Shown here: in pieces, positions 1 to 64,000 of the stretch
Numbering within the stretch: position 1 is the first letter of the stretch
How the letters are laid out: each line of letters begins with the position of its first letter
From: an uncultured Flavobacteriaceae bacterium
GTDB taxonomy: Bacteria > Bacteroidota > Bacteroidia > Flavobacteriales > Flavobacteriaceae
Length of the DNA stretch: 64,000 nucleotides
Assembly (NCBI GenBank): GCA_937944485.1
Contig: CALDYU010000003.1
Coordinates: 246,852-310,851 of the forward strand
Reading direction: 5' to 3'
Position numbers and translations under genes: made by a program
Notes under the pieces: model-generated
Told to the model about the DNA's origin: nothing
Database searches by the model: none
Seen by the model: the letters and a program-made list of their open reading frames with translations, nothing else

Positions 1-1682
1 GATCCACCCATAGCGTACATATGATCAGCACTGGTATAACCTTCCTCAATTAAGAATTTTGAACAATCAATAAAATCGAAAAAAGTATTTTTCTTTTTTA
101 ATAACTTTCCATCTTCATACCAAGGTCTACCCAAATATTGTCCTCCTCGAATATGAGCAATTGCGTAGACGAATCCTCGATCTAATAAACTCAAACGAAC
201 CGTTGAGAAATATGGGTCGATGGTAGCACCATAAGAGCCGTAAGCATATTGCAATATTGGCGCGTCACCATCAAGCTGCGTGTCTTTGTGATAAACTAAG
301 GAAATAGGTACTTTAATGCCGTCTCTAGCCGTAGCCCAAACTCTTTTTTCTAAATAATTCTCTTTATTAAATTTATCGCCTAAAACCTCTTGTTCCTTTT
401 TAATTTCTTTCTCTTTTGTTCTCATATTGAAATCAATAGTTGATCTCGGCGTCGTCATTGAATTATAAGAATATCTTAAGATTTCAGTATTAAAGTCAGG
501 GTTTCTACTCACATTAGCCGTATATGTCTCGCTATCAAAAGGTAAATAATAGCTTTCTTCACCATCCCAACGGACAATTTTTAATTCGTTAAGTCCATTT
601 TTACGTTCCGAAAGCACATAATAGGAAGCAAATATATCCATCCCCTCTAGTAGAACATCTTCGCGATGTGGAATAAACTCTTTCCAATTTTCAGAGTTCG
701 TATTGTCAGTTGACACCTTCATTAATTTAAAATTAGTCGCGCCATCTTTATTTGTCAATACATAAAAGCTATCTCCATAATGCGTTATGCTGTACTCAAG
801 CCCTCTTTTTCTAGGAGAGAATATTGCAAATTCGCCTTCAGCATTATTTGCTTTCAGGGTTCTAAATTCTGAGGTAAGGGTACTAAAACATCCAATAATA
901 ATATACTCCTTCGATTTAGATTTATATACGTAAGCACTGAAAGTCTCATCTTCTTCATGAAACACCAAGGCGTCTTGTTCCCCTGTTTCACCTAATTTAT
1001 GCCTAAATATTTTGTCTGAACGCAAGGTAACATCATCTTGTTTGCTATAAAAAATAGTTTGATTATCATCAGCCCAAACAGAATTACCCGCGGTGTTATC
1101 AACCTTATCGGCAAGAATTTCGCCTGTCTCAAGGTTTTTAATTTGAAGTGTATATTTTCTTCTTGAAACCGTATCCACTGAAAAAGCGGCTAAGGTGTTA
1201 TCAGGACTGATAGAAAAGCTAGATAAGTTGAAAAATTCATGCCCTTTAGCAAGTTCGTTACAATCGAAAATAATTTCTTCTGGAGCTTCTAAATTTTCTT
1301 TTTTTCTAGAATATATAGGATATTCTTTGCCTTGTTCATACCGCGTAATGTACCAATATCCATTGTTTTTATAGGGAACCGAAGTGTCATCTTCTTTAAT
1401 TCTAGATTTCATTTCTTCAAATAAAGAAGACTGAAAATCAGTCGTATGAGCCGTCATTTTAGCATAATATTCGTTTTCCTTTTCGAGATGAGAAATAACT
1501 TCTTGATCTTCTCTATCATTCATCCAATAGTAATTATCAACCCTAACATCATCATGTTTCACTAGTTCTTTGATTACTTTTTTCGCAACTGGAGCTTCCG
1601 CTTTGTTCATAGTATTACGCTGATTTTGACAAGAAGATGCAAAAGTAATACATCCAAATAGAACAGCTTTTAATTTACTCAT
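1..1682 (-). CDS. S9 family prolyl oligopeptidase (oligopeptidase B-like), 3' end cut by window edge
   Basis: Serine peptidase that trims short peptides, probably in the envelope. The reverse strand is open from the ATG at 1682 to base 1. The N-terminus MSKLKAVLFGCITFASSC looks like a lipoprotein signal with the modified Cys at about residue 18. Then come the oligopeptidase-B start (VDNYYWMNDRED), a long beta-propeller and the beginning of the catalytic alpha/beta domain (LQYAYGSYG, FVYAIAHIRGG, DHMYAMGG). The window ends just before the expected GxSxGG serine motif, so the catalytic triad is not visible. It is divergent from ybaB, with about 70 bases between the starts. The family call is firm from the string of motifs; activity cannot be judged on the missing part. 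Confidence 0.9.
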   Translation of the reverse strand, partial: MSKLKAVLFGCITFASSCQNQRNTMNKAEAPVAKKVIKELVKHDDVRVDNYYWMNDREDQEVISHLEKENEYYAKMTAHTTDFQSSLFEEMKSRIKEDDTSVPYKNNGYWYITRYEQGKEYPIYSRKKENLEAPEEIIFDCNELAKGHEFFNLSSFSISPDNTLAAFSVDTVSRRKYTLQIKNLETGEILADKVDNTAGNSVWADDNQTIFYSKQDDVTLRSDKIFRHKLGETGEQDALVFHEEDETFSAYVYKSKSKEYIIIGCFSTLTSEFRTLKANNAEGEFAIFSPRKRGLEYSITHYGDSFYVLTNKDGATNFKLMKVSTDNTNSENWKEFIPHREDVLLEGMDIFASYYVLSERKNGLNELKIVRWDGEESYYLPFDSETYTANVSRNPDFNTEILRYSYNSMTTPRSTIDFNMRTKEKEIKKEQEVLGDKFNKENYLEKRVWATARDGIKVPISLVYHKDTQLDGDAPILQYAYGSYGATIDPYFSTVRLSLLDRGFVYAIAHIRGGQYLGRPWYEDGKLLKKKNTFFDFIDCSKFLIEEGYTSADHMYAMGG

Positions 1683-1717
1683 TGTACTATTTCTTTATGA
1701 TTATCGATACAATTTAC

Positions 1718-1725
1718 TAATTTTG
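1718..1725 (+). promoter_or_regulatory. -7 box TAATTTTG upstream of ybaB
   Basis: TAATTTTG fits the Bacteroidota -7 consensus TAnnTTTG and lies 28 bases before the ybaB ATG. No clear -33 TTTG partner is seen at the usual spacing, so this rests on the -7 box alone. Confidence 0.45.
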
Positions 1726-1752
1726 AAAGGTATACTATAAAAAAGTTAAATT

Positions 1753-2079
1753 ATGTTTGGAGATATGATGGGTATGATGGGTAAACTCAAAGAAACCCAA
1801 CAGAAAGTTGAAGCCACCAAAAAAAGATTACATACGGTAACTTTAGTCGAAAGTTCACCTGAAGAACTTATAACTGTTAATATTACGGCAAATAGAACAA
1901 TTAAAGAGATTACCATTGATGACAGCCTTTTAACTGATAAAGAGCAATTAATAGACTATTTGGTTCTTGCCACAAACAAAGCTATTCGAAAAGCTACTGA
2001 AATAAATGAGGCGGAGCTAGCTGCAGCGGCCAAAGATGGTATGCCCAATATCCCTGGTTTAGATGGCCTATTCAAATAA
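1753..2079 (+). CDS. YbaB/EbfC family nucleoid-associated protein
   Basis: Small DNA-binding protein of the YbaB/EbfC family, thought to act as a dimer that bends or bridges DNA. At 108 aa it has the usual length and layout: a Met/Gly-rich start ([14 protein letters not shown]), a first helix with [16 protein letters not shown], a central beta sheet ([17 protein letters not shown]) and a C-terminal helix ending [11 protein letters not shown]. The conserved middle stretch with [22 protein letters not shown] is present. In many bacteria the gene sits beside dnaX or recR, but here it stands alone between an oligopeptidase and a thioredoxin. A TAnnTTTG box precedes it. Confidence 0.92.
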
Positions 2080-2202
2080 CACTTCGGTTACCATTATATA
2101 CTAACCTTCATTTTATATCGTTAGAAATAAATAAATACCGCCGTTTTGTGGCAAATAATAATTTTTGGTCAACTAATTGCGGTGTAAATTAAAAATACTC
2201 AA

Positions 2203-2655
2203 ATGAAACACCTCATCGTACTATTATTATTACCCGTGGTTATGCTGGCTCAAGCAGAAAAATCTGTTGTTGCAAATAACGGATGGTTAACCAATTATGA
2301 AACTGCGTTGAATACAGCTGCGCAAACTGATAAGAATGTTCTTATTTATTTTACAGGAAGTGATTGGTGCCCACCTTGCAAGATGTTGAAAAAAGACTTT
2401 TTCGATTCTGCAGAATTTGCAGCAGTATCTTCGAACTATGTCCTTCTTTATATTGATATTCCAATGAACAAAGATCTGCTTTCTTCTGAACAATTGGCTC
2501 ACAATAAAGAACTTTCATCTAAACTTAATGGCAAAGGTTCGGTACCATTAATTAAAATATTGGATAAAGAAGGTCATGAACTAGATAAATACGCTGGCTA
2601 CAGCATGAACGGCGATACTCGATATCACCTTGAATTAGTTCAAAAACATAAATAA
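2203..2655 (+). CDS. secreted thioredoxin-family protein
   Basis: Periplasmic thiol-disulfide protein of 150 aa. Residues 1-18 form a cleavable signal peptide (MKHLIVLLLLPVVMLAQA). The thioredoxin fold follows, with the redox motif WCPPCK at about residues 55-60 inside FTGSDWCPPCKMLKKDFFDS, and the cis-Pro loop in GKGSVPLIKILDKEG. The arrangement matches the thioredoxin_7 group of short Bacteroidota thioredoxins rather than cytoplasmic TrxA. The substrate is unknown. It is a single-gene unit closed by a strong shared terminator at 2673-2706. Confidence 0.88.
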   Translation: MKHLIVLLLLPVVMLAQAEKSVVANNGWLTNYETALNTAAQTDKNVLIYFTGSDWCPPCKMLKKDFFDSAEFAAVSSNYVLLYIDIPMNKDLLSSEQLAHNKELSSKLNGKGSVPLIKILDKEGHELDKYAGYSMNGDTRYHLELVQKHK

Positions 2656-2672
2656 TAATATCACACTCAAAC

Positions 2673-2706
2673 AAAAAAAGGCTTTCCGTTATGGAAAGCC
2701 TTTTTT
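2673..2706. terminator. bidirectional intrinsic terminator
   Basis: Stem GGCTTTCC/GGAAAGCC with a 5-base loop, flanked by an A-run on the left and a T-run on the right. It sits between the convergent thioredoxin and OmpA genes and can serve both strands. Confidence 0.9.
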
Positions 2707-2724
2707 AATTTGTAAAGAATTGAA

Positions 2725-3825
2725 TTAATTATTAATCAATCTAAACTCAGTTCTTCTGTTAACAGCATGCTCTCTTTCTGTACAAGAAACACCCTCTTTA
2801 CATCTATTCTTAGTTTTCGTTTCACCGTATCCATTAGCAACTAATAAGCTTGAGTTAATACCTTTACTAATTAGGTAATCAGCAACAGCTTTTGCTCTAC
2901 GCTCTGAAAGATCTTGGTTTGAAGAAGAAGTACCTCTAACATCAGTATGAGATGCTAATTCTACTTTAACTCCAGGGTTTTGAGCTAATACAGGCATTAA
3001 ACGATTGTCAATAATACTTTTAGCTTGAGCCGTTAAAGTAGCACTATTGGTATTCCAATTAATAGGTAATGCTTGATATTCTACTAAAGAACACTCAACT
3101 TCTTTCCAAGTAGTCAAACCGCCTTTTTCTTTCATTACTTCTTTAGTAACTGTTTTAGTAACAGCTGGTACAGTTTCTTCAGTTGTATACGCATCTTTAT
3201 CCAATACAGTTTTGGTAATCTCTTTGTATTGCGCAGGAATAACTTCTTCAACAACACGAGCTGGCTCTAAAAGAACTCTTTTCGTGTAAGTGGCATTTTT
3301 AGAACCAATAGGGGTTTTGCTTACAGAAGCATCACTTGCTAAAGTTGTTGTAGCGATAGTTGTGAATTCAGCAGGGTACCCTTTATAACACCAGTATCTA
3401 CAATCATCAGGGTTACCAGAAGCACAATCAGGTGCAGCAGCTCCTAACTCCCATTGAGCGTAAGCAGGCTTCACTTCAATTGTCTCAGAACCCTTACCAA
3501 ATGTTGCAGGCGCAACTCTTAAAGTGTTTCCACCTTCTTTAGATACATAAGAAACTGTTTCTGTCCCCCATTTCTCAGGAACTACAGTTAATTTTTTTCC
3601 AGCAGCTTTAATCTCAACTCTTTCAGTTACTGTTTTAAAAGTAGCAGGAACAGTCTTTAGAACCTTATACGCTGGTTTGATTGTTAATGTAACTGTTTCA
3701 TTAACATATACGTCAGGAGTGGTACAACGCACGTAGCATTTACCAGGCTCAGGATTGGTCGGCAATTCTTGAGCAATTGTAATCGATGCAGTCATTACTG
3801 CAAATAGAAATAAAACTTTTTTCAT
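2725..3825 (-). CDS. OmpA family outer-membrane protein
   Basis: Envelope protein of 366 aa that anchors the outer membrane to peptidoglycan. A signal peptide (about residues 1-18, ending ITIAQE) leads to an unusual middle region of about 220 residues. This region is built of repeated statements like PAYKVLKTVPATFKTVTERVEIKAAG and PAQYKEITKTVLDKDAYTTEETVPAVTKTVTKEV, with Cys pairs near CASGNPDDCRYWC. The OmpA C-terminal domain fills about residues 255-366, with the peptidoglycan-binding signature VELASHTDVRG and NQDLSERRAKAVADYL. No N-terminal beta-barrel is evident, so it may be a periplasmic or surface-exposed OmpA-like protein. A near-copy of the candidate LytTR motif lies upstream at 3912-3924. 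Confidence 0.9.
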   Translation of the reverse strand: MKKVLFLFAVMTASITIAQELPTNPEPGKCYVRCTTPDVYVNETVTLTIKPAYKVLKTVPATFKTVTERVEIKAAGKKLTVVPEKWGTETVSYVSKEGGNTLRVAPATFGKGSETIEVKPAYAQWELGAAAPDCASGNPDDCRYWCYKGYPAEFTTIATTTLASDASVSKTPIGSKNATYTKRVLLEPARVVEEVIPAQYKEITKTVLDKDAYTTEETVPAVTKTVTKEVMKEKGGLTTWKEVECSLVEYQALPINWNTNSATLTAQAKSIIDNRLMPVLAQNPGVKVELASHTDVRGTSSSNQDLSERRAKAVADYLISKGINSSLLVANGYGETKTKNRCKEGVSCTEREHAVNRRTEFRLINN

Positions 3826-4042
3826 GTTCTGTTAGTGTTTTATGTTATTAAAAAAAGTATCGCAATTTATACTATTTTAAGGAAATATTAAGAACTATTT
3901 TGAACTAAAATGTGCTTTTCGTCGAATAAAGCATTAATTTTTAAGCTTATAGCACCTCAGGAGCCCGAAAACAGGACTTATTATTGGCGCCAGTGTTATT
4001 TTTAAAAACTAAATGTTGTATTTTTAGTGAAAGGATTAAGTT

Positions 4043-4375
4043 ATGTTGGAACTCCAAAAAACACCTGAAAATCGATATTTCTTTGTTCTGAAATCAGAAG
4101 AGGGACATTCTCTTCTTAAAAGCATAACATTTTCAAGTAAAAAAGAAGCAAAGCAAATGGCGCAAATGCTTCTTGGTTTAAACACTAAATCACAAACCTT
4201 TGAACGTAAAACAAACCATGAAGGCCGGTTTCTTTTTAATTTGAAAGACTTTCAAGGCGAATTAATTGCTTCTAGCAATCTGTATCATTCTGAGGCTGGT
4301 ATGGAAAATGGAATTCGCAATTTGGCATTACAGATTGAGAAATCAGGCAATCACAAGTTAGGCAATACTTTGTAG
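4043..4375 (+). CDS. YegP/DUF1508 family protein
   Basis: Protein of 110 aa with two tandem copies of the short DUF1508 (YegP) alpha-beta unit: residues about 8-50 (ENRYFFVLKSEEGHSLLKSITFSSKKEAKQ) and about 58-100 (GRFLFNLKDFQGELIASSNLYHSEAGMENGI). The GIxxL ending of each unit is conserved. The function of the family is not established. Its 3' end overlaps the convergent threonine aldolase gene by 18 bases, so no terminator separates the two. Confidence 0.8.
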   Translation: MLELQKTPENRYFFVLKSEEGHSLLKSITFSSKKEAKQMAQMLLGLNTKSQTFERKTNHEGRFLFNLKDFQGELIASSNLYHSEAGMENGIRNLALQIEKSGNHKLGNTL

Positions 4376-5383
4376 TATTTTTTGAAATCTTAGATGCATA
4401 TCATTTGTATAATCTAAATGAGTAACTATTCTGAGCTTTCCCTGCCCCATTCCAATGATTTGAATGTTCTCCGCTTTTAGTTTGCTTAAAAAAGCATCAC
4501 TGCTCATTGTTTTTTCTTCAATTTCAAATATGATGATATTGGTTTCAATAGGTTCTACTTTTTTAATAAATGATAGCTTCTGCAAGAAGTGACCAAGTTC
4601 TAGGGCTTTAAGATGATCTTCTGCAAGTCGATCAATATGATGATCTAAAGCAAAAATAGCCGCCGCCGCCAAAAAGCCTGCTTGTCGCATACCACCACCA
4701 AGCACTTTCCGAATCCGTAAGGCTTTAGATATATCAGCTTCACTACCCAGTAATACCGATCCTACAGGGCAACCCAAACCCTTACTAAAACAAACACTAA
4801 TAGTATCAAATAGATTTCCATATTGTTCTGGAGACTCTTTCTTTGCAACCAAAGCGTTCCATAAACGCGCTCCATCGAGATGATAAGAAAGGTTGTTATC
4901 AGAGCACACGTTCTTTATTTGCTTTAATTCCTCAAAATCCCAACAAGCCCCACCACCTTTATTTGCTGTATTTTCAATACAGACTAATTTCGTTAATGGA
5001 CTGTGATAAAAATCAGGCGGATTGATGGCTTCAAGCACCTGAGCTGCTGTCATCATTCCCCGATGACCATCAACCAACTTACACGAAACACCACTATTGA
5101 AACTAACGCCACCTCCTTCATAATTGTAAACATGGGCATATTTATCACAAATTAATTGATCACCAGGATTAGTGTGTAATTTGATAGCGGTCTGATTAGC
5201 CATTGTTCCAGAAGGAAAAAACAAAGCAGCTTCTTTATTAAACAACTTTGCTACCTTCTCCTCTAAAGCATTAACAGTTGGGTCAGCTTTAAATACATCA
5301 TCGCCCACTTTTGCTGACATCATGGCGTCTAGCATTCCTTTTGTGGGTTTGGTAACAGTATCGCTAATTAGATTTATTTCCAA
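4358..5383 (-). CDS. ltaE: low-specificity L-threonine aldolase
   Basis: PLP enzyme that splits L-threonine or L-allo-threonine into glycine and acetaldehyde in the cytoplasm. At 341 aa it has the normal family length. Visible landmarks are the N-terminal LISDTVTKPTKGMLDAM, the phosphate-binding stretch FFPSGTMANQTAIK, the aspartate before the lysine in YHLDGARLWNA, and the PLP lysine in SVCFSKGLGCPVGSVLLG. The C-terminal small domain ends in the typical LRIVTHLDYTNDM. The start at 5383 gives MEINLISDTVTKPT, which matches the family start exactly. Confidence 0.93.
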   Translation of the reverse strand: MEINLISDTVTKPTKGMLDAMMSAKVGDDVFKADPTVNALEEKVAKLFNKEAALFFPSGTMANQTAIKLHTNPGDQLICDKYAHVYNYEGGGVSFNSGVSCKLVDGHRGMMTAAQVLEAINPPDFYHSPLTKLVCIENTANKGGGACWDFEELKQIKNVCSDNNLSYHLDGARLWNALVAKKESPEQYGNLFDTISVCFSKGLGCPVGSVLLGSEADISKALRIRKVLGGGMRQAGFLAAAAIFALDHHIDRLAEDHLKALELGHFLQKLSFIKKVEPIETNIIIFEIEEKTMSSDAFLSKLKAENIQIIGMGQGKLRIVTHLDYTNDMHLRFQKILQSIA

Positions 5384-5424
5384 GAGAATTCTTAATTACA
5401 GATTTAAATTATTGATTATTTCGT

Positions 5425-7827
5425 CTAGTGAAAACAGGCCATTCCGATAGGGGAACCGTCTGGTAGTTTTGGGGTTGGAATTACTTTAAATTTATCAGGA
5501 TGCTTTTCAAAGTCGTTAATTCTTCTTACCATCTCCATTGCCGAAATTTCCATTTTTCCAGAAATTAATTTTGATTTAAGGCTCTTCAGTTTAACATTGG
5601 CAATTGCATTTACTTGAGGATGAACCTCTTTATGGGCCGCCAAATTCATTAAGTGAAAAAGCACACGAAAATTAATATTCGTTTGTACTTCATTGAGATA
5701 AGGGTCTTTTTCGTTTCTCATTATGGTGTTAGCTACCACAAATTCTAATACTTCTTCAAGTCCGATATTTTTAGTGTTGATTGCTTTTTGTTGAATCAAT
5801 CTAGAAGCACGTTCCGGATGTAATAACAAGCCTAAGGTCATATCAGCGGCAGTTTCGGCAGCAGAAAGTGCGTCAAAAGATACTCCAGTTTTACCATTTA
5901 TCGATTCTCTAGTTCTTCCGTAGCCAAAGGCTCTTGGTGGGAATAGGTTTAATTTTTGCTTTGGAATGGCTATTATTGAGGCATCTAAAGTTTTTAGAAT
6001 AGCTTTTAAAGCTTTTTCCTGAATTGCTTTATCTACAACACGAACGGTTTCTTGCCCATCGCCTTTAACGGCGTAGTTATACTCCAATCCTCCTACTACT
6101 TTCGCAACAGCTTCTGTTTGGTACCTATGGAAGAAGTACAACGGAACGAAAACATCTTCCAAAACGGAATTTGGTTGACCTGTCGGAATATTATCAATCG
6201 AAAAGTTGGTTATTGCTGTTTTTCGAACTTCTAGCATTGCATCCAGTTCATCGCTAACATTCTTCCCATTATCCCATAAATGTGCTAAGACGTGTGCACT
6301 ACCTCGCGGACGAGCATCTTGATCCGTAATAAATCGCAATCCGTTTGCGGCAGATTTCTCTAAGATTTTATTTAAACCATCTTTTTCATTCATTTCTGGC
6401 GGAAATGTTTCATACGAATAAGCCACCGAAACTTTATCCCAATCCCCAATTCCGGTAGCATAGGCATTTGAAAAATCAATAGCACCTTCTTTTATTGAAA
6501 ACTGAGGATGCGGATAGTCCATTACAGAAGCGCGATTGTTCGTACTTGCAGCATAGTTATGAGCAAACCCAAGTGTATGTCCGATCTCGTGTGCAGAAAG
6601 CTGACGAATACGAGCTATTGCCATATCGAGCATCGGTTGATGATTATCGTCACGTTCGGCGTAAGGTCTATTCATTAGCGCTTGGGCTATCAAAAAATCT
6701 TGGCGAATTCTTAAACTTCCCAAACTAACATGGCCTTTCAAGATTTCACCAGTTCTAGGGTCAGTAACACTCGCGCCATAACTCCATCCCCGCGTAGAAC
6801 GATGTACCCATTGAATTACATTGTAGCGAACATCAAGTGGGTCGGCATCATCTGGCAGCATTTTAATTTGAAATGCGTCCTTATATCCTATAGCCTCAAA
6901 AGCTTGGTTCCACCATCTTCCCCCTTCCAATAAGGCAGAGCGTACTGGTTCAGGAGTACCATTATCTAAATAATAGATTATGGGTTCTACAGCTTCACTA
7001 ATTGCAGCTGTTGGGTTTTTTTTCTCTAAACGGTGTCTTCGGATAAAACGTTTTAAAATTGGAGATTCTACCGGAGTGGCATAATCGTAATACATAAAGG
7101 GAGATGCACCCGACCTAGGGTCAAACTCACGTTGTTTGTATCCATTATCTGGTAGTGCAATAAAAGAATGATGTTGTGCCACTGTAACCAATTTGGCATT
7201 TGGCGTTACCGAACGAATATTCCTTCCTTCGGGGTTTCCCGTAAATGTCAAAGTGATGTCAAACTCAACGTTCTTCGGAAAAGCTTTAGTTCGCTCTAGA
7301 GCCATAGCGCTTTTAGATTTATCTAACTTATAAGAACCCTGCTTACCTCGTCTTAAACGATTAGTAACGCCATGGGTGTCTTGCATTAAAAAATCGGTGA
7401 TATCAATAATATATGCTCCTCCCTTTTCCGCTTCTATTTTAAATCCACCTAAAACAGATTTCGCAAAAGCCTGTTCAACAGATTTTCTCTCTAAAACATT
7501 ATCAGTCAAAGCTCTAAAAGTCATATTTGGCTGTACCAATAATAATTTATTTCCTGCTTTTTTAAAGAAAACTACTTGGGTACTTCCCAATTGCCCTCTA
7601 TCTAAACCAATATCGTTACTACCAATACCACTGCTCAAAGAAGAAACATAAAGAAACTCTTTATTTAACTCTGTTACTTCTAAATAGATTTTATCGGTTT
7701 TTTCATCGTATTGAAAATTGAAGAGGCCATTGAATTTTTGAAAATCTTTACTCTTTTCTGCAAATTGGGCAATAGCTGAAAATGAATAAACAAAGAGCAA
7801 TAAACCGAGTAGTAAGTAACGTCTCAT
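5425..7827 (-). CDS. secreted zinc-dependent metalloprotease (DUF5117/DUF4953 type)
   Basis: Large exported metallopeptidase of 800 aa. After a signal peptide (about residues 1-20, YSFSAIAQ) comes a beta-rich N-terminal region matching the DUF5118/DUF5117 layout (YLEVTELNKEFLYVSSLSSGIGSNDIGLDRGQLG). The catalytic core holds the metzincin-like zinc site HEIGHTLGFAHN at about residues 415-426, followed by the Met-turn-like ASVMDYPHP. The C-terminal half is helical and ends PKLPDGSPIGMACFH. Members are widespread in Bacteroidota; the substrate is not known. It is a separate unit, divergent from prfB, with about 100 bases between the starts. Confidence 0.87.
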   Translation of the reverse strand: MRRYLLLGLLLFVYSFSAIAQFAEKSKDFQKFNGLFNFQYDEKTDKIYLEVTELNKEFLYVSSLSSGIGSNDIGLDRGQLGSTQVVFFKKAGNKLLLVQPNMTFRALTDNVLERKSVEQAFAKSVLGGFKIEAEKGGAYIIDITDFLMQDTHGVTNRLRRGKQGSYKLDKSKSAMALERTKAFPKNVEFDITLTFTGNPEGRNIRSVTPNAKLVTVAQHHSFIALPDNGYKQREFDPRSGASPFMYYDYATPVESPILKRFIRRHRLEKKNPTAAISEAVEPIIYYLDNGTPEPVRSALLEGGRWWNQAFEAIGYKDAFQIKMLPDDADPLDVRYNVIQWVHRSTRGWSYGASVTDPRTGEILKGHVSLGSLRIRQDFLIAQALMNRPYAERDDNHQPMLDMAIARIRQLSAHEIGHTLGFAHNYAASTNNRASVMDYPHPQFSIKEGAIDFSNAYATGIGDWDKVSVAYSYETFPPEMNEKDGLNKILEKSAANGLRFITDQDARPRGSAHVLAHLWDNGKNVSDELDAMLEVRKTAITNFSIDNIPTGQPNSVLEDVFVPLYFFHRYQTEAVAKVVGGLEYNYAVKGDGQETVRVVDKAIQEKALKAILKTLDASIIAIPKQKLNLFPPRAFGYGRTRESINGKTGVSFDALSAAETAADMTLGLLLHPERASRLIQQKAINTKNIGLEEVLEFVVANTIMRNEKDPYLNEVQTNINFRVLFHLMNLAAHKEVHPQVNAIANVKLKSLKSKLISGKMEISAMEMVRRINDFEKHPDKFKVIPTPKLPDGSPIGMACFH

Positions 7828-7923
7828 AATTATTTTTTAGTCTGAAGTTAGTCAGCCTTAAATTTAGATAAAATTGATTGCACAACCATAGTTAAACCCT
7901 ATTTTTGCGGAAAAGGAGTTAGA

Positions 7924-9025
7924 ATGACAATTACTACAGACCACTACAAAGGTCTTCTAGATCGCCTAGGTGCGTTAAGGAGGTATCTTTGACATTGATG
8001 CCAAACTTATTGAAATAGAAAACGAGCAGGAAAAAACCCTAGCTCCAGACTTCTGGGACAATCCACAGGAAGCGCAAGCACATATGAAATTCATACAATC
8101 TAAAAAACAATGGGTTGACGATTACAATCTTTCAAAATCTCTGATTGGCGACCTCGAGGTTCTTATTGAATTTCAACAAGAGGGTGAAGTAACCGAAGAA
8201 GAGGTTAATCTTCAATACGAGAAAGCGGTTGACCATCTTGAAAAGTTAGAATTCAAAAACATGCTTTCGGAGGAAGGAGATGAACTCCCTGCCGTTCTGC
8301 AGATTACGGCCGGTGCCGGTGGCACGGAAAGCTGTGATTGGGCGGCGATGCTTATGCGCATGTATATGATGTGGAGTGAAAAGAATGGTTATAAAGTAAA
8401 AGAGCTCAATTATCAAGAAGGAGATGTGGCTGGTATTAAAACGGTCACTCTAGAAATCAATGGTGACTTCGCTTTTGGCTGGCTTAAGGGTGAAAACGGC
8501 GTACATCGTTTAGTTCGAATATCCCCTTTTGATAGTAATGCAAAAAGGCATACTTCTTTTGTTTCGGTGTACGTGTATCCCTTAGTAGATGATAGTATCG
8601 AGGTAGATGTGAACCCTGCTGATATTACAATTACCACAGCACGTTCAAGTGGCGCGGGCGGACAAAACGTAAACAAGGTAGAGACGAAAGTGCAGTTAGT
8701 TCACCATCCTACGGGCATACAAATTTCATGTTCAGACTCTCGAAGTCAACATGACAATAGGGCAACAGCGATGACCATGTTAAAATCGCAACTATATGAG
8801 ATTGAACTTCGTAAAAAAATGGAAGCTCGTCAAGAAATAGAGTCTTCCAAAATGAAAATTGAATGGGGTTCACAGATTCGAAATTATGTCATGCACCCCT
8901 ATAAATTAGTAAAAGATGTACGCACCGCCGAAGAAACAGGTAATATTGATGCCGTTATGGATGGCGATATTGATCGCTTTCTAAAAGCTTACTTAATGGC
9001 TATGGGGCAAAAGGATGAAGCATAA
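7924..9025 (+). CDS. prfB: peptide chain release factor 2, expressed by programmed +1 frameshift
   Basis: RF2 recognises UGA and UAA and triggers peptide release. The gene is split across two frames: codons 1-22 run from the ATG at 7924 to an in-frame TGA at 7990, and the rest (from GAC at 7991) lies in the +1 frame. Read together they give about 366 aa, the normal RF2 length, beginning [32 protein letters not shown]. The stop-codon recognition tripeptide SPF is in [13 protein letters not shown] and the catalytic GGQ is in [16 protein letters not shown]. The reading frame after the shift is intact, so this is not a pseudogene. arsC follows 15 bases later. Confidence 0.96.
7978..7993 (+). promoter_or_regulatory. 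RF2 programmed frameshift site (AGGAGG TAT CTT TGA C)
   Basis: A Shine-Dalgarno-like AGGAGG is placed three bases before the slippery CTT followed by TGA and C. This is nearly base-for-base the classical RF2 signal. Low RF2 lets the ribosome slip +1 on CTT-T and read GAC, so the factor controls its own synthesis. Sequence and spacing are seen directly; the mechanism is known from other bacteria. Confidence 0.95.
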
Positions 9026-9040
9026 CAAAAATTAAAAAGA

Positions 9041-9382
9041 ATGATAAAAATATACCATAACCCAAGATGTAGAAAATCGCGAGAAGGTTTAGAAATTCTT
9101 GAAAAATCTGGAAAAGACTTTGAAGTCATTAAATATTTAGAAGTTATTCCATCGAAGGAAGAATTGCTTTCTCTAATAAAAACACTGGGCATATCTCCTG
9201 AAAAATTAGTCCGTAAAAATGAGGCTATTTGGAAAGAGAACTATCGCGGTAAGCAGCTTTCCGATGAAGATATTGTTGACGCCATGATTACGCATCCCAA
9301 ACTCATTGAACGCCCTGTAGTTATAAACGGCAACAAAGCAATTATCGGCAGACCTCCAGAATTAATCAAAGAAATCATTTGA
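9041..9382 (+). CDS. ArsC/Spx-family arsenate reductase-like protein
   Basis: Thioredoxin-fold protein of 113 aa of the glutaredoxin-linked ArsC family. The active-site Cys is in IYHNPRCRKSREGLEIL (Cys at about residue 10), and the conserved RPVVINGNKAIIGRPPE near the C-terminus positions the arginine used by arsenate reductases. No ars operon genes are nearby, so a true role in arsenate reduction is uncertain; many such single genes have other or unknown redox roles. It starts 15 bases after prfB and is probably co-transcribed with it. Confidence 0.82.
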   Translation: MIKIYHNPRCRKSREGLEILEKSGKDFEVIKYLEVIPSKEELLSLIKTLGISPEKLVRKNEAIWKENYRGKQLSDEDIVDAMITHPKLIERPVVINGNKAIIGRPPELIKEII

Positions 9383-9508
9383 TAACTATCTTAAAAAAAG
9401 CCTTCAGAGAGAATTGGTACATTTGTTGTATAAAGGTTTTAACAAATAATTAACCAATCAGGGTTAAACCATCATCTAATTTTGAAATCTATCTAAAGTA
9501 TATATCCC

Positions 9509-10039
9509 ATGAAAAAGCATATCAAGCAATTAATAGTACTTTTTATTCTATTATTAGGAGCATCTGAAATACAAGCGCAATATGGCTATGGTGGCGGGGG
9601 CTACGGGTACGGGGGCTATGGTGGCAGAGGTGGTTATGGATATGGAAGAGGCAGAAGTGCCATTCCTCAAGCTGGACCCACTCAAGCGAAAGCACCAGAA
9701 CCTAAAACCGCGGCTCAAATTGTTGATGCCGAAATGCCAGCAATCGTTGAAACCTTGGGACTTGATCCTTTTGAAGAGGCCATTTTGAGTACAACCTTAA
9801 AAAAATATGTGCAAGAACGTATTGAGTTACAAATTTTAAAACTTCCTGTGGACAAAATGAAGGAGGCTTATGAAAAGATTACAGAGCGACAAGATGCTGA
9901 GCTTAAAGCTAACCTGCCGCTCGAAAAATATGAAGCCTTTGTAAAGATGCAAAAAGAAGGTGTTGCTAAAATGCAAAAGGAGATGAAAAAGGAAGAAAAG
10001 CGTCAAAAGAAAAAAAAGAAAAAGAAATCGAAAGAATAA
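9509..10039 (+). CDS. secreted Gly/Tyr-rich protein with basic C-terminal tail
   Basis: Not a recognised family. The 176 aa protein has a signal peptide (residues 1-23, ending EIQAQ) and a low-complexity segment of Gly and Tyr (about residues 24-50, GYGGGGYGYGGYGGRG). A Pro/Ala linker and an alpha-helical domain (about 70-150, DAEMPAIVETLGLDPFEEAILSTTLKKYV) follow. The end is a very basic stretch rich in Lys and Glu. It lies one base upstream of the outer-membrane beta-barrel gene at 10041, so the two are certainly one transcript and probably work together at the outer membrane. A possible -7 box TACATTTG lies at 9418-9425. Confidence 0.7.
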   Translation: MKKHIKQLIVLFILLLGASEIQAQYGYGGGGYGYGGYGGRGGYGYGRGRSAIPQAGPTQAKAPEPKTAAQIVDAEMPAIVETLGLDPFEEAILSTTLKKYVQERIELQILKLPVDKMKEAYEKITERQDAELKANLPLEKYEAFVKMQKEGVAKMQKEMKKEEKRQKKKKKKKSKE

Positions 10040-10040
10040 T

Positions 10041-12485
10041 ATGAAAAAACTCCTCTTCCTAACAGCTTTCCTAGTCACATTTTTCAATTATGCTCAAAGA
10101 CCACAAAATGGAGGAGGGCAAAGACCAAGTCCGATTAAAATAACAGGAACGGTTTTAGACAATCAAACAGGTCAACCTCTAGAGTATGCAACTTTAGTCT
10201 TACAGAGTATTCGAAATCCAGAACGCCTGACTGGTGGAATTACTGATGAAAATGGTAAGTTCTCTGTAGAAACTTTTCCAGGCAGATATAATGTTCGCGT
10301 TGAATTTCTCACTTATGTTACTTACGAATTACCAGGACAAGTTTTTAGGACCTCAACGGACCTCGGAACCATCAAACTGTCTCCTGATGTAGAGCAGTTA
10401 GAAGGTGTTGAAGTAATCGCTGAAAAGACCACAGTTGAAATTCGTCTTGACAAGAAAATATACAATGTAGGTAAAGATTTAACGGTAAGTGGTGGCACTG
10501 TAAGTGATGTTCTAGATAACGTGCCCTCGGTTTCAGTAGATGTCGAAGGCAATGTACAACTAAGGGGCAATGACGATGTTCGCATTCTAATCGACGGAAA
10601 ACCATCAGCCATTACAGGATTAAATTCGACCGAAGCATTACAACAACTTCCTGCCGAATCGATAGAAAAAGTAGAAGTAATAACTTCCCCTTCGGCTCGC
10701 TATGATGCAGAAGGCTCAGGAGGTATCATAAACATTATCTTAAGGCGAAGTAAACTACAAGGGTTAAATGGAGCACTAACGGCTAACCTTGGAGACCCGG
10801 CACGTTATGGTCTAAATGGTAATTTAAACTACCGAACAGGAGCTGTGAACATATTTACTAATACGGGCTATAATTATCGAAAATCACCAGGCAATACTTT
10901 TAACGACACCAATTTCTTTGACCAGAATGGAGACTTCACAAATAGCTTGACAGAAATCGGAGAACGAGAACGAATTCGTAATGGTTTCAATGCCAACTTT
11001 GGTATAGAATGGTACGTAAACGAAACCTCTTCAATCACGCAGAGCATTTTTATAAGAAACTCTGATAACTCGAGCGAAACAACAAATAACTTCTCGCAAG
11101 AAGATATCAATTTGAATCGAACCAGCGGGTTTCGATTTGATGCCGAAACTGAAGATGATAAAACATTTCAGTATTCTTTTAACTATGACAAAAAATTTAA
11201 TGATTCAGGACACAAACTGACCTATGCTTTTCAGTACGAGACGAGTGATGAAGTGGAAGCCTCACTTATTCAACAAAATGGTTTTGATAGTGAGACTGTA
11301 AGAACGGTTGAAGATCAAAGACGGGTGTTTATGCAAGCCGATTATGTGCTCCCAATCGGAGAAAATCATCAATTTGAATTTGGATATCGCGGTGACTTCA
11401 ACCGACTAGAAACAGATTACGATGTGGCTTTTATTCAACCCACAATTGATGAACTAGGAATTACGAACCCAAGTAACGTTCTCGATTTTAAAGAGACCAT
11501 AAATGCCGTTTACACGCAATTTGGAAGTAAAATAGGCAAGTTTAATTACCTTGCTGGATTGAGGTATGAAGCAACTAGGCTCATAATCAATCAAATCGAA
11601 AGCAACGATTTCAACAGAAATAATTTCGACGGCTTTTTTCCTACATTAAATGTTAATTATGAGCTTACCGAAAAACAAAGTTTGTCTTTGGGGTACAACA
11701 GAAGACTTAGAAGACCGCGTTCCTTTTTTCTAAACCCTTTTCCTTCGAGATCTAGTCCCACCAATTTATTCCAAGGAAACCCTAAGTTGACACCTTCGTT
11801 TAGCAATCAAGTAGATTTCGGATATCTCAATCGATTTGAAAAAGTAACCTTGAACACCTCTATTTATTTCCAACGAGCGACTGATGTCATTACTTTTATA
11901 GTTGAAGATACTGGTGAAGATACTTTTTTTGATGGTCAGCAGGTAAGTATTTTAAGAAGAACACCCGTAAATTTAGCAAAGAATGATCGTTTAGGTTTTG
12001 AATTCACAACAAGTTACCGACCCAACCGTAAATGGAATATCAATGGGAACTTCAATATGTTCAACCTCATTACTCGGGGAGACTTCAATGGTCAGAATTT
12101 TGACGCAGAGAATTTGAGCTGGTTTGTACGTTTAAACAATAAAATAACACTATTCGAAAGTATCGACTGGCAAACCCGATTTTTTTATCGTGGGCCAAGA
12201 GAAACTGCGCAAACTAAAAGCAAAGGTATTGCCTCAGTTAGTCTGGCTTTTAGTAAAGATCTTTTTGATGAAAAAGCGTCCTTGGCACTAAACATTAGTG
12301 ATCTATTCAACAGTCGTAAGCGCATTAGTGAAACAGTGACACCATTCTTTGAAAATGACAACGAATCTCAGTTTAGAGTTCGATCTATTAATTTATCATT
12401 TACCTACCGTTTCAATCAAAAGAAAAAACGTGGAGGCGAAGGTCGCAGAGGAGGCGACGAAGGTGAATTTGAAGAGCAAGGGTAA
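10041..12485 (+). CDS. outer-membrane beta-barrel protein (TonB-receptor-like, CarboxypepD-reg + plug + barrel)
   Basis: Outer-membrane protein of 814 aa. Order of parts: signal peptide (1-18), a short Gly/Pro/Arg-rich linker, a carboxypeptidase-regulatory-like beta-sandwich (about 32-115, ITGTVLDNQTGQPLEYATLVL), a TonB plug domain (about 135-235, with VRILIDGKPSAITG and IEKVEVITSPSARYDAEGSGGIINIIL), and a beta-barrel of the OMP_b-brl_3 type. The last strand (INLSFTYRFN) is followed by about 20 extra residues rich in Lys, Gly, Arg and Glu, odd for a protein whose barrel normally ends at the final aromatic residue. It is translationally coupled to the Gly-rich gene before it and closed by a terminator at 12504-12537. 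The ligand is unknown. Confidence 0.88.
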   Translation: MKKLLFLTAFLVTFFNYAQRPQNGGGQRPSPIKITGTVLDNQTGQPLEYATLVLQSIRNPERLTGGITDENGKFSVETFPGRYNVRVEFLTYVTYELPGQVFRTSTDLGTIKLSPDVEQLEGVEVIAEKTTVEIRLDKKIYNVGKDLTVSGGTVSDVLDNVPSVSVDVEGNVQLRGNDDVRILIDGKPSAITGLNSTEALQQLPAESIEKVEVITSPSARYDAEGSGGIINIILRRSKLQGLNGALTANLGDPARYGLNGNLNYRTGAVNIFTNTGYNYRKSPGNTFNDTNFFDQNGDFTNSLTEIGERERIRNGFNANFGIEWYVNETSSITQSIFIRNSDNSSETTNNFSQEDINLNRTSGFRFDAETEDDKTFQYSFNYDKKFNDSGHKLTYAFQYETSDEVEASLIQQNGFDSETVRTVEDQRRVFMQADYVLPIGENHQFEFGYRGDFNRLETDYDVAFIQPTIDELGITNPSNVLDFKETINAVYTQFGSKIGKFNYLAGLRYEATRLIINQIESNDFNRNNFDGFFPTLNVNYELTEKQSLSLGYNRRLRRPRSFFLNPFPSRSSPTNLFQGNPKLTPSFSNQVDFGYLNRFEKVTLNTSIYFQRATDVITFIVEDTGEDTFFDGQQVSILRRTPVNLAKNDRLGFEFTTSYRPNRKWNINGNFNMFNLITRGDFNGQNFDAENLSWFVRLNNKITLFESIDWQTRFFYRGPRETAQTKSKGIASVSLAFSKDLFDEKASLALNISDLFNSRKRISETVTPFFENDNESQFRVRSINLSFTYRFNQKKKRGGEGRRGGDEGEFEEQG

Positions 12486-12503
12486 TCGTGATTACTGAAA
12501 ATT

Positions 12504-12537
12504 AAAAAGCCGTTTGATAAAACAAACGGCTTTTTAA
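12504..12537. terminator. bidirectional intrinsic terminator
   Basis: Stem AAAAAGCCGTTTG/CAAACGGCTTTTT with a 6-base loop, between the convergent barrel-protein gene and the small membrane-protein gene. Confidence 0.92.
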
Positions 12538-12540
12538 TTT

Positions 12541-12714
12541 TTATGCATTTCGAGCAGCTTTTTTCTTAGCTCGTTTTTCTTTCAATAATTCTCTAATATT
12601 TCCAAATAACCAATAAGGTACTACAAAGGTTAATAAGAATATCATCAGCCAAAACCCAATAGTAAGTATGGTTAAAAATGCTAAAAAACCTAAATATTGA
12701 TCGAATTCAAACAT
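12541..12714 (-). CDS. small membrane protein
   Basis: Hypothetical protein of 57 aa. The chosen start at 12714 gives MFEFDQYLGFLAFLTILTIG, which enters directly into one long or two short membrane segments (about residues 8-40). A strongly basic tail follows (LLKEKRAKKKAARNA), probably on the cytoplasmic side. A longer reading from 12804 adds 30 residues of poor composition that run into the fumC promoter, so the shorter form is preferred. The function is unknown. Confidence 0.6.
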   Translation of the reverse strand: MFEFDQYLGFLAFLTILTIGFWLMIFLLTFVVPYWLFGNIRELLKEKRAKKKAARNA

Positions 12715-12827
12715 GTATCTAACTTTTGTTAGTACAAAGATACTTTGAAAACAATAAATACTGCAAGTCAAATTCGAAAAAATCTCGAATTCTTGTGTTT
12801 GCAAAAGGAAATAATATTACAAACAGC

Positions 12828-12835
12828 TAACTTTG
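12828..12835 (+). promoter_or_regulatory. -7 box TAACTTTG upstream of fumC
   Basis: TAACTTTG fits TAnnTTTG and lies 24 bases before the preferred fumC start at 12860. It overlaps the alternative upstream start at 12833, which argues against that start. Confidence 0.5.
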
Positions 12836-12859
12836 TTATTATTGATAAATGGTCAACAT

Positions 12860-14257
12860 ATGAGTTTCAGAATAGAAAAAGATACCATGGGTGAAGTAAA
12901 GGTGCCCGCTGATAAATATTGGGGAGCGCAAACGGAACGCTCTAGAAACAATTTTAAAATAGGACCTTCAGCGTCAATGCCATTAGATGTGATCTATGGC
13001 TTTGCTTATTTAAAAAAAGCTGCTGCTTATACGAACTGTGAATTAGGGGTTTTACCTGTAGATAAACGAGATCTCATAGCATCAGTATGTGAAGAGATAT
13101 TGGAAGGAAAGTTCGACGATCAGTTTCCGTTAGTCATTTGGCAAACTGGCTCTGGCACTCAAAGTAACATGAATGTCAATGAAGTTATAGCGAATCGAGC
13201 CCATGAACTAGCGGGAAAAGTTATTGGTGAAGGTGAAAAAACAATACAACCCAATGATGATGTAAATAAATCGCAATCTTCAAATGATACATTCCCAACT
13301 GGGATGCATATTGCTGCTTATAAAAAAATTGTCGAAATCACCATACCAGGAGTCACACAACTACGCAATACCCTGCAAAAAAAATCGAGAGAATTTAACG
13401 ATGTTGTTAAAATAGGCAGAACACATTTAATGGATGCCACTCCCCTAACTTTAGGACAAGAATTTTCGGGCTATGTTTCGCAATTAGATCATGGACTCAA
13501 AGCCTTAGAAAACACCTTAGATCATTTGAGTGAATTGGCATTAGGTGGCACTGCTGTAGGCACTGGATTAAACACCCCAAAAGGCTATGACCTACTAGTT
13601 GCAAAGTATATAGCTGAATTTACAGGTCTCCCTTTTAAAACTGCCACTAACAAATTTGAAGCATTAGCTGCGCACGATGCGATCGTTGAAACACATGGTG
13701 CTTTGAAACAACTAGCCGTTTCGTTGAACAAAATTGCGAATGATATTCGCATGATGGCCTCGGGGCCTCGTTCTGGTATTGGGGAAATTTTGATTCCTGC
13801 TAACGAACCGGGAAGTTCTATCATGCCAGGAAAGGTTAATCCAACGCAATGCGAAGCCTTAACAATGGTTTGTGCTCAGGTGATGGGTAATGATGTCGCG
13901 ATAAGTGTTGGTGGCACACAAGGGCACTATGAACTTAATGTTTTTAAACCAATGATGGCAGCTAATATTTTACAATCTGCCGAGTTAATAGGTGATGCTT
14001 GTGTCAGTTTCGATCTAAACTGCGCTACTGGCATTGAACCCAATCACGAAGTCATCAAAGAACTTTTAAACAATTCTTTGATGTTGGTGACTGCTTTAAA
14101 TACCAAAATAGGCTATTATAAAGCCGCGGAGATTGCCAATACAGCTCACAAAAATGGAACTACATTAAAAACAGAAGCAATTCGTTTAGGCTATGTAACT
14201 GAAAAGGAGTATGACGTCTGGGTGAGGCCTGAAAATATGGTTGGCGGTTTAAAGTAA
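12860..14257 (+). CDS. fumC: class II fumarate hydratase
   Basis: Iron-independent fumarase of the TCA cycle, interconverting fumarate and (S)-malate in the cytoplasm as a tetramer. From ATG 12860 the protein is 465 aa, like typical FumC, beginning [28 protein letters not shown]. The fumarase/aspartase signature [11 protein letters not shown] is at about residues 317-327. The other active-site segments [30 protein letters not shown] and [16 protein letters not shown] are intact. A start at 12833 would add nine residues but overlaps the promoter. The gene is monocistronic and ends at a perfect terminator. Confidence 0.96.
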
Positions 14258-14284
14258 TATCTAATGCTTTAAATTATACTAAAT

Positions 14285-14318
14285 AAAAAGGGTTCGTATT
14301 TAAATACGAACCCTTTTT
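14285..14318. terminator. bidirectional intrinsic terminator
   Basis: Near-perfect palindrome AAAAAGGGTTCGTATTT/AAATACGAACCCTTTTT with A- and T-runs, serving convergent fumC and the coiled-coil gene at 14340. Confidence 0.93.
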
Positions 14319-14339
14319 ATTGTTTAGAAATATTCTTAA

Positions 14340-15227
14340 TTACTTCAGCACAAACTCAGAGGTACCTAATAACCTGAGTCCATCATCATAAACATTCACC
14401 ATATAATTTCCTTTTTGAAAATCACCGGCTGGCTTATTAATGTAATCACATACATCAAGGTTCTTATTTTCGTAGTAGAAGTTTGTTCCTTTGCTATATG
14501 TTACAGAAGAACCTGAATCATTGGTTTTAGAGAAACTATCTCCTAAAACATTTCCTTGCGGGTCTAAAACTTCTAAATAAAATTCTCGATCTCCAGCTTG
14601 AGCAATCGTATTCTTGGCTACAGAAAAACAAATTTTAAATTTATCTGTTGACTTTGCTCTTTTTGTTGAAACTAATTTACCACTATTACGCTCTTTTACA
14701 GCATCAACATTGAATTGCGTAATACCTAGGGCTGAACCTCTAGCTACGACATCAGCTAAATTAATATTCTGAACCACTAGTGAATCGTTGTAAACCGTTT
14801 GTTTTTCTAATTCAACAAAAGTAGAATCACGTTGCATCGCTATTAAAGTATTTGATGTTCTTAAAGAATCAACTTGCTTTAATAACTGCTCTCTTTCTTT
14901 TTTCAAAACACTAACTTGTCTTCTATATCTAGATAAAGACGCAATATCAGCTTTCATGCTCTTAACAGAGTCAAGGTATTTTGCAATATTATCTCTAGCT
15001 GTTACCAATTCTTCATTAGTGGCGTTACTTTCTAAGATAGCCTTATCATATTCTGATTTTAAACTCGTTAAATCAGCTTCTACTAATTCTTTTTCATTAG
15101 TTAATACAGCTTCTGTCTTCTTTTTATCTTGATAAAGACTAACTGTGTAAATGATAACACCTAGTAGTACAACACCCAATAAACCGGCTAATACTTTTAA
15201 TCCGTTGTTATTTTTTGTTTCAGTCAT
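14340..15227 (-). CDS. membrane-anchored coiled-coil protein
   Basis: Protein of 295 aa without a firmly recognised family. A single N-terminal membrane helix (about residues 11-30, LAGLLGVVLLGVIIYTVSLY) is followed by a long coiled coil (about 35-165, TNEKELVEADLTSLKSEYDKAILE to LEKQTVYNDSLVVQ). A C-terminal beta-rich domain comes last (about 175-295, KFKICFSVAKNTIAQAGDREFYLEVLDPQGNVLGD). The topology suggests a periplasmic rod tipped with a beta-sandwich domain. Similar flavobacterial proteins are often misnamed as chromosome-partitioning proteins; nothing here supports that role. It is followed by its own terminator at 14285-14318. Confidence 0.72.
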   Translation of the reverse strand: MTETKNNNGLKVLAGLLGVVLLGVIIYTVSLYQDKKKTEAVLTNEKELVEADLTSLKSEYDKAILESNATNEELVTARDNIAKYLDSVKSMKADIASLSRYRRQVSVLKKEREQLLKQVDSLRTSNTLIAMQRDSTFVELEKQTVYNDSLVVQNINLADVVARGSALGITQFNVDAVKERNSGKLVSTKRAKSTDKFKICFSVAKNTIAQAGDREFYLEVLDPQGNVLGDSFSKTNDSGSSVTYSKGTNFYYENKNLDVCDYINKPAGDFQKGNYMVNVYDDGLRLLGTSEFVLK

Positions 15228-15392
15228 AATGTAAAAAATTAAATTCCCTAAATTTTAAAAGTGTAATTGTTTGATTATTTCAATGCTATATACGCAGCGG
15301 TTTTCTATTTAGACTTTTTAGAAGAAAAAAATAAACTGAATAAGATCCTAAACCGTTGAAAGTCTTAAATTTATCGGTGAACTACAATCCTA

Positions 15393-15869
15393 ATGCAAGT
15401 TATGTCTCTTAAGGTTATACCATTTAAATCAGAACATGCCAACGCCTTTAAAGCACTTAATATCGCGTGGTTGGAAAAATATTTCGTGGTAGAACCTAAA
15501 GATGAAATACTTCTGGGAGACTGTGAAAATGCTATTATTGCTGTTGGCGGCTATATTTTTATGGGGGAATACGACAATGAAATTGTAGCTTGTTTTTCAT
15601 TAATTCCGTATCAAGAACACTACTATGAATTAGGTAAAATGGCTGTTGACCCCAAATATCAAGGCTTGAAAATTGGCCAACAACTACTAAGTTTCGCAAT
15701 AGCATTTGCTAAAAAGAAAGGCTGGCATGGCATCGTGCTATATTCTAGCACAAAATTACCTACAGCATTGCATGTTTATCGTAAGTACGGATTTAAAGAG
15801 GTGACGCTCGAAAAGGATTTACCTTATATTCGAAGTGATATTAAAATGGAGTTGAACCTAGTTGATTAA
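15393..15869 (+). CDS. GNAT family N-acetyltransferase
   Basis: Acetyl-CoA-dependent acetyltransferase of 158 aa; the acceptor is unknown. The GNAT core is visible: LGKMAVDPKYQGLKIGQQLLSFAIAFAKKKGW (motif A, with the Q/R-x-x-G-x-G/A loop as QGLKIG) and LPTALHVYRKYGFKEV (motif B). Two in-frame starts, at 15393 and 15402, are possible; the later one (MSLKVIPF) is also reasonable. It precedes a beta-lactamase-fold lipoprotein by 33 bases and may share its transcript. Confidence 0.83.
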   Translation: MQVMSLKVIPFKSEHANAFKALNIAWLEKYFVVEPKDEILLGDCENAIIAVGGYIFMGEYDNEIVACFSLIPYQEHYYELGKMAVDPKYQGLKIGQQLLSFAIAFAKKKGWHGIVLYSSTKLPTALHVYRKYGFKEVTLEKDLPYIRSDIKMELNLVD

Positions 15870-15902
15870 TAATCAACTAAATGAAAACATATACATAAAC
15901 AA

Positions 15903-16694
15903 ATGAAAACAATAGCAAAACTACTCTTAGGATGCCTACTTTTTACGGCATGTAAAGAGAAACAATACGCCAAACCTATAGATTTTAAAATAGAAGACGG
16001 CACCACTCTAGTTAAGAACAATTCTGAAATAAAGATCATTCCGATTGAACATGCTACTGCTGTGTTAGAATGGGGCGAAATCACCATTTATATTGATCCG
16101 GTAGGAGGTGCCGAAGCATTTGCCAATCAAAGACAACCAGATTTAATTCTTATTACAGATATTCATGGTGACCACTTTAGTCTAGAAACACTCGAAGCTT
16201 TAAACACAGCTAAAGCAAAAATTATTGTTCCGCAAGTTGTTGCAGATAAAATACCTGAAAATTTTATACCAATTCTTGATGTCTTAGCCAATGGAGACAC
16301 CAAAGAACGTTCGGGAATACATATAGAGGCAATACCCATGTATAATCTGAGAAAAGAAGCATTAAAATTTCATACGAAGGGCCGAGGCAATGGGTACATA
16401 CTCAACATCGCAGGACAACGACTATATTTTTCTGGTGATACCGAAGATATACCAGAAATGCGAGCACTTCGAAATATAGACAAAGCCTTTATCTGCATGA
16501 ATTTACCGTATACAATGACTCCCGAAAGTGCTGCAGCAGCTGTTTTAGAATTTAAGCCTAAACAAGTATATCCTTATCACTATAGAGGAAGACCCGACAT
16601 TAGTGACATTAATCAGTTTAAAAAACTAGTTCAAGAGAAAAATAAAAAAATCGAAGTCATACAACTCGATTGGTATCCTAATGAAAGTTATTAA
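15903..16694 (+). CDS. MBL-fold metal-dependent hydrolase, lipoprotein
   Basis: Metallo-beta-lactamase-fold hydrolase of 263 aa tethered to the envelope. The signal ends in a lipobox (LLGCLLFTAC, Cys about residue 17). The fold resembles UlaG-like or N-acyl-phosphatidylethanolamine phospholipase-like members: IEHATAVLEWGEITIYIDPVGG, the metal motif DIHGDHF (in place of the usual HxHxDH) and the later YFSGDTEDIPEM and YPYHYRG. The first position of the metal motif is Asp rather than His, a variation found in this subgroup. The substrate is unknown. Confidence 0.82.
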   Translation: MKTIAKLLLGCLLFTACKEKQYAKPIDFKIEDGTTLVKNNSEIKIIPIEHATAVLEWGEITIYIDPVGGAEAFANQRQPDLILITDIHGDHFSLETLEALNTAKAKIIVPQVVADKIPENFIPILDVLANGDTKERSGIHIEAIPMYNLRKEALKFHTKGRGNGYILNIAGQRLYFSGDTEDIPEMRALRNIDKAFICMNLPYTMTPESAAAAVLEFKPKQVYPYHYRGRPDISDINQFKKLVQEKNKKIEVIQLDWYPNESY

Positions 16695-16779
16695 TAGCTA
16701 GGCTCGCGTCTATTTACTGAACTGGAGTATCAATAATAAACTATACTCGAAATGAATTGCACCCAGTCTTTAAAAAGCT

Positions 16780-18471
16780 TCAACGTATTAACTTCTTATA
16801 CTTAATACGTTTAGGAATCAAATCTCCTCCCAAACGTTTTTTCTTGTTCTCTTCGTAATCGGAGAAAGACCCCTCGAAGAAATAGACTTGCGAATCTCCT
16901 TCAAAAGCTAATATATGTGTACAAATGCGGTCTAAGAACCAGCGATCGTGAGATATAACTACTGCGCAACCCGCAAAATTTTCTAGTCCTTCTTCTAATG
17001 CCCTTAATGTATTGACATCTAAATCATTGGTTGGCTCATCTAAAAGTAAAACATTGCCTTCTTCTTTTAAGGTCATTGCCAAATGTAGCCGGTTACGTTC
17101 TCCACCAGAAAGCATATTTACTTTCTTATTTTGTTCACTTCCAGAAAAATTAAAACGGCTTAAATATGCTCTAGAATTTACCTGTCGACCACCCATCATA
17201 ACAAGTTCTTGCTCATCACTAAAATTTTGCCAAATCGTTTTATCAGCATCTATATTTGAATGACTTTGATCTACATAAGCAATTTTAGCGGTCTCCCCTA
17301 CTTCGAATTCCCCTTTGTCAGGGGTTTCCTCTCCCATTATCATTCTAAAAATTGTTGTTTTACCAGCACCATTAGGGCCGATAACACCAACAATACCCGC
17401 TTGTGGTAAAGTAAAATTCAAATTCTCATAGAGTAATTTGTCGTCATAACCTTTATTTACTCCTTTTGCTTCAATAACCTTCGTACCCAATCGCGGTCCG
17501 TTGGGTATATAAATTTCCAACTTCTCATCTAACTGCTTTTGGTCTTGCGACATCAATTTGTCATAGTTCTTCAAACGCGCTTTTTGTTTGGTTTGTCGAC
17601 CTTTAGCTCCTTGACGCACCCATTCTAATTCACGTTCTAAAGTTTTTTGACGTTTTGATGCAGTTTTACTTTCTTGAGCCAATCGTTTTGATTTCTGATC
17701 TAACCAACTCGAATAATTTCCTTTCCAAGGAATGCCTTCACCACGATCTAATTCCAGAATCCAACCTGCTACATTGTCTAAGAAATATCTGTCGTGGGTA
17801 ACAGCAATCACCGTACCCTTATATTGCGCCAAATGATGTTCTAACCAATGCACAGACTCTGCATCTAAATGGTTGGTTGGTTCGTCGAGTAATAGTATTT
17901 CTGGTTCTTGCAAAAGCAGTCGGCACAGGGCAACACGTCTTCGTTCTCCACCAGACAATACCCCTATTTTCTTATCAGAATCAGGTGTGCGAAGTGCATC
18001 CATGGCAATCTCAAGCTTGGTATCTAACTCCCATGCATTAGAAGCATCAATTTGGTCTTGTAATATAGCCTGCTTATCCATCAGCTTCTGCATCTTATCA
18101 GCATCTTCGTATACCTCTGGTAGCGCAAACATATCGTTAATCTTGTTATACTCATCAAGTATTGCGACAGTCTCTGAAACCCCCTCTTTTACTATTTCAA
18201 GAACCGTTTTATTTTCGTCTAACTGTGGCTCTTGCTCTAAGTATCCAACCTTGTATCCCGGTGAGAAAACAACATCTCCCTGGTAGTTTTTATCAACTCC
18301 TGCAATTATCTTTAACAAGGTAGATTTACCCGATCCGTTGAGACCAAGAATACCAATTTTAGCACCGTAAAAGAAACTAAGGTATATATTCTTTAATACA
18401 GGGGTATTGGCCGTTTTAAAAGTTTTTGTCACCCCAGACATTGAAAAAATGACCTTTTTATCGTCAGACAT
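16780..18471 (-). CDS. ettA: energy-dependent translational throttle protein EttA (ABC-F)
   Basis: ABC-F ATPase of 563 aa that binds the ribosomal E site and gates entry into elongation according to ATP/ADP. It has two ATP-binding cassettes: Walker A GLNGSGKSTLL and signature LSGGERRRVAL with Walker B ILLLDEPTNHLD in the first, GPNGAGKTTIF, LSGGERNRLHL and VLLLDEPTNDLD in the second. Between them is the linker region (QKSKRLAQESKTASKRQKTLERELEWVRQ) characteristic of EttA. There are no membrane segments. The start at 18471 gives MSDDKKVIFSMSGVTKTF. The small membrane protein at 18522 lies directly upstream. Confidence 0.94.
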   Translation of the reverse strand: MSDDKKVIFSMSGVTKTFKTANTPVLKNIYLSFFYGAKIGILGLNGSGKSTLLKIIAGVDKNYQGDVVFSPGYKVGYLEQEPQLDENKTVLEIVKEGVSETVAILDEYNKINDMFALPEVYEDADKMQKLMDKQAILQDQIDASNAWELDTKLEIAMDALRTPDSDKKIGVLSGGERRRVALCRLLLQEPEILLLDEPTNHLDAESVHWLEHHLAQYKGTVIAVTHDRYFLDNVAGWILELDRGEGIPWKGNYSSWLDQKSKRLAQESKTASKRQKTLERELEWVRQGAKGRQTKQKARLKNYDKLMSQDQKQLDEKLEIYIPNGPRLGTKVIEAKGVNKGYDDKLLYENLNFTLPQAGIVGVIGPNGAGKTTIFRMIMGEETPDKGEFEVGETAKIAYVDQSHSNIDADKTIWQNFSDEQELVMMGGRQVNSRAYLSRFNFSGSEQNKKVNMLSGGERNRLHLAMTLKEEGNVLLLDEPTNDLDVNTLRALEEGLENFAGCAVVISHDRWFLDRICTHILAFEGDSQVYFFEGSFSDYEENKKKRLGGDLIPKRIKYKKLIR

Positions 18472-18521
18472 TTATAGATTTATTTTTGAATTTGAAAATT
18501 GTATTTGAACTTGAGTCTTTT

Positions 18522-18704
18522 TTAAACTCTTCCTTTAAGGGCATTAAAAACCCAGGCAATGGCGAAGAAACCGATTCCTACAGAAGCAAAGCCCCATCCC
18601 GCAACATCGTCATATCGAAAAGCACCGAGTGCAATAAGTGCGCAACCTACTATTATCATTATAAAGGTCGCCCAAGCAAGTACCGTATTTTTATTCATTC
18701 CCAT
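18522..18704 (-). CDS. CAL67264-type small membrane protein
   Basis: A 60 aa protein with two membrane helices (about residues 9-28, AWATFIMIIVGCALIALGAF, and 34-54, GWGFASVGIGFFAIAWVF) separated by RYDD. It matches the small flavobacterial family named after CAL67264 in size and pattern. The function is unknown. It lies 50 bases upstream of ettA on the same strand and could be the first gene of a two-gene transcript. The opposite-strand reading in the same place has no such structure. Confidence 0.75.
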   Translation of the reverse strand: MGMNKNTVLAWATFIMIIVGCALIALGAFRYDDVAGWGFASVGIGFFAIAWVFNALKGRV

Positions 18705-18808
18705 CGTATTTATTTTGGTTGGTTCGTTTGTCCGTACTACGGACTGGTTTGTAGCAATTTCAAATATCGTAAAAATCTAAGAATTTAGTAGAGTCGTACC
18801 ATACTTTA

Positions 18809-19789
18809 TTATTCAAAGGGAAATACAACTCCTGATTGCCGGCGTACCTCATCTAACAAATGAATCAAATCAAGGCTATTTTGATGGCTCCATAGGTTGC
18901 TTTCTAATTTTTCTGCTCGCAGGCAAGAATGTACTTCTTCAATTTCATAGGTATATCCTTTGCCTAAGGTTGGTAAATCATGGCGTTTTTCTGAATCTTG
19001 GGTCATCAAAGAAAATCCTTGTGTTTCGTGCCAACGCGGATCAATAAATATGGAACCTTTATCACCTTGTATTTCGGCTCGCATTTCTGACTTTGCGGTT
19101 AATCCGCTGTACAAAATAGCCTGAGCATTTTCATATTCAAAAATCATTGAAGTTTGAACCTCCGCACCTGTTTTGTAAAAATTTGATTTTGATTGTATAT
19201 TCTTGGGTTTTCCCAGTATCAGATAGGCTAAGAAAATAGGATAAATACCAATATCAAGGATAGAACCCCCACCTAAATCTGGATTCAAAATACGTCCATC
19301 CTCCTCCTTATCCAAACCATAAAAAGCAAAATCGGCATGTATATAACTTACTTTACCCAAATGACCACTATCAATAAGTTGCTTTATTTTTCGAATAGAC
19401 GGATTAAATCGACTCCATAAAGCCTCCATTAAAAACACCTTATTTGCCTTCGCCGTCTTAACAAGCTGCGCTACCTCTCTTGAATTAATGCCTAAAGGTT
19501 TTTCACATAACACGTGTTTTCCATTCTGCATGGCCTTCTGCGCCCATTCCATATGACCTGTATGTGGTGTAGCAATGTAAATCACATCAACTTTCTCACT
19601 TGAAAAAAGCTCTTCATAACTACCAAAAGCCTCAGTCGCGTCATAAATTGCAGCGAAACTCTCAGCCCGAGATAAATTTCTCGAAGCTACGGCCGCCAAT
19701 TTAGCATTCGGCACCAGTTTCAAATCTGTAACAAAACTTTGCGCTATCTTTCCAGGACCTAATATGCCCCACCCAATCGTATCCTTCAT
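18809..19789 (-). CDS. Gfo/Idh/MocA family oxidoreductase
   Basis: NAD(P)-dependent oxidoreductase of 326 aa from the start at 19789 (MKDTIGWGILGPGKIAQSF). The Rossmann motif GILGPGKIAQ opens the protein. The conserved EKPLG is at about residue 95, and the C-terminal domain contains GGGSILDIGIYPI, the usual D-x-G-x-Y substrate region. Its closest-looking relatives are dihydrodiol-dehydrogenase-like members. A reading from 19897 adds 36 residues that overlap the divergent carboxylase gene and precede the Rossmann fold without purpose, so it was rejected. The substrate is unknown. Confidence 0.88.
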   Translation of the reverse strand: MKDTIGWGILGPGKIAQSFVTDLKLVPNAKLAAVASRNLSRAESFAAIYDATEAFGSYEELFSSEKVDVIYIATPHTGHMEWAQKAMQNGKHVLCEKPLGINSREVAQLVKTAKANKVFLMEALWSRFNPSIRKIKQLIDSGHLGKVSYIHADFAFYGLDKEEDGRILNPDLGGGSILDIGIYPIFLAYLILGKPKNIQSKSNFYKTGAEVQTSMIFEYENAQAILYSGLTAKSEMRAEIQGDKGSIFIDPRWHETQGFSLMTQDSEKRHDLPTLGKGYTYEIEEVHSCLRAEKLESNLWSHQNSLDLIHLLDEVRRQSGVVFPFE

Positions 19790-19831
19790 AATCACAGTAA
19801 ATTTTACATAAAAGTAATTAATTTTAGTACT

Positions 19832-19839
19832 TATCTTTG
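19832..19839 (+). promoter_or_regulatory. -7 box TATCTTTG upstream of the acyl-CoA carboxylase gene
   Basis: TATCTTTG fits TAnnTTTG and lies 25 bases before the ATG at 19865, within the 75-base divergent spacer. Confidence 0.5.
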
Positions 19840-19864
19840 TGAAATAATGGAAACATATTTTTGA

Positions 19865-21493
19865 ATGGATATCAACTTCAATAAAAACGAAGATCATAAT
19901 AAAATGCTAGTGTCTGAACTTAAAAAGCGTTTGGCACAGATTAAATTAGGCGGGGGTAAAAGTCGTATCGAAAAGCATCATGCCAAGGGTAAAATGACAG
20001 CTCGCGAACGCATTGCTTATTTACTAGATGATGACACTAAAAGTATTGAAATTGGAGCTTTGGTTGGTGAAGGAATGTATGAAGAACACGGTGGTTGCCC
20101 CTCAGGTGGTGTAGTTGTTAAATTAGGGCATATACAAGGTAAACAATGTATAGTAGTTGCAAATGATGCTACGGTTAAAGCAGGGGCTTGGTTTCCGATT
20201 ACTGCTAAAAAAAATCTTAGAGCGCAAGAGATTTCTATTGAAAATAAATTACCTATCATTTATTTAGTAGATAGTGCAGGTGTTTATTTACCAATGCAGG
20301 ATGAGATTTTTCCGGACAAAGAACACTTTGGGCGTATTTTCAGAAATAATGCTGTCATGAGCAGTATGGGTATTACACAGATTTCAGCAGTTATGGGAAG
20401 TTGTGTCGCCGGTGGGGCTTATTTGCCTATTATGAGTGATGAAGCCTTAATTGTAAATAAAACAGGTAGTATTTTCTTAGCGGGTAGTTATTTGGTAAAA
20501 GCCGCCATAGGTGAAACTATTGATAATGAAACGCTTGGCGGTGCTACAACGCATTGCGAAGTGAGTGGCGTAACCGATTATAAGGCAAAAGACGATAAAG
20601 ATGCGTTAGATACCATCAAAAATATCGTTAGCAAAATTGGAGATTTTGAAAAAGCGGGTTACAACCGAGAAAAAGCTCAGAAACCAAAATTAGACCCTAC
20701 AGAACTATATGGCACTTTGCCTAAGATGCGCCATGATCAATATGATATGGTGGAAATCATTCATCGATTGGTTGACAATTCTGAGTTTGAACAGTATAAA
20801 GAAGACTACGGCAAATCCATTTTAACAGGCTATGCGCGTATTGATGGTTGGGCTGTAGGTATCGTTGCCAATCAACGAAAAGTAGTTAAGAATGCCAAAG
20901 GTGAGATGCAATTTGGGGGCGTTATCTATTCAGATTCAGCCGATAAAGCTACTCGGTTTATTGCAAATTGCAATCAGAAAAGGATTCCTTTGGTTTTTTT
21001 ACAAGATGTCACAGGCTTCATGGTTGGCAGTAAAAGTGAACATGGTGGCATTATAAAAGACGGAGCGAAAATGGTTAATGCAGTAAGCAATTCAGTAGTT
21101 CCGAAATTTACGGTGGTTATTGGTAATAGTTACGGAGCTGGAAATTACGCCATGTGTGGTAAGGCTTATGACCCTCGTTTAATCGTAGCGTGGCCAAGTG
21201 CTGAGCTAGCCGTAATGAGTGGAAATTCAGCGGCCAAGGTATTGCTGCAAATAGAGACGGCTTCATTAAAAAAGAAAGGAGAAACTATTACTAAAGAAAA
21301 AGAAACGGAACTCTTTAATGAAATAAAAGACCGATATGATAATCAAGTATCTCCATATTACGCAGCTTCACGTCTTTGGACAGATGCTATTATCGAACCA
21401 ACAGATACACGCAAATGGATTTCAATGGGCATAGAAGCGGCGAATCATGCTCCTATAGAAAAACCCTTTAACTTGGGGGTTTTACAAGTATAG
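19865..21493 (+). CDS. acyl-CoA carboxylase carboxyltransferase (beta) subunit, methylcrotonyl-CoA carboxylase-like
   Basis: Biotin-dependent carboxyltransferase of 542 aa, moving carboxyl from carboxybiotin to an acyl-CoA in the cytoplasm. Two crotonase-like halves are visible: N-terminal GKMTARERIAYLLDD, LVDSAGVYLPMQDEIFPDKEHFGRIF and SVMGSCVAGGAYLPIM-like loops; C-terminal VFLQDVTGFMVGSKSEHGGIIKDGAKM and IGNSYGAGNYAMCGKAYDPRL. The MQDEIFPDKEHFG loop is typical of methylcrotonyl-CoA carboxylase beta rather than propionyl-CoA carboxylase, suggesting leucine breakdown. No biotin carboxylase subunit lies beside it, so the partner must be encoded elsewhere. Confidence 0.9.
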   Translation: MDINFNKNEDHNKMLVSELKKRLAQIKLGGGKSRIEKHHAKGKMTARERIAYLLDDDTKSIEIGALVGEGMYEEHGGCPSGGVVVKLGHIQGKQCIVVANDATVKAGAWFPITAKKNLRAQEISIENKLPIIYLVDSAGVYLPMQDEIFPDKEHFGRIFRNNAVMSSMGITQISAVMGSCVAGGAYLPIMSDEALIVNKTGSIFLAGSYLVKAAIGETIDNETLGGATTHCEVSGVTDYKAKDDKDALDTIKNIVSKIGDFEKAGYNREKAQKPKLDPTELYGTLPKMRHDQYDMVEIIHRLVDNSEFEQYKEDYGKSILTGYARIDGWAVGIVANQRKVVKNAKGEMQFGGVIYSDSADKATRFIANCNQKRIPLVFLQDVTGFMVGSKSEHGGIIKDGAKMVNAVSNSVVPKFTVVIGNSYGAGNYAMCGKAYDPRLIVAWPSAELAVMSGNSAAKVLLQIETASLKKKGETITKEKETELFNEIKDRYDNQVSPYYAASRLWTDAIIEPTDTRKWISMGIEAANHAPIEKPFNLGVLQV

Positions 21494-21498
21494 TAAAA

Positions 21499-22629
21499 TT
21501 AATCACGAACTAAATTTAAGTTGATCATGCTTTTGTCTTTAAGCAAATAAACCATCTCTTTCATACCATTAGCAGAAATGAAAAGATAATCGCCTTTTTC
21601 GCCAGGTATTTTATACCTTCCTTTTGAATCGGAAACCGTTTCTTCATTCGTACTAATATTAACAATTCTTGCTTGAGATAACGGTCGTCTTGCCGAAAAA
21701 ACGAAACCAGTTACTGTTGCCCTTCTTTTGTTTGCCTTACGAACTTTTGTATCTGAAAATTTCCTTTCAGAGAAATAGGTTGTATTTAAATGATACCCCA
21801 TAGCTGCTTGTGGTATCAATTGCCATTTATCCATACTAGTCAATTTTCTTAACGAATAAGTATTGGCATTATTAGCCGCAGCCAAAACAAGCCCAATTGG
21901 TTTTTTACCATACACCTTTAGCAACTCTAAACTAATATAAAAGTCATTTACAACAAATATTTCATAAGGAGTCAAATCAATTGCGGCAAATTTAGCCTTC
22001 TTAGGTATTGTATATAAAATATTAGCTGCCGAAGTATTTAAGTTGCCACTCGGTTCAGTTCTCCGCTTACCTTTTTTATATATATTAACTCGAATCAACA
22101 CACTGTCAGAGGGGTTATCGAAAACTTCAAAAAATAGATAGTTTAATTTGCGTAATCCACTTTTTACTCTAATTTTGGTAGCTAACTCCCCGCCCAAGGC
22201 TATATTATCTTTCCAATAACCAAAAGAGCGTTCTCCGTAATTCTGGTACCCAATAAGATCATTGATTTTATGCAAAGGTTTGTTTCGAACAATTACCTCA
22301 TTTAAAGCTAATGCCTCAGGCTTCATTTCAATTTGAGGGTACTCATTATACTCAAATTTCAAATTAGGCACTGCAATTTTTATCGTTTTATAGCCCAAAG
22401 AAGAAAATTGAAGCGTATCGTTTTTAGTGAAGTTATTTGTATCTATGTTCAAATGAAAAACACCTTCATTATCGCTTACGGTTCCTATTCCTTTGTTTAA
22501 AATGCCGATATTAACATAAGGCAGGGTTTCTTTAGTTTTTGAATCTATCACTATTCCTTTATAATCATGTTGCCCATATAAGAGAGGAGAAAACAATACC
22601 AATAACAGGGTACAATTGATTTTGAACAT
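21499..22629 (-). CDS. carboxypeptidase-regulatory-like domain protein
   Basis: Secreted protein of 376 aa. A signal peptide (1-19, LLYGQ) leads to a carboxypeptidase-D regulatory-like beta-sandwich (about 22-105, YKGIVIDSKTKETLPYVNIGILNKGIGTVSDNEGVF). A central region (about 130-285) follows, with PLHKINDLIGYQNYGERSFGYWKDNIALGGELATKIRV. A second, shorter regulatory-like domain is at the end (about 308-370, ATVTGFVFSARRPLSQARIVNISTNEETVSDSKGRYKIPGEKGDYLFIS). It is the last gene of a four-gene minus-strand run, six bases after its neighbour. Its exact role is unknown; such domains usually sit at the outer membrane. Confidence 0.75.
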   Translation of the reverse strand: MFKINCTLLLVLFSPLLYGQHDYKGIVIDSKTKETLPYVNIGILNKGIGTVSDNEGVFHLNIDTNNFTKNDTLQFSSLGYKTIKIAVPNLKFEYNEYPQIEMKPEALALNEVIVRNKPLHKINDLIGYQNYGERSFGYWKDNIALGGELATKIRVKSGLRKLNYLFFEVFDNPSDSVLIRVNIYKKGKRRTEPSGNLNTSAANILYTIPKKAKFAAIDLTPYEIFVVNDFYISLELLKVYGKKPIGLVLAAANNANTYSLRKLTSMDKWQLIPQAAMGYHLNTTYFSERKFSDTKVRKANKRRATVTGFVFSARRPLSQARIVNISTNEETVSDSKGRYKIPGEKGDYLFISANGMKEMVYLLKDKSMINLNLVRD

Positions 22630-22635
22630 GATTGG

Positions 22636-24381
22636 CTAATTCGCTGTAAGATTGTTTGAATTATATAAACTAAACAATTCTCGATTCACATTTCTTAAGC
22701 CAAGACGAAACACCTTTACTTCGCGACTTTGCGCAGGACTACCATAATTGCTATATATTATTACTTTTAAATATGTTGGCCCCATCTTTTTATTTCCTTT
22801 ATAATTTATATTGACCTGCCATCTTCCAAGTAAAGAATCATCAATAAAAAACTCTTTACATGCATAACCTTTAATTTTTTCGTCTTTTATTCGATTTAAG
22901 TTAGCCTCTCTAGTATGACTCCAAGTATGATAATGCTTTTGTGGGTTTACAAATTGCAAATCAAATTCCGCTTCATTATCATTCCATTCAAAAACTAATC
23001 GTGTATCACCTGGGTTCGGTAAGCTCTTTGTAAATTCGTTCTTTAGCTTTAAACTATCTTTTCCGTTAATTAATATATTCTCAGCTTCCCGTCTCATAAA
23101 TAAAGAAATCTCTGTACTATCTTCTTGAAGCATTCCTTCATCAATAAGATAATTGTAACGCGCATAAATACTGGCAGCCTTTTTTAATTCTTTATTGAAG
23201 CGATATGCATTCGCCAAATCGAGGTAAGATTGTACGTGTGTAGGTCTCAATCTATATATTTTCTCATAAAGGTTTTCTGATAAACTTGATTGACCGTGCA
23301 TATCGAAATGATATGCCCATGCCTTTAGCCAAACCGCATTTTCACTAATTTTAGCCATCTGTTCTACGCTTATCTCATAAGCAAAATCATGATAAGTTTG
23401 TTTCATGAAGTAATTGTAGGCATCAATAAAAAAATTAGGATTGCTTTTATAAATTTCTTTATTCTTATTAAAACTAATTTTAGCGTCACTAAAATTAGTA
23501 GTCTGCTGTAATTCAATTAAATAACCAGGCAAACTAGTTTGGATACTCGCTTCAGCAATAGCATTGTCTTTATAAATGTTATTTCTTAGTTTAGCTCGAT
23601 CATAAGGTAACTTCGTATTTCCTTCTCTAGCCCCGTGAATTCCTTTTTTCGTATTAATAAAAACCACCCCTCCAACGGCAATTTTACCAAAATGCTGCTC
23701 TGCTTGTCTACCATACATAATACCTACGCGTATGACGTCTTCCATTTTTATACCAACTGGTGTGTATTTCATTAAGACTCCATCAACTTCAAAAATAGCT
23801 TTTGCACTAGCCCCTGAAGTCAATAAAACAACCTTTTCATAACCAACTAGTTCATTCAATCTTGTTTCAATACGTATTCCATGAAGTTTTCTGCGCAATG
23901 CTTCAAGTACATCGCTTGAACCCTTAAAATCATCTCCCGCCAAGGTATAGAATTCAAAAAAAGCGGTATCTGGATTCAGATAACCTAAAGAGGTATTGAC
24001 TATTGTAGAATCAAGATCATATGCAATGGCCAAGTCTTTTTGCGAAAAACTATTCTTCTTTTTCGTGACCACCACTTCGTCGAGCTCTTCAACATCAGTT
24101 TGCATTTCAATATTCAACCTTTCAGTGACGTCTTCAACAATTATTGAGACACTTTGTTTACCTATATAACTGAATACTAATACATCACCTGGGCTGGCTC
24201 GTATACTATATTTACCATTTTCGTTTGTAGTAACACCTACTTCAGAATTTTTAATCACAACGCTTACCTTAAACAAAGGTAATTCGCCATCAGTTACGAT
24301 TCCACTGATTTCATTTTGCTTTATTTGTGCTAATGCACTACTTGAAGTTAATAGCAGCACAACAAATAAAATAGTTTTCAT
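22636..24381 (-). CDS. barrel-less TonB-plug/TPR/YfaP-like surface protein, paralogue 3
   Basis: Secreted protein of 581 aa. Order: signal peptide (1-18), carboxypeptidase-regulatory-like domain (about 22-95, ISGIVTDGELPLFKVSVVIKN), linker with VVVTKKKNSFSQKDL, and a TonB-plug-like domain (about 125-245, ending YGRQAEQHFGKIAVGGVVFINTKKG). Helical TPR-like repeats follow (about 340-430, LYEKIYRLRPTHVQSYLDLANAYRFNKELKKAASIYARYN). The C-terminal domain (about 465-575) has LVFEWNDNEAEFDLQFVNPQKHYHTW and SLLGRWQVNINYKGN, resembling YfaP/DUF2135. No transmembrane barrel is present. It is the third of three tandem paralogues, six bases from each neighbour. This copy has the most diverged plug. The function is unknown. 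Confidence 0.75.
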   Translation of the reverse strand: MKTILFVVLLLTSSSALAQIKQNEISGIVTDGELPLFKVSVVIKNSEVGVTTNENGKYSIRASPGDVLVFSYIGKQSVSIIVEDVTERLNIEMQTDVEELDEVVVTKKKNSFSQKDLAIAYDLDSTIVNTSLGYLNPDTAFFEFYTLAGDDFKGSSDVLEALRRKLHGIRIETRLNELVGYEKVVLLTSGASAKAIFEVDGVLMKYTPVGIKMEDVIRVGIMYGRQAEQHFGKIAVGGVVFINTKKGIHGAREGNTKLPYDRAKLRNNIYKDNAIAEASIQTSLPGYLIELQQTTNFSDAKISFNKNKEIYKSNPNFFIDAYNYFMKQTYHDFAYEISVEQMAKISENAVWLKAWAYHFDMHGQSSLSENLYEKIYRLRPTHVQSYLDLANAYRFNKELKKAASIYARYNYLIDEGMLQEDSTEISLFMRREAENILINGKDSLKLKNEFTKSLPNPGDTRLVFEWNDNEAEFDLQFVNPQKHYHTWSHTREANLNRIKDEKIKGYACKEFFIDDSLLGRWQVNINYKGNKKMGPTYLKVIIYSNYGSPAQSREVKVFRLGLRNVNRELFSLYNSNNLTAN

Positions 24382-24387
24382 AAGCTT

Positions 24388-26127
24388 TTAGTTAGCTACA
24401 ACACCAGCATTATTCAAATCAAAGAGCTTATGATTTACATCTTTAAGTGCCAATCGATAAACATTAACTTGTCTTCTTTGTGATATTTTACCAAAATTGT
24501 AATAGGTAGTTACTTTTAAATAGACAGGTTCTAACTTCTTATTACCCTTGTAATTTATATTAACCCTCCATCTACCTGGCAATGAACCATCAACGAAAAA
24601 TTCTTCACATGAATACCCCTGCAACTTTTCATCTTTTATTCTCGACGCATTAGCTTGGTTGGTATGTTTCCATGTATAATAATGTTGTTCTGGGTTCACA
24701 AACTGTAACTCAAATTCAGCTTCACTATCATTCCATTCAAATAACAAACGGGTTTCTCCTAATTCAGCTAACTTAGTTCCTTTATTTAATAGCTTTCCGC
24801 CATTCATTATTCTATCTCCCTCAAGTCGCAATAAATTTTCAGATTCTCGTTCAATAATTGGAAAAATCCCAACAGTATCAATCTGCAAGAAACCCTCATC
24901 AGCCAAATAATTATGTCGTGCATACATACTTGCTGCCTTTTTATAATTGCCAACTTCACGGTAACTTTCAGCTAAATCACGATACGATTGCGAATAGCTA
25001 GGTCTCATAATAAAAATTTGTTCATAAAGGTCTTTAGCCTCTTCTTCTTCACCTTCTGCATCCATATAATAGGCTAATGCTTTAGCATGTACAGGGTTAT
25101 CATAAATCATAGATTTCAAATCGTCTATGATTTTATCAGCGAAATTGTCATCACCTCGCTCCTTAAAAAAGGCATAAGCATCTATAAAGAAATAAGGCGA
25201 ATTTTTATAAAACTTCTTGTTATTTGAAAAAACAGATTGCGCCATTGATAAATTAGGGCTATTCTTAAGGGCTAATAGGTAATCTGGTAAATTTTTAGAA
25301 ACTTGAAGATCGTCAAGAGCGTCATTTTGATATTTATTATTTCTAAGCCTTGCACGGTCTAATATTTTATTATTAACAAGCCCCGAAACACCAGTTGTAG
25401 TGTTAATAATAACAACACCTCCATCACCTAAGTTGCCATATTGAGCGGTTGCTGAAAGGCTACTTATAACTGCAATACGCTCGATGGCATCAGGGTGAAT
25501 CCAAATCGGGGTATCCGTGAATATTTGACCATCAACATCGTAAATAGCCGTGTTGTCTTGTGTTAAACTACTCATACCTCGTATTACTACTCCTCCTCCT
25601 TCTGAACAATTTCCAAAAGTAACAACTCCTGGCAGCTCATTTCTTAGAATATCTAGAATACAAATTCCTATACTTCGAATTGATTCTTTGGACAGAAATC
25701 TTATAGTACCACCTGATGTATCTTTATTTAGAATACCCCAAGCAGTTCTAATTAAATTGGGATTAATAGCATACTCCAATTCCAAATCTTGTTGAGATTT
25801 TCGATTACTTCCCTTTACAATCACCTCATCAAGTTCTTCTATTTTTTGGCTAAGTTCAATATTCAATATTCGTGTAACATCTTCAACAACTATTTCAACA
25901 GTTTGCATACCAGGATAGCTGTACGAAATAACATCTCCAATCTCTGCTGTAATAGTGTAGGTACCATCAGTATTACTTTTAACAACAGTTTCAGAATCTA
26001 GGATACGAATTTCAGCATTTGCTAAAGGCACTGCCATAGTGGTTAGTTTCCCCTTAACATATTTTGATTGTGCTTGAAGTGTTAGTGATATAAATAATAA
26101 TAGCGCAAAAAATAATCCATTTTTCAT
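24388..26127 (-). CDS. barrel-less TonB-plug/TPR/YfaP-like surface protein, paralogue 2
   Basis: Secreted protein of 579 aa with the same architecture as its neighbours: signal peptide (1-19), regulatory-like domain (about 22-95, VKGKLTTMAVPLANAEIRILDSETVV), and plug-like domain (about 140-250). The plug region carries GGVVIRGMSSLTQDNTAIYDVDGQIF and IERIAVISSLSATAQYGNLGDGGVVIINT. TPR-like repeats follow (about 345-430, LYEQIFIMRPSYSQSYRDLAESYREVGNYKKAASMYARHN). A YfaP/DUF2135-like end starts at LLFEWNDSEAEFELQFVNP. The VDG and GGVVIINT motifs are those of SusC/TonB receptors, but no barrel follows. The first gene of the run starts 76 bases beyond its own start; the next begins six bases after its stop. 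Confidence 0.77.
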   Translation of the reverse strand: MKNGLFFALLLFISLTLQAQSKYVKGKLTTMAVPLANAEIRILDSETVVKSNTDGTYTITAEIGDVISYSYPGMQTVEIVVEDVTRILNIELSQKIEELDEVIVKGSNRKSQQDLELEYAINPNLIRTAWGILNKDTSGGTIRFLSKESIRSIGICILDILRNELPGVVTFGNCSEGGGVVIRGMSSLTQDNTAIYDVDGQIFTDTPIWIHPDAIERIAVISSLSATAQYGNLGDGGVVIINTTTGVSGLVNNKILDRARLRNNKYQNDALDDLQVSKNLPDYLLALKNSPNLSMAQSVFSNNKKFYKNSPYFFIDAYAFFKERGDDNFADKIIDDLKSMIYDNPVHAKALAYYMDAEGEEEEAKDLYEQIFIMRPSYSQSYRDLAESYREVGNYKKAASMYARHNYLADEGFLQIDTVGIFPIIERESENLLRLEGDRIMNGGKLLNKGTKLAELGETRLLFEWNDSEAEFELQFVNPEQHYYTWKHTNQANASRIKDEKLQGYSCEEFFVDGSLPGRWRVNINYKGNKKLEPVYLKVTTYYNFGKISQRRQVNVYRLALKDVNHKLFDLNNAGVVAN

Positions 26128-26203
26128 AATTCAATTTTTAGAGATTTCATCTGAAACCACATCAAAAATTATGCCGTGATATTTAATTGCCTAACTAAAA
26201 TCC

Positions 26204-27976
26204 TTATTCCGAAACCATGAAAGAACTCCCGTTAAAATCAAATAATTTTTGATTAGCATTTTTTAATGCTACCCGAAAAACTTCAGTTTTTTCACGCTGA
26301 TTTTTCTCGCCATAATTAAAATACGTAGTTACTTTCAAATAGATTGGTGCACCAGAAACATTTCCTCTATACTTTATATTAACTTGCCAATTACCAGGCA
26401 TAGAATCATCAATAAAATAATCAACTATTGATGATTTTGGTGCAGCATTTGCTTGTGACGCCATTTGAGGATCATACGGTGTGCTCCACTTAAAAAACTT
26501 TTTTTGCGGGTTAACAAATTGCAGTTCAAAGTCAGCTTGGTCGTCATTCCATTCAAAAACCAATCGAACACCTTCATCTACCACTTCCTCTTTGGCTTCT
26601 CTCATATCTTCCTTGCTCATAAAAGAACCGCCATTCTGAAGTATAAATGTATTAAACTCTCTATTTATTATAGGATGCGCACCTTCCTCTTCAACCTGTA
26701 AAAATTCATCTTTTAAAAGCTTATTATATCTAGCATACAAGTTAGCGGCTTTTTGTACTTGACCTGCTTCCAAATAACTATTTGCCAAATCTCTGTATGA
26801 TTGAGAATAGTTCGATCTTTTCAAGAAAACCTTTTTATATAAGGAAACAGCAGATTCATAATTTTTATCACGTTGCAATAAGTAAGCAAAAGCCTTTAAC
26901 CAAACCGGGTTATCTTCAAATTTAGAAGCACTCTTTTCTAATATTATTTCTCCATAATTCTCATTAGACCAGTTCTTCGCAAAGTAGGTATACCCATCTA
27001 CAAAATAATGCACAGCATTACCATATTTAGAAGCGTTGGTTTCAAAATGTTCTTTGGCATCTTTAAAGCTAGTACTTGCATACAACTGCTTCAAATACTC
27101 TGGCCAGTTTTTACGAATTTGCCCTTGCGGGAGTGCATCTCCTTCATAGTCATTATTTTTAACCAAAGCTCTATCTACAATCTTTCCTCCTTTTCTCGAA
27201 AAATTAGCGGATTTCGTATTAATAATAAAAATTCCGCCCTGCGCAATACTACCATATCGCGCCGTAGCGGCAAGACCAGCCATTTTCGCAATTCGTTTAA
27301 TATTCGAAATGTCAAGAAAAATAGGAACATCTGTATAAATATTGCCGTCTACTTCAAAAATTGCAGGTGTTGCATTTAAGACAGAACCACCACCCCTCAT
27401 AAATAGAGATCTATCATTAGGGTTACCTGTAGCAGCCCCGCTACCACGAACAGAAACACCAGAGAATTGGTTGGCTATAGCATCAACGAGGTTGCCAGAT
27501 GCTAAACTCAATTGACTACCGTCAACAACAGATAGAGAAACCCCTGAGGTGTTTTTATCTAATATGCCAAAACTTGTTTTAATAGCACCTTTGTTGGTTT
27601 CATAATCATCAAATAATTCTTCTTGTGTTTTTTTTAGTGCTTTTTCTTTGGTAACAGTGACATTATCGAGTTCCTGTACTTTTAAGCTGAGGGTAGCATT
27701 CAAGCTAAAGGTATCTGCCAAAACTTTTTTCCTAACCTGTTGCATACCTGGGTAATCAAAGGTCACTTCATTACCTATATCAACAAGTATGTCATAGCGC
27801 CCGTTTTTATCGGTAAGCACTTCCTCTTCACTATCGACAACTTTCACGGTTACATTCGGCAACGGAGCACCATTGTTAAAAACAATTCCAGAAATTCTTT
27901 TTGATGTGTTCGTTTCTTGCGCATTGCAAGTCAAATAGGCTGATAAGGCCAATAGAAGGACTAAATATTTTTTCAT
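26204..27976 (-). CDS. barrel-less TonB-plug/TPR/YfaP-like surface protein, paralogue 1
   Basis: Secreted protein of 590 aa, first gene of a four-gene run. Signal peptide (1-19, LTCNAQ), then a regulatory-like domain (about 28-100, ISGIVFNNGAPLPNVTVKVVDSEEEVLTDKNGRYDI). The plug-like domain (about 130-260) has FEVDGNIYTDVPIFLDISNIKRIAKMAGLAATARYGSIAQGGIFIINTK. TPR-like helices (about 345-430, LYKKVFLKRSNYSQSYRDLANSYLEAGQVQKAANLYARYN) lead to a YfaP/DUF2135-like C-terminus (about 475-585, LVFEWNDDQADFELQFVNPQKKFFKW, SMPGNWQVNIKYRGN). Larger Bacteroidota proteins place similar plug, TPR and DUF2135-like parts behind VIT and von Willebrand domains; here they stand alone. The function is unknown. 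Confidence 0.77.
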   Translation of the reverse strand: MKKYLVLLLALSAYLTCNAQETNTSKRISGIVFNNGAPLPNVTVKVVDSEEEVLTDKNGRYDILVDIGNEVTFDYPGMQQVRKKVLADTFSLNATLSLKVQELDNVTVTKEKALKKTQEELFDDYETNKGAIKTSFGILDKNTSGVSLSVVDGSQLSLASGNLVDAIANQFSGVSVRGSGAATGNPNDRSLFMRGGGSVLNATPAIFEVDGNIYTDVPIFLDISNIKRIAKMAGLAATARYGSIAQGGIFIINTKSANFSRKGGKIVDRALVKNNDYEGDALPQGQIRKNWPEYLKQLYASTSFKDAKEHFETNASKYGNAVHYFVDGYTYFAKNWSNENYGEIILEKSASKFEDNPVWLKAFAYLLQRDKNYESAVSLYKKVFLKRSNYSQSYRDLANSYLEAGQVQKAANLYARYNKLLKDEFLQVEEEGAHPIINREFNTFILQNGGSFMSKEDMREAKEEVVDEGVRLVFEWNDDQADFELQFVNPQKKFFKWSTPYDPQMASQANAAPKSSIVDYFIDDSMPGNWQVNIKYRGNVSGAPIYLKVTTYFNYGEKNQREKTEVFRVALKNANQKLFDFNGSSFMVSE

Positions 27977-28116
27977 GATGAATTCTTAAATTTGAAGTAA
28001 AACTAGTCCAATTTAGATTCAAGCACAAAATAGTTAACACATATTAACAAAGATTCACGTTATAAGCGTCTTATTGCTATCTAAATACTTTTCCTACATC
28101 GATAATATGCTATTTT

Positions 28117-29463
28117 TCAGTTTTTTTGATGCTTTTTAAGACGTGGAATGAGCAACAATTCTGTTTGTCTGCCATTTACATATCGAAATCCATTTTCACC
28201 ATAAAAGCCGGCTTCTTCAAGCATAATACGAATATCTCGTTTCCATTCAGGTATAGAAATAGTGGTATTTAGTTCAATGGCATAAACCGTGTTCGGGTTC
28301 AATGAGTAATTTTCACCATCGTCTTTCATAACACCACCTTGGCTATCCCACATACCAATTGTTGTGCCAGCAGAATGCCCGTATAGTCCTAAAGGGTGTG
28401 TATAGATGGATGGACGCAGACCGACTGTCTTTGCCTCTTTGAGCGATTTGGCTAAAATTTCATTTCCCGTTCTTCCTTTTACCATATTCTTAGTTAAGAC
28501 ATCTTGCAATTGATTTCCCAAAGCCAAACCGTCTATCAAAAACTGTGGTGCTTTCTCCTCTTCTGGTTTTAAAACATATGCCAGTTCTTGGCAATCAGTA
28601 TTTAAACGCAAATAGGTAATTCCAAAATCACAATGCAACAAATCTCCAGGTAAAATAACCATATCTTCAGGTCTTCCTGAAAACGAGTACAAATGTCTAA
28701 CCAATTTATCTTTTGATCGCTGCACATCTACTGTTGGGTGAAACCAAGTTTCTAAACCCATATCAGTCACCTTTTGCCGCATCCACCACTCAACTTCTGT
28801 CGTAGTTGTTACTCCTGGTGTAATTACCTTTTCAGAAAAAGCTTCGGCAATGATCGCATGGGTAATATCTACCAATTGATTGTAAATAATCATTTCTCGC
28901 TCTGTACGCGTTTCTATCCACCGAACCGCAAGTTGCTCTGCAGAAACCACTTTAGACACGAACTTCTTAGGAAGGTTTTGCATAAACTCTTCATAATCGG
29001 TTTTGTCTAGTCCGTCAGCGATATTATGGTCTTTAGAAAAGTTTAATCCTATTTTCTTCGGATTACGTTCTTCTATAAGCTGCATCAGACGTTTCCATTG
29101 GTTGGGTTCTTTTTCTTTATCCCAAGCAGATTCAATATTTGCTCCTACATTGTATCTAGCTACAGCTAATTTTTCGATCGTATTTTTTTCTTTATTTCTA
29201 TAGAACAACAGTATAGTCCTTCGTCGAGCATTCAGCCATGTGGACGGAAGCATTGTTCTTAAAACAGGATCTTCATTATACTCTCTTGATATAAGTACCC
29301 ACATATCAATATCGGTCTGATCCATCAACTTAGGCAGTAAATTATTGAAACGATCTGCCAATATTTCGTCAACCACGCGAGCTCTTTCTACTTCAGGTAA
29401 TATTTGTTGGGCATTCGCACCTAGTACAGTGATCAGCAATAGTAATGACAAAAGGTTTTTCAT
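28117..29463 (-). CDS. secreted M24 family metallopeptidase (Xaa-Pro aminopeptidase-like)
   Basis: Metallopeptidase of 448 aa with the creatinase/aminopeptidase P (pita-bread) fold. A signal peptide (1-18, LGANAQ) directs export. The N-terminal creatinase-like domain (about 30-185) contains DMWVLISREYNEDPVLRTMLP. The C-terminal catalytic domain has LLHCDFGITYLRLNTDCQE (metal Asp), THPLGLYGHSAGTTIGMWD (metal His) and VYAIELNTTI and MLEEAGFYGENGF (metal Glu residues). It probably removes N-terminal residues preceding proline in the periplasm. It is a single-gene unit. Confidence 0.87.
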   Translation of the reverse strand: MKNLLSLLLLITVLGANAQQILPEVERARVVDEILADRFNNLLPKLMDQTDIDMWVLISREYNEDPVLRTMLPSTWLNARRRTILLFYRNKEKNTIEKLAVARYNVGANIESAWDKEKEPNQWKRLMQLIEERNPKKIGLNFSKDHNIADGLDKTDYEEFMQNLPKKFVSKVVSAEQLAVRWIETRTEREMIIYNQLVDITHAIIAEAFSEKVITPGVTTTTEVEWWMRQKVTDMGLETWFHPTVDVQRSKDKLVRHLYSFSGRPEDMVILPGDLLHCDFGITYLRLNTDCQELAYVLKPEEEKAPQFLIDGLALGNQLQDVLTKNMVKGRTGNEILAKSLKEAKTVGLRPSIYTHPLGLYGHSAGTTIGMWDSQGGVMKDDGENYSLNPNTVYAIELNTTISIPEWKRDIRIMLEEAGFYGENGFRYVNGRQTELLLIPRLKKHQKN

Positions 29464-29539
29464 GACTTTTAGTTTAAGCTATGAAAATACAAATAATGCC
29501 ATGAACTTTTAAATTACTTAGAGTCAACTAAATATTCCA

Positions 29540-30172
29540 TTATTCATTAATAAAATAGTTTTGTGCCGCTGGATTATGCGAAACCTTAACGGATTCAATA
29601 TTATCGGCGTTCAAAGTCGCTAAAATAGAAGCATCATAACGAACGCCATCAACAATAACAATGGTCTTATCACTACCTCGCATACGAATGTTTGGAGTTG
29701 AGACATTGGTAGTTTGTGGAATAGAAACACCCGGTACTTTTGCATCTATGGCATTGTATACATCTTGCATGTTTGCCCAGTTCGTATTACATATTTCATA
29801 TACTTTGAATGGGTACACTTTTTTTACTTTAACTTTGGGTTTATTATTATTAATTGTAGTTATTAAAACTACTCCGTTCTCTATTCCACTACCATAACAT
29901 CCAATGAGTAAAGGCTCTTTAAGAATATCAATAGAGACAATACCATTAGAGCCTAAAGACTTTAAAATATTTGTCGCCTCAGTAAATCGATAAGGAATTC
30001 CATCAATTACGTACATAGGTGAAGCCGTTGATTGAAAAGACGTTCCGCATCGCAATACAACAGATTGTGCAGTATTCTTTTGGAGGGCTAATGAATCTTC
30101 TAGAACCGATTTTTGTGCGGTTAACATTGTACAAAAAAGGCCTAAGGAAATAGTAATTAGTATTGTTTTCAT
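29540..30172 (-). CDS. small secreted protein with two TonB-plug-like segments, no barrel
   Basis: A 210 aa protein from the start at 30172 (MKTILITISLGLFCTMLTAQ, a signal peptide). It consists of two successive plug-like units. The first has SPMYVIDGIPYRFTEATNILKSLGSNGIVSIDILKEP with ENGVVLITT; the second has VYNAIDAKVPGVSI, TPNIRMRGSDKTIVIVDGVRYDASILATLNADNIESVKV. VDG/IDG plus IxSVxV or IxSIDI are signatures of SusC-type plugs. The protein stops where a receptor barrel would begin. An alternative start at 30229 adds 19 residues before the signal. The role is unknown; it may cap or regulate a receptor in trans. Confidence 0.7.
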   Translation of the reverse strand: MKTILITISLGLFCTMLTAQKSVLEDSLALQKNTAQSVVLRCGTSFQSTASPMYVIDGIPYRFTEATNILKSLGSNGIVSIDILKEPLLIGCYGSGIENGVVLITTINNNKPKVKVKKVYPFKVYEICNTNWANMQDVYNAIDAKVPGVSIPQTTNVSTPNIRMRGSDKTIVIVDGVRYDASILATLNADNIESVKVSHNPAAQNYFINE

Positions 30173-30264
30173 CGAAATCAGTTTTAAATTCGATATAAAC
30201 CTAATGGTATAAACAATCATAGAAAACAAGCAATGAGGGAAGCGTACTTTAGCGTGAGGGAATA

Positions 30265-31329
30265 CTAGTTATTAATGAGACCAAGGGTTTCGGCTCTTCG
30301 GATTTTGCCACTATTGCTCTCTACAAATTTAGGAATCGTATAAACGGCTTTAGGAATTTCATAAGGATCTAACTTTTTACTTTCTCGAAGTTCGTGCAGC
30401 AATTTGTTAGTATCTAAATGCCCTTCTATAATCAGCACTAATTGCTCTCCCAATTTATCATCGGCCAAGCCCGCAATAAAAAACCGATTAACAATTAGTG
30501 ATTCAAGTTTTTGTTCAATCTGTTCTGGTTGTAATTTCACACCGCCAGAATTGATAATACGATCATAACGACCCAACCATTCAAATGCTGTTTCTGATAT
30601 CAAAGCAACTATATCATTGGTTACAATCACCTGATCGGCTACATTCGGAGCGGTAATCACCAAACAGTTTCTTTCATCAATAGAAAAAACAACATTCGGA
30701 AGCGCCCTAAATCTAGTATTGCTGAAACCAAAACCAATAATTCTGACTGCTACATGTGTAATGGTCTCCGTCATTCCGTAGGTCTCAAAAATAGTCAGCC
30801 CTTTACGGATTACTTTTTCTTTTAGTCTATTAGAGATAGGTGCTCCGCCTACAATTACTGTTTTTATGCTGTTAATCCGTGTAAGCGAATTTTCAAGCTG
30901 CATCGGCACCATTGCACCAAAATCATAGGTAGTGACGGAATTAACTAAGGGATTCATAGAAGGAGCAATACAGTCTAATTTAAGGCCAAGAACCATTGCT
31001 CTAACTAACATCATTTTACCAGCGATATAGGTGGCGGGCAAACATAAAAGGGCACTCATACCAGCTTGCAGTTCAAAATATTCGCCCGTTGCTAAGGCAG
31101 AATTAATCATGTATGCTTTTTGCAATGTGATTACCTTGGGCGTGCCAGTAGACCCTGATGTCTTAACTTTAATACTAGGGCTAACATCAAGCCAAAGTTT
31201 AATAAACTGACCTATCTCACGCTCAAAGGGCAAACCTTTTCGAAGCCAATCTTCAGCTAATACATTCAATTCCTCAATAGTATAAGAACTACCGTTTAAT
31301 TTAAATTCGGAATGAAGGTTAGTCCTCAC
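30265..31329 (-). CDS. menE: o-succinylbenzoate--CoA ligase (MenE-type AMP-binding enzyme)
   Basis: Activates o-succinylbenzoate to its CoA thioester in menaquinone synthesis. At 354 aa it is shorter than the roughly 450-490 aa enzymes of Bacillus or E. coli, as in other Bacteroidota. The adenylate-forming motifs are present: VKTSGSTGTPKVITLQK (P-loop), FETYGMTETITHVAVR, WLGRYDRIINSGGVKLQPEQIE, and the catalytic lysine near the end in NSGKIRRAETLG. It overlaps the CPBP protease gene by 11 bases and lies downstream of menC in a three-gene operon menC-CPBP-menE. Confidence 0.88.
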   Translation of the reverse strand: MRTNLHSEFKLNGSSYTIEELNVLAEDWLRKGLPFEREIGQFIKLWLDVSPSIKVKTSGSTGTPKVITLQKAYMINSALATGEYFELQAGMSALLCLPATYIAGKMMLVRAMVLGLKLDCIAPSMNPLVNSVTTYDFGAMVPMQLENSLTRINSIKTVIVGGAPISNRLKEKVIRKGLTIFETYGMTETITHVAVRIIGFGFSNTRFRALPNVVFSIDERNCLVITAPNVADQVIVTNDIVALISETAFEWLGRYDRIINSGGVKLQPEQIEQKLESLIVNRFFIAGLADDKLGEQLVLIIEGHLDTNKLLHELRESKKLDPYEIPKAVYTIPKFVESNSGKIRRAETLGLINN

Positions 31330-32320
31330 TATTCGTTTTAGGATAATCGTGTTCGATTAGAGAATCTGTTAATGAAGAATCTTCAATGCTAGCAACAATT
31401 GGTTTTTCAAAACTACCTACTAGTCGATCTTTCCAATCGGTCCATTTATATTTTTTTGCAAAAATAAGTAGCAGTATCGGGTAAATTATAAGTACTGGAA
31501 TCAAAACATCCCACCCCAATTCAGGGTCCGATATATCACGGTATAAAGAATCTGTTTGAAAGGCAGTCCAGTCTGCAGTCACTAATAATGCCGTGATTAG
31601 ATTATTGGCCGCATGAAATCCAAGTGCTAATTCCAAACCCTCATCCATCAAGGTCATTATTCCCAATAAAAACCCTGTACCAATATAAAACACCATAATT
31701 AAGTAGCCCAACTTCGCCACCTCTGGGTTAAAAATATGCATCATTCCAAACAAAATAGAAGTTATAACCAAAGGCAACCATCTATTTTTAGCAGCTATAC
31801 CAATACCTTGCATCAAATACCCTCTAAAAAAATACTCTTCCATACTTGTCTGTAATGGAATCAATAGTGTGGCGATGACGGCTAAAATCAGAAAAGGTTT
31901 TAATTTGAAATTAAATTCATAATCTTCTGGCGCGAAATATATCCCAATAAAGATCATCGCAGCAGAAACGACACCCCAAAGTAAAAAAGCGAAGAAAATT
32001 CTATTCCAATCAATTTTTCTACGAGAGGTGGTTAATTCTTTTACCGGTTGCAGATGTACAAATTTCGTCCAAATTAAAAGCGACACTAACCCGATCACAA
32101 ATGTTAAAAGCATATAAAAAAGGAAAGAGTTGGCACCTAAATGATCGGCCATCGCTCCGATCTCACCGCTTCCTAAAACCTTCATACCATTGCCTTTTAG
32201 AAATATAGCTGCAATTAATGGTACTGCACCAATAAACTGCCATCCTATGAAGACAACTAATACTCCTAAAATATAGCGCCAAGAATCATGAAGACTCTTA
32301 TAGGCTTGTTTTATGTACAT
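31319..32320 (-). CDS. CPBP family intramembrane glutamic endopeptidase
   Basis: Membrane protease of 333 aa with about eight hydrophobic segments. The CAAX/CPBP motifs are present: EEYFFRGYLMQGI (EExxxR) at about residues 179-191, FGMMHIFNP (FxxxH), and LGFHAANNLITAL (HxxxN). The C-terminal cytoplasmic tail is acidic (IEDSSLTDSLIEHDYPKTNSED). It is embedded between menC (10-base overlap) and menE (11-base overlap), so all three are translated as one unit. A link to menaquinone synthesis is suggested only by this position; no substrate is known. Confidence 0.87.
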   Translation of the reverse strand: MYIKQAYKSLHDSWRYILGVLVVFIGWQFIGAVPLIAAIFLKGNGMKVLGSGEIGAMADHLGANSFLFYMLLTFVIGLVSLLIWTKFVHLQPVKELTTSRRKIDWNRIFFAFLLWGVVSAAMIFIGIYFAPEDYEFNFKLKPFLILAVIATLLIPLQTSMEEYFFRGYLMQGIGIAAKNRWLPLVITSILFGMMHIFNPEVAKLGYLIMVFYIGTGFLLGIMTLMDEGLELALGFHAANNLITALLVTADWTAFQTDSLYRDISDPELGWDVLIPVLIIYPILLLIFAKKYKWTDWKDRLVGSFEKPIVASIEDSSLTDSLIEHDYPKTNSED

Positions 32321-33363
32321 AATTCTTTAATTAAGTTGGTTTTCCAGGTGGTTTTACTGTCGTAATATAGTTTACCTTGAGCAACCTTCAAAGGGCTTTC
32401 TAGATTATTCGTGTATAAAGTTCCAGTACCTAAGCCTTGCGGTAATGGATTATTAAGCGTAAACGTCCATTGCGCAATGGCGTTTAGGCCAACGTTGCTT
32501 TCTAAAGCACTCGTTACCCACCATTTGATGTGATATTTTTCTGCTAGGTCAATCCAATCGTGGCTTCCTCTATATCCACCAACGAGGCTCGGTTTTAAAA
32601 TAATGTATTGCGGCTGAATTGTTTTCAATACGTGCTTTTTTTCTTCAAAATCACAGACGCCAATTAGCTCTTCATCTAAAGCAATGGGTACAGGCGACTC
32701 CGCACATAAAAATTGCATCGTTTCTATGACGCCCGGTTTAATAGGTTGTTCAATTGAATGAATATCATAATCAACCAATATCTTCAATTTACATAATGCC
32801 TCTTTTGTAGAAAATGCGCCATTGGCATCAACCCGTAATTCTATTTCATCTTTGGAATATCGCTTACGAATACTTCTTAAAATATCAATTTCTTTTTCGA
32901 AATCAATCGCCCCTATCTTCATTTTTATACAGCGAAAACCATTGGCTAACTTTTGTTGAATTTGTTCGTGCATGAACACTTCATCACCCATCCATATCAA
33001 TCCGTTTATTGATATGGGTTGGTTAATTCTAGTGAAATCAGAGGGAAATAATTCAAATGGCTTTTCCGAATTTAAGGACAAAAATGCTTGTTCTAGGCCA
33101 AACTGTATACTCGGGTATGCCGTCAAAGCCTTATATAAAATGGCGAGCCCCTTATTAATATTGCTACAAACCCATGCCAGCTTGTCTTCGTAATTAGGCA
33201 GATCATCAACACTCAAGCCTTTCAATAAGCCGCATTCCCCAATGCCCTTCTTTCCTTGATGTTCAATAATCAAAAACCAAGTTTCTTTTTGAGTAAGCAC
33301 CCCTCTCGAAGTACCACTTGGTCTTTTAAAATCTAAAATATACTTTTTATAAATTGCGTTCAT
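32311..33363 (-). CDS. menC: o-succinylbenzoate synthase
   Basis: Enolase-superfamily enzyme of 350 aa that dehydrates SHCHC to o-succinylbenzoate. The N-terminal capping domain contains KRPSGTSRGVLTQKETWFLIIEHQGKKGIGECG. The barrel supplies the catalytic lysines in CIKMKIGAIDFEKE, the metal acids in RVDANGAF, IEQPI and ALDEELIG, and the second lysine in YIILKPSLVGG. The order and spacing fit MenC. It is the first gene of the menC-CPBP-menE operon and is divergent from the short-chain dehydrogenase gene at 33410, with 46 bases between the starts. Confidence 0.9.
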   Translation of the reverse strand: MNAIYKKYILDFKRPSGTSRGVLTQKETWFLIIEHQGKKGIGECGLLKGLSVDDLPNYEDKLAWVCSNINKGLAILYKALTAYPSIQFGLEQAFLSLNSEKPFELFPSDFTRINQPISINGLIWMGDEVFMHEQIQQKLANGFRCIKMKIGAIDFEKEIDILRSIRKRYSKDEIELRVDANGAFSTKEALCKLKILVDYDIHSIEQPIKPGVIETMQFLCAESPVPIALDEELIGVCDFEEKKHVLKTIQPQYIILKPSLVGGYRGSHDWIDLAEKYHIKWWVTSALESNVGLNAIAQWTFTLNNPLPQGLGTGTLYTNNLESPLKVAQGKLYYDSKTTWKTNLIKELCT

Positions 33364-33409
33364 TCGATAACACCAAATTTAGCTATATTTTGATTCTTAA
33401 ATTGTACTC

Positions 33410-34198
33410 ATGAAATTCGACAACAAAATAATTTGGATTACCGGCGCATCATCCGGTATAGGCGAAGCATTGGCATACCAGTTGGCTAAACAAAATTGCA
33501 AACTAATATTATCTTCACGAAATAAAGCCCAATTATTACAGGTAAAAGCAAATTGCGTGGGCAACGAAAATATTCAGGTACTTCCATTAGATTTAGTCGA
33601 TTTTGATACGATGTCAAAACATGTTACTGAGGCTATCAAGCTCTTTGGCAAAATTGACATGCTCATTAATAACGGCGGAATAAGTCAACGTTCACTCGTC
33701 GCAAATACAAATTTTGATGTTTACAAAAAATTAATGGATGTAAATTATCTTGGCCCCGTAGCACTTTCATTGGCCTTACTGCCTCATTTTATCGAGAATC
33801 AAAACGGGCATTTTGTAACGGTGACAAGTGTTATGGGAAAATTCAGTTCTCCCTATCGATCTGGTTACTGTGGAGCTAAGCATGCTTTACATGGTTTTTT
33901 TGATAGCCTACGAATGGAGCATGAAAAAGATGGTATTAATGTAACACTAGTTTGCCCTGGCTTTGTAAATACCAATATTGCCCAAAGCGCTTTAACAGGA
34001 AGCGGCGCTACTTTAAAGAAACAAGATCAGGCTACTCAAAATGGCTTAGAGGTTAATTATTTTGCCCGAAAAATGATCAAAGCAATTAAACGCAAAAAAT
34101 TTGAAACTTATATTGGCAAGAAAGAGGTCTTAGGTGTTTATTTGCGAATATTTCCGAGACTCTTACATCGCGTGGTACTGCATAGTACGGTCAGGTAG
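33410..34198 (+). CDS. SDR family oxidoreductase
   Basis: Short-chain dehydrogenase/reductase of 262 aa. The classical motifs are seen: cofactor loop TGASSGIGEA at about residues 11-20, NNGGIS (NNAG variant with Gly), the Ser in VTSVMGKFSS, and the catalytic YCGAK (YxxxK). The long substrate helix after VCPGFVNTNI is typical of DHRS7B-like members. The substrate is unknown. It lies among menaquinone genes but on the opposite strand, and ends three bases before the convergent sensor-kinase gene, so the two share no terminator. Confidence 0.88.
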   Translation: MKFDNKIIWITGASSGIGEALAYQLAKQNCKLILSSRNKAQLLQVKANCVGNENIQVLPLDLVDFDTMSKHVTEAIKLFGKIDMLINNGGISQRSLVANTNFDVYKKLMDVNYLGPVALSLALLPHFIENQNGHFVTVTSVMGKFSSPYRSGYCGAKHALHGFFDSLRMEHEKDGINVTLVCPGFVNTNIAQSALTGSGATLKKQDQATQNGLEVNYFARKMIKAIKRKKFETYIGKKEVLGVYLRIFPRLLHRVVLHSTVR

Positions 34199-34201
34199 TT
34201 T

Positions 34202-36175
34202 TTATTTAAAATTAAACCAAAAACGCACGCCATCAGCCGTCTTATCAATGTTTAAGGTAGATTGTAACTGATTCACTAAACGATTCATTAAACGAATACC
34301 CATTGATGATTTAGTCCGTTCCTCGGTATCATCAGGAAGTCCAATACCGTTATCAGTATATTCAAAAAATCCTTCTTGGTCCGCTATTTTTCGAAGATGA
34401 ATATAAATCTTACCATCATCGTCTTTTTCAGGAAATGCATATTTAAAAGAATTAGATACGAGTTCATTTAATATAAGGCCAAATGGTATCGCCCGATCAA
34501 TATCGAGTTCTACACCTTCAGCATCAATAGTGATACTAATATTATGTCCTCCTTTTTTAAATACAGACTGCACACTATTAATTAAACTTTCAATATAGCC
34601 TTGCATTTCAATAACCGATAAGTCATCATTTTGATAGAGTTTTTGGTGAATAAGCGCCATAGCTTTCACCCTACTCTTGCCCTCTTCTAGTGCTTCTATT
34701 GCGGCTTTACTCCGCGTGTTTTTGGTCTGTAGACTTAACAAACTTGAGACCATCTGCAAGTTGTTTTTTACACGGTGATGAATCTCTTTTAACAAGGAGT
34801 CTTTTTCAACGAGCGCACTTTCAATAATATGTTTTTGCGATGCAATTAATCGCTGACTTTTTATACTTGAAACATAAGCATATACTACGCCGGCCAATCC
34901 TAATAAAGCGAATACTAATAAGATAAATACAAATTGTATGCGATCTTCTTGCTCTACCATTTTGTTGCGAGAATCTTCTAAAGCTTGGTTTTGTTCTTCG
35001 ATTTTAGATTTCGTGTAGGCTTTATCTTCTGCAATTAGGGTTGATCTTTGTTCATCAAGAATTTTTGTTTTGTAGGCTTGAATAGAATCTCTGATTCTAA
35101 TATTCTTTTTCAAAAATTCTGATTCGCTTTTATATTCGCCAATGATATTATAATACGAAGCAAGAAGTCTATTTTTCTTTAAAATGTTTTCTGCTTTACG
35201 AGGATTCAAATCACTACTTAAATAATCTGTCGTTTTTTCTAAATCGCCAAGTTGTAAATAACACTCTGCTACAGTCAATTGATTTTCAATATGATCAGAT
35301 AAAAATAAATCTTTGCTAAGCTCTTTGATAGAGCGTATGCTTTTTTCTAAATGAGGAATGGCTTCTTCATACCTTTTCAGCTGCGTATAACATTTACCAA
35401 TATGACCATCAATAATTGATTTAAGAATTTCAGTATCAGTTCGTTGTTTTTCAGTTTTTATTTTGGTCACATCATTCAGGTAGATATTCGCGAAACTGAT
35501 AGCCTTTTTATAAGAGCCTAAGGCAGTAGGATACGATTTATCTAATCTCAAATATGTTCCTATATTATTGTTGTATACAGCTTGAGCGTAATAATCGTTG
35601 TCATCAATATTTCGTTTCTCTTGTTGAATATAATCTTGCATCGCCTTGCGATGTAGACCAAGGTTAGCGTATATATCATAAAATGATACATTTGCCGTAA
35701 TTCCCAGCTCTTTCTTCTCTTTTCTAATTTCAATTTGTTGGTTATACAACTCTAATTGCGCATAGGTTCGATCCATTAAATCAAGAAGAATTGCTTGTGA
35801 TTCAAGACCCCATGAATCTTTTATCGCGTAAATCTCTTTAGCTATAGCTAAACTTTTGTCATAGTCTCCTAAATCGTGATAAATCTGAGATTGTATGGCC
35901 TTATAATATTTAATGGCAACAGTATCTTTACTTTGTTTGGCATTATTTAAGTATACGTTGGTTTTATCTAACCAGTCGAAACCAGAATTTTGATTATATC
36001 TATTAGAAGTATTGAAAAAGAAATTAAATCTTTCTTTGGAAGTAGCTATGTTTTGAAAATCTTGAAAAAACCCTTGATCAACTGGTAATTCTTCTTGCGC
36101 CATAAAAATATTATGACTTAAAAGAAATAAGCAGCTAATAAATAAGATTTTGCCCTTTAGTTTTTTCATATTCAA
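34202..36175 (-). CDS. TPR-containing sensor histidine kinase (HisKA_2 type)
   Basis: Membrane sensor kinase of 657 aa. A signal-like N-terminus (LFISCLFLLSHNIFMAQ) leads to a periplasmic region of TPR-like repeats (about 50-350, e.g. GHIGKCYTQLKRYEEAIPHLEKSI) and a short coiled coil. One membrane helix follows (about 412-434, FVFILLVFALLGLAGVVYAYV). The cytoplasmic kinase has the HisKA_2 phosphorylation box EIHHRVKNNLQMVSSLL and an ATPase domain with LILNELVSNSFKYAFPE and YTDNGIGLPDD. The LytTR regulator at 36666 on the same strand is the likely partner; a terminator and about 430 bases of regulatory DNA lie between them. Confidence 0.9.
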   Translation of the reverse strand: MNMKKLKGKILFISCLFLLSHNIFMAQEELPVDQGFFQDFQNIATSKERFNFFFNTSNRYNQNSGFDWLDKTNVYLNNAKQSKDTVAIKYYKAIQSQIYHDLGDYDKSLAIAKEIYAIKDSWGLESQAILLDLMDRTYAQLELYNQQIEIRKEKKELGITANVSFYDIYANLGLHRKAMQDYIQQEKRNIDDNDYYAQAVYNNNIGTYLRLDKSYPTALGSYKKAISFANIYLNDVTKIKTEKQRTDTEILKSIIDGHIGKCYTQLKRYEEAIPHLEKSIRSIKELSKDLFLSDHIENQLTVAECYLQLGDLEKTTDYLSSDLNPRKAENILKKNRLLASYYNIIGEYKSESEFLKKNIRIRDSIQAYKTKILDEQRSTLIAEDKAYTKSKIEEQNQALEDSRNKMVEQEDRIQFVFILLVFALLGLAGVVYAYVSSIKSQRLIASQKHIIESALVEKDSLLKEIHHRVKNNLQMVSSLLSLQTKNTRSKAAIEALEEGKSRVKAMALIHQKLYQNDDLSVIEMQGYIESLINSVQSVFKKGGHNISITIDAEGVELDIDRAIPFGLILNELVSNSFKYAFPEKDDDGKIYIHLRKIADQEGFFEYTDNGIGLPDDTEERTKSSMGIRLMNRLVNQLQSTLNIDKTADGVRFWFNFK

Positions 36176-36605
36176 GTTAGCAATTAAAATATAGACGTCT
36201 TCTACAATTTTAACCTGCTACATATTTAAAAGCGATTCGTTTTTTATGACCTTAAACTCGCTTCGGTATCGTACTTTAAATCATTCTGTATTGTTCACAG
36301 TATATCAGCCATAATTTCAATAGCCTCAACTTTAGTAAATAGCATTACCAGAACACATAAATTAAAAAAGCTGTGCATTATTCAAACAGCCTTTAACATT
36401 AAATTCATACGTAATAAGGAGTAAGGTTTGGGGCACCTTTTTGGTTTCTCAAAAATATCACATTGAAAGAAATTTTAGGGGATATTGTTGTGTAAGTCTC
36501 GTTTTTTGTTGTGAAATACAGATTCTAATAAAATCAGTGTATTTCGTCGGATTTATCGTGTATTTCATCGTATTTTAATTCGCCACAATCTTCTTATTAA
36601 AGAGC
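36176..36605. other. 430-base non-coding region upstream of the sensor kinase gene
   Basis: No supported gene in either strand. It is unusually long for this compact genome. It contains the candidate LytTR operator (36513-36570) and otherwise AT-rich sequence. No convincing TAnnTTTG box facing the kinase was found, so the kinase promoter remains unplaced. Confidence 0.6.
36513..36570. promoter_or_regulatory. candidate LytTR operator: 13-base direct repeats with 21-base period plus an inverted half-site
   Basis: GTGTATTTCGTCG at 36537-36549 is repeated as GTGTATTTCATCG at 36558-36570 (12 of 13 identical, period 21). An inverted half-site GAAATACA lies at 36513-36520. LytTR-type regulators bind paired short direct repeats about 21 bases apart, and such a regulator is encoded next door. 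The repeats are seen directly; that the regulator binds them is inference. Confidence 0.5.
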
Positions 36606-36638
36606 AATAAAAAAGATGCCCATGGGCATCTTTTTATT
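36606..36638 (-). terminator. intrinsic terminator of the LytTR regulator gene
   Basis: Stem AAAAAGATGCC/GGCATCTTTTT with loop CATG and flanking A- and T-runs, just beyond the stop of the minus-strand regulator gene. Confidence 0.88.
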
Positions 36639-36665
36639 AAATTTTATTACAACTAGAATTAGCTA

Positions 36666-37421
36666 TTACGAATTCATCGCAGATATAATGAATTCTTTAA
36701 AATCTTTAGAGATCGGAATTAAATTATTGTTGATCATGATATCTTTAGAATTAATCGCATCTATATGATCTACATTCACGATATATGATTTGTGAGCTCT
36801 ATAAAATTTATTTTTTGGTAATTTTTCTAAATAATCCTTTAACGGTGATCGCACTAAAAATTTCTTGTCAACTGTATTTACTTCTAAGTACACATTGTCT
36901 GCTTTAATAAATTGAATATCAGAAAATTGAATACGATAATACAAATGTTGTTTCTTTACAAAAATCGAATCTTTAAGAACTGAATTTGACATAGGCACAT
37001 CGCTTACTGAAGCCATGTTTCCTTCACCTTCTCCTTTTGAGCCTCTAATAAAATTCGAAAGCGCAATCTCAATTGAAGTATATAAATCTTGTTGTTCAAA
37101 AGGTTTTACTAAGTATCCATTAGGTTTAACCGTCTTAGCGTTTTCTACAGTAGCTCTGTCAGAGTTTGAGGTAACAAAAATAAAAGGAATATCATATTTC
37201 AGACGAATATGTTTGCCTAGATCAATACCTGTTTTATCTGAGGCCAAAATGATGTCGATCAATACAAGATCTACCTGTTGCGTCTTTAATACTTCTTCAG
37301 CTTGCTCATAAACAATCACATTGTCTACGATTTCATAACCAATTTCCTCAAGCATAGATTGCATATCATCAGCAATGATAACATTGTCTTCTACAATCAA
37401 TATTCTAATAGGTCGTTCCAC
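36666..37421 (-). CDS. LytTR family response regulator
   Basis: Two-component regulator of 251 aa. The receiver domain (about 4-125) has the acidic pair in IVEDN, the phospho-acceptor Asp in VDLVLIDIIL, the Thr/Ser switch in FIFVTSN and the Lys in YLVKPF. A linker of about 30 residues leads to a LytTR DNA-binding domain (about 150-250, DSIFVKKQHLYYRIQFSDIQFIKADNVYLEV, FYRAHKSYIVNVDHIDAI). A possible -7 box (CAAAATTA on the plus strand, 37456-37463) lies upstream. menA lies upstream on the same strand with a 39-base gap, so read-through from menA is possible. Confidence 0.92.
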   Translation of the reverse strand: MERPIRILIVEDNVIIADDMQSMLEEIGYEIVDNVIVYEQAEEVLKTQQVDLVLIDIILASDKTGIDLGKHIRLKYDIPFIFVTSNSDRATVENAKTVKPNGYLVKPFEQQDLYTSIEIALSNFIRGSKGEGEGNMASVSDVPMSNSVLKDSIFVKKQHLYYRIQFSDIQFIKADNVYLEVNTVDKKFLVRSPLKDYLEKLPKNKFYRAHKSYIVNVDHIDAINSKDIMINNNLIPISKDFKEFIISAMNS

Positions 37422-37460
37422 AGTATTCGGGGTTTAGGTGGTTACACGTCAATTTCAAAA

Positions 37461-38366
37461 TTACAAATAATTAAAAGTTATATAAAACAATATTGACATG
37501 AGAAATGTACTCAATGCCAATTTCTTTAACTCAGCGTCTAACAAAACTGGAGCTTCTGTTTTTATTACTTTAAAAATATGAATAGTTATTGGCACAAAAG
37601 CAATTAAAGGTAAAAATTGATACCAAAATTCATAATTATATACAATAAAAAAGAACATACTAATAAACGCAACTCCTAGAAGTGTATAGTGATATATTTT
37701 TCCGTATTTGTATCCAATTTTAACGATCACAGTATTTTTATTCGCTAATTTATCTGATTCAAAATCTCGTAAATTATTTAAATTAAGCACTCCTGTACTA
37801 AGTGCTCCTACAGCAATAGCTGGCAACCAAACAAACGTATTGATAAACTTCGTATAGAGAAAAAATGAACCTAGTACGGCCAACAAACCAAAAAAGAGAA
37901 AAACGAAAATATCGCCATATCCCTTATATCCATATGCTGATGTACCAACTGTATATTTTATCGCCGCCCATATACTTAGACTACCAAGAACGGCAAAAAC
38001 AATAAAATATTTTCTGTTGCCCCATCCAAATGCAAAAAACAAAACCGTTACTACCAAAATAAGGCTAAGAATCGCACTAAAAACAATACCATATTTTAGT
38101 TCTTTTCTCGATAACAAACCATTCTGTAATGCTCTTTTAGGTCCTATGCGATTTTCATTATCAGTGCCTTTTACGCCATCGCCATAATCATTGGCAAAAT
38201 TCGAAGTTACCTGAAAAGCAATCGTAGTAAGTAAGCCAGAAAAAAACACGGGTAAGTTCTTATAACCATAGAAACCTGCTAACGCAGTTCCTATAACAAT
38301 ACCAGAAATGGATAAAGGAAGTGTTCTTAACCTAGCAGCGTTTAACCAAGCTGAAAATTTGGACAA
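37461..38366 (-). CDS. menA: 1,4-dihydroxy-2-naphthoate polyprenyltransferase
   Basis: UbiA-family membrane prenyltransferase of 301 aa that attaches the isoprenoid tail to DHNA, yielding demethylmenaquinone. About eight to nine membrane helices are visible. The first Asp-rich motif is NFANDYGDGVKGTDNENRIGPKR (NDxxDxxxGTD), and the second is in LNNLRDFESDKLANKNT. The start at 38366 (MSKFSAWLNAARLRTLPLSISGIVIGTALA) matches MenA. It begins one base after the stop of the SPOR-like gene, so the two are translationally coupled. Confidence 0.93.
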   Translation of the reverse strand: MSKFSAWLNAARLRTLPLSISGIVIGTALAGFYGYKNLPVFFSGLLTTIAFQVTSNFANDYGDGVKGTDNENRIGPKRALQNGLLSRKELKYGIVFSAILSLILVVTVLFFAFGWGNRKYFIVFAVLGSLSIWAAIKYTVGTSAYGYKGYGDIFVFLFFGLLAVLGSFFLYTKFINTFVWLPAIAVGALSTGVLNLNNLRDFESDKLANKNTVIVKIGYKYGKIYHYTLLGVAFISMFFFIVYNYEFWYQFLPLIAFVPITIHIFKVIKTEAPVLLDAELKKLALSTFLMSILFYITFNYL

Positions 38367-38367
38367 C

Positions 38368-38970
38368 TTAGTATGGATCTTCTATTTGCAAGCGTTTGCC
38401 TTCTTTGTAGGAAGCTACAAAAGCGTCATCAAAACCAATTTTAACCAATTGCCTTCTAAATTTTTGTGCTTCTTCTAAAGTTTCAAAATTTCCTAAAGAA
38501 TAGGAATAAAAAGGATTTGTCTTAACAAACAAGGTATTCGTAAGTGCTTCGGAGGCCAATGTAATATTATTATCTACAAAAGATTTCACTTGAACCGAAT
38601 AGACCGTTTCTTTGTCTAAGAAGTTTTTAGCGAGATAAAATTCCTTCACAAGACTAAGCTCTTCATTTTGTTCTTTCAGATTGTCAATTCTTGTTTTAAT
38701 AGCATCAAGGCTATCAATAGATACTAATAGATTATTTTGCTGATCAATAGAACTAGGGTTACTCAATCGGCCTGCATTAAACAAGAATAAACCCAGCAGA
38801 CCAAATACGAAAAGACTCGTAACTCCTGCAAGAACATTGCGTTGTATCTTACTCGATTTTAATTCTTTATTTTTTATTTTGATTTGATCTAAAAGGCGCT
38901 CATTAATTATCTGAGCTTTGTCGATATCTTTATGTAATTCTAATAAATCACTTTCTTCAATAAATGGCAT
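38368..38970 (-). CDS. SPOR-like domain membrane protein
   Basis: A 200 aa protein with an N-terminal cytoplasmic coiled coil (about 8-40, LLELHKDIDKAQIINERLLDQIKIKNKEL), one membrane helix (about 46-66, NVLAGVTSLFVFGLLGLFLFN), a second coiled segment, and a C-terminal SPOR-like domain (about 120-195). That domain contains YSVQVKSFVDN, PFYSYSLGNFETLEEAQKFRRQLVKIGFDDAFVASYKEG. SPOR domains bind denuded peptidoglycan glycans, often at division sites. The domain call rests on pattern only. It leads the SPOR-menA pair. Confidence 0.7.
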   Translation of the reverse strand: MPFIEESDLLELHKDIDKAQIINERLLDQIKIKNKELKSSKIQRNVLAGVTSLFVFGLLGLFLFNAGRLSNPSSIDQQNNLLVSIDSLDAIKTRIDNLKEQNEELSLVKEFYLAKNFLDKETVYSVQVKSFVDNNITLASEALTNTLFVKTNPFYSYSLGNFETLEEAQKFRRQLVKIGFDDAFVASYKEGKRLQIEDPY

Positions 38971-39132
38971 TATAGTGGAGGTTTTTGTGCTGTATTTTTC
39001 ATAAAATTAGTCAAAATTGTAGTAGCGCTTAATTCAAATTACTACAATGTTGTAAATATATAATTTTTCGTGGTCTATCAAAGAAAAAACGTTATTAAAT
39101 GCAAGATACGAAGTTGACTTTCACTTGCTTAT

Positions 39133-39145
39133 CGACGAAATACAC
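39133..39145 (-). promoter_or_regulatory. further copy of the GTGTATTTCGTCG motif upstream of the SPOR-menA pair
   Basis: On the minus strand this reads GTGTATTTCGTCG, identical in all 13 bases to the copy at 36537-36549, and lies about 165 bases upstream of the SPOR-like gene. Only one clear copy is seen here, followed by an AT-rich palindrome (TTTATC/GATAAA). Confidence 0.4.
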
Positions 39146-39161
39146 TTTATCTATTGATAAA

Positions 39162-39995
39162 TTACGCTATTATATATATGCCGTTTTCTTGAATTTCTAT
39201 TTTTCTGGCTTTATAAAGTACTCCAATTCCTTTTTTGAAAGCTTTTTTACTCATTTGTAGTTTTTCGCGTATGAGTTCGGGGTCTGATTTATCATGTAAC
39301 GGCAAAAAACCATCGTTCTCTGATAAGGTTTCGAATATTTTGTTAGCAGCTGGCTCTAATAATTTAGTTCCAAGAGGTTGTAAAGAAACATCAATCTTAT
39401 TATCGCTTCTTATTGTTTTAATAACACCAACTGTAATATCGCCCACGTTCAATCTCTTAAAGACTTCATTAAAATATACGAGGCCTTTATGTTTATTATT
39501 GATTATCACTTCCCAACCAAGGTCTGTTTGTCTCGAAATTAGCAAATCAACCTTTTCACGAACGCGCACTGTTAACGCATCATTACTTAAGAACTTATTT
39601 AATTTATTAGAAGCAACTAGTCGATTGCTTTTTTCATCTAAATAACAATGAACAATATACCATTGTCTTTCTTGCATTTTGTTCCGCTGTTCGCTAAAAG
39701 GAACTAACAAATGTTTTTCCAAACCCCAATCTAAAAAGGCACCATATTCATTAACGTCAACTACTTGTAGTAATTTAAATTCTCCGACTACAATTGCAGG
39801 TTCTAGGTTTGTAGCTACTGGTCTTTCATCATAATCTAAATAACAAAACACTTCAATGGTAGCACCAATTTCATAATCTTCTGGCACATATTTATTCGGC
39901 AGAAGAATATCATTGCCTGTTGTATCCCCTAAAAAAAGCCCTACACTGGTATGTCTTAATATTTCGAGTGTATTATAATTACCCAGTTTAATCAT
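39162..39995 (-). CDS. CvfB-like S1 RNA-binding protein
   Basis: Cytoplasmic RNA-binding protein of 277 aa with successive S1-like OB folds, as in CvfB/YitL. The first fold is seen in LGNYNTLEILRHTSVGLFLGDTTGNDILLPNKYVPE. The second is in VVDVNEYGAFLDWGLEKHLLVPFSEQ, the third in WEVIINNKHKGLVYFNEVFKRLNVGD, and a C-terminal winged-helix-like region follows (LPLHDKSDPELIREKLQMSKKAFKKGIGVLYKARKIEI). Such proteins influence gene expression through RNA. In flavobacteria the gene commonly sits with the men genes, as here. Confidence 0.86.
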   Translation of the reverse strand: MIKLGNYNTLEILRHTSVGLFLGDTTGNDILLPNKYVPEDYEIGATIEVFCYLDYDERPVATNLEPAIVVGEFKLLQVVDVNEYGAFLDWGLEKHLLVPFSEQRNKMQERQWYIVHCYLDEKSNRLVASNKLNKFLSNDALTVRVREKVDLLISRQTDLGWEVIINNKHKGLVYFNEVFKRLNVGDITVGVIKTIRSDNKIDVSLQPLGTKLLEPAANKIFETLSENDGFLPLHDKSDPELIREKLQMSKKAFKKGIGVLYKARKIEIQENGIYIIA

Positions 39996-40027
39996 GCTTC
40001 AAAAATAAGTCGAAAGAGATTCATAAA

Positions 40028-40058
40028 AAAAACCGCTCTATATTCAAGAGCGGTTTTA
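40028..40058 (-). terminator. intrinsic terminator downstream of the DUF2853 gene
   Basis: Stem AAAACCGCTC/GAGCGGTTTT with a 9-base loop and flanking A/T runs, between the DUF2853 stop and the CvfB-like start. It ends the menF-menI-menD-DUF2853 side of the cluster. Confidence 0.85.
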
Positions 40059-40079
40059 TAATAATTTCAAATACCAATA

Positions 40080-40418
40080 CTAGTAAACTGATTCTTTACC
40101 GAAATGTTTACATAACTGATAATAAACTACAGCTCTGTGTTTATTTCTATTTGCAGAACCATACTTTTCCATTACTTTGCTGATACCATCCATTAATTTG
40201 GGGCTATCGCTCATTCCTAACTTTTTAATTAGGTAATTATTTTTTACTGTTTCTAATTCCTTCTCATCAGTACCCGATACTTTAGAAGCATCGATATTGT
40301 AAATTGAAGGTCCAAGTCCAATAGTTACTTTTGTAAGTAAATCCATATTAGGATTTTCTCCAAATTTGTCCTTGATGTCTGCGGCGTACTTTGCGATTAA
40401 ATCGTCTCTTTTACTCAT
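40080..40418 (-). CDS. DUF2853 family protein
   Basis: Small helical protein of 112 aa matching DUF2853 over its whole length (SKRDDLIAKYAADIKDKFGENPNMDLLTKVTIGLGPSIYNIDASKVSG, YLIKKLGMSDSPKLMDGISKVMEKYGSANRNKHRAVVYYQLCKHFGKESVY). No catalytic motif is evident and the function is unknown. It lies 39 bases downstream of menD and is followed by a terminator, so it is probably the last gene of the menD transcript. Confidence 0.87.
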   Translation of the reverse strand: MSKRDDLIAKYAADIKDKFGENPNMDLLTKVTIGLGPSIYNIDASKVSGTDEKELETVKNNYLIKKLGMSDSPKLMDGISKVMEKYGSANRNKHRAVVYYQLCKHFGKESVY

Positions 40419-40457
40419 AATTGTTAGTGTTCTAAGTGTGTAATGGTTAATAAACCC

Positions 40458-42209
40458 CTAAGATATAAAATCGAAATAACCGAGCAAAATTTTATCATTC
40501 ATTATTCTAGGTGTTGAAACTTCCAATAATCTCGGTCGTTCGGAAGCTTTGTAAAAAGCAGAGATGGCAAACGCTAGGCTCTTTTGAGAATCCGCAAATA
40601 AATGTTCAATATTAAATAATTCGCAGTATTTTCTTACTTCTAAATCATGCTTCGTTTCGAAAAATCGTTCAAAATTTGATGTATCTTCTTTTCCGGGTAG
40701 GATTCTGAAAATACCTCCACCTCTATTATTAATAACAATGATTCGAAAATCTGATCGCAGATACGTATTCCACAGTCCATTACTGTCATATAAAAAACTT
40801 AAGTCGCCAGTAATTAGCAAGGTTGGGGTATTATTATAAACCGAAGCACCAATGGCGGTCGAAGTACTTCCATCAATGCCACTCGTACCCCTGTTGCAAA
40901 AGACTTGAAACGAAGTTTTCAAATCAAACAACTGAGCATATCGTACTGTCGAACTATTCCCTAATTGCAGTTGGTAATTTTCGGGAATATATTTTATTAT
41001 TTGATGAAAGGCGAGCATATCAGAAAATTCTATTTGATCGATGTATTTCTGACGAGCTATTTGATAATTTTCTTTTACGGTATTCCAATAACTAAAATAC
41101 GTACTCGATACATTTTCTATCTGCGGATGAAACTTGGTGAAAAAAGTATTCACCCTCATTTTAAAATGATATGATAAAGAGAAAAAAGTATCATATGCTT
41201 TCACTTTATCGATATGCCAATGTTGTTTTGGCTTATACGCACGTAAAAAAGCCTTTATTTTCTTCGAAACGATGAGTCCGCCAAAAGTCAAAAGAATATT
41301 AGGCTGCAATAGTTTAAACTGTTCTTCTTTGTGTATAGAGTTTTCAATAGGTGCTAATAGGCTATCGATACTAGGGAAAAAATTTGGGTGATGTAGGTTG
41401 GATGTTGTCTCCGTTAAAACAATCACGGAAGGATCTTGAGCCAAAGTATCAAGAAAGTTCTGATCAACAGTATTAGGGTCGTTTACCCCCACTAAAACCA
41501 TTTTCCTTTTAGCCGCATTCCAAGCAAGCGCACATTTCGATATTTCCTCAAACCCTTCATCGGGCAGTGGTTGAAATTCTTCAATTGTTGGAAATACTGA
41601 TGGTTCTTTGACTGTGTCATACAAGGGCTCTTCAAAGCGAGCATTAATATGAACTGGCAATCCTGTGTTTATAGCCGTATCTAAGGCCTCGTTTAGAGCC
41701 TCATCATTATATGATTGAATATGACTTTGCGTTATTTCAACAGAATCTATGATGGTTTCAGGAACGTATCGTTGAATGCGATCTGTAGCATGACTAACAT
41801 CTTGCTTTAAATTGGCCGAATACCCAATATGCCTATGAAAAACATCATCTTGGCGTATGGTTTGTCCGTCACCCACATCAATTTTATAGCTTGGCCTATC
41901 CGCCGAAATAACGACCAGAGGAATATCGCTATAAAACGCCTCAGCTACTGCCGGATAATAATTCAGTAATGCACTACCGGAAGTGCAGACAACAGCCACT
42001 GGTTGACGCAATTGCTGTGCGATACCTAAAGCAAAGAAAGCCGCGGAACGCTCGTCTACAATACTGAAGCATTTGAAATAATCATCTTCCGTAAAACCGA
42101 TAATTAAAGGAGCATTTCTAGAGCCCGGAGAAATAATAATATTGCGAACGCCTTTTGCTTTACAATGTGCAACAATTGACTGCGCTACGGGAATAGTGGA
42201 GTACTTCAT
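40458..42209 (-). CDS. menD: 2-succinyl-5-enolpyruvyl-6-hydroxy-3-cyclohexene-1-carboxylate synthase
   Basis: ThDP enzyme of 583 aa that joins isochorismate and 2-oxoglutarate in menaquinone synthesis. The N-terminal pyrimidine-binding domain has IISPGSRNAPLIIGF, the catalytic Glu region IVDERSAAFFALGIAQ and CTSGSALLNYYPAVAEAF. The C-terminal pyrophosphate domain has CNRGTSGIDGSTSTAIGA and the ThDP motif GDLSFLYDSNGLWNTYLR. All landmarks of MenD are present and the length is normal. It is preceded by menF with a 52-base gap. Confidence 0.94.
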   Translation of the reverse strand: MKYSTIPVAQSIVAHCKAKGVRNIIISPGSRNAPLIIGFTEDDYFKCFSIVDERSAAFFALGIAQQLRQPVAVVCTSGSALLNYYPAVAEAFYSDIPLVVISADRPSYKIDVGDGQTIRQDDVFHRHIGYSANLKQDVSHATDRIQRYVPETIIDSVEITQSHIQSYNDEALNEALDTAINTGLPVHINARFEEPLYDTVKEPSVFPTIEEFQPLPDEGFEEISKCALAWNAAKRKMVLVGVNDPNTVDQNFLDTLAQDPSVIVLTETTSNLHHPNFFPSIDSLLAPIENSIHKEEQFKLLQPNILLTFGGLIVSKKIKAFLRAYKPKQHWHIDKVKAYDTFFSLSYHFKMRVNTFFTKFHPQIENVSSTYFSYWNTVKENYQIARQKYIDQIEFSDMLAFHQIIKYIPENYQLQLGNSSTVRYAQLFDLKTSFQVFCNRGTSGIDGSTSTAIGASVYNNTPTLLITGDLSFLYDSNGLWNTYLRSDFRIIVINNRGGGIFRILPGKEDTSNFERFFETKHDLEVRKYCELFNIEHLFADSQKSLAFAISAFYKASERPRLLEVSTPRIMNDKILLGYFDFIS

Positions 42210-42261
42210 CTAGCACAAAAATACAAAGCAATGGGTTCTTAAACCAGCGATCAATAAAATA

Positions 42262-43374
42262 CTATTTTCCTTCAATAATACGACTCATTGTTGCCATTTT
42301 AGCAACGGTTTCAAGCCATTCATCTTCAGCTATAGAATCTTTCGTAATTCCCCCACCAGCATAGATCAAAGCATGATCATTTTTTAATTGCATACACCTT
42401 AGATTTACATAGAGCTCACTAGTTTTTGTTATTGTATGATAAACCTGATGTTCTTTGTTAATACGGTTTTTCGAACGCTTTTTTTGACTCTTTATATTAA
42501 TTTCTCCTAAAAAACCGGTGTAGAATTCTCTGGAATAATTTTCATGTTGTAAAATAAAATTTTTCGCTGTAGATAAAGGGGTGCCACAGACTGCCGGAGT
42601 TGGGTGCAACGCCCGAACAATGGGCAAAAGACTTGTATCTTTCAATGTGCCAGACAAGCTATTTTTTAAATGCCATAACTGACCAGAACGAATAGATTCT
42701 CTTTCTGATATTTGAAGATTTGTGACGTGATATTTAATTGCTGTTTTAATATAATCAGTAACTATTTGCTGTTCTTCAATTTCCTTATCGCTCCATTGCG
42801 GGTCTTGATTATTAACATGTTGCTGTGTTGCTGCCAAAGACATGGTGGCAAAATTATTATTTACTACACGCAATAATTTCTCAGGGGTAGCCCCTAGCCA
42901 AGTACCTACTTTTGGATGATACCACAAATAACAAAAGGCAGATTCATAATAGGTTAATATGTTTTGAAACAATACAAATGGCGATTTACTACAGAGCAAT
43001 TCACTGCATCGTGAAAGAACAACCTTGTGTAACGAACCATTGCCAATTTCTTCAATACCGCGCGCTACCAAATTCAAATGAAACTCTTTCGCCCGTGTAT
43101 TTATAAAATCATCAGTATTAGCTACAAATTGAAGAGCTTGATTTGATTCGAAAGTGCTTTCTAGCCTTGAATGAGCCTGAATCAAAATGCTTTGATTAAG
43201 CTCATCGAAAGGGGCGAAAATAAATCCTGTTTCTGAATAATTTTTTGATGTATGTAGCAGATTATCATTTTGTAATAGGGCTATTACCTCACCTTGTTTT
43301 GGTTTTCGATATACCACAAAGGGCAATTGCTTTTCGTAATGCTGGCTTAGCTGTGCTAGAAGCGTTTTGAACAT
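42262..43374 (-). CDS. menF: isochorismate synthase
   Basis: Chorismate-utilising enzyme of 370 aa that isomerises chorismate to isochorismate, the entry step to menaquinone. The C-terminal catalytic half has GIEEIGNGSLHKVVLSRCSEL, LGATPEKLL, ALHPTPAVCGTPLSTAKNFI, REFYTGFLGEINIKS and LIYAGGGITKDS. Position next to menD and menI makes MenF more likely than a siderophore or salicylate enzyme. It begins two bases after the thioesterase stop, so the two are coupled. Confidence 0.9.
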   Translation of the reverse strand: MFKTLLAQLSQHYEKQLPFVVYRKPKQGEVIALLQNDNLLHTSKNYSETGFIFAPFDELNQSILIQAHSRLESTFESNQALQFVANTDDFINTRAKEFHLNLVARGIEEIGNGSLHKVVLSRCSELLCSKSPFVLFQNILTYYESAFCYLWYHPKVGTWLGATPEKLLRVVNNNFATMSLAATQQHVNNQDPQWSDKEIEEQQIVTDYIKTAIKYHVTNLQISERESIRSGQLWHLKNSLSGTLKDTSLLPIVRALHPTPAVCGTPLSTAKNFILQHENYSREFYTGFLGEINIKSQKKRSKNRINKEHQVYHTITKTSELYVNLRCMQLKNDHALIYAGGGITKDSIAEDEWLETVAKMATMSRIIEGK

Positions 43375-43376
43375 AT

Positions 43377-43799
43377 TTACTTTCTAGGTAAAGAAATGGT
43401 CGTCAGTTTACATAATGAAATGAGGTTGTCATCAGCATCAGTAACTTTAATTTCCCACAACTGCGTTGTTCTTCCTTTATGAATAAGCATGGCTTTCGCA
43501 AAAACTTCTCCTTCACGTATACTCTTTACATGATTAGCAGCAATTTCAATACCACGAACAAACACCTTTTGTCCATCCAAAAACACGTATGAGGCTGTAC
43601 TGCCAACACTCTCAGCAAGAGCTACTGTAGCACCACCATGAAGCACACCATCTGGCTGATGAACTCTAGGGTTCACTGGCATTTTAGCGACTAAAAAATC
43701 CTCGCCAACGTCGACATACTCAATCTCTAGGGTTTCCATAAGCGTGTTTTTTACAGCTTCGTTGCACACTTTCAAGATCTTTGCTTTATAATCGTTCAT
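43377..43799 (-). CDS. menI: hotdog thioesterase, probably 1,4-dihydroxy-2-naphthoyl-CoA hydrolase
   Basis: PaaI-type hotdog thioesterase of 140 aa. The active-site helix HQPDGVLHGGATVALAESVGSTASY carries the Gly-Gly turn and catalytic Glu of the family, and FVRGIEIAANHVKSIREGEVFAKAMLIHKG forms the second sheet. Being the first gene of menI-menF-menD suggests it releases DHNA from DHNA-CoA. This role is assigned by family plus context; other PaaI-like substrates are possible. Confidence 0.8.
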   Translation of the reverse strand: MNDYKAKILKVCNEAVKNTLMETLEIEYVDVGEDFLVAKMPVNPRVHQPDGVLHGGATVALAESVGSTASYVFLDGQKVFVRGIEIAANHVKSIREGEVFAKAMLIHKGRTTQLWEIKVTDADDNLISLCKLTTISLPRK

Positions 43800-43869
43800 G
43801 AGACTTTTTTTGTAAAATTAAGCATTTGGTTTGCAACAAAAGTCTTTACTTTATATTAGATTTTTAAAG

Positions 43870-44514
43870 ATGCGCAAACAAGAACAGCAGGTAAGATACC
43901 AAACTACAAACACCTATGAAACCTTAAACACCATCACTAAAAAAACGAAACGTGTTTGGATTGTTCTTCATGGTATCGGCTATTTAAGCAAGTATTTTTT
44001 GAAATATTTTGATGAATTGAATGGTGATGAAAACTATGTGATAGCGCCTCAGGCTCCTTCAAAATATTACTTAAAAAATGAATATAAATATGTCGGCGCC
44101 AGTTGGTTAACAAAAGAAAACAGAATTTTAGAAACGAATAATGTACTTGGTTATTTAGATGCCGTTTGGGCTAATGAAAATATTCCTGAGTACTGTGAAC
44201 TTATAGTGTTTGGCTTTTCTCAAGGTGTTTCTGTTGCAACCAGATGGCTTGCATCTCGAAAAATAGTTTGTAACCAATTAGTGCTTTATGCTGGTGGAAT
44301 TCCTAAAGAACTAAAACCAGAAGATTTTGACTTTCTTAAACATTCAAATACTAAAATTCAAGTGATCGTTGGTGATAAAGATCAGTACCTTACCAATGAG
44401 GTTCTAAAATCAGAAGCTGCTCGCATTGAAAACTTATTTCGAGGAAAAGCAATTACGCAAGTTTTCGATGGGGGTCATGAAGTTCGAAAAGAAATAATAA
44501 ATCAACTGATATAG
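43870..44514 (+). CDS. alpha/beta hydrolase (carboxylesterase/phospholipase type)
   Basis: Cytoplasmic serine hydrolase of 214 aa from ATG 43870 (MRKQEQQVRYQTTNTYETLN). Visible parts: WIVLHGIGY (oxyanion region), APQAPSKYYL, the nucleophile elbow FGFSQGVSVATRWL with Ser in GFSQG, the Asp region VIVGDKDQYL, and the catalytic His in DGGHEV. A start at 43831 would add 13 residues that overlap the divergent menI promoter region. The substrate is unknown. The stop is immediately followed by the ATG of the acetyltransferase at 44515. Confidence 0.84.
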   Translation: MRKQEQQVRYQTTNTYETLNTITKKTKRVWIVLHGIGYLSKYFLKYFDELNGDENYVIAPQAPSKYYLKNEYKYVGASWLTKENRILETNNVLGYLDAVWANENIPEYCELIVFGFSQGVSVATRWLASRKIVCNQLVLYAGGIPKELKPEDFDFLKHSNTKIQVIVGDKDQYLTNEVLKSEAARIENLFRGKAITQVFDGGHEVRKEIINQLI

Positions 44515-45084
44515 ATGAATGAGTTTCCAAAACTAACAACAAAACGTCTTATTTTAGATCAGATAAAACCCGATGATATTCCTGATATTGTAACCTATGC
44601 GGGCAATATTAAGATTGTTGAAAATACGAGAACCATGCCTCACCCTTATTTTGACGAGGATGCTATCGCTTGGATGAATATGGCTAATGAAGGTTTTAAA
44701 AATAAAGATCACTATATTTTTGCCATTCGCATAAAAGCTACTAGAAATTTCATAGGAGGAATCGGCCTTAGCCTCACTGTTTCAAACAATAGAGCTGAAT
44801 TAGGCTACTGGTTGGCAGAACCATTCTGGAACCAAGGCTTTACTACCGAAGCAGTTAATGCGATACTAAAATTTGGTTTTAGCACATTGAATCTCAACAA
44901 AATAACGGCGGAGTATTTATCAACGAATACGGCTTCAGGAAAAGTGATGATTAAAAACGGAATGACCAAAGAAGGAGAGCTTAAAAATCATGATATTAAG
45001 AGAGGACATTCAGTAGCCGACAATGCCTATGTTTCATTAATTCAATATCGCATCTTAAAAAGTGAATATAAATCTTCAATGTAA
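44515..45084 (+). CDS. RimJ/RimL-type GNAT acetyltransferase
   Basis: Acetyltransferase of 189 aa resembling RimJ/RimL proteins that acetylate protein N-termini or small amines. The typical opening LTTKRLILDQIKPDDIPDIVTYA, the acetyl-CoA region AELGYWLAEPFWNQGFTTEAVNAILKFGF and LNLNKITAEYLSTNTASGKVMIKNGMTKEG are present. The ATG directly abuts the stop of the hydrolase gene, so the two form an operon. The acceptor is unknown. Confidence 0.87.
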   Translation: MNEFPKLTTKRLILDQIKPDDIPDIVTYAGNIKIVENTRTMPHPYFDEDAIAWMNMANEGFKNKDHYIFAIRIKATRNFIGGIGLSLTVSNNRAELGYWLAEPFWNQGFTTEAVNAILKFGFSTLNLNKITAEYLSTNTASGKVMIKNGMTKEGELKNHDIKRGHSVADNAYVSLIQYRILKSEYKSSM

Positions 45085-45111
45085 AATTTTCAACAGAAAA
45101 AAAAGCTAATA

Positions 45112-46041
45112 TTACTTTTCAGGCACAGCTAATTTATCGTCTTCGTGGTAGGTTATTTTTCTGGTTTTATATAAATTTTCAGGAAGAATAATCTCCTTAA
45201 CCCAGTTCCTATAAATATCAAACTGATAAGCAAATTTTTGTTCTTCTTGAAGTGTTTCGTCTTTATAAAATTGCCGTTTCAACAACACACCCTCCTTATC
45301 ATATACGTACTTAATGACTTCTTCTTTAATAAATTGCTTTTTTGCTAGGTCGTAAACAAACTTTGTTTGTGTTTCAATTTTCCCCTGTCCATTTAACAAT
45401 TCTTCAGAAGCCGTATTCGGCATACCCTCAATAAATTTTTTAGTCAATATCGTACGTGTAGTAGTACTATCATTCACTTTGTTCACAGAATTGCGAATAG
45501 ACTCTAATACAAAACCATTCAAGGCTAAAGTTTTAGTCTGTTCTCCTTCGATATCGGTATATGAAATAAGCGTTTCGTCAATACCACTATTGTTTGAACG
45601 AATAACCTTTCTTAGGGTATCATCAGTGTAGAAATATTCATATTGATCGATAAATTCTTTATCGTAGGATACAATTTTCTCTGTAATCTTAGTTTCTAAA
45701 AGGGAATCAATAGTATAAACATTTGCTATAGAAGTCGTATTATCAAAAGTATCATTGCGATAATTTTCTAAACGCTTTTCTAAAAGCATCCCATTATCAG
45801 CGTACTTATAATACGTAATATCGTAATCTTGATCATTATACCGTGTGACTGATTTTATAAGGAGTCCAGCTACATTAAATTCATACTCTTCTTTGCCATA
45901 ACTTGTGCTAACCAGGCAAGATTTTACTTTCCCATTTAAATCAAAATCTTTGGTAGTAAAAATTTTAATGTCTTGTGCTACTATTTCTAACGGGAATATA
46001 AACGTTAGCCATAAGAATAAAGCGAGAAGGTTATGTTTCAT
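45112..46041 (-). CDS. secreted protein with repeated Tyr-rich strands
   Basis: No family recognised. A 309 aa protein with a signal peptide (1-22, LEIVAQ) and a run of beta-strand-like repeats containing Tyr and Lys: KEEYEFNVAGLLIKSVTRYNDQDYDITYYKYADNGMLLEKR, FIDQYEYFYTDDTLRKVIRSNNS, KYVYDKEGVLLKRQFYKDETLQEEQKFAYQFD. The pattern recalls YD/RHS-type repeats (strand, turn, strand) common in Bacteroidota lipoproteins, but it lacks the RHS core and any toxin domain. It is a single-gene unit convergent with the acetyltransferase gene. Confidence 0.65.
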   Translation of the reverse strand: MKHNLLALFLWLTFIFPLEIVAQDIKIFTTKDFDLNGKVKSCLVSTSYGKEEYEFNVAGLLIKSVTRYNDQDYDITYYKYADNGMLLEKRLENYRNDTFDNTTSIANVYTIDSLLETKITEKIVSYDKEFIDQYEYFYTDDTLRKVIRSNNSGIDETLISYTDIEGEQTKTLALNGFVLESIRNSVNKVNDSTTTRTILTKKFIEGMPNTASEELLNGQGKIETQTKFVYDLAKKQFIKEEVIKYVYDKEGVLLKRQFYKDETLQEEQKFAYQFDIYRNWVKEIILPENLYKTRKITYHEDDKLAVPEK

Positions 46042-46142
46042 ACTTCAAAATTACTTCTTATTTGCAATAATAAGATACAAAAGAAGTGCCAAATCGATAT
46101 AAAGCGCTTCTTGTAGGTAATTGATCGATGGTATACGACAAA

Positions 46143-46172
46143 AAACCCGTAAGGCTTTCGTCTTACGGGTTT
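46143..46172 (-). terminator. intrinsic terminator of dnaK
   Basis: Stem AAACCCGTAAG/CTTACGGGTTT with an 8-base loop, 41 bases past the dnaK stop. Confidence 0.85.
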
Positions 46173-46213
46173 CAAATCTATTCAAAATATACTACATCTT
46201 CTCTGGACATAGA

Positions 46214-48118
46214 CTACTTGACTTCTTCGAAGTCTACGTCTTCAACGTTATCGCCTTCAGCCCCAGCATCTGCAGTTGCTTCTCCTTCAGGAGCTGCTCC
46301 ACCTTGCTGCGCTTCAGCCTGCGCTTTGTACATTTCTTCTGAAGCTACTTTCCAAGCCTCATTGATTTTATCTAAAGCAGGGGTAACTACAGCTATATCT
46401 TTCGTTTCATGCGCCTTTTTTAATTCTTCTAATGCTTCTTCAATAGGCTTTTTCTTATCATCAGAAAGCTTATCACCAAATTCTGTCAATTGTTTTTCCG
46501 TTTGGAAAATCATACTATCAGCTTCATTTAATTTATCTGCCATTTCTCTAGCAGCTTTATCAGCCTCTGCATTTGCTTCTGCATCTGCTTTCATTTTTTG
46601 AATTTCTTCTTCCGTCAATCCTGAAGATGCTTCAATACGAATGTCTTGCGTTTTATTCGTTGCCTTATCGGTAGCTGAAACTTTAATGATTCCGTTAGCA
46701 TCAATATCGAAAGTAACTTCAATCTGAGGTGTACCTCGTTGCGCTGGTGGAATTCCATCTAAATGAAAACGACCAATTGTTTTGTTATCCGCAGCCATTT
46801 GACGCTCTCCTTGCAATACGTGAATTTCAACAGAGGGTTGATTATCAGCAGCTGTAGAGAATATCTGCGATTTCTTAGTCGGAATGGTAGTATTCGCATC
46901 AATAAGTTTCGTAAATACATTCCCCATAGTCTCAATACCCAATGAAAGAGGTGTAACATCTAAGAGTAAGACATCTTTAACATCACCTGTTAAAACACCT
47001 CCCTGAATAGCAGCACCTACGGCTACAACTTCATCAGGGTTCACCCCTTTAGAAGGTGCCTTTCCGAAGAACTTTTCAACCGCTTCTTGCACTGCAGGAA
47101 TACGCGTCGAACCACCTACCAATATAATTTCATCAATATCACTTTTTGATAAACCAGCAGCTTTCAAAGCCGTTTGACAAGGTTCGATGGTTCTTTTAAC
47201 CAAATCAGCGATTAATTGCTCAAACTTGGCTCTTGTTAAAGAACGCACTAAGTGTTTTGGGCCTGATGCCGTAGCTGTAACATAAGGTAAATTGATTTCT
47301 GTTTGTGCTGAAGCAGACAACTCAATCTTTGCTTTCTCTGCAGCTTCACGCAAACGTTGCAAAGCCATAGCATCATCACGCAAATCAATACTTTCATCTT
47401 TCTTAAACTCTTCGGCCAACCAATCTATAATTTTCTGATCAACATCATCACCTCCTAAGTGAGTATCACCATCTGTAGCCAATACTTCAAAAACGCCATC
47501 ACCTAATTCTAGTATAGACACATCATGAGTACCACCTCCAAAATCAAAAACAACAATTTTCTGATCGGTATCTTTTTTGTCCATTCCGTAAGCTAAAGAC
47601 GCTGACGTTGGCTCATTAATAATACGTTCTACTGTTAAACCAGCAATTTCACCAGCTTCTTTGGTCGCTTGTCGCTGCGCATCATTAAAGTATGCAGGAA
47701 CCGTTATTACAGCTCTTGTCACATCTTGACCTAAATAATCTTCAGCGGTCTTCTTCATCTTTTGAAGAATCATAGCTGACAATTCTTGTGGCGTATATAA
47801 ACGACCGTCGATATCAACACGAGGTGTATCATTATCACCTTTAACTACTTTATAAGGTACACGATCGGCTTCTTTTTTAGATTCCGAAAATTTATTCCCC
47901 ATAAATCTTTTAATGGAATAAATGGTATTATGCGGATTTGTTACCGCCTGTCTTTTTGCAGGATCTCCTACTTTAATCTCACCACCTTCAACAAACGCGA
48001 TGACAGATGGTGTTGTTCGCTTACCTTCTGCATTAGGAATTACTACAGGCTCATTACCCTCCATTACAGAGACACATGAGTTGGTAGTACCTAAATCTAT
48101 TCCGATAATTTTACTCAT
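46214..48118 (-). CDS. dnaK: molecular chaperone DnaK (Hsp70)
   Basis: Hsp70 chaperone of 634 aa. ATPase domain: [57 protein letters not shown] and [16 protein letters not shown]. Substrate domain: [22 protein letters not shown] and [17 protein letters not shown] helical lid is followed by an Ala/Gly/Glu-rich tail ending EDVDFEEVK. One slight departure is GGGTHDVS in place of the common GGGTFDVS. dnaJ and grpE are not adjacent. It has its own terminator and a palindromic promoter region. Confidence 0.97.
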
Positions 48119-48170
48119 TCTATATGTATTAAAATATTAGTGCTTCTTTTTTAGAATCGCTAAGAGAATG

Positions 48171-48210
48171 ACAAACAATATGCCAAGCATGAAAAACTGA
48201 CAGGATGTCA
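48171..48210 (-). promoter_or_regulatory. dnaK promoter region with palindrome TGACA-N3-TGTCA
   Basis: Reading toward dnaK, TGACATCCTGTCA (48198-48210 reversed) is followed after about 12 bases by TTGGCATATTGTTTG (48171-48186 reversed), about 50 bases before the dnaK ATG. The second element resembles either a stretched TAnnTTTG -7 box or a -24/-12 GG/TTG layout. Both elements are seen directly; the sigma factor and any regulator are not known. Confidence 0.45.
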
Positions 48211-48284
48211 TTTATAAAGATATTTGAAGCTCAGATTGTCTAATTTTATTAATCATAACTTTAACCACAAAACTATAACGAGTA

Positions 48285-48710
48285 ATGAAAAACCTAAGTC
48301 TAACTAAAAATCCTGATGTAGGTCTTAAGTTTAAATCGTATCCCAAAACAGTACGACCTAAACTAAATTACCTACGGCAGTTAATTCTAGAAACCGCCAA
48401 GGAAAGTGCTATTGATACTCTTGAAGAAACTTTAAAATGGGGTGAACCTAGTTATTTGGCAAAAAAGGGAAGTACCATTCGCATCGATTGGAAAGCAAAA
48501 GCGCCTAATCAGTATGCTATGTATTTTAAATGCACCTCTAAATTAGTTCCGACTTTTAAAGTGATTTATGGCGATCTTTTCAAATATGAGAAGCATCGGG
48601 CAATTTTATTTGATCTTGAAGATGACCTGCCTGAAGAAGAATTAAAAGAATGTATTCGACTCGCATTGAATTATCATTCACTAAAACATTTGCCTTTATT
48701 GGGCAAGTAA
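48285..48710 (+). CDS. DUF1801 family protein
   Basis: Protein of 141 aa with the DUF1801 (YdhG-like) alpha-beta pattern: YPKTVRPKLNYLRQLILETAKESAIDTLEETLKWGEPSYLAKKGSTIRIDWKAKAPNQYAMYFKC, then YGDLFKYEKHRAILFDLEDDLPEEELKECIRLALNYH. Related proteins resemble frataxin/CyaY folds and have been linked to iron handling in Bacilli, but no role is proven here. It is divergent from dnaK, with 166 bases between the starts. Confidence 0.82.
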   Translation: MKNLSLTKNPDVGLKFKSYPKTVRPKLNYLRQLILETAKESAIDTLEETLKWGEPSYLAKKGSTIRIDWKAKAPNQYAMYFKCTSKLVPTFKVIYGDLFKYEKHRAILFDLEDDLPEEELKECIRLALNYHSLKHLPLLGK

Positions 48711-48761
48711 TGCTATCTTCGAGCGCATTGTAGTACTCTTTAAAAACAAATAAACCATCTT

Positions 48762-49682
48762 ATGAAGGCATTTAAAACCGCAACGTTCCGTTTAATTCTT
48801 TTCGCATTACTATATGGATGCGCGGAAGAAATTAAAACAACGCAAGTTGAGAGAATCCAAGAAAGGCTAAATTGGACAACCCTTGTTGATAAAGACCTTT
48901 CTCAATGGGACAACTATTTAAGTTTTAAACACCAATTGGGTTATGATGGCTCGGCACCGAAAGATTCTTTAGGTAATTTAATTGCACCTATTGGTTTGAA
49001 TAAAACGGGTTACGATGTTTTTACGACAATCGAAGAAAACGATCAAACCGTAATTAAAATAAGTGGCGAATACTATGGTTGTCTAATCAGCAAAGCCATA
49101 TATTCTAATTATCATTTTCAACTTAAATTTAAATGGGGTGATAAAAAATGGACGCCCCGAAAAGACTTATTGAAAGACTCCGGAATTTTATACCACTCCA
49201 TTGGTTCGCCTGGAGTAGAACATTGGCGCTCTTGGATGCTATCACAGGAATTTCAAATCATGGAAGGGCATACTGGTGATTTTTGGAAGCAAGCAACTTC
49301 TGCCATTGATATTCGCGCCTATACTCCTGAATTTATTATGAATCCGATGGCACATGAAAGCCAACCTTTTTTATCCGTAGGAGAAGGAGAAGAAAATGAA
49401 TTTTATTGTTTGCGAAGCACGAATAACGAAAACAAACATGGGGAATGGAATACCTTAGATTTAATTTGCTTTAATGGGAAAAGCCTTCATATCGTAAACG
49501 GAGAGGTGGTTATGATTCTTAAAAATTCCAGATATATTAATGAAGAAGGAGAAAGTGTTCCACTAATCAAAGGAAAAATTCAATTACAAAGTGAAGCAGC
49601 TGAAATTTTCTATAAGGATATTAAGATTAGAGACCTTGACCATTTATCTCAAGAATACGCTCGCTTTTTTGAAAGTGAATAA
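48762..49682 (+). CDS. DUF1080 (3-keto-disaccharide hydrolase-type) lipoprotein
   Basis: Lipoprotein of 306 aa; lipobox FALLYGC (Cys about residue 21). The concanavalin-like DUF1080 domain covers most of the rest: LSQWDNYLSFKH, GYDVFTTIEENDQTVIKISGEYYGCLISKAIYSNYHFQLKFKWG, DSGILYHSIGSPG, QEFQIMEGHTGDFWK, and the final IQLQSEAAEIFYKDIKIRDL. DUF1080 domains hydrolyse 3-keto-glucosides and occur on glycan-associated proteins. A second DUF1080 gene and a Gfo/Idh oxidoreductase follow on the same strand, supporting a shared sugar-modifying pathway. Confidence 0.85.
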   Translation: MKAFKTATFRLILFALLYGCAEEIKTTQVERIQERLNWTTLVDKDLSQWDNYLSFKHQLGYDGSAPKDSLGNLIAPIGLNKTGYDVFTTIEENDQTVIKISGEYYGCLISKAIYSNYHFQLKFKWGDKKWTPRKDLLKDSGILYHSIGSPGVEHWRSWMLSQEFQIMEGHTGDFWKQATSAIDIRAYTPEFIMNPMAHESQPFLSVGEGEENEFYCLRSTNNENKHGEWNTLDLICFNGKSLHIVNGEVVMILKNSRYINEEGESVPLIKGKIQLQSEAAEIFYKDIKIRDLDHLSQEYARFFESE

Positions 49683-49768
49683 ATTACATTTACGTCATAG
49701 CGTTTTTAACGTTGATGTTAATCAAATATGATTTTATACCTATATTTAAGTAAGCCAAAAGCTTCATT

Positions 49769-50515
49769 ATGAAACAAAGTTTAAAACTATTTCTTCTTAT
49801 TGCATTGTTAGCGGCATGTAAAACGGATAAAAAAATAACAAAGTCTGAAATACAAACAACTGCTAAAGTTGATACACAATGGCACTATCTTTTCGATGGC
49901 ACTAGTACAGATGGCTGGCGTGCCTATAACGGTGAAGATCTACCACCGCAATGGGTCGTTGCTGATGGAGAGCTTACATTTGATACGGAGAAACGTACAG
50001 AAGCTGAACGTAAAGGTGGAAAAGACATTATTTATGCAGCTGAAGAATTCGACAATTTTGAACTGTATTGGGAATGGAAGCTTCCTGAAGGAGGCAATAG
50101 CGGAATGCTTTATCATTTAAAAGAAGGCCCTTGGGGGCCACCAGAGGTTTCACCAGAATACCAAATGCTTGACGATTTAAAGTGGGAAGAAATCAATAAT
50201 GCCACGCTTGAACCCTGGCAAAAAACTGGTGCAGACTATGCCATGTACAGTCCTGATGTGAGTCAAAAAATTGTCAAACCCGCATTAGAATGGAATACCT
50301 CACGAATTATTTTCACCCCTGAAAAAGTAGAGCATTGGCTCAACGGAAAGAAACTATTAGAATTTGTACCATGGTCTACAGATTGGGAGCAGCGGAAAGA
50401 ATCAGGTAAATGGAAAAATTTCAAAAAATATGGTACTTTTAAGTCGGGCTACATCGCCATACAAGATCACGATAGCCCCTTATGGTTTCGAAACATAAAA
50501 ATTAGAAAGTTATAA
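49769..50515 (+). CDS. DUF1080 (3-keto-disaccharide hydrolase-type) lipoprotein
   Basis: Lipoprotein of 248 aa; lipobox LIALLAAC (Cys about residue 17). The DUF1080 domain is complete: YLFDGTSTDGWRAYNGEDLPPQWVVADGELTF, GKDIIYAAEEFDNFELYWEWKLPEGGNSGMLYHLKE, SPEYQMLDD, and SGYIAIQDHDSPLWFRNIKIRKL. It is closer to the classical DUF1080 pattern than the gene before it and probably acts on a 3-keto sugar released or made by the oxidoreductase encoded nine bases downstream. Confidence 0.9.
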   Translation: MKQSLKLFLLIALLAACKTDKKITKSEIQTTAKVDTQWHYLFDGTSTDGWRAYNGEDLPPQWVVADGELTFDTEKRTEAERKGGKDIIYAAEEFDNFELYWEWKLPEGGNSGMLYHLKEGPWGPPEVSPEYQMLDDLKWEEINNATLEPWQKTGADYAMYSPDVSQKIVKPALEWNTSRIIFTPEKVEHWLNGKKLLEFVPWSTDWEQRKESGKWKNFKKYGTFKSGYIAIQDHDSPLWFRNIKIRKL

Positions 50516-50524
50516 CCAAAGTGT

Positions 50525-51865
50525 ATGTCCATGAATAAAAGAGAATTTTTAAAAAAAACGGCTGCCGCTTCATCTATTGCAATGCTTCCGAATGCCACTT
50601 GGGCATTTACAAAAAAAAGCAAACGCTTGCGTACAGCACATATTGGTGTGGGCAATATGGGTGGTGAAGATTTAGCTGCAATTTCGTCACATGCCTCAGT
50701 TGATGTCGTGGCACTTTGTGATGTTGATGCCAATAACTTGGCTGCAGCGCTTAAATTACATCCGAAGGCAAAAACATTTTCTGATTATCGTGTGATGCTC
50801 AAAGAAATGCATAAAAAAATTGATGCTGTAGTGGTATCTACACCTGATCATACGCACGCACCAGCTTCAATGATGGCTATGCAGATGGACAAACCTGTAT
50901 ATTGTCAAAAACCCCTTACTCATCACGTTACAGAGGCAAGAGCTATGCGCAAATTGGCGGAAGAAAAGGGACTGGTCACCCAAATGGGAATTCAGGTGCA
51001 TTCTTTCTACGATTATAAATTAGCCACGCAGCTTATTCAATCAGGCATTATAGGCAAAGTCAGTGTTGTTCGCGCTTGGTCTCCTAAAAATTGGGGTTAT
51101 GATGGTGCGCCACCTGAAGGAAGTGATCCGGTACCTGAAAATTTAGACTGGAACCTCTGGTTAGGTACATCAGCAGAAAGGCCCTATAAAGACGGTGTAT
51201 ATCACCCTGGTAATTGGCGAAAATTAGTAGACTATGGTTGTGGTACTTTAGGCGATATGGGAGTTCATATTTTCGATACGCCATACAATGCTTTGCAATT
51301 AGATGTTCCAACTACAATTACTACCAATTGCAGAAAGCCCAATGGTTTTGGTTATCCAGAACAAAATATGGTTACCTATCAATTCCCTGGTACTAAATAC
51401 ACCACCGACACTTTAAAATGGGTTTGGTATGATGGCGTTGATGCTGATAAGCAACGTGAAGATTTAATGTTACCGGGAGGTGAAAAGCTACATGACCAAG
51501 GAGCCATGTTTATTGGCGAAAAAGGACGATTTTACCTACCGCACTTTCAAAAATTACCACAATTGATCATTGATGGAGAATTTGTAGATATAAGTAAAGA
51601 AATTGCAGCACAAAATTTAGGAGCACCTGTTCGTGATTATGGTTCTGAGAGTCCTAAACATTACCATCAATTCGTTGATGCTTGCATGGGTAAAGATCAG
51701 GTTTCCGCTCCTTTTTCTTATGCTTCTCGTTTAACTGAAACCATTTTATTAGGTACCATTGCAGGTCGTTTTCCGAATCAAACCTTGCATTGGGATAATG
51801 AGAAAGCTCGATTTGTTGAAGAAGAAGCGAATCAATATTTAGACGCGCCCTATCGCAAATTTTAA
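50525..51865 (+). CDS. Tat-exported Gfo/Idh/MocA family oxidoreductase
   Basis: Sugar oxidoreductase of 446 aa exported folded with its cofactor. The N-terminus KREFLKKTAAASSIAMLPNATWAF is a Tat-like signal, although it shows KREF rather than a twin Arg, as is common in Bacteroidota. The Rossmann start HIGVGNMGGEDL, the VSTPDHTHA stretch and YCQKPLTHH (KP motif) are seen. The C-terminal domain has YGCGTLGDMGVHIFDTPY, the catalytic DxGxH pattern. With two DUF1080 hydrolases upstream it likely performs or reverses 3-keto formation on sugars in the periplasm. Confidence 0.9.
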   Translation: MSMNKREFLKKTAAASSIAMLPNATWAFTKKSKRLRTAHIGVGNMGGEDLAAISSHASVDVVALCDVDANNLAAALKLHPKAKTFSDYRVMLKEMHKKIDAVVVSTPDHTHAPASMMAMQMDKPVYCQKPLTHHVTEARAMRKLAEEKGLVTQMGIQVHSFYDYKLATQLIQSGIIGKVSVVRAWSPKNWGYDGAPPEGSDPVPENLDWNLWLGTSAERPYKDGVYHPGNWRKLVDYGCGTLGDMGVHIFDTPYNALQLDVPTTITTNCRKPNGFGYPEQNMVTYQFPGTKYTTDTLKWVWYDGVDADKQREDLMLPGGEKLHDQGAMFIGEKGRFYLPHFQKLPQLIIDGEFVDISKEIAAQNLGAPVRDYGSESPKHYHQFVDACMGKDQVSAPFSYASRLTETILLGTIAGRFPNQTLHWDNEKARFVEEEANQYLDAPYRKF

Positions 51866-51883
51866 GAATGTAAAACACCATAC

Positions 51884-51911
51884 TAAAAGCGCTCTTTTCA
51901 GGGTGCTTTTA
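51884..51911. terminator. probable intrinsic terminator
   Basis: Stem TAAAAGCGCTC/GGGTGCTTTTA with two G-T pairs and a 6-base loop, followed by T-rich sequence, between the convergent oxidoreductase and SnoaL-like genes. Confidence 0.7.
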
Positions 51912-52367
51912 TTTTTCACAGCCTTTTTTTCTCCGGGTATCAATAAGATAAATAATTTTCCATGTTCCTTCTTGTTTCACCAATTGAAAAGAATTCACAC
52001 CACAATGACTAAAGGTATCATTCACATGAAATTCATAGGCCGTCCACGCGTTAGCCATGGGGCCATCAACTTGAATGCTATATGACTTTATAGTTTCTTT
52101 GAATTTCATGGTTTTAGGTATACTGACGATGCCTTTAATGAATTTTGAAAAATCTTCAGTACGCACCACATTGTTTCCAAGCGAATCTTTTGCTATCGTT
52201 TGCAGTATAACACCGCTCGCTATTGTTTCTTCTATGGCCGCAGCATCTTGTTGGTGAAAGCCATCAAAAAAAGCTTCAATGGTTTTTTGCACTGCTTGTT
52301 GCTCCCCTTCTTGAGCTATGCCGGTTGCGGATAAAAGCATTAGCCCAATGCATACAAGTTTTTTCAT
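51909..52367 (-). CDS. secreted SnoaL/NTF2-like protein
   Basis: Exported NTF2-like cone-fold protein of 152 aa. Signal peptide (1-18, LLSATGIAQ), then QQAVQKTIEAFFDGFHQQDAAAIEETIASGVILQTIAKD and GPMANAWTAYEFHVNDTFSHCGVNSFQLVKQEGTWKIIYLIDTRRKKGC, the family's helix-hairpin and closing sheet. Members include ketosteroid-isomerase-like enzymes and plain binding proteins; none of the catalytic residues can be assigned with confidence. Confidence 0.8.
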   Translation of the reverse strand: MKKLVCIGLMLLSATGIAQEGEQQAVQKTIEAFFDGFHQQDAAAIEETIASGVILQTIAKDSLGNNVVRTEDFSKFIKGIVSIPKTMKFKETIKSYSIQVDGPMANAWTAYEFHVNDTFSHCGVNSFQLVKQEGTWKIIYLIDTRRKKGCEK

Positions 52368-52487
52368 TTGTGATGGTGTTTCCTCAAAAATAATCGAAAT
52401 ATCTGGTATTCACGAAATGAGGGAATCGTACAATCCCTTTTTCTTGAGAAATCTCCTTATTTTTATAGCACCAAAAACAATTTAAAA

Positions 52488-53306
52488 ATGTCGACTGCCA
52501 AAAAGGAATACAAAAGAGTCACTGTCAAATCTCTTGTAGATATGAAAAAGAATGGAGAAAAAATCTCTATGCTTACTGCCTATGATTATTCTATGGCGAA
52601 AATAGTTGACGCTGCCAATGTAGATGTTATTCTAGTGGGCGATTCGGCAAGTAATGTTATGGCGGGTCATGAAACCACGCTACCCATTACCCTAGACCAA
52701 ATGATTTATCACGCCTCCTCGGTAATTCGGGCTATTGACAGAGCTTTGGTAGTCGTTGATTTGCCTTTTGGCAGTTACCAAAGTGACTCTAAAGAAGCCT
52801 TGCGTTCGGCAATTCGAATTATGAAAGAAAGTGGCGCACATGCTATAAAAGTGGAAGGTGGCGCTGAAATCAAAGAATCTGTAAAAAGAATTCTGGGAGC
52901 CGGTATTCCGGTAATGGGTCATCTAGGACTCACCCCGCAGTCTATTTATAAGTTCGGCACCTATACCGTTAGGGCCAAAGAAGAGGAAGAAGCAACGCAA
53001 TTGCTACAAGATGCTAAGCTGCTAGAGAAGTGGGGTTGTTTTGGAGTCGTTTTAGAAAAAATTCCAGCGCAATTAACCAAAACAGTCTCCGAAAGTCTTT
53101 CGATACCTACGATTGGCATTGGTGGCGGAAAATATGCTGACGGACAAGTATTGGTAATTCATGATTTACTGGGTATGACCCATGAGTTCAATCCACGGTT
53201 TTTGAGACGTTATATGAATTTGTATGAAGATATGAGCAAAGCCATTGGCCAGTATGTCGCTGATGTGAAAAGCAGAGATTTTCCGAATAATGAGGAACAG
53301 TATTAA
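52488..53306 (+). CDS. panB: 3-methyl-2-oxobutanoate hydroxymethyltransferase
   Basis: First committed enzyme of pantothenate/CoA synthesis, adding a hydroxymethyl group from methylene-THF to 3-methyl-2-oxobutanoate. At 272 aa it has normal length. Motifs: [46 protein letters not shown] (metal and substrate residues), [31 protein letters not shown] and [22 protein letters not shown]. The other pan genes are not adjacent. The stop codon is followed at once by the heptamer repeat. Confidence 0.96.
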
Positions 53307-53396
53307 GTTAGGAGTTAGGAGTTAGGAGTTAGGAGTTAGGAGTTAGGAGTTAGGAGTTAGGAGTTAGGAGTTAGGAGTTAGGAGTTAGGAGTTAGG
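53306..53396 (+). repeat. tandem heptamer repeat, 13 perfect copies of AGTTAGG
   Basis: Thirteen uninterrupted, identical 7-base units fill the whole spacer between the panB stop (whose last A begins the first unit) and a point 11 bases before the lspA ATG. Because 7 is not a multiple of 3, TAG appears in all three forward frames. Each unit has a GG pair and a TTAGGAG stretch resembling a ribosome-binding site. Confidence 0.98.
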
Positions 53397-53407
53397 AAGA
53401 TAAAAAA

Positions 53408-53893
53408 ATGATAAAAAAAATTGCCATAATTGCGCTGGTTCTTGTAAACATTGGTTGCGACCAGATATCAAAAAATGTGGTGCGCAAACATATTTCGTAT
53501 CAAGAGACCGTTGAACTTATAGGAACACATTTTATTTTAACGAAGGTTGAAAATTCTGGTGCCATGCTCGGCTTTGGTTCCAATTTACCTCCCGTTTTAA
53601 AATTAATCTTATTACAAATCCTGCCGGTCGTGATATTGCTTGTTCTTCTTTTTCGAATTCTGAAGAAAACGAACATGAACAAATGGTTAGTTTTCGCTTT
53701 TGCCTGTGTCATCGGTGGGGGTATTGGTAATTTAATTGATCGTATTGCACACGGTGAGGTTACTGATTTCTTTTACATTGATTTAGGAGGCTTTGCGAAA
53801 ACAGGTATTTTCAATATGGCCGATGTTTCAGTGACCTTGGGCGTACTTATAATTCTTTTTCTAAGTTTACGCTATCGAAAATTAGAAATGTAG
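53408..53893 (+). CDS. lspA: lipoprotein signal peptidase (signal peptidase II)
   Basis: Inner-membrane aspartyl peptidase of 161 aa that cleaves prolipoprotein signals, with four membrane helices. Conserved boxes: GCDQISKNVVRKH, VENSGAMLGFGS, GGGIGNLIDRIAHGEVTDFFYID (first catalytic Asp) and IFNMADVSVTLGV (second catalytic Asp). It overlaps the next gene by one base and lies just downstream of the heptamer repeat, which could affect its expression. Confidence 0.95.
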   Translation: MIKKIAIIALVLVNIGCDQISKNVVRKHISYQETVELIGTHFILTKVENSGAMLGFGSNLPPVLKLILLQILPVVILLVLLFRILKKTNMNKWLVFAFACVIGGGIGNLIDRIAHGEVTDFFYIDLGGFAKTGIFNMADVSVTLGVLIILFLSLRYRKLEM

Positions 53894-54591
53894 TGGTCAA
53901 TAAAATCCATTCTACCGCAAAAAACCTTCAAATAATTTACGAAGACAACCACCTGATTGCGATCAATAAGCGCCCCGGAGATATTGTACAGGGGGATAAA
54001 ACGGGAGATTTGCCGCTCAGTGATATTGTCAAACAATATCTTAAAGAAAAGTACAACAAACCGGGTAATGTGTATTTGGGTGTTGCCCACCGCTTAGATC
54101 GCCCAACATCAGGTATTGTCGTTTTCGCCAAAACATCAAAGGCCTTGCCCCGATTGAATAAATTGTTTGCCGAAAAAGCAGCAAAAAAAACCTATTGGGC
54201 GGTAGTCAAGAAGATGCCTGAAAAAGAGCAAGATACCTTGACTCATTATATGAAGCGTAACCCCAAACAGAATAAATCATACGCAAACAAAAAAGAAGTC
54301 CCCGATAGTAAAAAGGCCATACTTGACTACCGCATAATTAAAAAGTTAGATGCGTATTACCTCTTAGAGATTGATTTAAAAACGGGGCGTCATCATCAAA
54401 TTCGTTCGCAATTGGCTGCTATTGGCACTCCTATAAAAGGAGATTTAAAATACGGATTCGATCGAAGTAATAAAGACGGTAGTATTCATTTGCATGCTAG
54501 AAGGCTCTCTTTCATACACCCTGTAAAGAAAGAAATGCTAAAATTCGTCGCTCCCCCACCCCCCGATGTAGTTTGGAACGCTTGTTGCTAA
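53893..54591 (+). CDS. RluA family pseudouridine synthase
   Basis: RNA pseudouridine synthase of 232 aa of the RluA/RluD family without an S4 domain. The catalytic Asp is in AHRLDRPTSGIVVFAKTSKA. Other landmarks are LQIIYEDNHLIAINKRPGDIVQGD, DLKTGRHHQIRSQLAAIGTPIKGDLKYG and HARRLSFIHPV. The start is GTG at 53893, overlapping the last base of the lspA stop. It is probably an rRNA-modifying enzyme; the exact site is unknown. Confidence 0.9.
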   Translation: MVNKIHSTAKNLQIIYEDNHLIAINKRPGDIVQGDKTGDLPLSDIVKQYLKEKYNKPGNVYLGVAHRLDRPTSGIVVFAKTSKALPRLNKLFAEKAAKKTYWAVVKKMPEKEQDTLTHYMKRNPKQNKSYANKKEVPDSKKAILDYRIIKKLDAYYLLEIDLKTGRHHQIRSQLAAIGTPIKGDLKYGFDRSNKDGSIHLHARRLSFIHPVKKEMLKFVAPPPPDVVWNACC

Positions 54592-54625
54592 TTTCGTTAT
54601 ATTTAGAAACACTAAACACAATACC

Positions 54626-55177
54626 ATGATTAAAAGAACACTTTTTATGCTCGCCCTTCTGCTTACTTTTTCTTGCGGAAGTTATAATTCTATTGACTCT
54701 TTTTACGAAGCGCACAAAAATGACGACCAAGTAACAGCGGTTCGTGTGCCTCGATTTATGCTCTCCATGATAGGTAACATCTCACCAGAAATGAAATCAT
54801 TGATTGGCAGCACCAAAGATCTACGCTATATGCAGTTTCCGAGTGCTACGCCTGCACGTACTGATTTTTTGAATAAGCAAATGAGTACTATAACGGGTAG
54901 CTCGTTTATTGAAGTATATCGCAAGAACGACAACAAAAAGAGAAATGTGGTTTCTATTCGTGAAAAGCGTGACGCTGTTAAAGAAATTTTGATTTACAAT
55001 AACAATACCACGCGCGGTTCTTTCTTGTACTTCAATGGTAATTTCGACCCTGTAAAGGTGCGAGAAATGGCTAAAAATGAAGATTTTCAAAAACTGGGCG
55101 ACGGACTCATCAATCAATTTAATATGGGAAGCAGTACCCCAGGGATTAACCAAGAGGAAAAGAAAACTGGAAATTAA
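54626..55177 (+). CDS. DUF4252 family lipoprotein
   Basis: Lipoprotein of 183 aa; lipobox LLLTFSC (Cys about residue 17). The DUF4252 pattern is seen in IDSFYEAHKNDDQVTAVRVPRFMLSMIGN, STKDLRYMQFPSATPARTDFLNKQMSTI, YRKNDNKKRNVVSIREKRDAVKEILIYNNN and FLYFNGNFDPVKVREMA. The function is unknown. This is the last conserved gene before the cassette-like array. Confidence 0.87.
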   Translation: MIKRTLFMLALLLTFSCGSYNSIDSFYEAHKNDDQVTAVRVPRFMLSMIGNISPEMKSLIGSTKDLRYMQFPSATPARTDFLNKQMSTITGSSFIEVYRKNDNKKRNVVSIREKRDAVKEILIYNNNTTRGSFLYFNGNFDPVKVREMAKNEDFQKLGDGLINQFNMGSSTPGINQEEKKTGN

Positions 55178-55200
55178 TTTTAAGATTTTTTTTAAAAGAA

Positions 55201-55226
55201 CAATAAACACACCAGTGTGTTTATTG
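55201..55226. terminator. AT-rich palindrome at the left edge of the cassette-like array
   Basis: CAATAAACACAC/GTGTGTTTATTG around a central CA is a perfect inverted repeat, ending four bases before the first array junction at 55231. It may be the terminator of the DUF4252 gene (no long T-run follows) or part of a primary attachment site. Confidence 0.4.
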
Positions 55227-55230
55227 TATT

Positions 55231-55240
55231 GTTGTAAGCA
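55231..55240 (+). other. left junction of cassette A (GTTGTAAGCA)
   Basis: GTTGTAAGCA is the exact reverse complement of TGCTTACAAC at 56176-56185, the start of the site behind the same gene. The match continues with one mismatch for three more bases. Confidence 0.65.
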
Positions 55241-55292
55241 ATTAAACCAAACCAGATAAAAAGAGTCTAAGCTGAAAATAAATTAATAAAAT

Positions 55293-56135
55293 ATGAGAAA
55301 TCTATTTAAATTATTTACAGTAATCCTCTTGTTTTCATGTAGCAAAAATGAAGAACAGATTAACCCAGATACTCCTCAAGAACAGGTTAATCAAGATGCT
55401 CTTGTGTCAGCTTTTTTTGGACTTGATAATGCACTACCAAGTCTATTGTGTAATCAACTAGGAAGCCTGTTAGATGGTATGCCTATTAATTTTAAATTTC
55501 CATTAGATGCATCCAGTTTATCGGAAACTGATTTTGAAGTTGTAGATAGCCTTGGAAATAAACACATCCCAATGTGTGCTCTTTTAGCACCAGCTAATGA
55601 AAATGGAGAAAATCGAACAGTGCTATTGATAGGTGAGTTTGGAACCGCTGTTACAAATCCACCCGTTGAGGTAAGAATTGTGGGGGATTTATTTACAACT
55701 GATACTTTTTCAGGAGAGTCCACTTGTTCAGAAATCCTAAATCTAAATGGAATCACTACCACGAATGTTATTCCGCTCGCTGATGGCCCAAGTCTATTTT
55801 TTGCCCAAAAAATTGATGGTACTCTGAATGAATGTAGTTCAGGAACACAAACGATTCAAGTTGCATGGAATGGTGGCATTACACCTTTTATAAGTGGTGA
55901 TACCGAATCTGACTTATTTCAATACTATATTGGTTATTCTGATAGTTCGGGAGTTCTAATTCCACATGTACCTATTTCGATAGCAGATATAAATGACAAC
56001 GACAACTTTCATCAACTTTGTTTTTCTACAAGTGATGAAATTGTTAAAATTTCAATGATGGCTAACACGGTCGAAGACCCAAACCAAGACCCAAATTTAT
56101 ACAGTGAAATTGATGTTAGTTCCTGCACTCCTTAG
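55293..56135 (+). CDS. cassette A: hypothetical lipoprotein
   Basis: No family recognised. A 280 aa protein with a lipoprotein signal (MRNLFKLFTVILLFSC, Cys at 16) and an acidic Asn/Gln-rich linker (SKNEEQINPDTPQEQVNQ). The beta-rich body has two repeats of an FPLDASSLSETDFEVVDSLGNKHIPMCALLAPANENGENRTVLLIGEFG type, recalling Ig-like or cadherin-like strands. Four Cys in the body could form disulfides. It starts 62 bases after its junction, the longest leader among the cassettes. Confidence 0.75.
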   Translation: MRNLFKLFTVILLFSCSKNEEQINPDTPQEQVNQDALVSAFFGLDNALPSLLCNQLGSLLDGMPINFKFPLDASSLSETDFEVVDSLGNKHIPMCALLAPANENGENRTVLLIGEFGTAVTNPPVEVRIVGDLFTTDTFSGESTCSEILNLNGITTTNVIPLADGPSLFFAQKIDGTLNECSSGTQTIQVAWNGGITPFISGDTESDLFQYYIGYSDSSGVLIPHVPISIADINDNDNFHQLCFSTSDEIVKISMMANTVEDPNQDPNLYSEIDVSSCTP

Positions 56136-56175
56136 ACAAGAATTGAAGAGAGCCTTCAAGTTAGTAAAATATAAC

Positions 56176-56313
56176 TGCTTACAACAATGGCTAAAATTCA
56201 TTGCTTGCGGATTTCCTAAACGGAAATCACGCGCAAAAAGCTATCTTTAGGTTCTGCTGGATTGTCCTTCGGACGAATCACAGCAACGAACCTTAGCCGA
56301 ACCGTTGGCAACA
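56176..56313 (+). repeat. cassette site 1 (attC-like palindrome, variant family)
   Basis: Outer box TGCTTACAAC (56176-56185) and 3' core GTTGGCAACA (56304-56313). Inner arms GGCTAAAATTCATTGC (56189-56204) and GCAACGAACCTTAGCC (56283-56298) pair at 13 of 16 positions; all three mismatches are A opposite C. Spacers between boxes are 3 bases on the left and 5 on the right. Two internal hairpins, GATTTCC/GGAAATC (56210-56228) and GTCCTTCGGAC (56264-56274), lie within. Confidence 0.65.
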
Positions 56314-56334
56314 AGCTAAAAAATCGCATGTAAG

Positions 56335-56751
56335 ATGAAAATACATACAACGAATTACCAAAACACATTCATTGAAATTGCGGAAGATTGTCCAGTAAAT
56401 ATAGCGGAAGTTCCGCCCATGAAAGGAGATAAAAAATCAGTAGCTAATAGGCAGTTTGAAATGTTGGACAAGAATCCTTATAAGTATACTTCTGATGATG
56501 TTTTTTTCCAAGTCTTTGCTGACAGAAAGGATTTAACAAAAAGCGAATATCAAAAAGAACGTGAAAAGTTCTTCTCAAAAGGACAACCGTGTTTCCGTGC
56601 CTCTCCTTTGACTAAAAGGTATGGATTTGGGATTCATTGTAATGAAGATGGTAAGATTGCAATGTACGGAGCAGAAACGCAAGAATATTCCAAATTTGTT
56701 GCGGACAAAACAATTAAAAAAGTAAAAGCAATGCGTTCTAAAAAAGCGTAA
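56335..56751 (+). CDS. cassette B: DUF6157 family protein
   Basis: A 138 aa cytoplasmic protein matching DUF6157: MKIHTTNYQNTFIEIAEDCPVNIAEVPPMKGDKKSVANRQFEML, DDVFFQVFADRKDLTKSEYQKEREKFFSKGQPCFRASPLTKRYGFGIHCNEDGKIAMYG, and a basic end. The family is small and uncharacterised. The ATG lies 31 bases after the junction at 56304, leaving little room for a separate promoter. Confidence 0.8.
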   Translation: MKIHTTNYQNTFIEIAEDCPVNIAEVPPMKGDKKSVANRQFEMLDKNPYKYTSDDVFFQVFADRKDLTKSEYQKEREKFFSKGQPCFRASPLTKRYGFGIHCNEDGKIAMYGAETQEYSKFVADKTIKKVKAMRSKKA

Positions 56752-56759
56752 AAAAAGCC

Positions 56760-56961
56760 AGTTGCCAACAAAACCTATAAACAATACGGGTTTCGGGCTT
56801 GACAGAAAGGTTTGTGTATTTTAAAAATGTCCGCAAAATCTTTGGGATTTTGCTTTAAACAAGGAAAAGAAAAAACAAAACCAAAAGATTTCACTATGTG
56901 CGTGGCGGAAAGCAAACGCTGGTTTGCTCCCGTACTGTTCATAGCTCAACCGTTGGCAACA
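56760..56961 (+). repeat. cassette site 2 (attC-like palindrome)
   Basis: Outer box AGTTGCCAAC (56760-56769) and 3' core GTTGGCAACA (56952-56961). Inner arms CTATAAACAATACGGG (56775-56790) and CCCGTACTGTTCATAG (56929-56944) pair at 14 of 16 positions with two A-C mismatches. Central hairpin GCAAAATC/GATTTTGC. The site is closely similar to site 3 over its whole length. Confidence 0.7.
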
Positions 56962-56967
56962 ATTTAA

Positions 56968-57660
56968 ATGAAAAACTGGATTTACATAATAGTTGGACTT
57001 TTGAGCCTAAATCTATCCGCTCAAATCATAAAAGATGACACGCACTTGGACTTAGATTTTTTCAAGTTTAAGAATGAGTTATTAATAAGTGTTATGGAAA
57101 AGGACACAACAAAGTTAAAGTCCTTGCTTGCGGACAGAGTTTTTGAAAGTAATAACGGTTGTGGATACCCTGGCTGCTCAAAAGAAGAGTTTATTGAAAT
57201 GTATTTCAAAAATCAAGTTAATGATGATACTTGGAATGACCTTTTGAAAATAATTCGATTTGGATTTGCTAGAATTGAAGACCAAGACACAAAGGTTGGA
57301 GTACCTCATGAAGAAATAGTTTTTCAAGGACCTTCATACCATAGAAAAATTAAGACAGGCGATGAAATTCTTATTCTCGGAGAAAATGTAAACATTAGAG
57401 AGAAACCGAGTCTTAATGGAAAAATCATTAAAACATCATCTTTTGAGATATTCAATTGTGATTGTAACATTACAACAATGAAAAAATCTACATATCAAAA
57501 AGTCGATGGTATTGATTGGCTCGAAATCAAGTTGGGAAATGGAAATTATGGTTATGTCTCTGCCAATTTAACCTCCTATAATTTGATAAAAGAATTAACT
57601 ATAGGCAAAGTAAATGGGGAATGGAAAATAGTTTCCTATTTCAATCCGCCGGGGTGTTAA
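56968..57660 (+). CDS. cassette C: secreted SH3-domain protein
   Basis: A 230 aa exported protein. Signal peptide (1-18, LLSLNLSAQ), an alpha-beta region (about 20-125, DTTKLKSLLADRVFESNNGCGYPGCSKEEFIEMYF) and a bacterial SH3-like domain (about 130-200). The SH3 part contains GDEILILGENVNIREKPSLNGKIIKTSSFEIFNC and DGIDWLEIKLGNGNYGYVSANL. SH3b domains bind cell-wall or peptide ligands. The gene starts 16 bases after the junction at 56952 and ends four bases before its own site. The function is unknown. Confidence 0.78.
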   Translation: MKNWIYIIVGLLSLNLSAQIIKDDTHLDLDFFKFKNELLISVMEKDTTKLKSLLADRVFESNNGCGYPGCSKEEFIEMYFKNQVNDDTWNDLLKIIRFGFARIEDQDTKVGVPHEEIVFQGPSYHRKIKTGDEILILGENVNIREKPSLNGKIIKTSSFEIFNCDCNITTMKKSTYQKVDGIDWLEIKLGNGNYGYVSANLTSYNLIKELTIGKVNGEWKIVSYFNPPGC

Positions 57661-57664
57661 AAAC

Positions 57665-57868
57665 TGTTGCCAACAAAACCTATAAACAATACGGGCTTCA
57701 GGCTTAATCGCCGGGTTTGCGTATTTTTATGAAGTCCGCAAAATCTTTTGGATTTTGCTTTTTAGCGGGACAAAGAAAAAAAGAAAACCAAAAGATTTCG
57801 CTAAGTGCGTGGCGGAAAGCAAACGCCAGTTTGCCCCCGTACTGTTCATAGCTCAACCGTTGGCAATA
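57665..57868 (+). repeat. cassette site 3 (attC-like palindrome)
   Basis: Outer box TGTTGCCAAC (57665-57674) is the exact reverse complement of the start of cassette C (56952-56961). 3' core GTTGGCAATA (57859-57868) opens cassette D. Inner arms at 57680-57695 and 57836-57851 are identical to those of site 2. A central hairpin GCAAAATC/GATTTTGC lies at 57738-57758, and AAATCTTTTGG can instead pair with CCAAAAGATTT further on. Confidence 0.72.
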
Positions 57869-57885
57869 ATTAAATCTCGTTCAAA

Positions 57886-58296
57886 ATGAATGAAATATTA
57901 AAAATTCTTGAGAATAGAAACCTCTACACTCATCTGATTCTATTTAAAATTTATCTGTCCACGAGAGGAAGAACTGACACTTTTTTTCAAGGTGATATGA
58001 GAAAAGATTTTAAAGAACTTTTTGGCGAAGAATTCAGTCGAGAAGATTATCAACTCGCTGAACATTATTTAGAAAGCGAAGGTTTGACTCAAAATTTCTC
58101 AAAGAGACTGACAAACTACGGAAGAGATTATTTTGAAAGATGGGTAACGGATTTTGTAAATCTAAACTCGGAAGAAACACAGATCTTAGAAACTGAATTA
58201 CCACCGAAAGTTTTTGATTTTTTTGGATTCACAGATAAAGCAACTAAAATATTAGATTTTGTAGTAAAACTCAAAGAAGTTTTTCCTGACGCATAA
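57886..58296 (+). CDS. cassette D: hypothetical protein
   Basis: No family recognised. A 136 aa mostly helical, cytoplasmic protein (MNEILKILENRNLYTHLILFKIYLSTRGRTDTFFQGDMRKDFKELFGEEFSREDYQLAEHYLESEGL and NYGRDYFERWVTDFVNL). The middle resembles a winged-helix-like arrangement, but no DNA-binding motif can be named. It starts 27 bases after the junction at 57859; its codon use looks like that of the other cassettes. Confidence 0.7.
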   Translation: MNEILKILENRNLYTHLILFKIYLSTRGRTDTFFQGDMRKDFKELFGEEFSREDYQLAEHYLESEGLTQNFSKRLTNYGRDYFERWVTDFVNLNSEETQILETELPPKVFDFFGFTDKATKILDFVVKLKEVFPDA

Positions 58297-58308
58297 GAAA
58301 GGAAAAAC

Positions 58309-58595
58309 TATTGCCAACACAACATCTAAACAATACGGCTTCAGACTTACCTGCCAACAGGCAGGATCGAAATGTTTGTGTATTTTTATGAAGCCTGCCG
58401 ATAGGCAGTTCCGCAAAATCTTTTGGATTTTTGCTCAGGACAGGAAAAAATAAATCAAAACCCGTCCGAACTTACCCGTTCGGTACGGGTGGGCAAAAAA
58501 GATTTCGCTATGTGCGTGAGGGAAAGCTGCCAGCGCTTCAACTCGCCCGCTGCTTCGCAGACGGCGTACCCCGTACTGTTCATAGCTCAACCTTG
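58309..58595 (+). repeat. cassette site 4 (attC-like palindrome with small hairpin insertions)
   Basis: Outer box TATTGCCAAC (58309-58318) is the exact reverse complement of the cassette D start GTTGGCAATA. Compared with site 3 it is longer by several palindromic insertions: CCTGCCAACAGGCAGG (58350-58365), CCTGCCGATAGGCAGT (58394-58409) and a CCCGTCCGAAC/GTTCGGTACGGG hairpin (58461-58490). The 3' end reads CAACCTTGTATG, lacking the G of the usual CAACCGTTGG, so the junction at about 58593 is degenerate. It fills the 314-base gap between the two genes; no gene is seen in it. Confidence 0.65.
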
Positions 58596-58610
58596 TATGT
58601 CATTTAGAAA

Positions 58611-59264
58611 ATGAAAGTCGGAATAAACAACATCTTTACATCATTTTTGTTTTTCATCATTCTTCTATGTAGCGGAATGTTGACCTATTTCTCGTTCATT
58701 GAAAATATATTTACAAATGATTTATTTTTTGCTGGCAAAATTATAATGGGATTTATGATTCTACTTTTTATTAGCACTTTTTTGTACTTACTCTATAAAA
58801 TCAGAATTATTATCATCAAAAATAACATCATAGTTTCCATACATCCGTTTTTAATGAAAAAAGTTAAAATGGACTTGTCTAAAATCAAGAGGGTAAAACT
58901 TAAAAATTGGACCGCGCAAAATGGTACTGTTTATAAAAGAGTTTCATTAAACTACTCAAATTCAAAACTTACTTTTACAGATAGAGAATTTGAAAATTTT
59001 GATGCTTTAATTAATGAAATACCAAATATCAACAACAAACGAGAAAAAATAGATTACGAACAAGCGAAATCAAATTTGTCAACTATAAATCTCTCTGTTT
59101 ATTTGCTTTCAGGTTTTCTTGTATTTATAGTATTGCATACAATTTGGACCAATGGTTTTAACTTTGTAGTTCTTTCGATCTTTGTTTGTGCTGCTATTTT
59201 ATTAATTGCTTCGATTGACAGAAAGCTAAGGTATTCGAGAATAATAAAAACGGCACATAGCTAA
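58611..59264 (+). CDS. cassette E: hypothetical membrane protein with PH-like middle
   Basis: A 217 aa protein. Two N-terminal membrane helices (about 10-32 and 42-65) are followed by a soluble region (about 68-130, KNNIIVSIHPFLMKKVKMDLSKIKRVKLKNWTAQNGTVYKRVSLNYSNSKLTFTDREFENF) with the strand pattern of bacterial PH-like domains. Two C-terminal helices (about 155-200) complete it. No family is firmly recognised. It starts about 18 bases after the degenerate junction at 58593. Confidence 0.7.
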   Translation: MKVGINNIFTSFLFFIILLCSGMLTYFSFIENIFTNDLFFAGKIIMGFMILLFISTFLYLLYKIRIIIIKNNIIVSIHPFLMKKVKMDLSKIKRVKLKNWTAQNGTVYKRVSLNYSNSKLTFTDREFENFDALINEIPNINNKREKIDYEQAKSNLSTINLSVYLLSGFLVFIVLHTIWTNGFNFVVLSIFVCAAILLIASIDRKLRYSRIIKTAHS

Positions 59265-59400
59265 ACGTAATGCCGGCATCAAGCGAATTATCGAGCGAAA
59301 CTAAAACCAAGCGATAGTCTGTTTTTCGAACGATAATTATAAGATTTTGTTATATTTCCTTAAAAATCGTAGAACTGTGTTTGGCAGACCATTAGCAACA
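59265..59400 (+). repeat. cassette site 5 (diverged)
   Basis: Begins AGCTAAACG and ends ATTAGCAACA (59391-59400), which match as reverse complements only over the six bases GCTAA/TTAGC plus neighbours. An internal inverted repeat AATTATCGAGCGAAA (59286-59300) / TTTCGAACGATAATT (59324-59338) pairs at 13 of 15 positions. It belongs to a different sequence type from sites 2-4. Confidence 0.4.
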
Positions 59401-59408
59401 AGCAGTGA

Positions 59409-59846
59409 ATGAATAATAAGTACTCAGACATATTGAAGTTGGCGCGAATCCAAATGGCAGTCACTATTGTATTTATTTTTTTTAAATTTATCCGACCACC
59501 AGTTTTACAAAGTAATTCACCTGAAATATTTAAAATAGTACTATTATCACTACCAAATTTCTTCGAAGCAATAATCGGTGTTTTAACAGTGACGGGGATA
59601 GGATTAGTAATAAACGGACAATTGAATAAAAAGTATGCAATGACAGCGAACTACATCTATATACTGACCGCAGTACTTGCTGGAATTTATGTCATATTTC
59701 AAGAGCTGAATATCATTAAGATTAGGACGAATACCACAATGGACCCAAATGACATAATTTTCTCAATTATTGGATTAATAGTCGGTTGTTTGTTTATCCA
59801 ACACATTAAACCTCAATTTCCTGGTATAAGAATGGATGTTCAATAA
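59409..59846 (+). CDS. cassette F: small four-helix membrane protein
   Basis: No family recognised. A 145 aa protein with four membrane helices (about 14-30, 44-68, 76-98 and 115-135) and short loops (RPPVLQSNSPEIFK, NGQLNKKYAM, IIKIRTNTTMDPND). It resembles many small integral membrane proteins of Bacteroidota without a known role. It starts 18 bases after ATTAGCAACA. The matching box behind it, TGCTAAC at 59860-59866, is complementary over six or seven bases. Confidence 0.68.
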   Translation: MNNKYSDILKLARIQMAVTIVFIFFKFIRPPVLQSNSPEIFKIVLLSLPNFFEAIIGVLTVTGIGLVINGQLNKKYAMTANYIYILTAVLAGIYVIFQELNIIKIRTNTTMDPNDIIFSIIGLIVGCLFIQHIKPQFPGIRMDVQ

Positions 59847-59933
59847 AGATAAAGCCAACTGCTAACAATTTGTATAAGTAATAACAATTTAAGTAATAAA
59901 AAGAAAGTATAAACATTGACCTAACTACCGGAA

Positions 59934-60518
59934 ATGACTGAAATCAAAATACCATTAAGTAAGACGAAAATCATTTTACTTATGATTGGTGCTTTAGCAT
60001 TTGTCATTGGAGGAATTTTTGGAGTTTTAGATGCGGAAAGATTTGCTTCTACTCTTTATCCCAATAACCTTGTCTTTTACGGCGGATTAGCTGCTGTATT
60101 ATTCTTTGGACTTTGTTTTGTGTTTATTGCTAAAAAAGTTTTCAGCGATAAACCTGGATTGACTATAAATGAGAATGGAATTATTGACAACTCGAATGCA
60201 ACGAGTATAGGACTTATCGAATGGAATGATATAATTGAAATAGAAACGATTCAAATTAATGTTCCCGTTTATGGTACAATGTGGACTACTAAATCACCAA
60301 AAATGTTGATTATAAAAACAAGTAACCCCGAAAAATATATTAAACGCTCAAAAAATATTATTTCGAAAAAAGCAATGGAAGCGAATAACAAAATGTATGG
60401 AACGCCATTGACAATAATAGCGAATAGCTTAAAAATTAAGTTTTCGGAATTGGAAAAAATGATTTCGGAACAGTTAAAAAAACAGAAAAATAAAAACGTG
60501 TTACAACAACTTTTATAG
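59934..60518 (+). CDS. cassette G: STM3941-like membrane protein
   Basis: A 194 aa protein resembling the STM3941 family. Two membrane helices (about 12-34 and 47-68) are followed by a PH-like soluble domain (about 75-190, PGLTINENGIIDNSNATSIGLIEWNDIIEIETIQI, TKSPKMLIIKTSNPEKYIKR, GTPLTIIANSLKIKFSELEKMI). The function is unknown. The upstream junction is not recognisable (no GTT core before the gene), so F and G may have been fused into one unit by loss of a site. Confidence 0.75.
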   Translation: MTEIKIPLSKTKIILLMIGALAFVIGGIFGVLDAERFASTLYPNNLVFYGGLAAVLFFGLCFVFIAKKVFSDKPGLTINENGIIDNSNATSIGLIEWNDIIEIETIQINVPVYGTMWTTKSPKMLIIKTSNPEKYIKRSKNIISKKAMEANNKMYGTPLTIIANSLKIKFSELEKMISEQLKKQKNKNVLQQLL

Positions 60519-60633
60519 TTCATTGCCTCTGAAATTCCCTTCGGAATTTCTTCGCTACCAAACAATTGGGTTTCGACTTATTTGCTATCTTAAGCATCAC
60601 GTAATGAAAGCTTACACGAACACGTTGTGCTTT
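60519..60633 (+). repeat. cassette site 6 (GTTGTGC type)
   Basis: Ends in GTTGTGCTTT (60624-60633), which opens cassette H. It contains a perfect hairpin GAAATTCC/GGAATTTC (60531-60550). Its left box does not pair clearly with the start of the preceding gene's unit. Confidence 0.45.
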
Positions 60634-60666
60634 ATTATGACAAAATTTTCGAATTGGAGTTAATAA

Positions 60667-61158
60667 ATGGAATTAAACGAAGAAAAAGACATTGAGATTC
60701 TGAAAAACGGACCAATTTGCAAATATTTCAAAAACGGAATTCTTGACGAAGATTTGAATTGGTTTAATAACAATAATTTCGAAATTATAGAAATGAATTG
60801 TCGGAATTGGAATCGCAAAAACATTCATAAAAATTTGAAGGTTGCTCTTAGTTTTCCAGATTATTATGGCGAAAACTTAAACGCTTTTGCCGACTGTTTG
60901 AATGATATGTATAACAAAAGATACAGAGGACTGATTTTAGTATTTAGGCGTTATGATAATGTTGTAGAAGAAGATGGAAAATTTGCGGAAGCAATACTAG
61001 ATATCATTGCAAAAGAATCTCGAGTTTGGCTTCTGACTGGCAAAAAATTAATAGGACTTATACAATCAGACGACCCGCACTTGCACTTTCCTGCAATTGG
61101 TGGAACAAGCCCACGTTGGAATGGAAATGAATGGCTGAATGAAAACAGAAAAAAATAA
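60667..61158 (+). CDS. cassette H: barstar family protein (orphan immunity protein)
   Basis: A 163 aa protein with the barstar fold. The signature FPDYYGENLNAFADCLNDMY (about residues 63-82) forms the ribonuclease-binding helix and loop. The earlier strand NNFEIIEMNCRNW and the later strand YRGLILVFRRYD also fit. An N-terminal extension of about 25 residues and a C-terminal stretch (HFPAIGGTSPRWNGNEWLNENRKK) go beyond the roughly 90 aa of classical barstar. Barstar binds and blocks barnase-type RNase toxins; no such toxin is encoded nearby. It lies in a GTTGTGC-type unit (60624 to 61161). Confidence 0.85.
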   Translation: MELNEEKDIEILKNGPICKYFKNGILDEDLNWFNNNNFEIIEMNCRNWNRKNIHKNLKVALSFPDYYGENLNAFADCLNDMYNKRYRGLILVFRRYDNVVEEDGKFAEAILDIIAKESRVWLLTGKKLIGLIQSDDPHLHFPAIGGTSPRWNGNEWLNENRKK

Positions 61159-61160
61159 CG

Positions 61161-61297
61161 AAGGCACAACAATACGCGTAATTCACAACTAAGTTGACTA
61201 ATGGCTTCTCGGGCAATCCTATCAGGTTTCCCAAGATCAGTCTCTTTTTGCTAACTTTAATCCAAACGTAACAAGCCCCAGAACAACGTTGTGCCTT
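61161..61297 (+). repeat. cassette site 7 (GTTGTGC type)
   Basis: Left box AAGGCACAAC (61161-61170) is complementary to the cassette H start GTTGTGCTTT in nine of ten positions (the tenth a G-T pair). The right core GTTGTGCCTT (61288-61297) is an exact complement of the same left box. Inner arms are not clear by eye. Confidence 0.55.
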
Positions 61298-61318
61298 ATT
61301 CAAAAAACCACAGTTGAA

Positions 61319-62137
61319 ATGAAAAAATTAAAATATCTAATTCTATTTTTAATTGCGCTTTCATTTTGTGGAAAAACTTTTGCTTGTTCTATAATTTACT
61401 ACATAGATAAAAAAACAGGTAAAATATATTTTGTAAATAATGAAGACTATTATTACAATGTTAAGGCCTACTTGCAAATAGAACCGAGCACAAAAGATCA
61501 ATTTGGTAGGATTTGGTATGGATGGAAAAATTTTGGCCAGGGCGGTGTTAATGAAAAAGGATTAGTCATAGACGGTGCTGTAACACCCCTACAAAAAATC
61601 CCAAATGGCTATTCCCCACCAAAAGGAAATATAACTGATGAAATATTGGCAAAATGCGAAACGGTACATGAAGCAGTACAATATTTAGAAGAGAAAAAAG
61701 TAGCCTTAAAAAATGCCCATATCGTATTAGGTGACAAAAACGGCAAGGCAATAATTATAGAATGGATAAATGGAGTTAAAAATATTGTTGAAATAAAAAA
61801 CAATCGACTTGTAGCTACAAATTTCAATCTTTCTGATGCAGACCATACTGAAATGACTTGTTGGAGGTATCCCATAATTCAGAATGGATTAAGCGAGTTG
61901 GATGCTATGAAAGATACGCTATCAATAAAAGATATTGGAAATGTAATAGGAAAGGTAGTTCAAATACCTCAAGAAGATGCAACAGGAAAAGTCGGAGGAA
62001 CGCTATACAGTACATTCATAGATTTGACAGCAATGAAATTCGTATTAGTGTATAAACTTGACAATTCAAAAATTCAAAAATTAGATATCCTTGAAGAATT
62101 GAATAAAGGAAAAAGGAGAAAGATTAAATTAAAATAA
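61319..62137 (+). CDS. cassette I: secreted Ntn-type linear amide C-N hydrolase
   Basis: A 272 aa exported amidohydrolase of the choloylglycine hydrolase/acyltransferase group. The start at 61319 gives a signal MKKLKYLILFLIALSFCGKTFA; cleavage leaves Cys (CSIIYYIDKKTGKIYFVNNEDYY) as the new N-terminus, as required for an autoprocessed Ntn nucleophile. Further motifs: GWKNFGQGGVNEKGLVIDGA, CETVHEAVQYLEEKKV, AHIVLGDKNGKAIIIEW and LVATNFNL with the conserved Asn. The substrate is unknown. The complementary box behind it (62155-62168) is poor. Confidence 0.82.
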   Translation: MKKLKYLILFLIALSFCGKTFACSIIYYIDKKTGKIYFVNNEDYYYNVKAYLQIEPSTKDQFGRIWYGWKNFGQGGVNEKGLVIDGAVTPLQKIPNGYSPPKGNITDEILAKCETVHEAVQYLEEKKVALKNAHIVLGDKNGKAIIIEWINGVKNIVEIKNNRLVATNFNLSDADHTEMTCWRYPIIQNGLSELDAMKDTLSIKDIGNVIGKVVQIPQEDATGKVGGTLYSTFIDLTAMKFVLVYKLDNSKIQKLDILEELNKGKRRKIKLK

Positions 62138-62262
62138 AAACTTGGTATAGCTAAAAGGCATGTCCAACCTAATCATTATAAGACATTTTAGCTTGAACCT
62201 TACTTCTAAAAGCTGTAAAACTAACGCTCATAAAAATAGCCTTCATTAATAATAACACCCCT

Positions 62263-63696
62263 ATGAAAAAAATACTCAAACTAATAGCCCTTCTAATACT
62301 TCTTTTAATAATCGTATTACTCTTTAATACTTTTAGAACAAGCTCGAAACAAGTAGCATCAGCACCTATAGAAAAAGTAAGCCTAGCGAACGACCTTTAT
62401 CAAAATCTTGCCAAAGGAATTCAATACAAAACCATTTCTTTTAGTGAAGATGCCATTCCTGATTCAACGGCGTTTTTTGGCTTTCATAGCTTTTTAAAAG
62501 AGACTTTTCCCTTGGTGCATCAAAATCTCAATCTAGAAAAAATTAGCACCTATAGTTTATTATACACTTGGAAAGGAACGAATGCCTCAAAAAAGCCCAT
62601 CATTTTAATGTCACATATGGATGTTGTTCCTGTTGATGAACCGACCTTAGGTGATTGGGAAGCTGGTCCTTTTGAAGGTAAAATAACAGCTAAAGAAATT
62701 ATAGGTAGAGGAACCCTAGATGACAAAGGTACCCTGATAGGCCTATTAGAAGCTGTTGAACAATTACTTGAGGAGTCATTTCAACCAGAGCGTACCATTT
62801 ATCTTGCCTTTGGACATGATGAAGAAATTGGTGGCTCGAATGGCGCAGCAAAAATAGCAGCCCATTTAAAAGCGCAAGGAGTGCAGGCTTTAATGACCCT
62901 TGACGAGGGCGGTTTTTTAGCTGAAGGTCTTGTACCTGGAGTAAAAGATGATGTTGCCGTTGTCAATCTTGCGGAAAAAGGCTTCGCTTCATTCAAACTC
63001 ATTGTAGAAACGAATGGTGGCCATAGTTCGGCACCACCTGAAGAGAATACCATTGGTATGCTAGCACAGGCTATTGTCGATCTCGAAAATAACCAACGCC
63101 CTTATAAAATGGTTACGCCGATTGATCACCAGTTAGAATATATGGCTGCGGAATTACCTTTTATGCAAAAATTAGCGCTATCCAATCCGTGGTTGTTTAA
63201 AAAGCCTATCTTAAAAAAATTGAATGCGCATACTACAACGGCACCAACCATAATTAGTGGTGGTATTAAAAACAATGTAATACCTACCGTGGCTGAGTCC
63301 ACCATTAATTTTAGAATACTACCGGGAGAAAATATTGACTTGGTTGAAGAACATATTAAGAATACTATTTCAGATAAAATTAAGGTTGAGCGTGTTGGTT
63401 TTTTGACCAATCCTTCACCTGTTTCGAGTATTGAATCAGAAGGTTATAAAACCTTACAGCAAACTATACGTGATGTATTTCCGTCAAGCGTCGTAATTCC
63501 AGGACTAGTGGGTGGTGGTACAGATGCACGCTATTTTTATGAGGTTTCTGATGACGTATATCGCTTCTACCCTATCCGGTTAGGTCCTGAGAGTTTTACA
63601 CGTTTTCATGGTATTGACGAAAAAATAAGCAAAGATAATTACACAGAAATAGTCTTGTTTAGCTACCATCTCATCAAAAGATTTGGCACAAAGTAA
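62263..63696 (+). CDS. membrane-anchored M20 family metallopeptidase
   Basis: Zinc carboxypeptidase/aminoacylase of 477 aa resembling yeast carboxypeptidase S. An N-terminal membrane helix (about 4-23) anchors it. Metal ligands are seen in LMSHMDVVPVD (His and catalytic Asp), GRGTLDDKGTL (bridging Asp), AFGHDEEIGGSNGA (catalytic Glu-Glu) and the last His in TRFHGIDEKI. The lid domain lies at about 230-365 (EKGFASFKLIVETNGGHSSAPPEENTIGMLA). It is a conserved chromosomal gene marking the right flank of the cassette array. Confidence 0.9.
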   Translation: MKKILKLIALLILLLIIVLLFNTFRTSSKQVASAPIEKVSLANDLYQNLAKGIQYKTISFSEDAIPDSTAFFGFHSFLKETFPLVHQNLNLEKISTYSLLYTWKGTNASKKPIILMSHMDVVPVDEPTLGDWEAGPFEGKITAKEIIGRGTLDDKGTLIGLLEAVEQLLEESFQPERTIYLAFGHDEEIGGSNGAAKIAAHLKAQGVQALMTLDEGGFLAEGLVPGVKDDVAVVNLAEKGFASFKLIVETNGGHSSAPPEENTIGMLAQAIVDLENNQRPYKMVTPIDHQLEYMAAELPFMQKLALSNPWLFKKPILKKLNAHTTTAPTIISGGIKNNVIPTVAESTINFRILPGENIDLVEEHIKNTISDKIKVERVGFLTNPSPVSSIESEGYKTLQQTIRDVFPSSVVIPGLVGGGTDARYFYEVSDDVYRFYPIRLGPESFTRFHGIDEKISKDNYTEIVLFSYHLIKRFGTK

Positions 63697-63905
63697 TCAG
63701 GAATAATTTCTTTCTAAATAGCTTTATGAAGAAACAATTCCCTCCTCCTAATTAATGATTTCTGCCATAATAACCTATCTTATTTATATTTGAATTAATA
63801 TCTACTTACTTATATTTGAAGCGATACTGCTTAATTCATTATATCGCGCTCTATTTTTTAAACCCGAGCCAAAACCATGAATTTTAGACCATTAACATAA
63901 ATAAA

Positions 63906-64000
63906 ATGCAAGAAAAGACCAACTTTAAACAATTTGAAAATTTAGACGAAGAACAATTACCCGTTGCCAAACACAAATTGCACGATTGGACGCATTTTGC
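63906..64000 (+). CDS. unidentified gene, 5' end only
   Basis: An open frame from the ATG at 63906 to the window edge gives MQEKTNFKQFENLDEEQLPVAKHKLHDWTHF, 31 residues of normal composition. Too little is present to name a family. About 210 bases without a gene lie before it. Confidence 0.4.
   Translation, partial: MQEKTNFKQFENLDEEQLPVAKHKLHDWTHF

What the first reader, a model, noticed from the sequence alone, without database searches (positions are those of the whole stretch)
55231..58318. Unit starts and the boxes behind them vary together, cassette by cassette
GTTGTAAGCA (55231) pairs perfectly with TGCTTACAAC (56176). GTTGGCAACA (56952) pairs with TGTTGCCAAC (57665). GTTGGCAATA (57859) pairs with TATTGCCAAC (58309). 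GTTGGCAACA (56304) pairs with AGTTGCCAAC (56760) at nine of ten. The two ends of a single site match less well: site 1 has TGCTTACAAC on the left but GTTGGCAACA on the right, and site 3 has TGTTGCCAAC but GTTGGCAATA. Thus the sequence variant travels with the gene, exactly as expected if a circular cassette was opened between G and TT. Ordinary repeats or homologous exchange do not predict this.
Basis: seen in the sequence. Interest (0 to 1): 0.95.

Follow-up and report, generated by a model that had tools for sequence, protein, structure and literature searches.

The report
Integron-like array of self-tagged cassettes
These marine bacteria carry arrays of gene cassettes in which each gene has a matching pair of end tags and some turn up nearly identical beside different neighbours; each cassette is likely inserted as a DNA circle by an integron-like enzyme that lacks a domain described as essential in known integrons.

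Summary
With sites called by a model that never sees the variable boxes, the two boxes of one unit agree at 6.09 of 7 variable positions (85 of 99 units at 6 or more), the two boxes of one site at 2.86, like random pairs. In further arrays: 143 of 148 units against 11 of 155 sites. Copies of a cassette sit in different neighbourhoods and stay identical from TT to G. The window array starts at an attI-like palindrome whose twin follows a tyrosine recombinase gene on another contig of the genome. That enzyme resembles integron integrase IntI but lacks the IntI insertion. Sites are predicted bottom-strand hairpins with fixed G.T wobbles and occur in 129 of 149 family and 90 of 198 class genomes, where canonical IntI is rare. 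Reading: an integron-like platform, a sister type to IntI integrons. It works like an integron but fails the IntI definition. Recombination itself was not tested.

The parts
55203..55233 (+). attI-like site: palindrome ATAAACACAC-CA-GTGTGTTTAT (55203-55224), then TGTATT and GTT at 55231
   Evidence: Near-copy of the palindrome that directly follows the integrase stop on contig C33 of the same genome (L037:6124 on)
55232..56304 (+). Unit 1 (TT to G): start box 55231-55240, ORF 55293-56135 (280 aa, no Pfam match), end box 56176-56185, site body 56183-56306 (124 nt)
   Evidence: boxes 10/10
56305..56952 (+). Unit 2: start box 56304-56313, ORF 56335-56751 (DUF6157), end box 56760-56769, site body 56767-56954 (188 nt)
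   Evidence: boxes 9/10
56953..57859 (+). Unit 3: start box 56952-56961, ORF 56968-57660, end box 57665-57674, site body 57672-57861 (190 nt)
   Evidence: boxes 10/10
57860..58592 (+). Unit 4: start box 57859-57868, ORF 57886-58296, end box 58309-58318, long site from 58316 whose right end reads ACC-TTG at 58590 (the G before TT is not there)
   Evidence: boxes 10/10; model matches only 58374-58461 weakly (E 0.31)
58593..61170 (+). Distal, decayed part: ORFs 58611-59264, 59409-59846, 59934-60518 and 60667-61158 (barstar family), with degenerate boxes, best pair GTTGTGCTTT (60624) / AAGGCACAAC (61161), 9/10
   Evidence: no site called here by the model up to E 0.01; suggestive only

Best explanation
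The window holds an integron-like array in which each gene carries its own recombination site, and each unit is likely captured as a circle at an attI-like site by a tyrosine recombinase encoded on another contig of the same genome. Shown by sequence: the attI-like palindrome with GTT; units running from TT to G; sites built as R''-L'' ... L'-R'; R boxes that vary between units and are complementary within the unit; near-identical cassettes in different contexts; the recombinase gene directly upstream of attI and array in relatives. Inferred: in the free circle the bottom strand folds so that the cassette's own R'' pairs with its own R' (about 12 pairs, one usually a G.T wobble), the recombinase joins it to attI within GTT, and after insertion R'' faces the next cassette's R' and pairs poorly. 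The box match is then a memory of the last circular form, and losing that helix would favour insertion over excision. Also inferred: strand choice is set by fixed G.T wobbles on the bottom strand, and the window array, which has attI but no integrase, is served in trans.
For: Within-unit against within-site matches in two samples (detector-independent). Cassette copies identical from TT to G beside different neighbours. attI-like palindrome plus GTT after the integrase in 30 of 38 closer loci, 1 of 17 distant ones; a called site downstream in 20 of 23 closer loci with 1.5 kb or more of DNA. Site hairpin: 96.0% of 784 cells paired, 199 two-sided changes, 0 of 500 shuffles as high on these two and on the covariation score, slid versions 33-48%. 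Polarity: top-strand mismatches A.C 142, G.T 3 in 76 sites; one G.T pair in 53 of 53 sites. Catalytic residues R235, K260, H324, R327, H350, Y359 present (role assigned by alignment). One ORF in array direction in 134 of 148 cassettes. Predicted circle hairpin more stable than array hairpin in 140 of 145, mean 5.7 kcal/mol.
Against: No recombination was tested. 14 of 99 units and 5 of 148 match at fewer than 6 positions. 8 of 38 closer loci lack a clear palindrome plus GTT by my rule and 3 of 23 (L074, L091, L100) lack a called site. In the covariation count, two of five measures (pairs with two-sided change, further pair types) are not above shuffles (238 and 464 of 500). Only 78 of 129 site-bearing family genomes have the integrase at E 1e-60 and 4 of 20 site-free ones do. 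The 53 cassette pairs are 7 groups, 22 of 23 copies in or near one genome, 45 pairs from one ten-copy cassette. The stability difference follows in part from the matching itself.
Confidence: 0.88

Rival explanations
1. It is an ordinary IntI integron that search tools miss: the enzyme is a divergent IntI and the sites are ordinary attC.
For: Same layout; first PDB match of the predicted enzyme is integron integrase 2a3v; IntI plus cassette enzymes as one clade is not rejected (p-AU 0.543); NCBI names some of these proteins 'site-specific tyrosine recombinase/integron integrase'.
Against: No IntI insertion: 25 residues where IntI4 has 67 (alignment with four IntI). Below the IntI cut-off in six of six and in all 59 genomes. 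IntI forms its own group (99). GTTRRRY in 4 of 99 starts. The site model has no match in 42 stretches (343 kb, partly overlapping) around canonical IntI genes.
Confidence: 0.08
2. Each unit is a transposon whose 10-nt boxes are terminal inverted repeats, inserted between copies of an unrelated repeat.
For: Perfect 10-nt inverted ends around most units.
Against: Identity between copies continues past the end box through the whole site to the G; no transposase in the units examined; ends differ from unit to unit (71 distinct start 10-mers among 99 units); site and unit alternate regularly.
Confidence: 0.01
3. The arrays arise by homologous exchange between dispersed repeats, and the boxes match for an mRNA reason such as 5'-3' pairing or termination.
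For: Sites are long, repeated and form hairpins; genes lie in one direction.
Against: Joints of copies fall at cGTT, not anywhere in the repeat; the wobbles favour the bottom strand, which is not the transcript of the genes; within-site matches are at random level.
Confidence: 0.03

Closest known systems
IntI integrons (class 1-3, Vibrio superintegron)
   Same: Integrase beside attI, array of mostly one-ORF cassettes in one direction, sites with AAC and GTT ends and R''-L''/L'-R' inverted repeats, crossover within GTT, predicted bottom-strand hairpin, R' tail supplied by the next cassette (canonical facts from passages of PMC2727003, PMC3053210, PMC3518468, PMC2674596)
   Different: Enzyme lacks the IntI insertion and has an extra N-terminal part of about 100 residues; GTTRRRY in 4 of 99 starts; fixed G.T wobbles and no conserved extrahelical base seen in the L helix; many sites near 188 nt, where canonical ones are 57-142 nt (PMC2727003, passage)
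Treponema integrons
   Same: Integrase reads toward attI and the cassettes, as here (PMC3607928, passage)
   Different: These carry intI proper (paper's term); enzyme and sites were not compared here
Xer recombinases (XerC/D, archaeal XerA) and CTX-phi integration
   Same: Catalytic core without the IntI insertion; XerA profile NF040815 over its cut-off for three of six enzymes; CTX-phi also uses a folded single-stranded site (PMC4792948, passage)
   Different: Apart from 15 of 17 Xer rows in the tree; beside its own attI and cassette array

Membership tests
IntI integron | Tyrosine recombinase gene next to attI and the array | tested here: met
   30 of 38 closer loci with attI-like palindrome plus GTT; called site downstream in 20 of 23. 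For the window array itself the gene is on another contig
IntI integron | IntI-specific insertion (additional domain, I2) | tested here: not met
   25 residues against 67 in IntI4; absent in four cassette enzymes aligned with four IntI; six of six below the TIGR02249 cut-off
IntI integron | Array of cassettes with one ORF each, same direction | tested here: met
   134 of 148 cassettes with an ORF of 60 aa or more in array direction, 3 reverse, 11 none
IntI integron | attC with R''-L'' and L'-R' forming a bottom-strand hairpin | tested here: met
   Pairing and covariation, bottom-strand wobble bias; structure predicted, not measured
IntI integron | R' consensus GTTRRRY | tested here: not met
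   4 of 99 starts; GTT itself is kept. PMC2727003 (passage) limits strict conservation to AAC and GTT
IntI integron | Conserved extrahelical bases in the L helix | tested here: not met
   Only 3 of 53 sites have a base in the one insert column of the 5' arm; the rest of the helix is continuous in the alignment
IntI integron | Cassette excision and insertion by the integrase | not testable with these tools
   Needs an assay; sequence footprint only
Xer chromosome-dimer recombinase | Groups with XerC/XerD of the same genomes | tested here: not met
   15 of 17 Xer rows lie across a branch with 99 SH-aLRT; two long-branch rows labelled Xer (L172, L182) fall on the other side
Xer chromosome-dimer recombinase | Match to the Xer profiles over cut-off | tested here: inconclusive
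   XerA profile NF040815 over cut-off in three of six; XerC and XerD profiles below in six of six
Transposon with terminal inverted repeats | Copies identical up to the repeats and no further | tested here: not met
   Last 13 nt before the next TT identical in 53 of 53 pairs, beyond the end box

The most novel reading that the evidence does not exclude
Bacteroidia have a second kind of integron, widespread and overlooked. Its recombinase branches beside IntI without ever having had the I2 insertion, a living stage between Xer and IntI; its cassettes carry private end tags that pair only in the free circle, which makes insertion easier than excision; and strand choice is written in invariant G.T wobbles instead of extrahelical bases.
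Probability: 0.5. Interest if true: 0.93.

Novelty: new variant of a known kind. Interest (0 to 1): 0.86.

Why it matters
The insertion in the catalytic domain of integron integrases is described as essential for integron function, though not fully conserved in their subgroup (PMC8138268, section 7 read), and as a 20-residue domain that accommodates extrahelical bases and had not been identified elsewhere (PMC4792948, passages). A cassette system of this size without it would show that cassette capture does not need it, and would make the step from Xer-like enzymes to integrons testable. It would also open a large pool of mobile genes: sites are called in 129 of 149 sampled genomes of the family, whereas an IntI-based survey reported one complete integron in Bacteroidetes proper, in Salinibacter ruber M1 (PMC9024848, passage). 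Ten cassettes examined in one genome include a ParE toxin family member and defence-system proteins.

Tried and rejected

Rows chosen or dropped: the site model was built from 53 of 74 sites, thinned by hand. One search used 112 of 135 matches (dropped: 3 cut or partial; 20 weaker than E 2.5e-4, among them top-strand shadows and short sites such as L037:8272). One search used 155 of 156 (one cut at a contig end). The 14 units under 6 of 7 were kept; some come from boundaries that I missed or mis-picked (the attI start of L049; the short site in L037). Tree: 5 of 37 cassette integrases left out for internal stops (L056, L079, L080, L091, L101), 2 of 32 IntI candidates for want of a fitting frame (L148, L150). 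Literature: no listed title or abstract start describes this system; the library holds open-licence PMC only, no preprints, and most lists were cut at 15 or 20. PMC8352920 and PMC7370490 do not contain 'Bacteroid' or 'Flavobacter'.
Full report
OBSERVATION. All eight boxes are at the given places. Within units they match 10/10, 9/10, 10/10 and 10/10; within the three sites 6/10, 9/10 and 9/10. On its own the window is thin: 10-mer pairs at 9/10 or better that are not tied to sites are as common in shuffled sequence (mean 9.7 in 30 shuffles) as in the window (9). The claim needed anchored sites and many units.

WHERE THE ENZYME IS. The site DNA has further copies in the same genome, one about 3 kb from a tyrosine recombinase gene on contig C33. 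After that gene's stop come ATAAACACACTAGTGTGTTTAT, CGTATT and GTTGTACAAC, then cassettes whose boxes differ from unit to unit (GTTACCCACA, GTTACCTGTA, GTTAGCTACA) and recur, complementary or nearly so, at the end of the same unit. The window array begins with nearly the same palindrome at 55203, behind a gene whose family (DUF4252) I name from recall, and one search finds only one such integrase in the genome. Of twelve relatives of the genus with that gene, an attI-like palindrome with GTT follows it in G006 and G009, one without GTT in G010, and by eye none in the other nine.

RELATED LOCI. The 375-residue enzyme has relatives in 67 loci of named genomes, among them Maribacter, Zobellia, Flagellimonas, Aquimarina, Salegentibacter and Marivirga. 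Among 38 loci at 56% identity or more (150 residues or more, to the C-terminus), 30 have a strong palindrome with GTT within 16 nt behind it; of 17 more distant ones, 1 has. Of 23 closer loci with 1.5 kb or more of downstream DNA, 20 have a called site. Contigs L061 and L081 end exactly at the GTT of attI, as expected if the next base varies in the sequenced population; that reading is inference.

THE TEST. Model R1 was built from 53 sites running from AAC to GTT, so the variable boxes lie outside it, and run over 78 loci. Of 99 units in 27 loci, 85 match at 6 or 7 of 7 variable positions (mean 6.09); of 112 sites, 7 do (mean 2.86); other units of the same array average 2.79. For the same end box the unit beats the site 89 times, ties 5, loses 5. 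These genomes may include species of the first sample. Position 11 is a standing mismatch on the top strand, A in the start opposite C by the end box, hence T.G on the bottom strand, in 71 of 85 well-matched units of the first sample and 127 of 143 of the second.

MOBILITY. In the second sample 53 pairs of whole cassettes are at least 96.6% identical. They are 23 copies in 7 groups (one with ten copies, which alone gives 45 pairs), in genome G027 except one pair in G483. In 52 of 53 pairs the first 12 and last 13 nt agree; the downstream neighbour differs in 52 and the upstream one in 45. The one exception (L222) has the same body and end but another start tag. The shared letters at the joints are mostly cGTT, so the crossover cannot be placed more finely. 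G027, a single-contig genome, has 55 called sites over 59 kb beside an integrase that is 37% identical to ours. Of 148 cassettes 134 carry an ORF of 60 aa or more in array direction, 3 in the reverse, 11 none. Cargo in the cassettes examined includes ParE, Gp49-family and SDR proteins and matches to the defence models PtuA, HerA and PDC-S59.

THE SITE. The L helix has 15 pairs: 96.0% of 784 cells pair, 199 cells show change on both sides, slid versions pair at 33-48%. Three of five measures exceed all 500 shuffles; the number of pairs with two-sided change and of pair types do not (238 and 464 of 500 as high). The scanner that first chose the sites scored every mismatch alike, yet mismatches in 76 sites are A.C on the top strand 142 times, G.T on the top strand 3 times, other 26. 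In the alignment G.T fills 108 cells on the bottom strand and 4 on the top strand, and one such pair is in 53 of 53 sites. The sites share ancestry, so these counts are not independent. Predicted folding is stronger on the bottom strand in 59 of 76 sites; in equally long stretches just upstream in 19 of 76. With its own start the predicted hairpin is on average 5.7 kcal/mol more stable than with the next cassette's start (140 of 145, 4 equal; 145 of 148 cassettes could be used). I infer an insertion bias; it follows in part from the matching itself.

THE ENZYME. It stays below the IntI cut-off (206.7 against 265 bits for the own-genome enzyme; six of six below) while the XerA profile is over its cut-off in three of six. 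Against IntI4 (2a3v) the part between the two matched blocks is 25 residues instead of 67, and an alignment with four IntI shows the insertion absent. The first structural match of its predicted model is nevertheless 2a3v. In a quick tree of 79 proteins IntI is one group (SH-aLRT 99), the cassette enzymes another together with one row labelled Xer (94), and 15 of 17 Xer rows lie across a branch with 99. Long branches make this unsure; IntI plus cassette enzymes as one clade is not rejected (p-AU 0.543). Whether the insertion was gained in IntI or lost here is open. About the first 75 residues are predicted as a separate alpha/beta domain without a firm relative.

DISTRIBUTION. Sites: 129 of 149 family genomes (at most 17 candidates scored per genome); 90 of 198 class genomes, 65 of 121 genera (at most 13 scored). 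Integrase at E 1e-60: 82 of the same 149, namely 78 of 129 site-bearing and 4 of 20 site-free ones (Fisher p 0.0012); many site-free genomes are small, which may confound this. Canonical IntI over the cut-off: 93 of 345 genomes of the phylum, but of the 85 listed genomes of the window's own class only G094 (19 genomes without a match are not listed there), and none of 59 relatives. R1 has no match up to E 0.1 in 42 stretches around canonical IntI genes.

KNOWN AND NEW. That cassettes open at GTT and that the R' tail of an attC comes from the next cassette is known for integrons (PMC3518468, PMC2674596; passages). The canonical consensus is GTTRRRY/RYYYAAC (PMC3053210, passage), though PMC2727003 (passages) limits strict conservation to AAC and GTT and names one extrahelical G as the determinant of strand choice. 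Here GTTRRRY holds in 4 of 99 starts and I see no conserved extrahelical base in the L helix. Bacteroidota are named among integron-bearing phyla (PMC8618304, PMC9668308; passages), and integron-like recombinases without a full insertion are mentioned in PMC8138268 (section 7), so relatives of this enzyme may have been seen before. I call it a new variant of a known kind: it works like an integron and fails the IntI definition at the insertion.

Noticed in passing
L106, L109, L110, L112, L113 (isolate 3-1814-Z), around the match ends given: Short C-terminal remnants of the integrase, most followed by an attI-like palindrome and GTT or a near-GTT, on several contigs of one genome: scattered copies of attI with a piece of the gene.
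   Followed up: partly
L072 and L078, just after the integrase: Two attI-like palindromes in tandem before the first GTT.
   Followed up: no
L061, L081 (contig ends); L118: Contigs end exactly at the GTT of attI, or one base after it (L118), which may reflect mixed first cassettes in the population.
   Followed up: partly
Own genome: L038, L039, L040, L041, L042, L044 and C18:137259, C19:343: Single or paired sites of the same type away from any integrase, some with several hundred bases of cassette between them.
   Followed up: partly
G450:C12:102484-103275(-) beside the array of L220: A more distant integrase relative lies divergent to a large array, the layout usual for IntI integrons.
   Followed up: no
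Phylum sample: IntI over the family cut-off in 93 of 345 genomes of the phylum, almost all outside the window's class; no clear attC arrays seen around 12 of them with my scanner.
   Followed up: partly
L217:2495-3772(-) in the G027 array: A cassette that itself encodes a phage-integrase-family protein.
   Followed up: no
window 53307-53396: Tandem repeat of the 7-mer TTAGGAG between the panB-like and lspA-like genes (names recalled).
   Followed up: no
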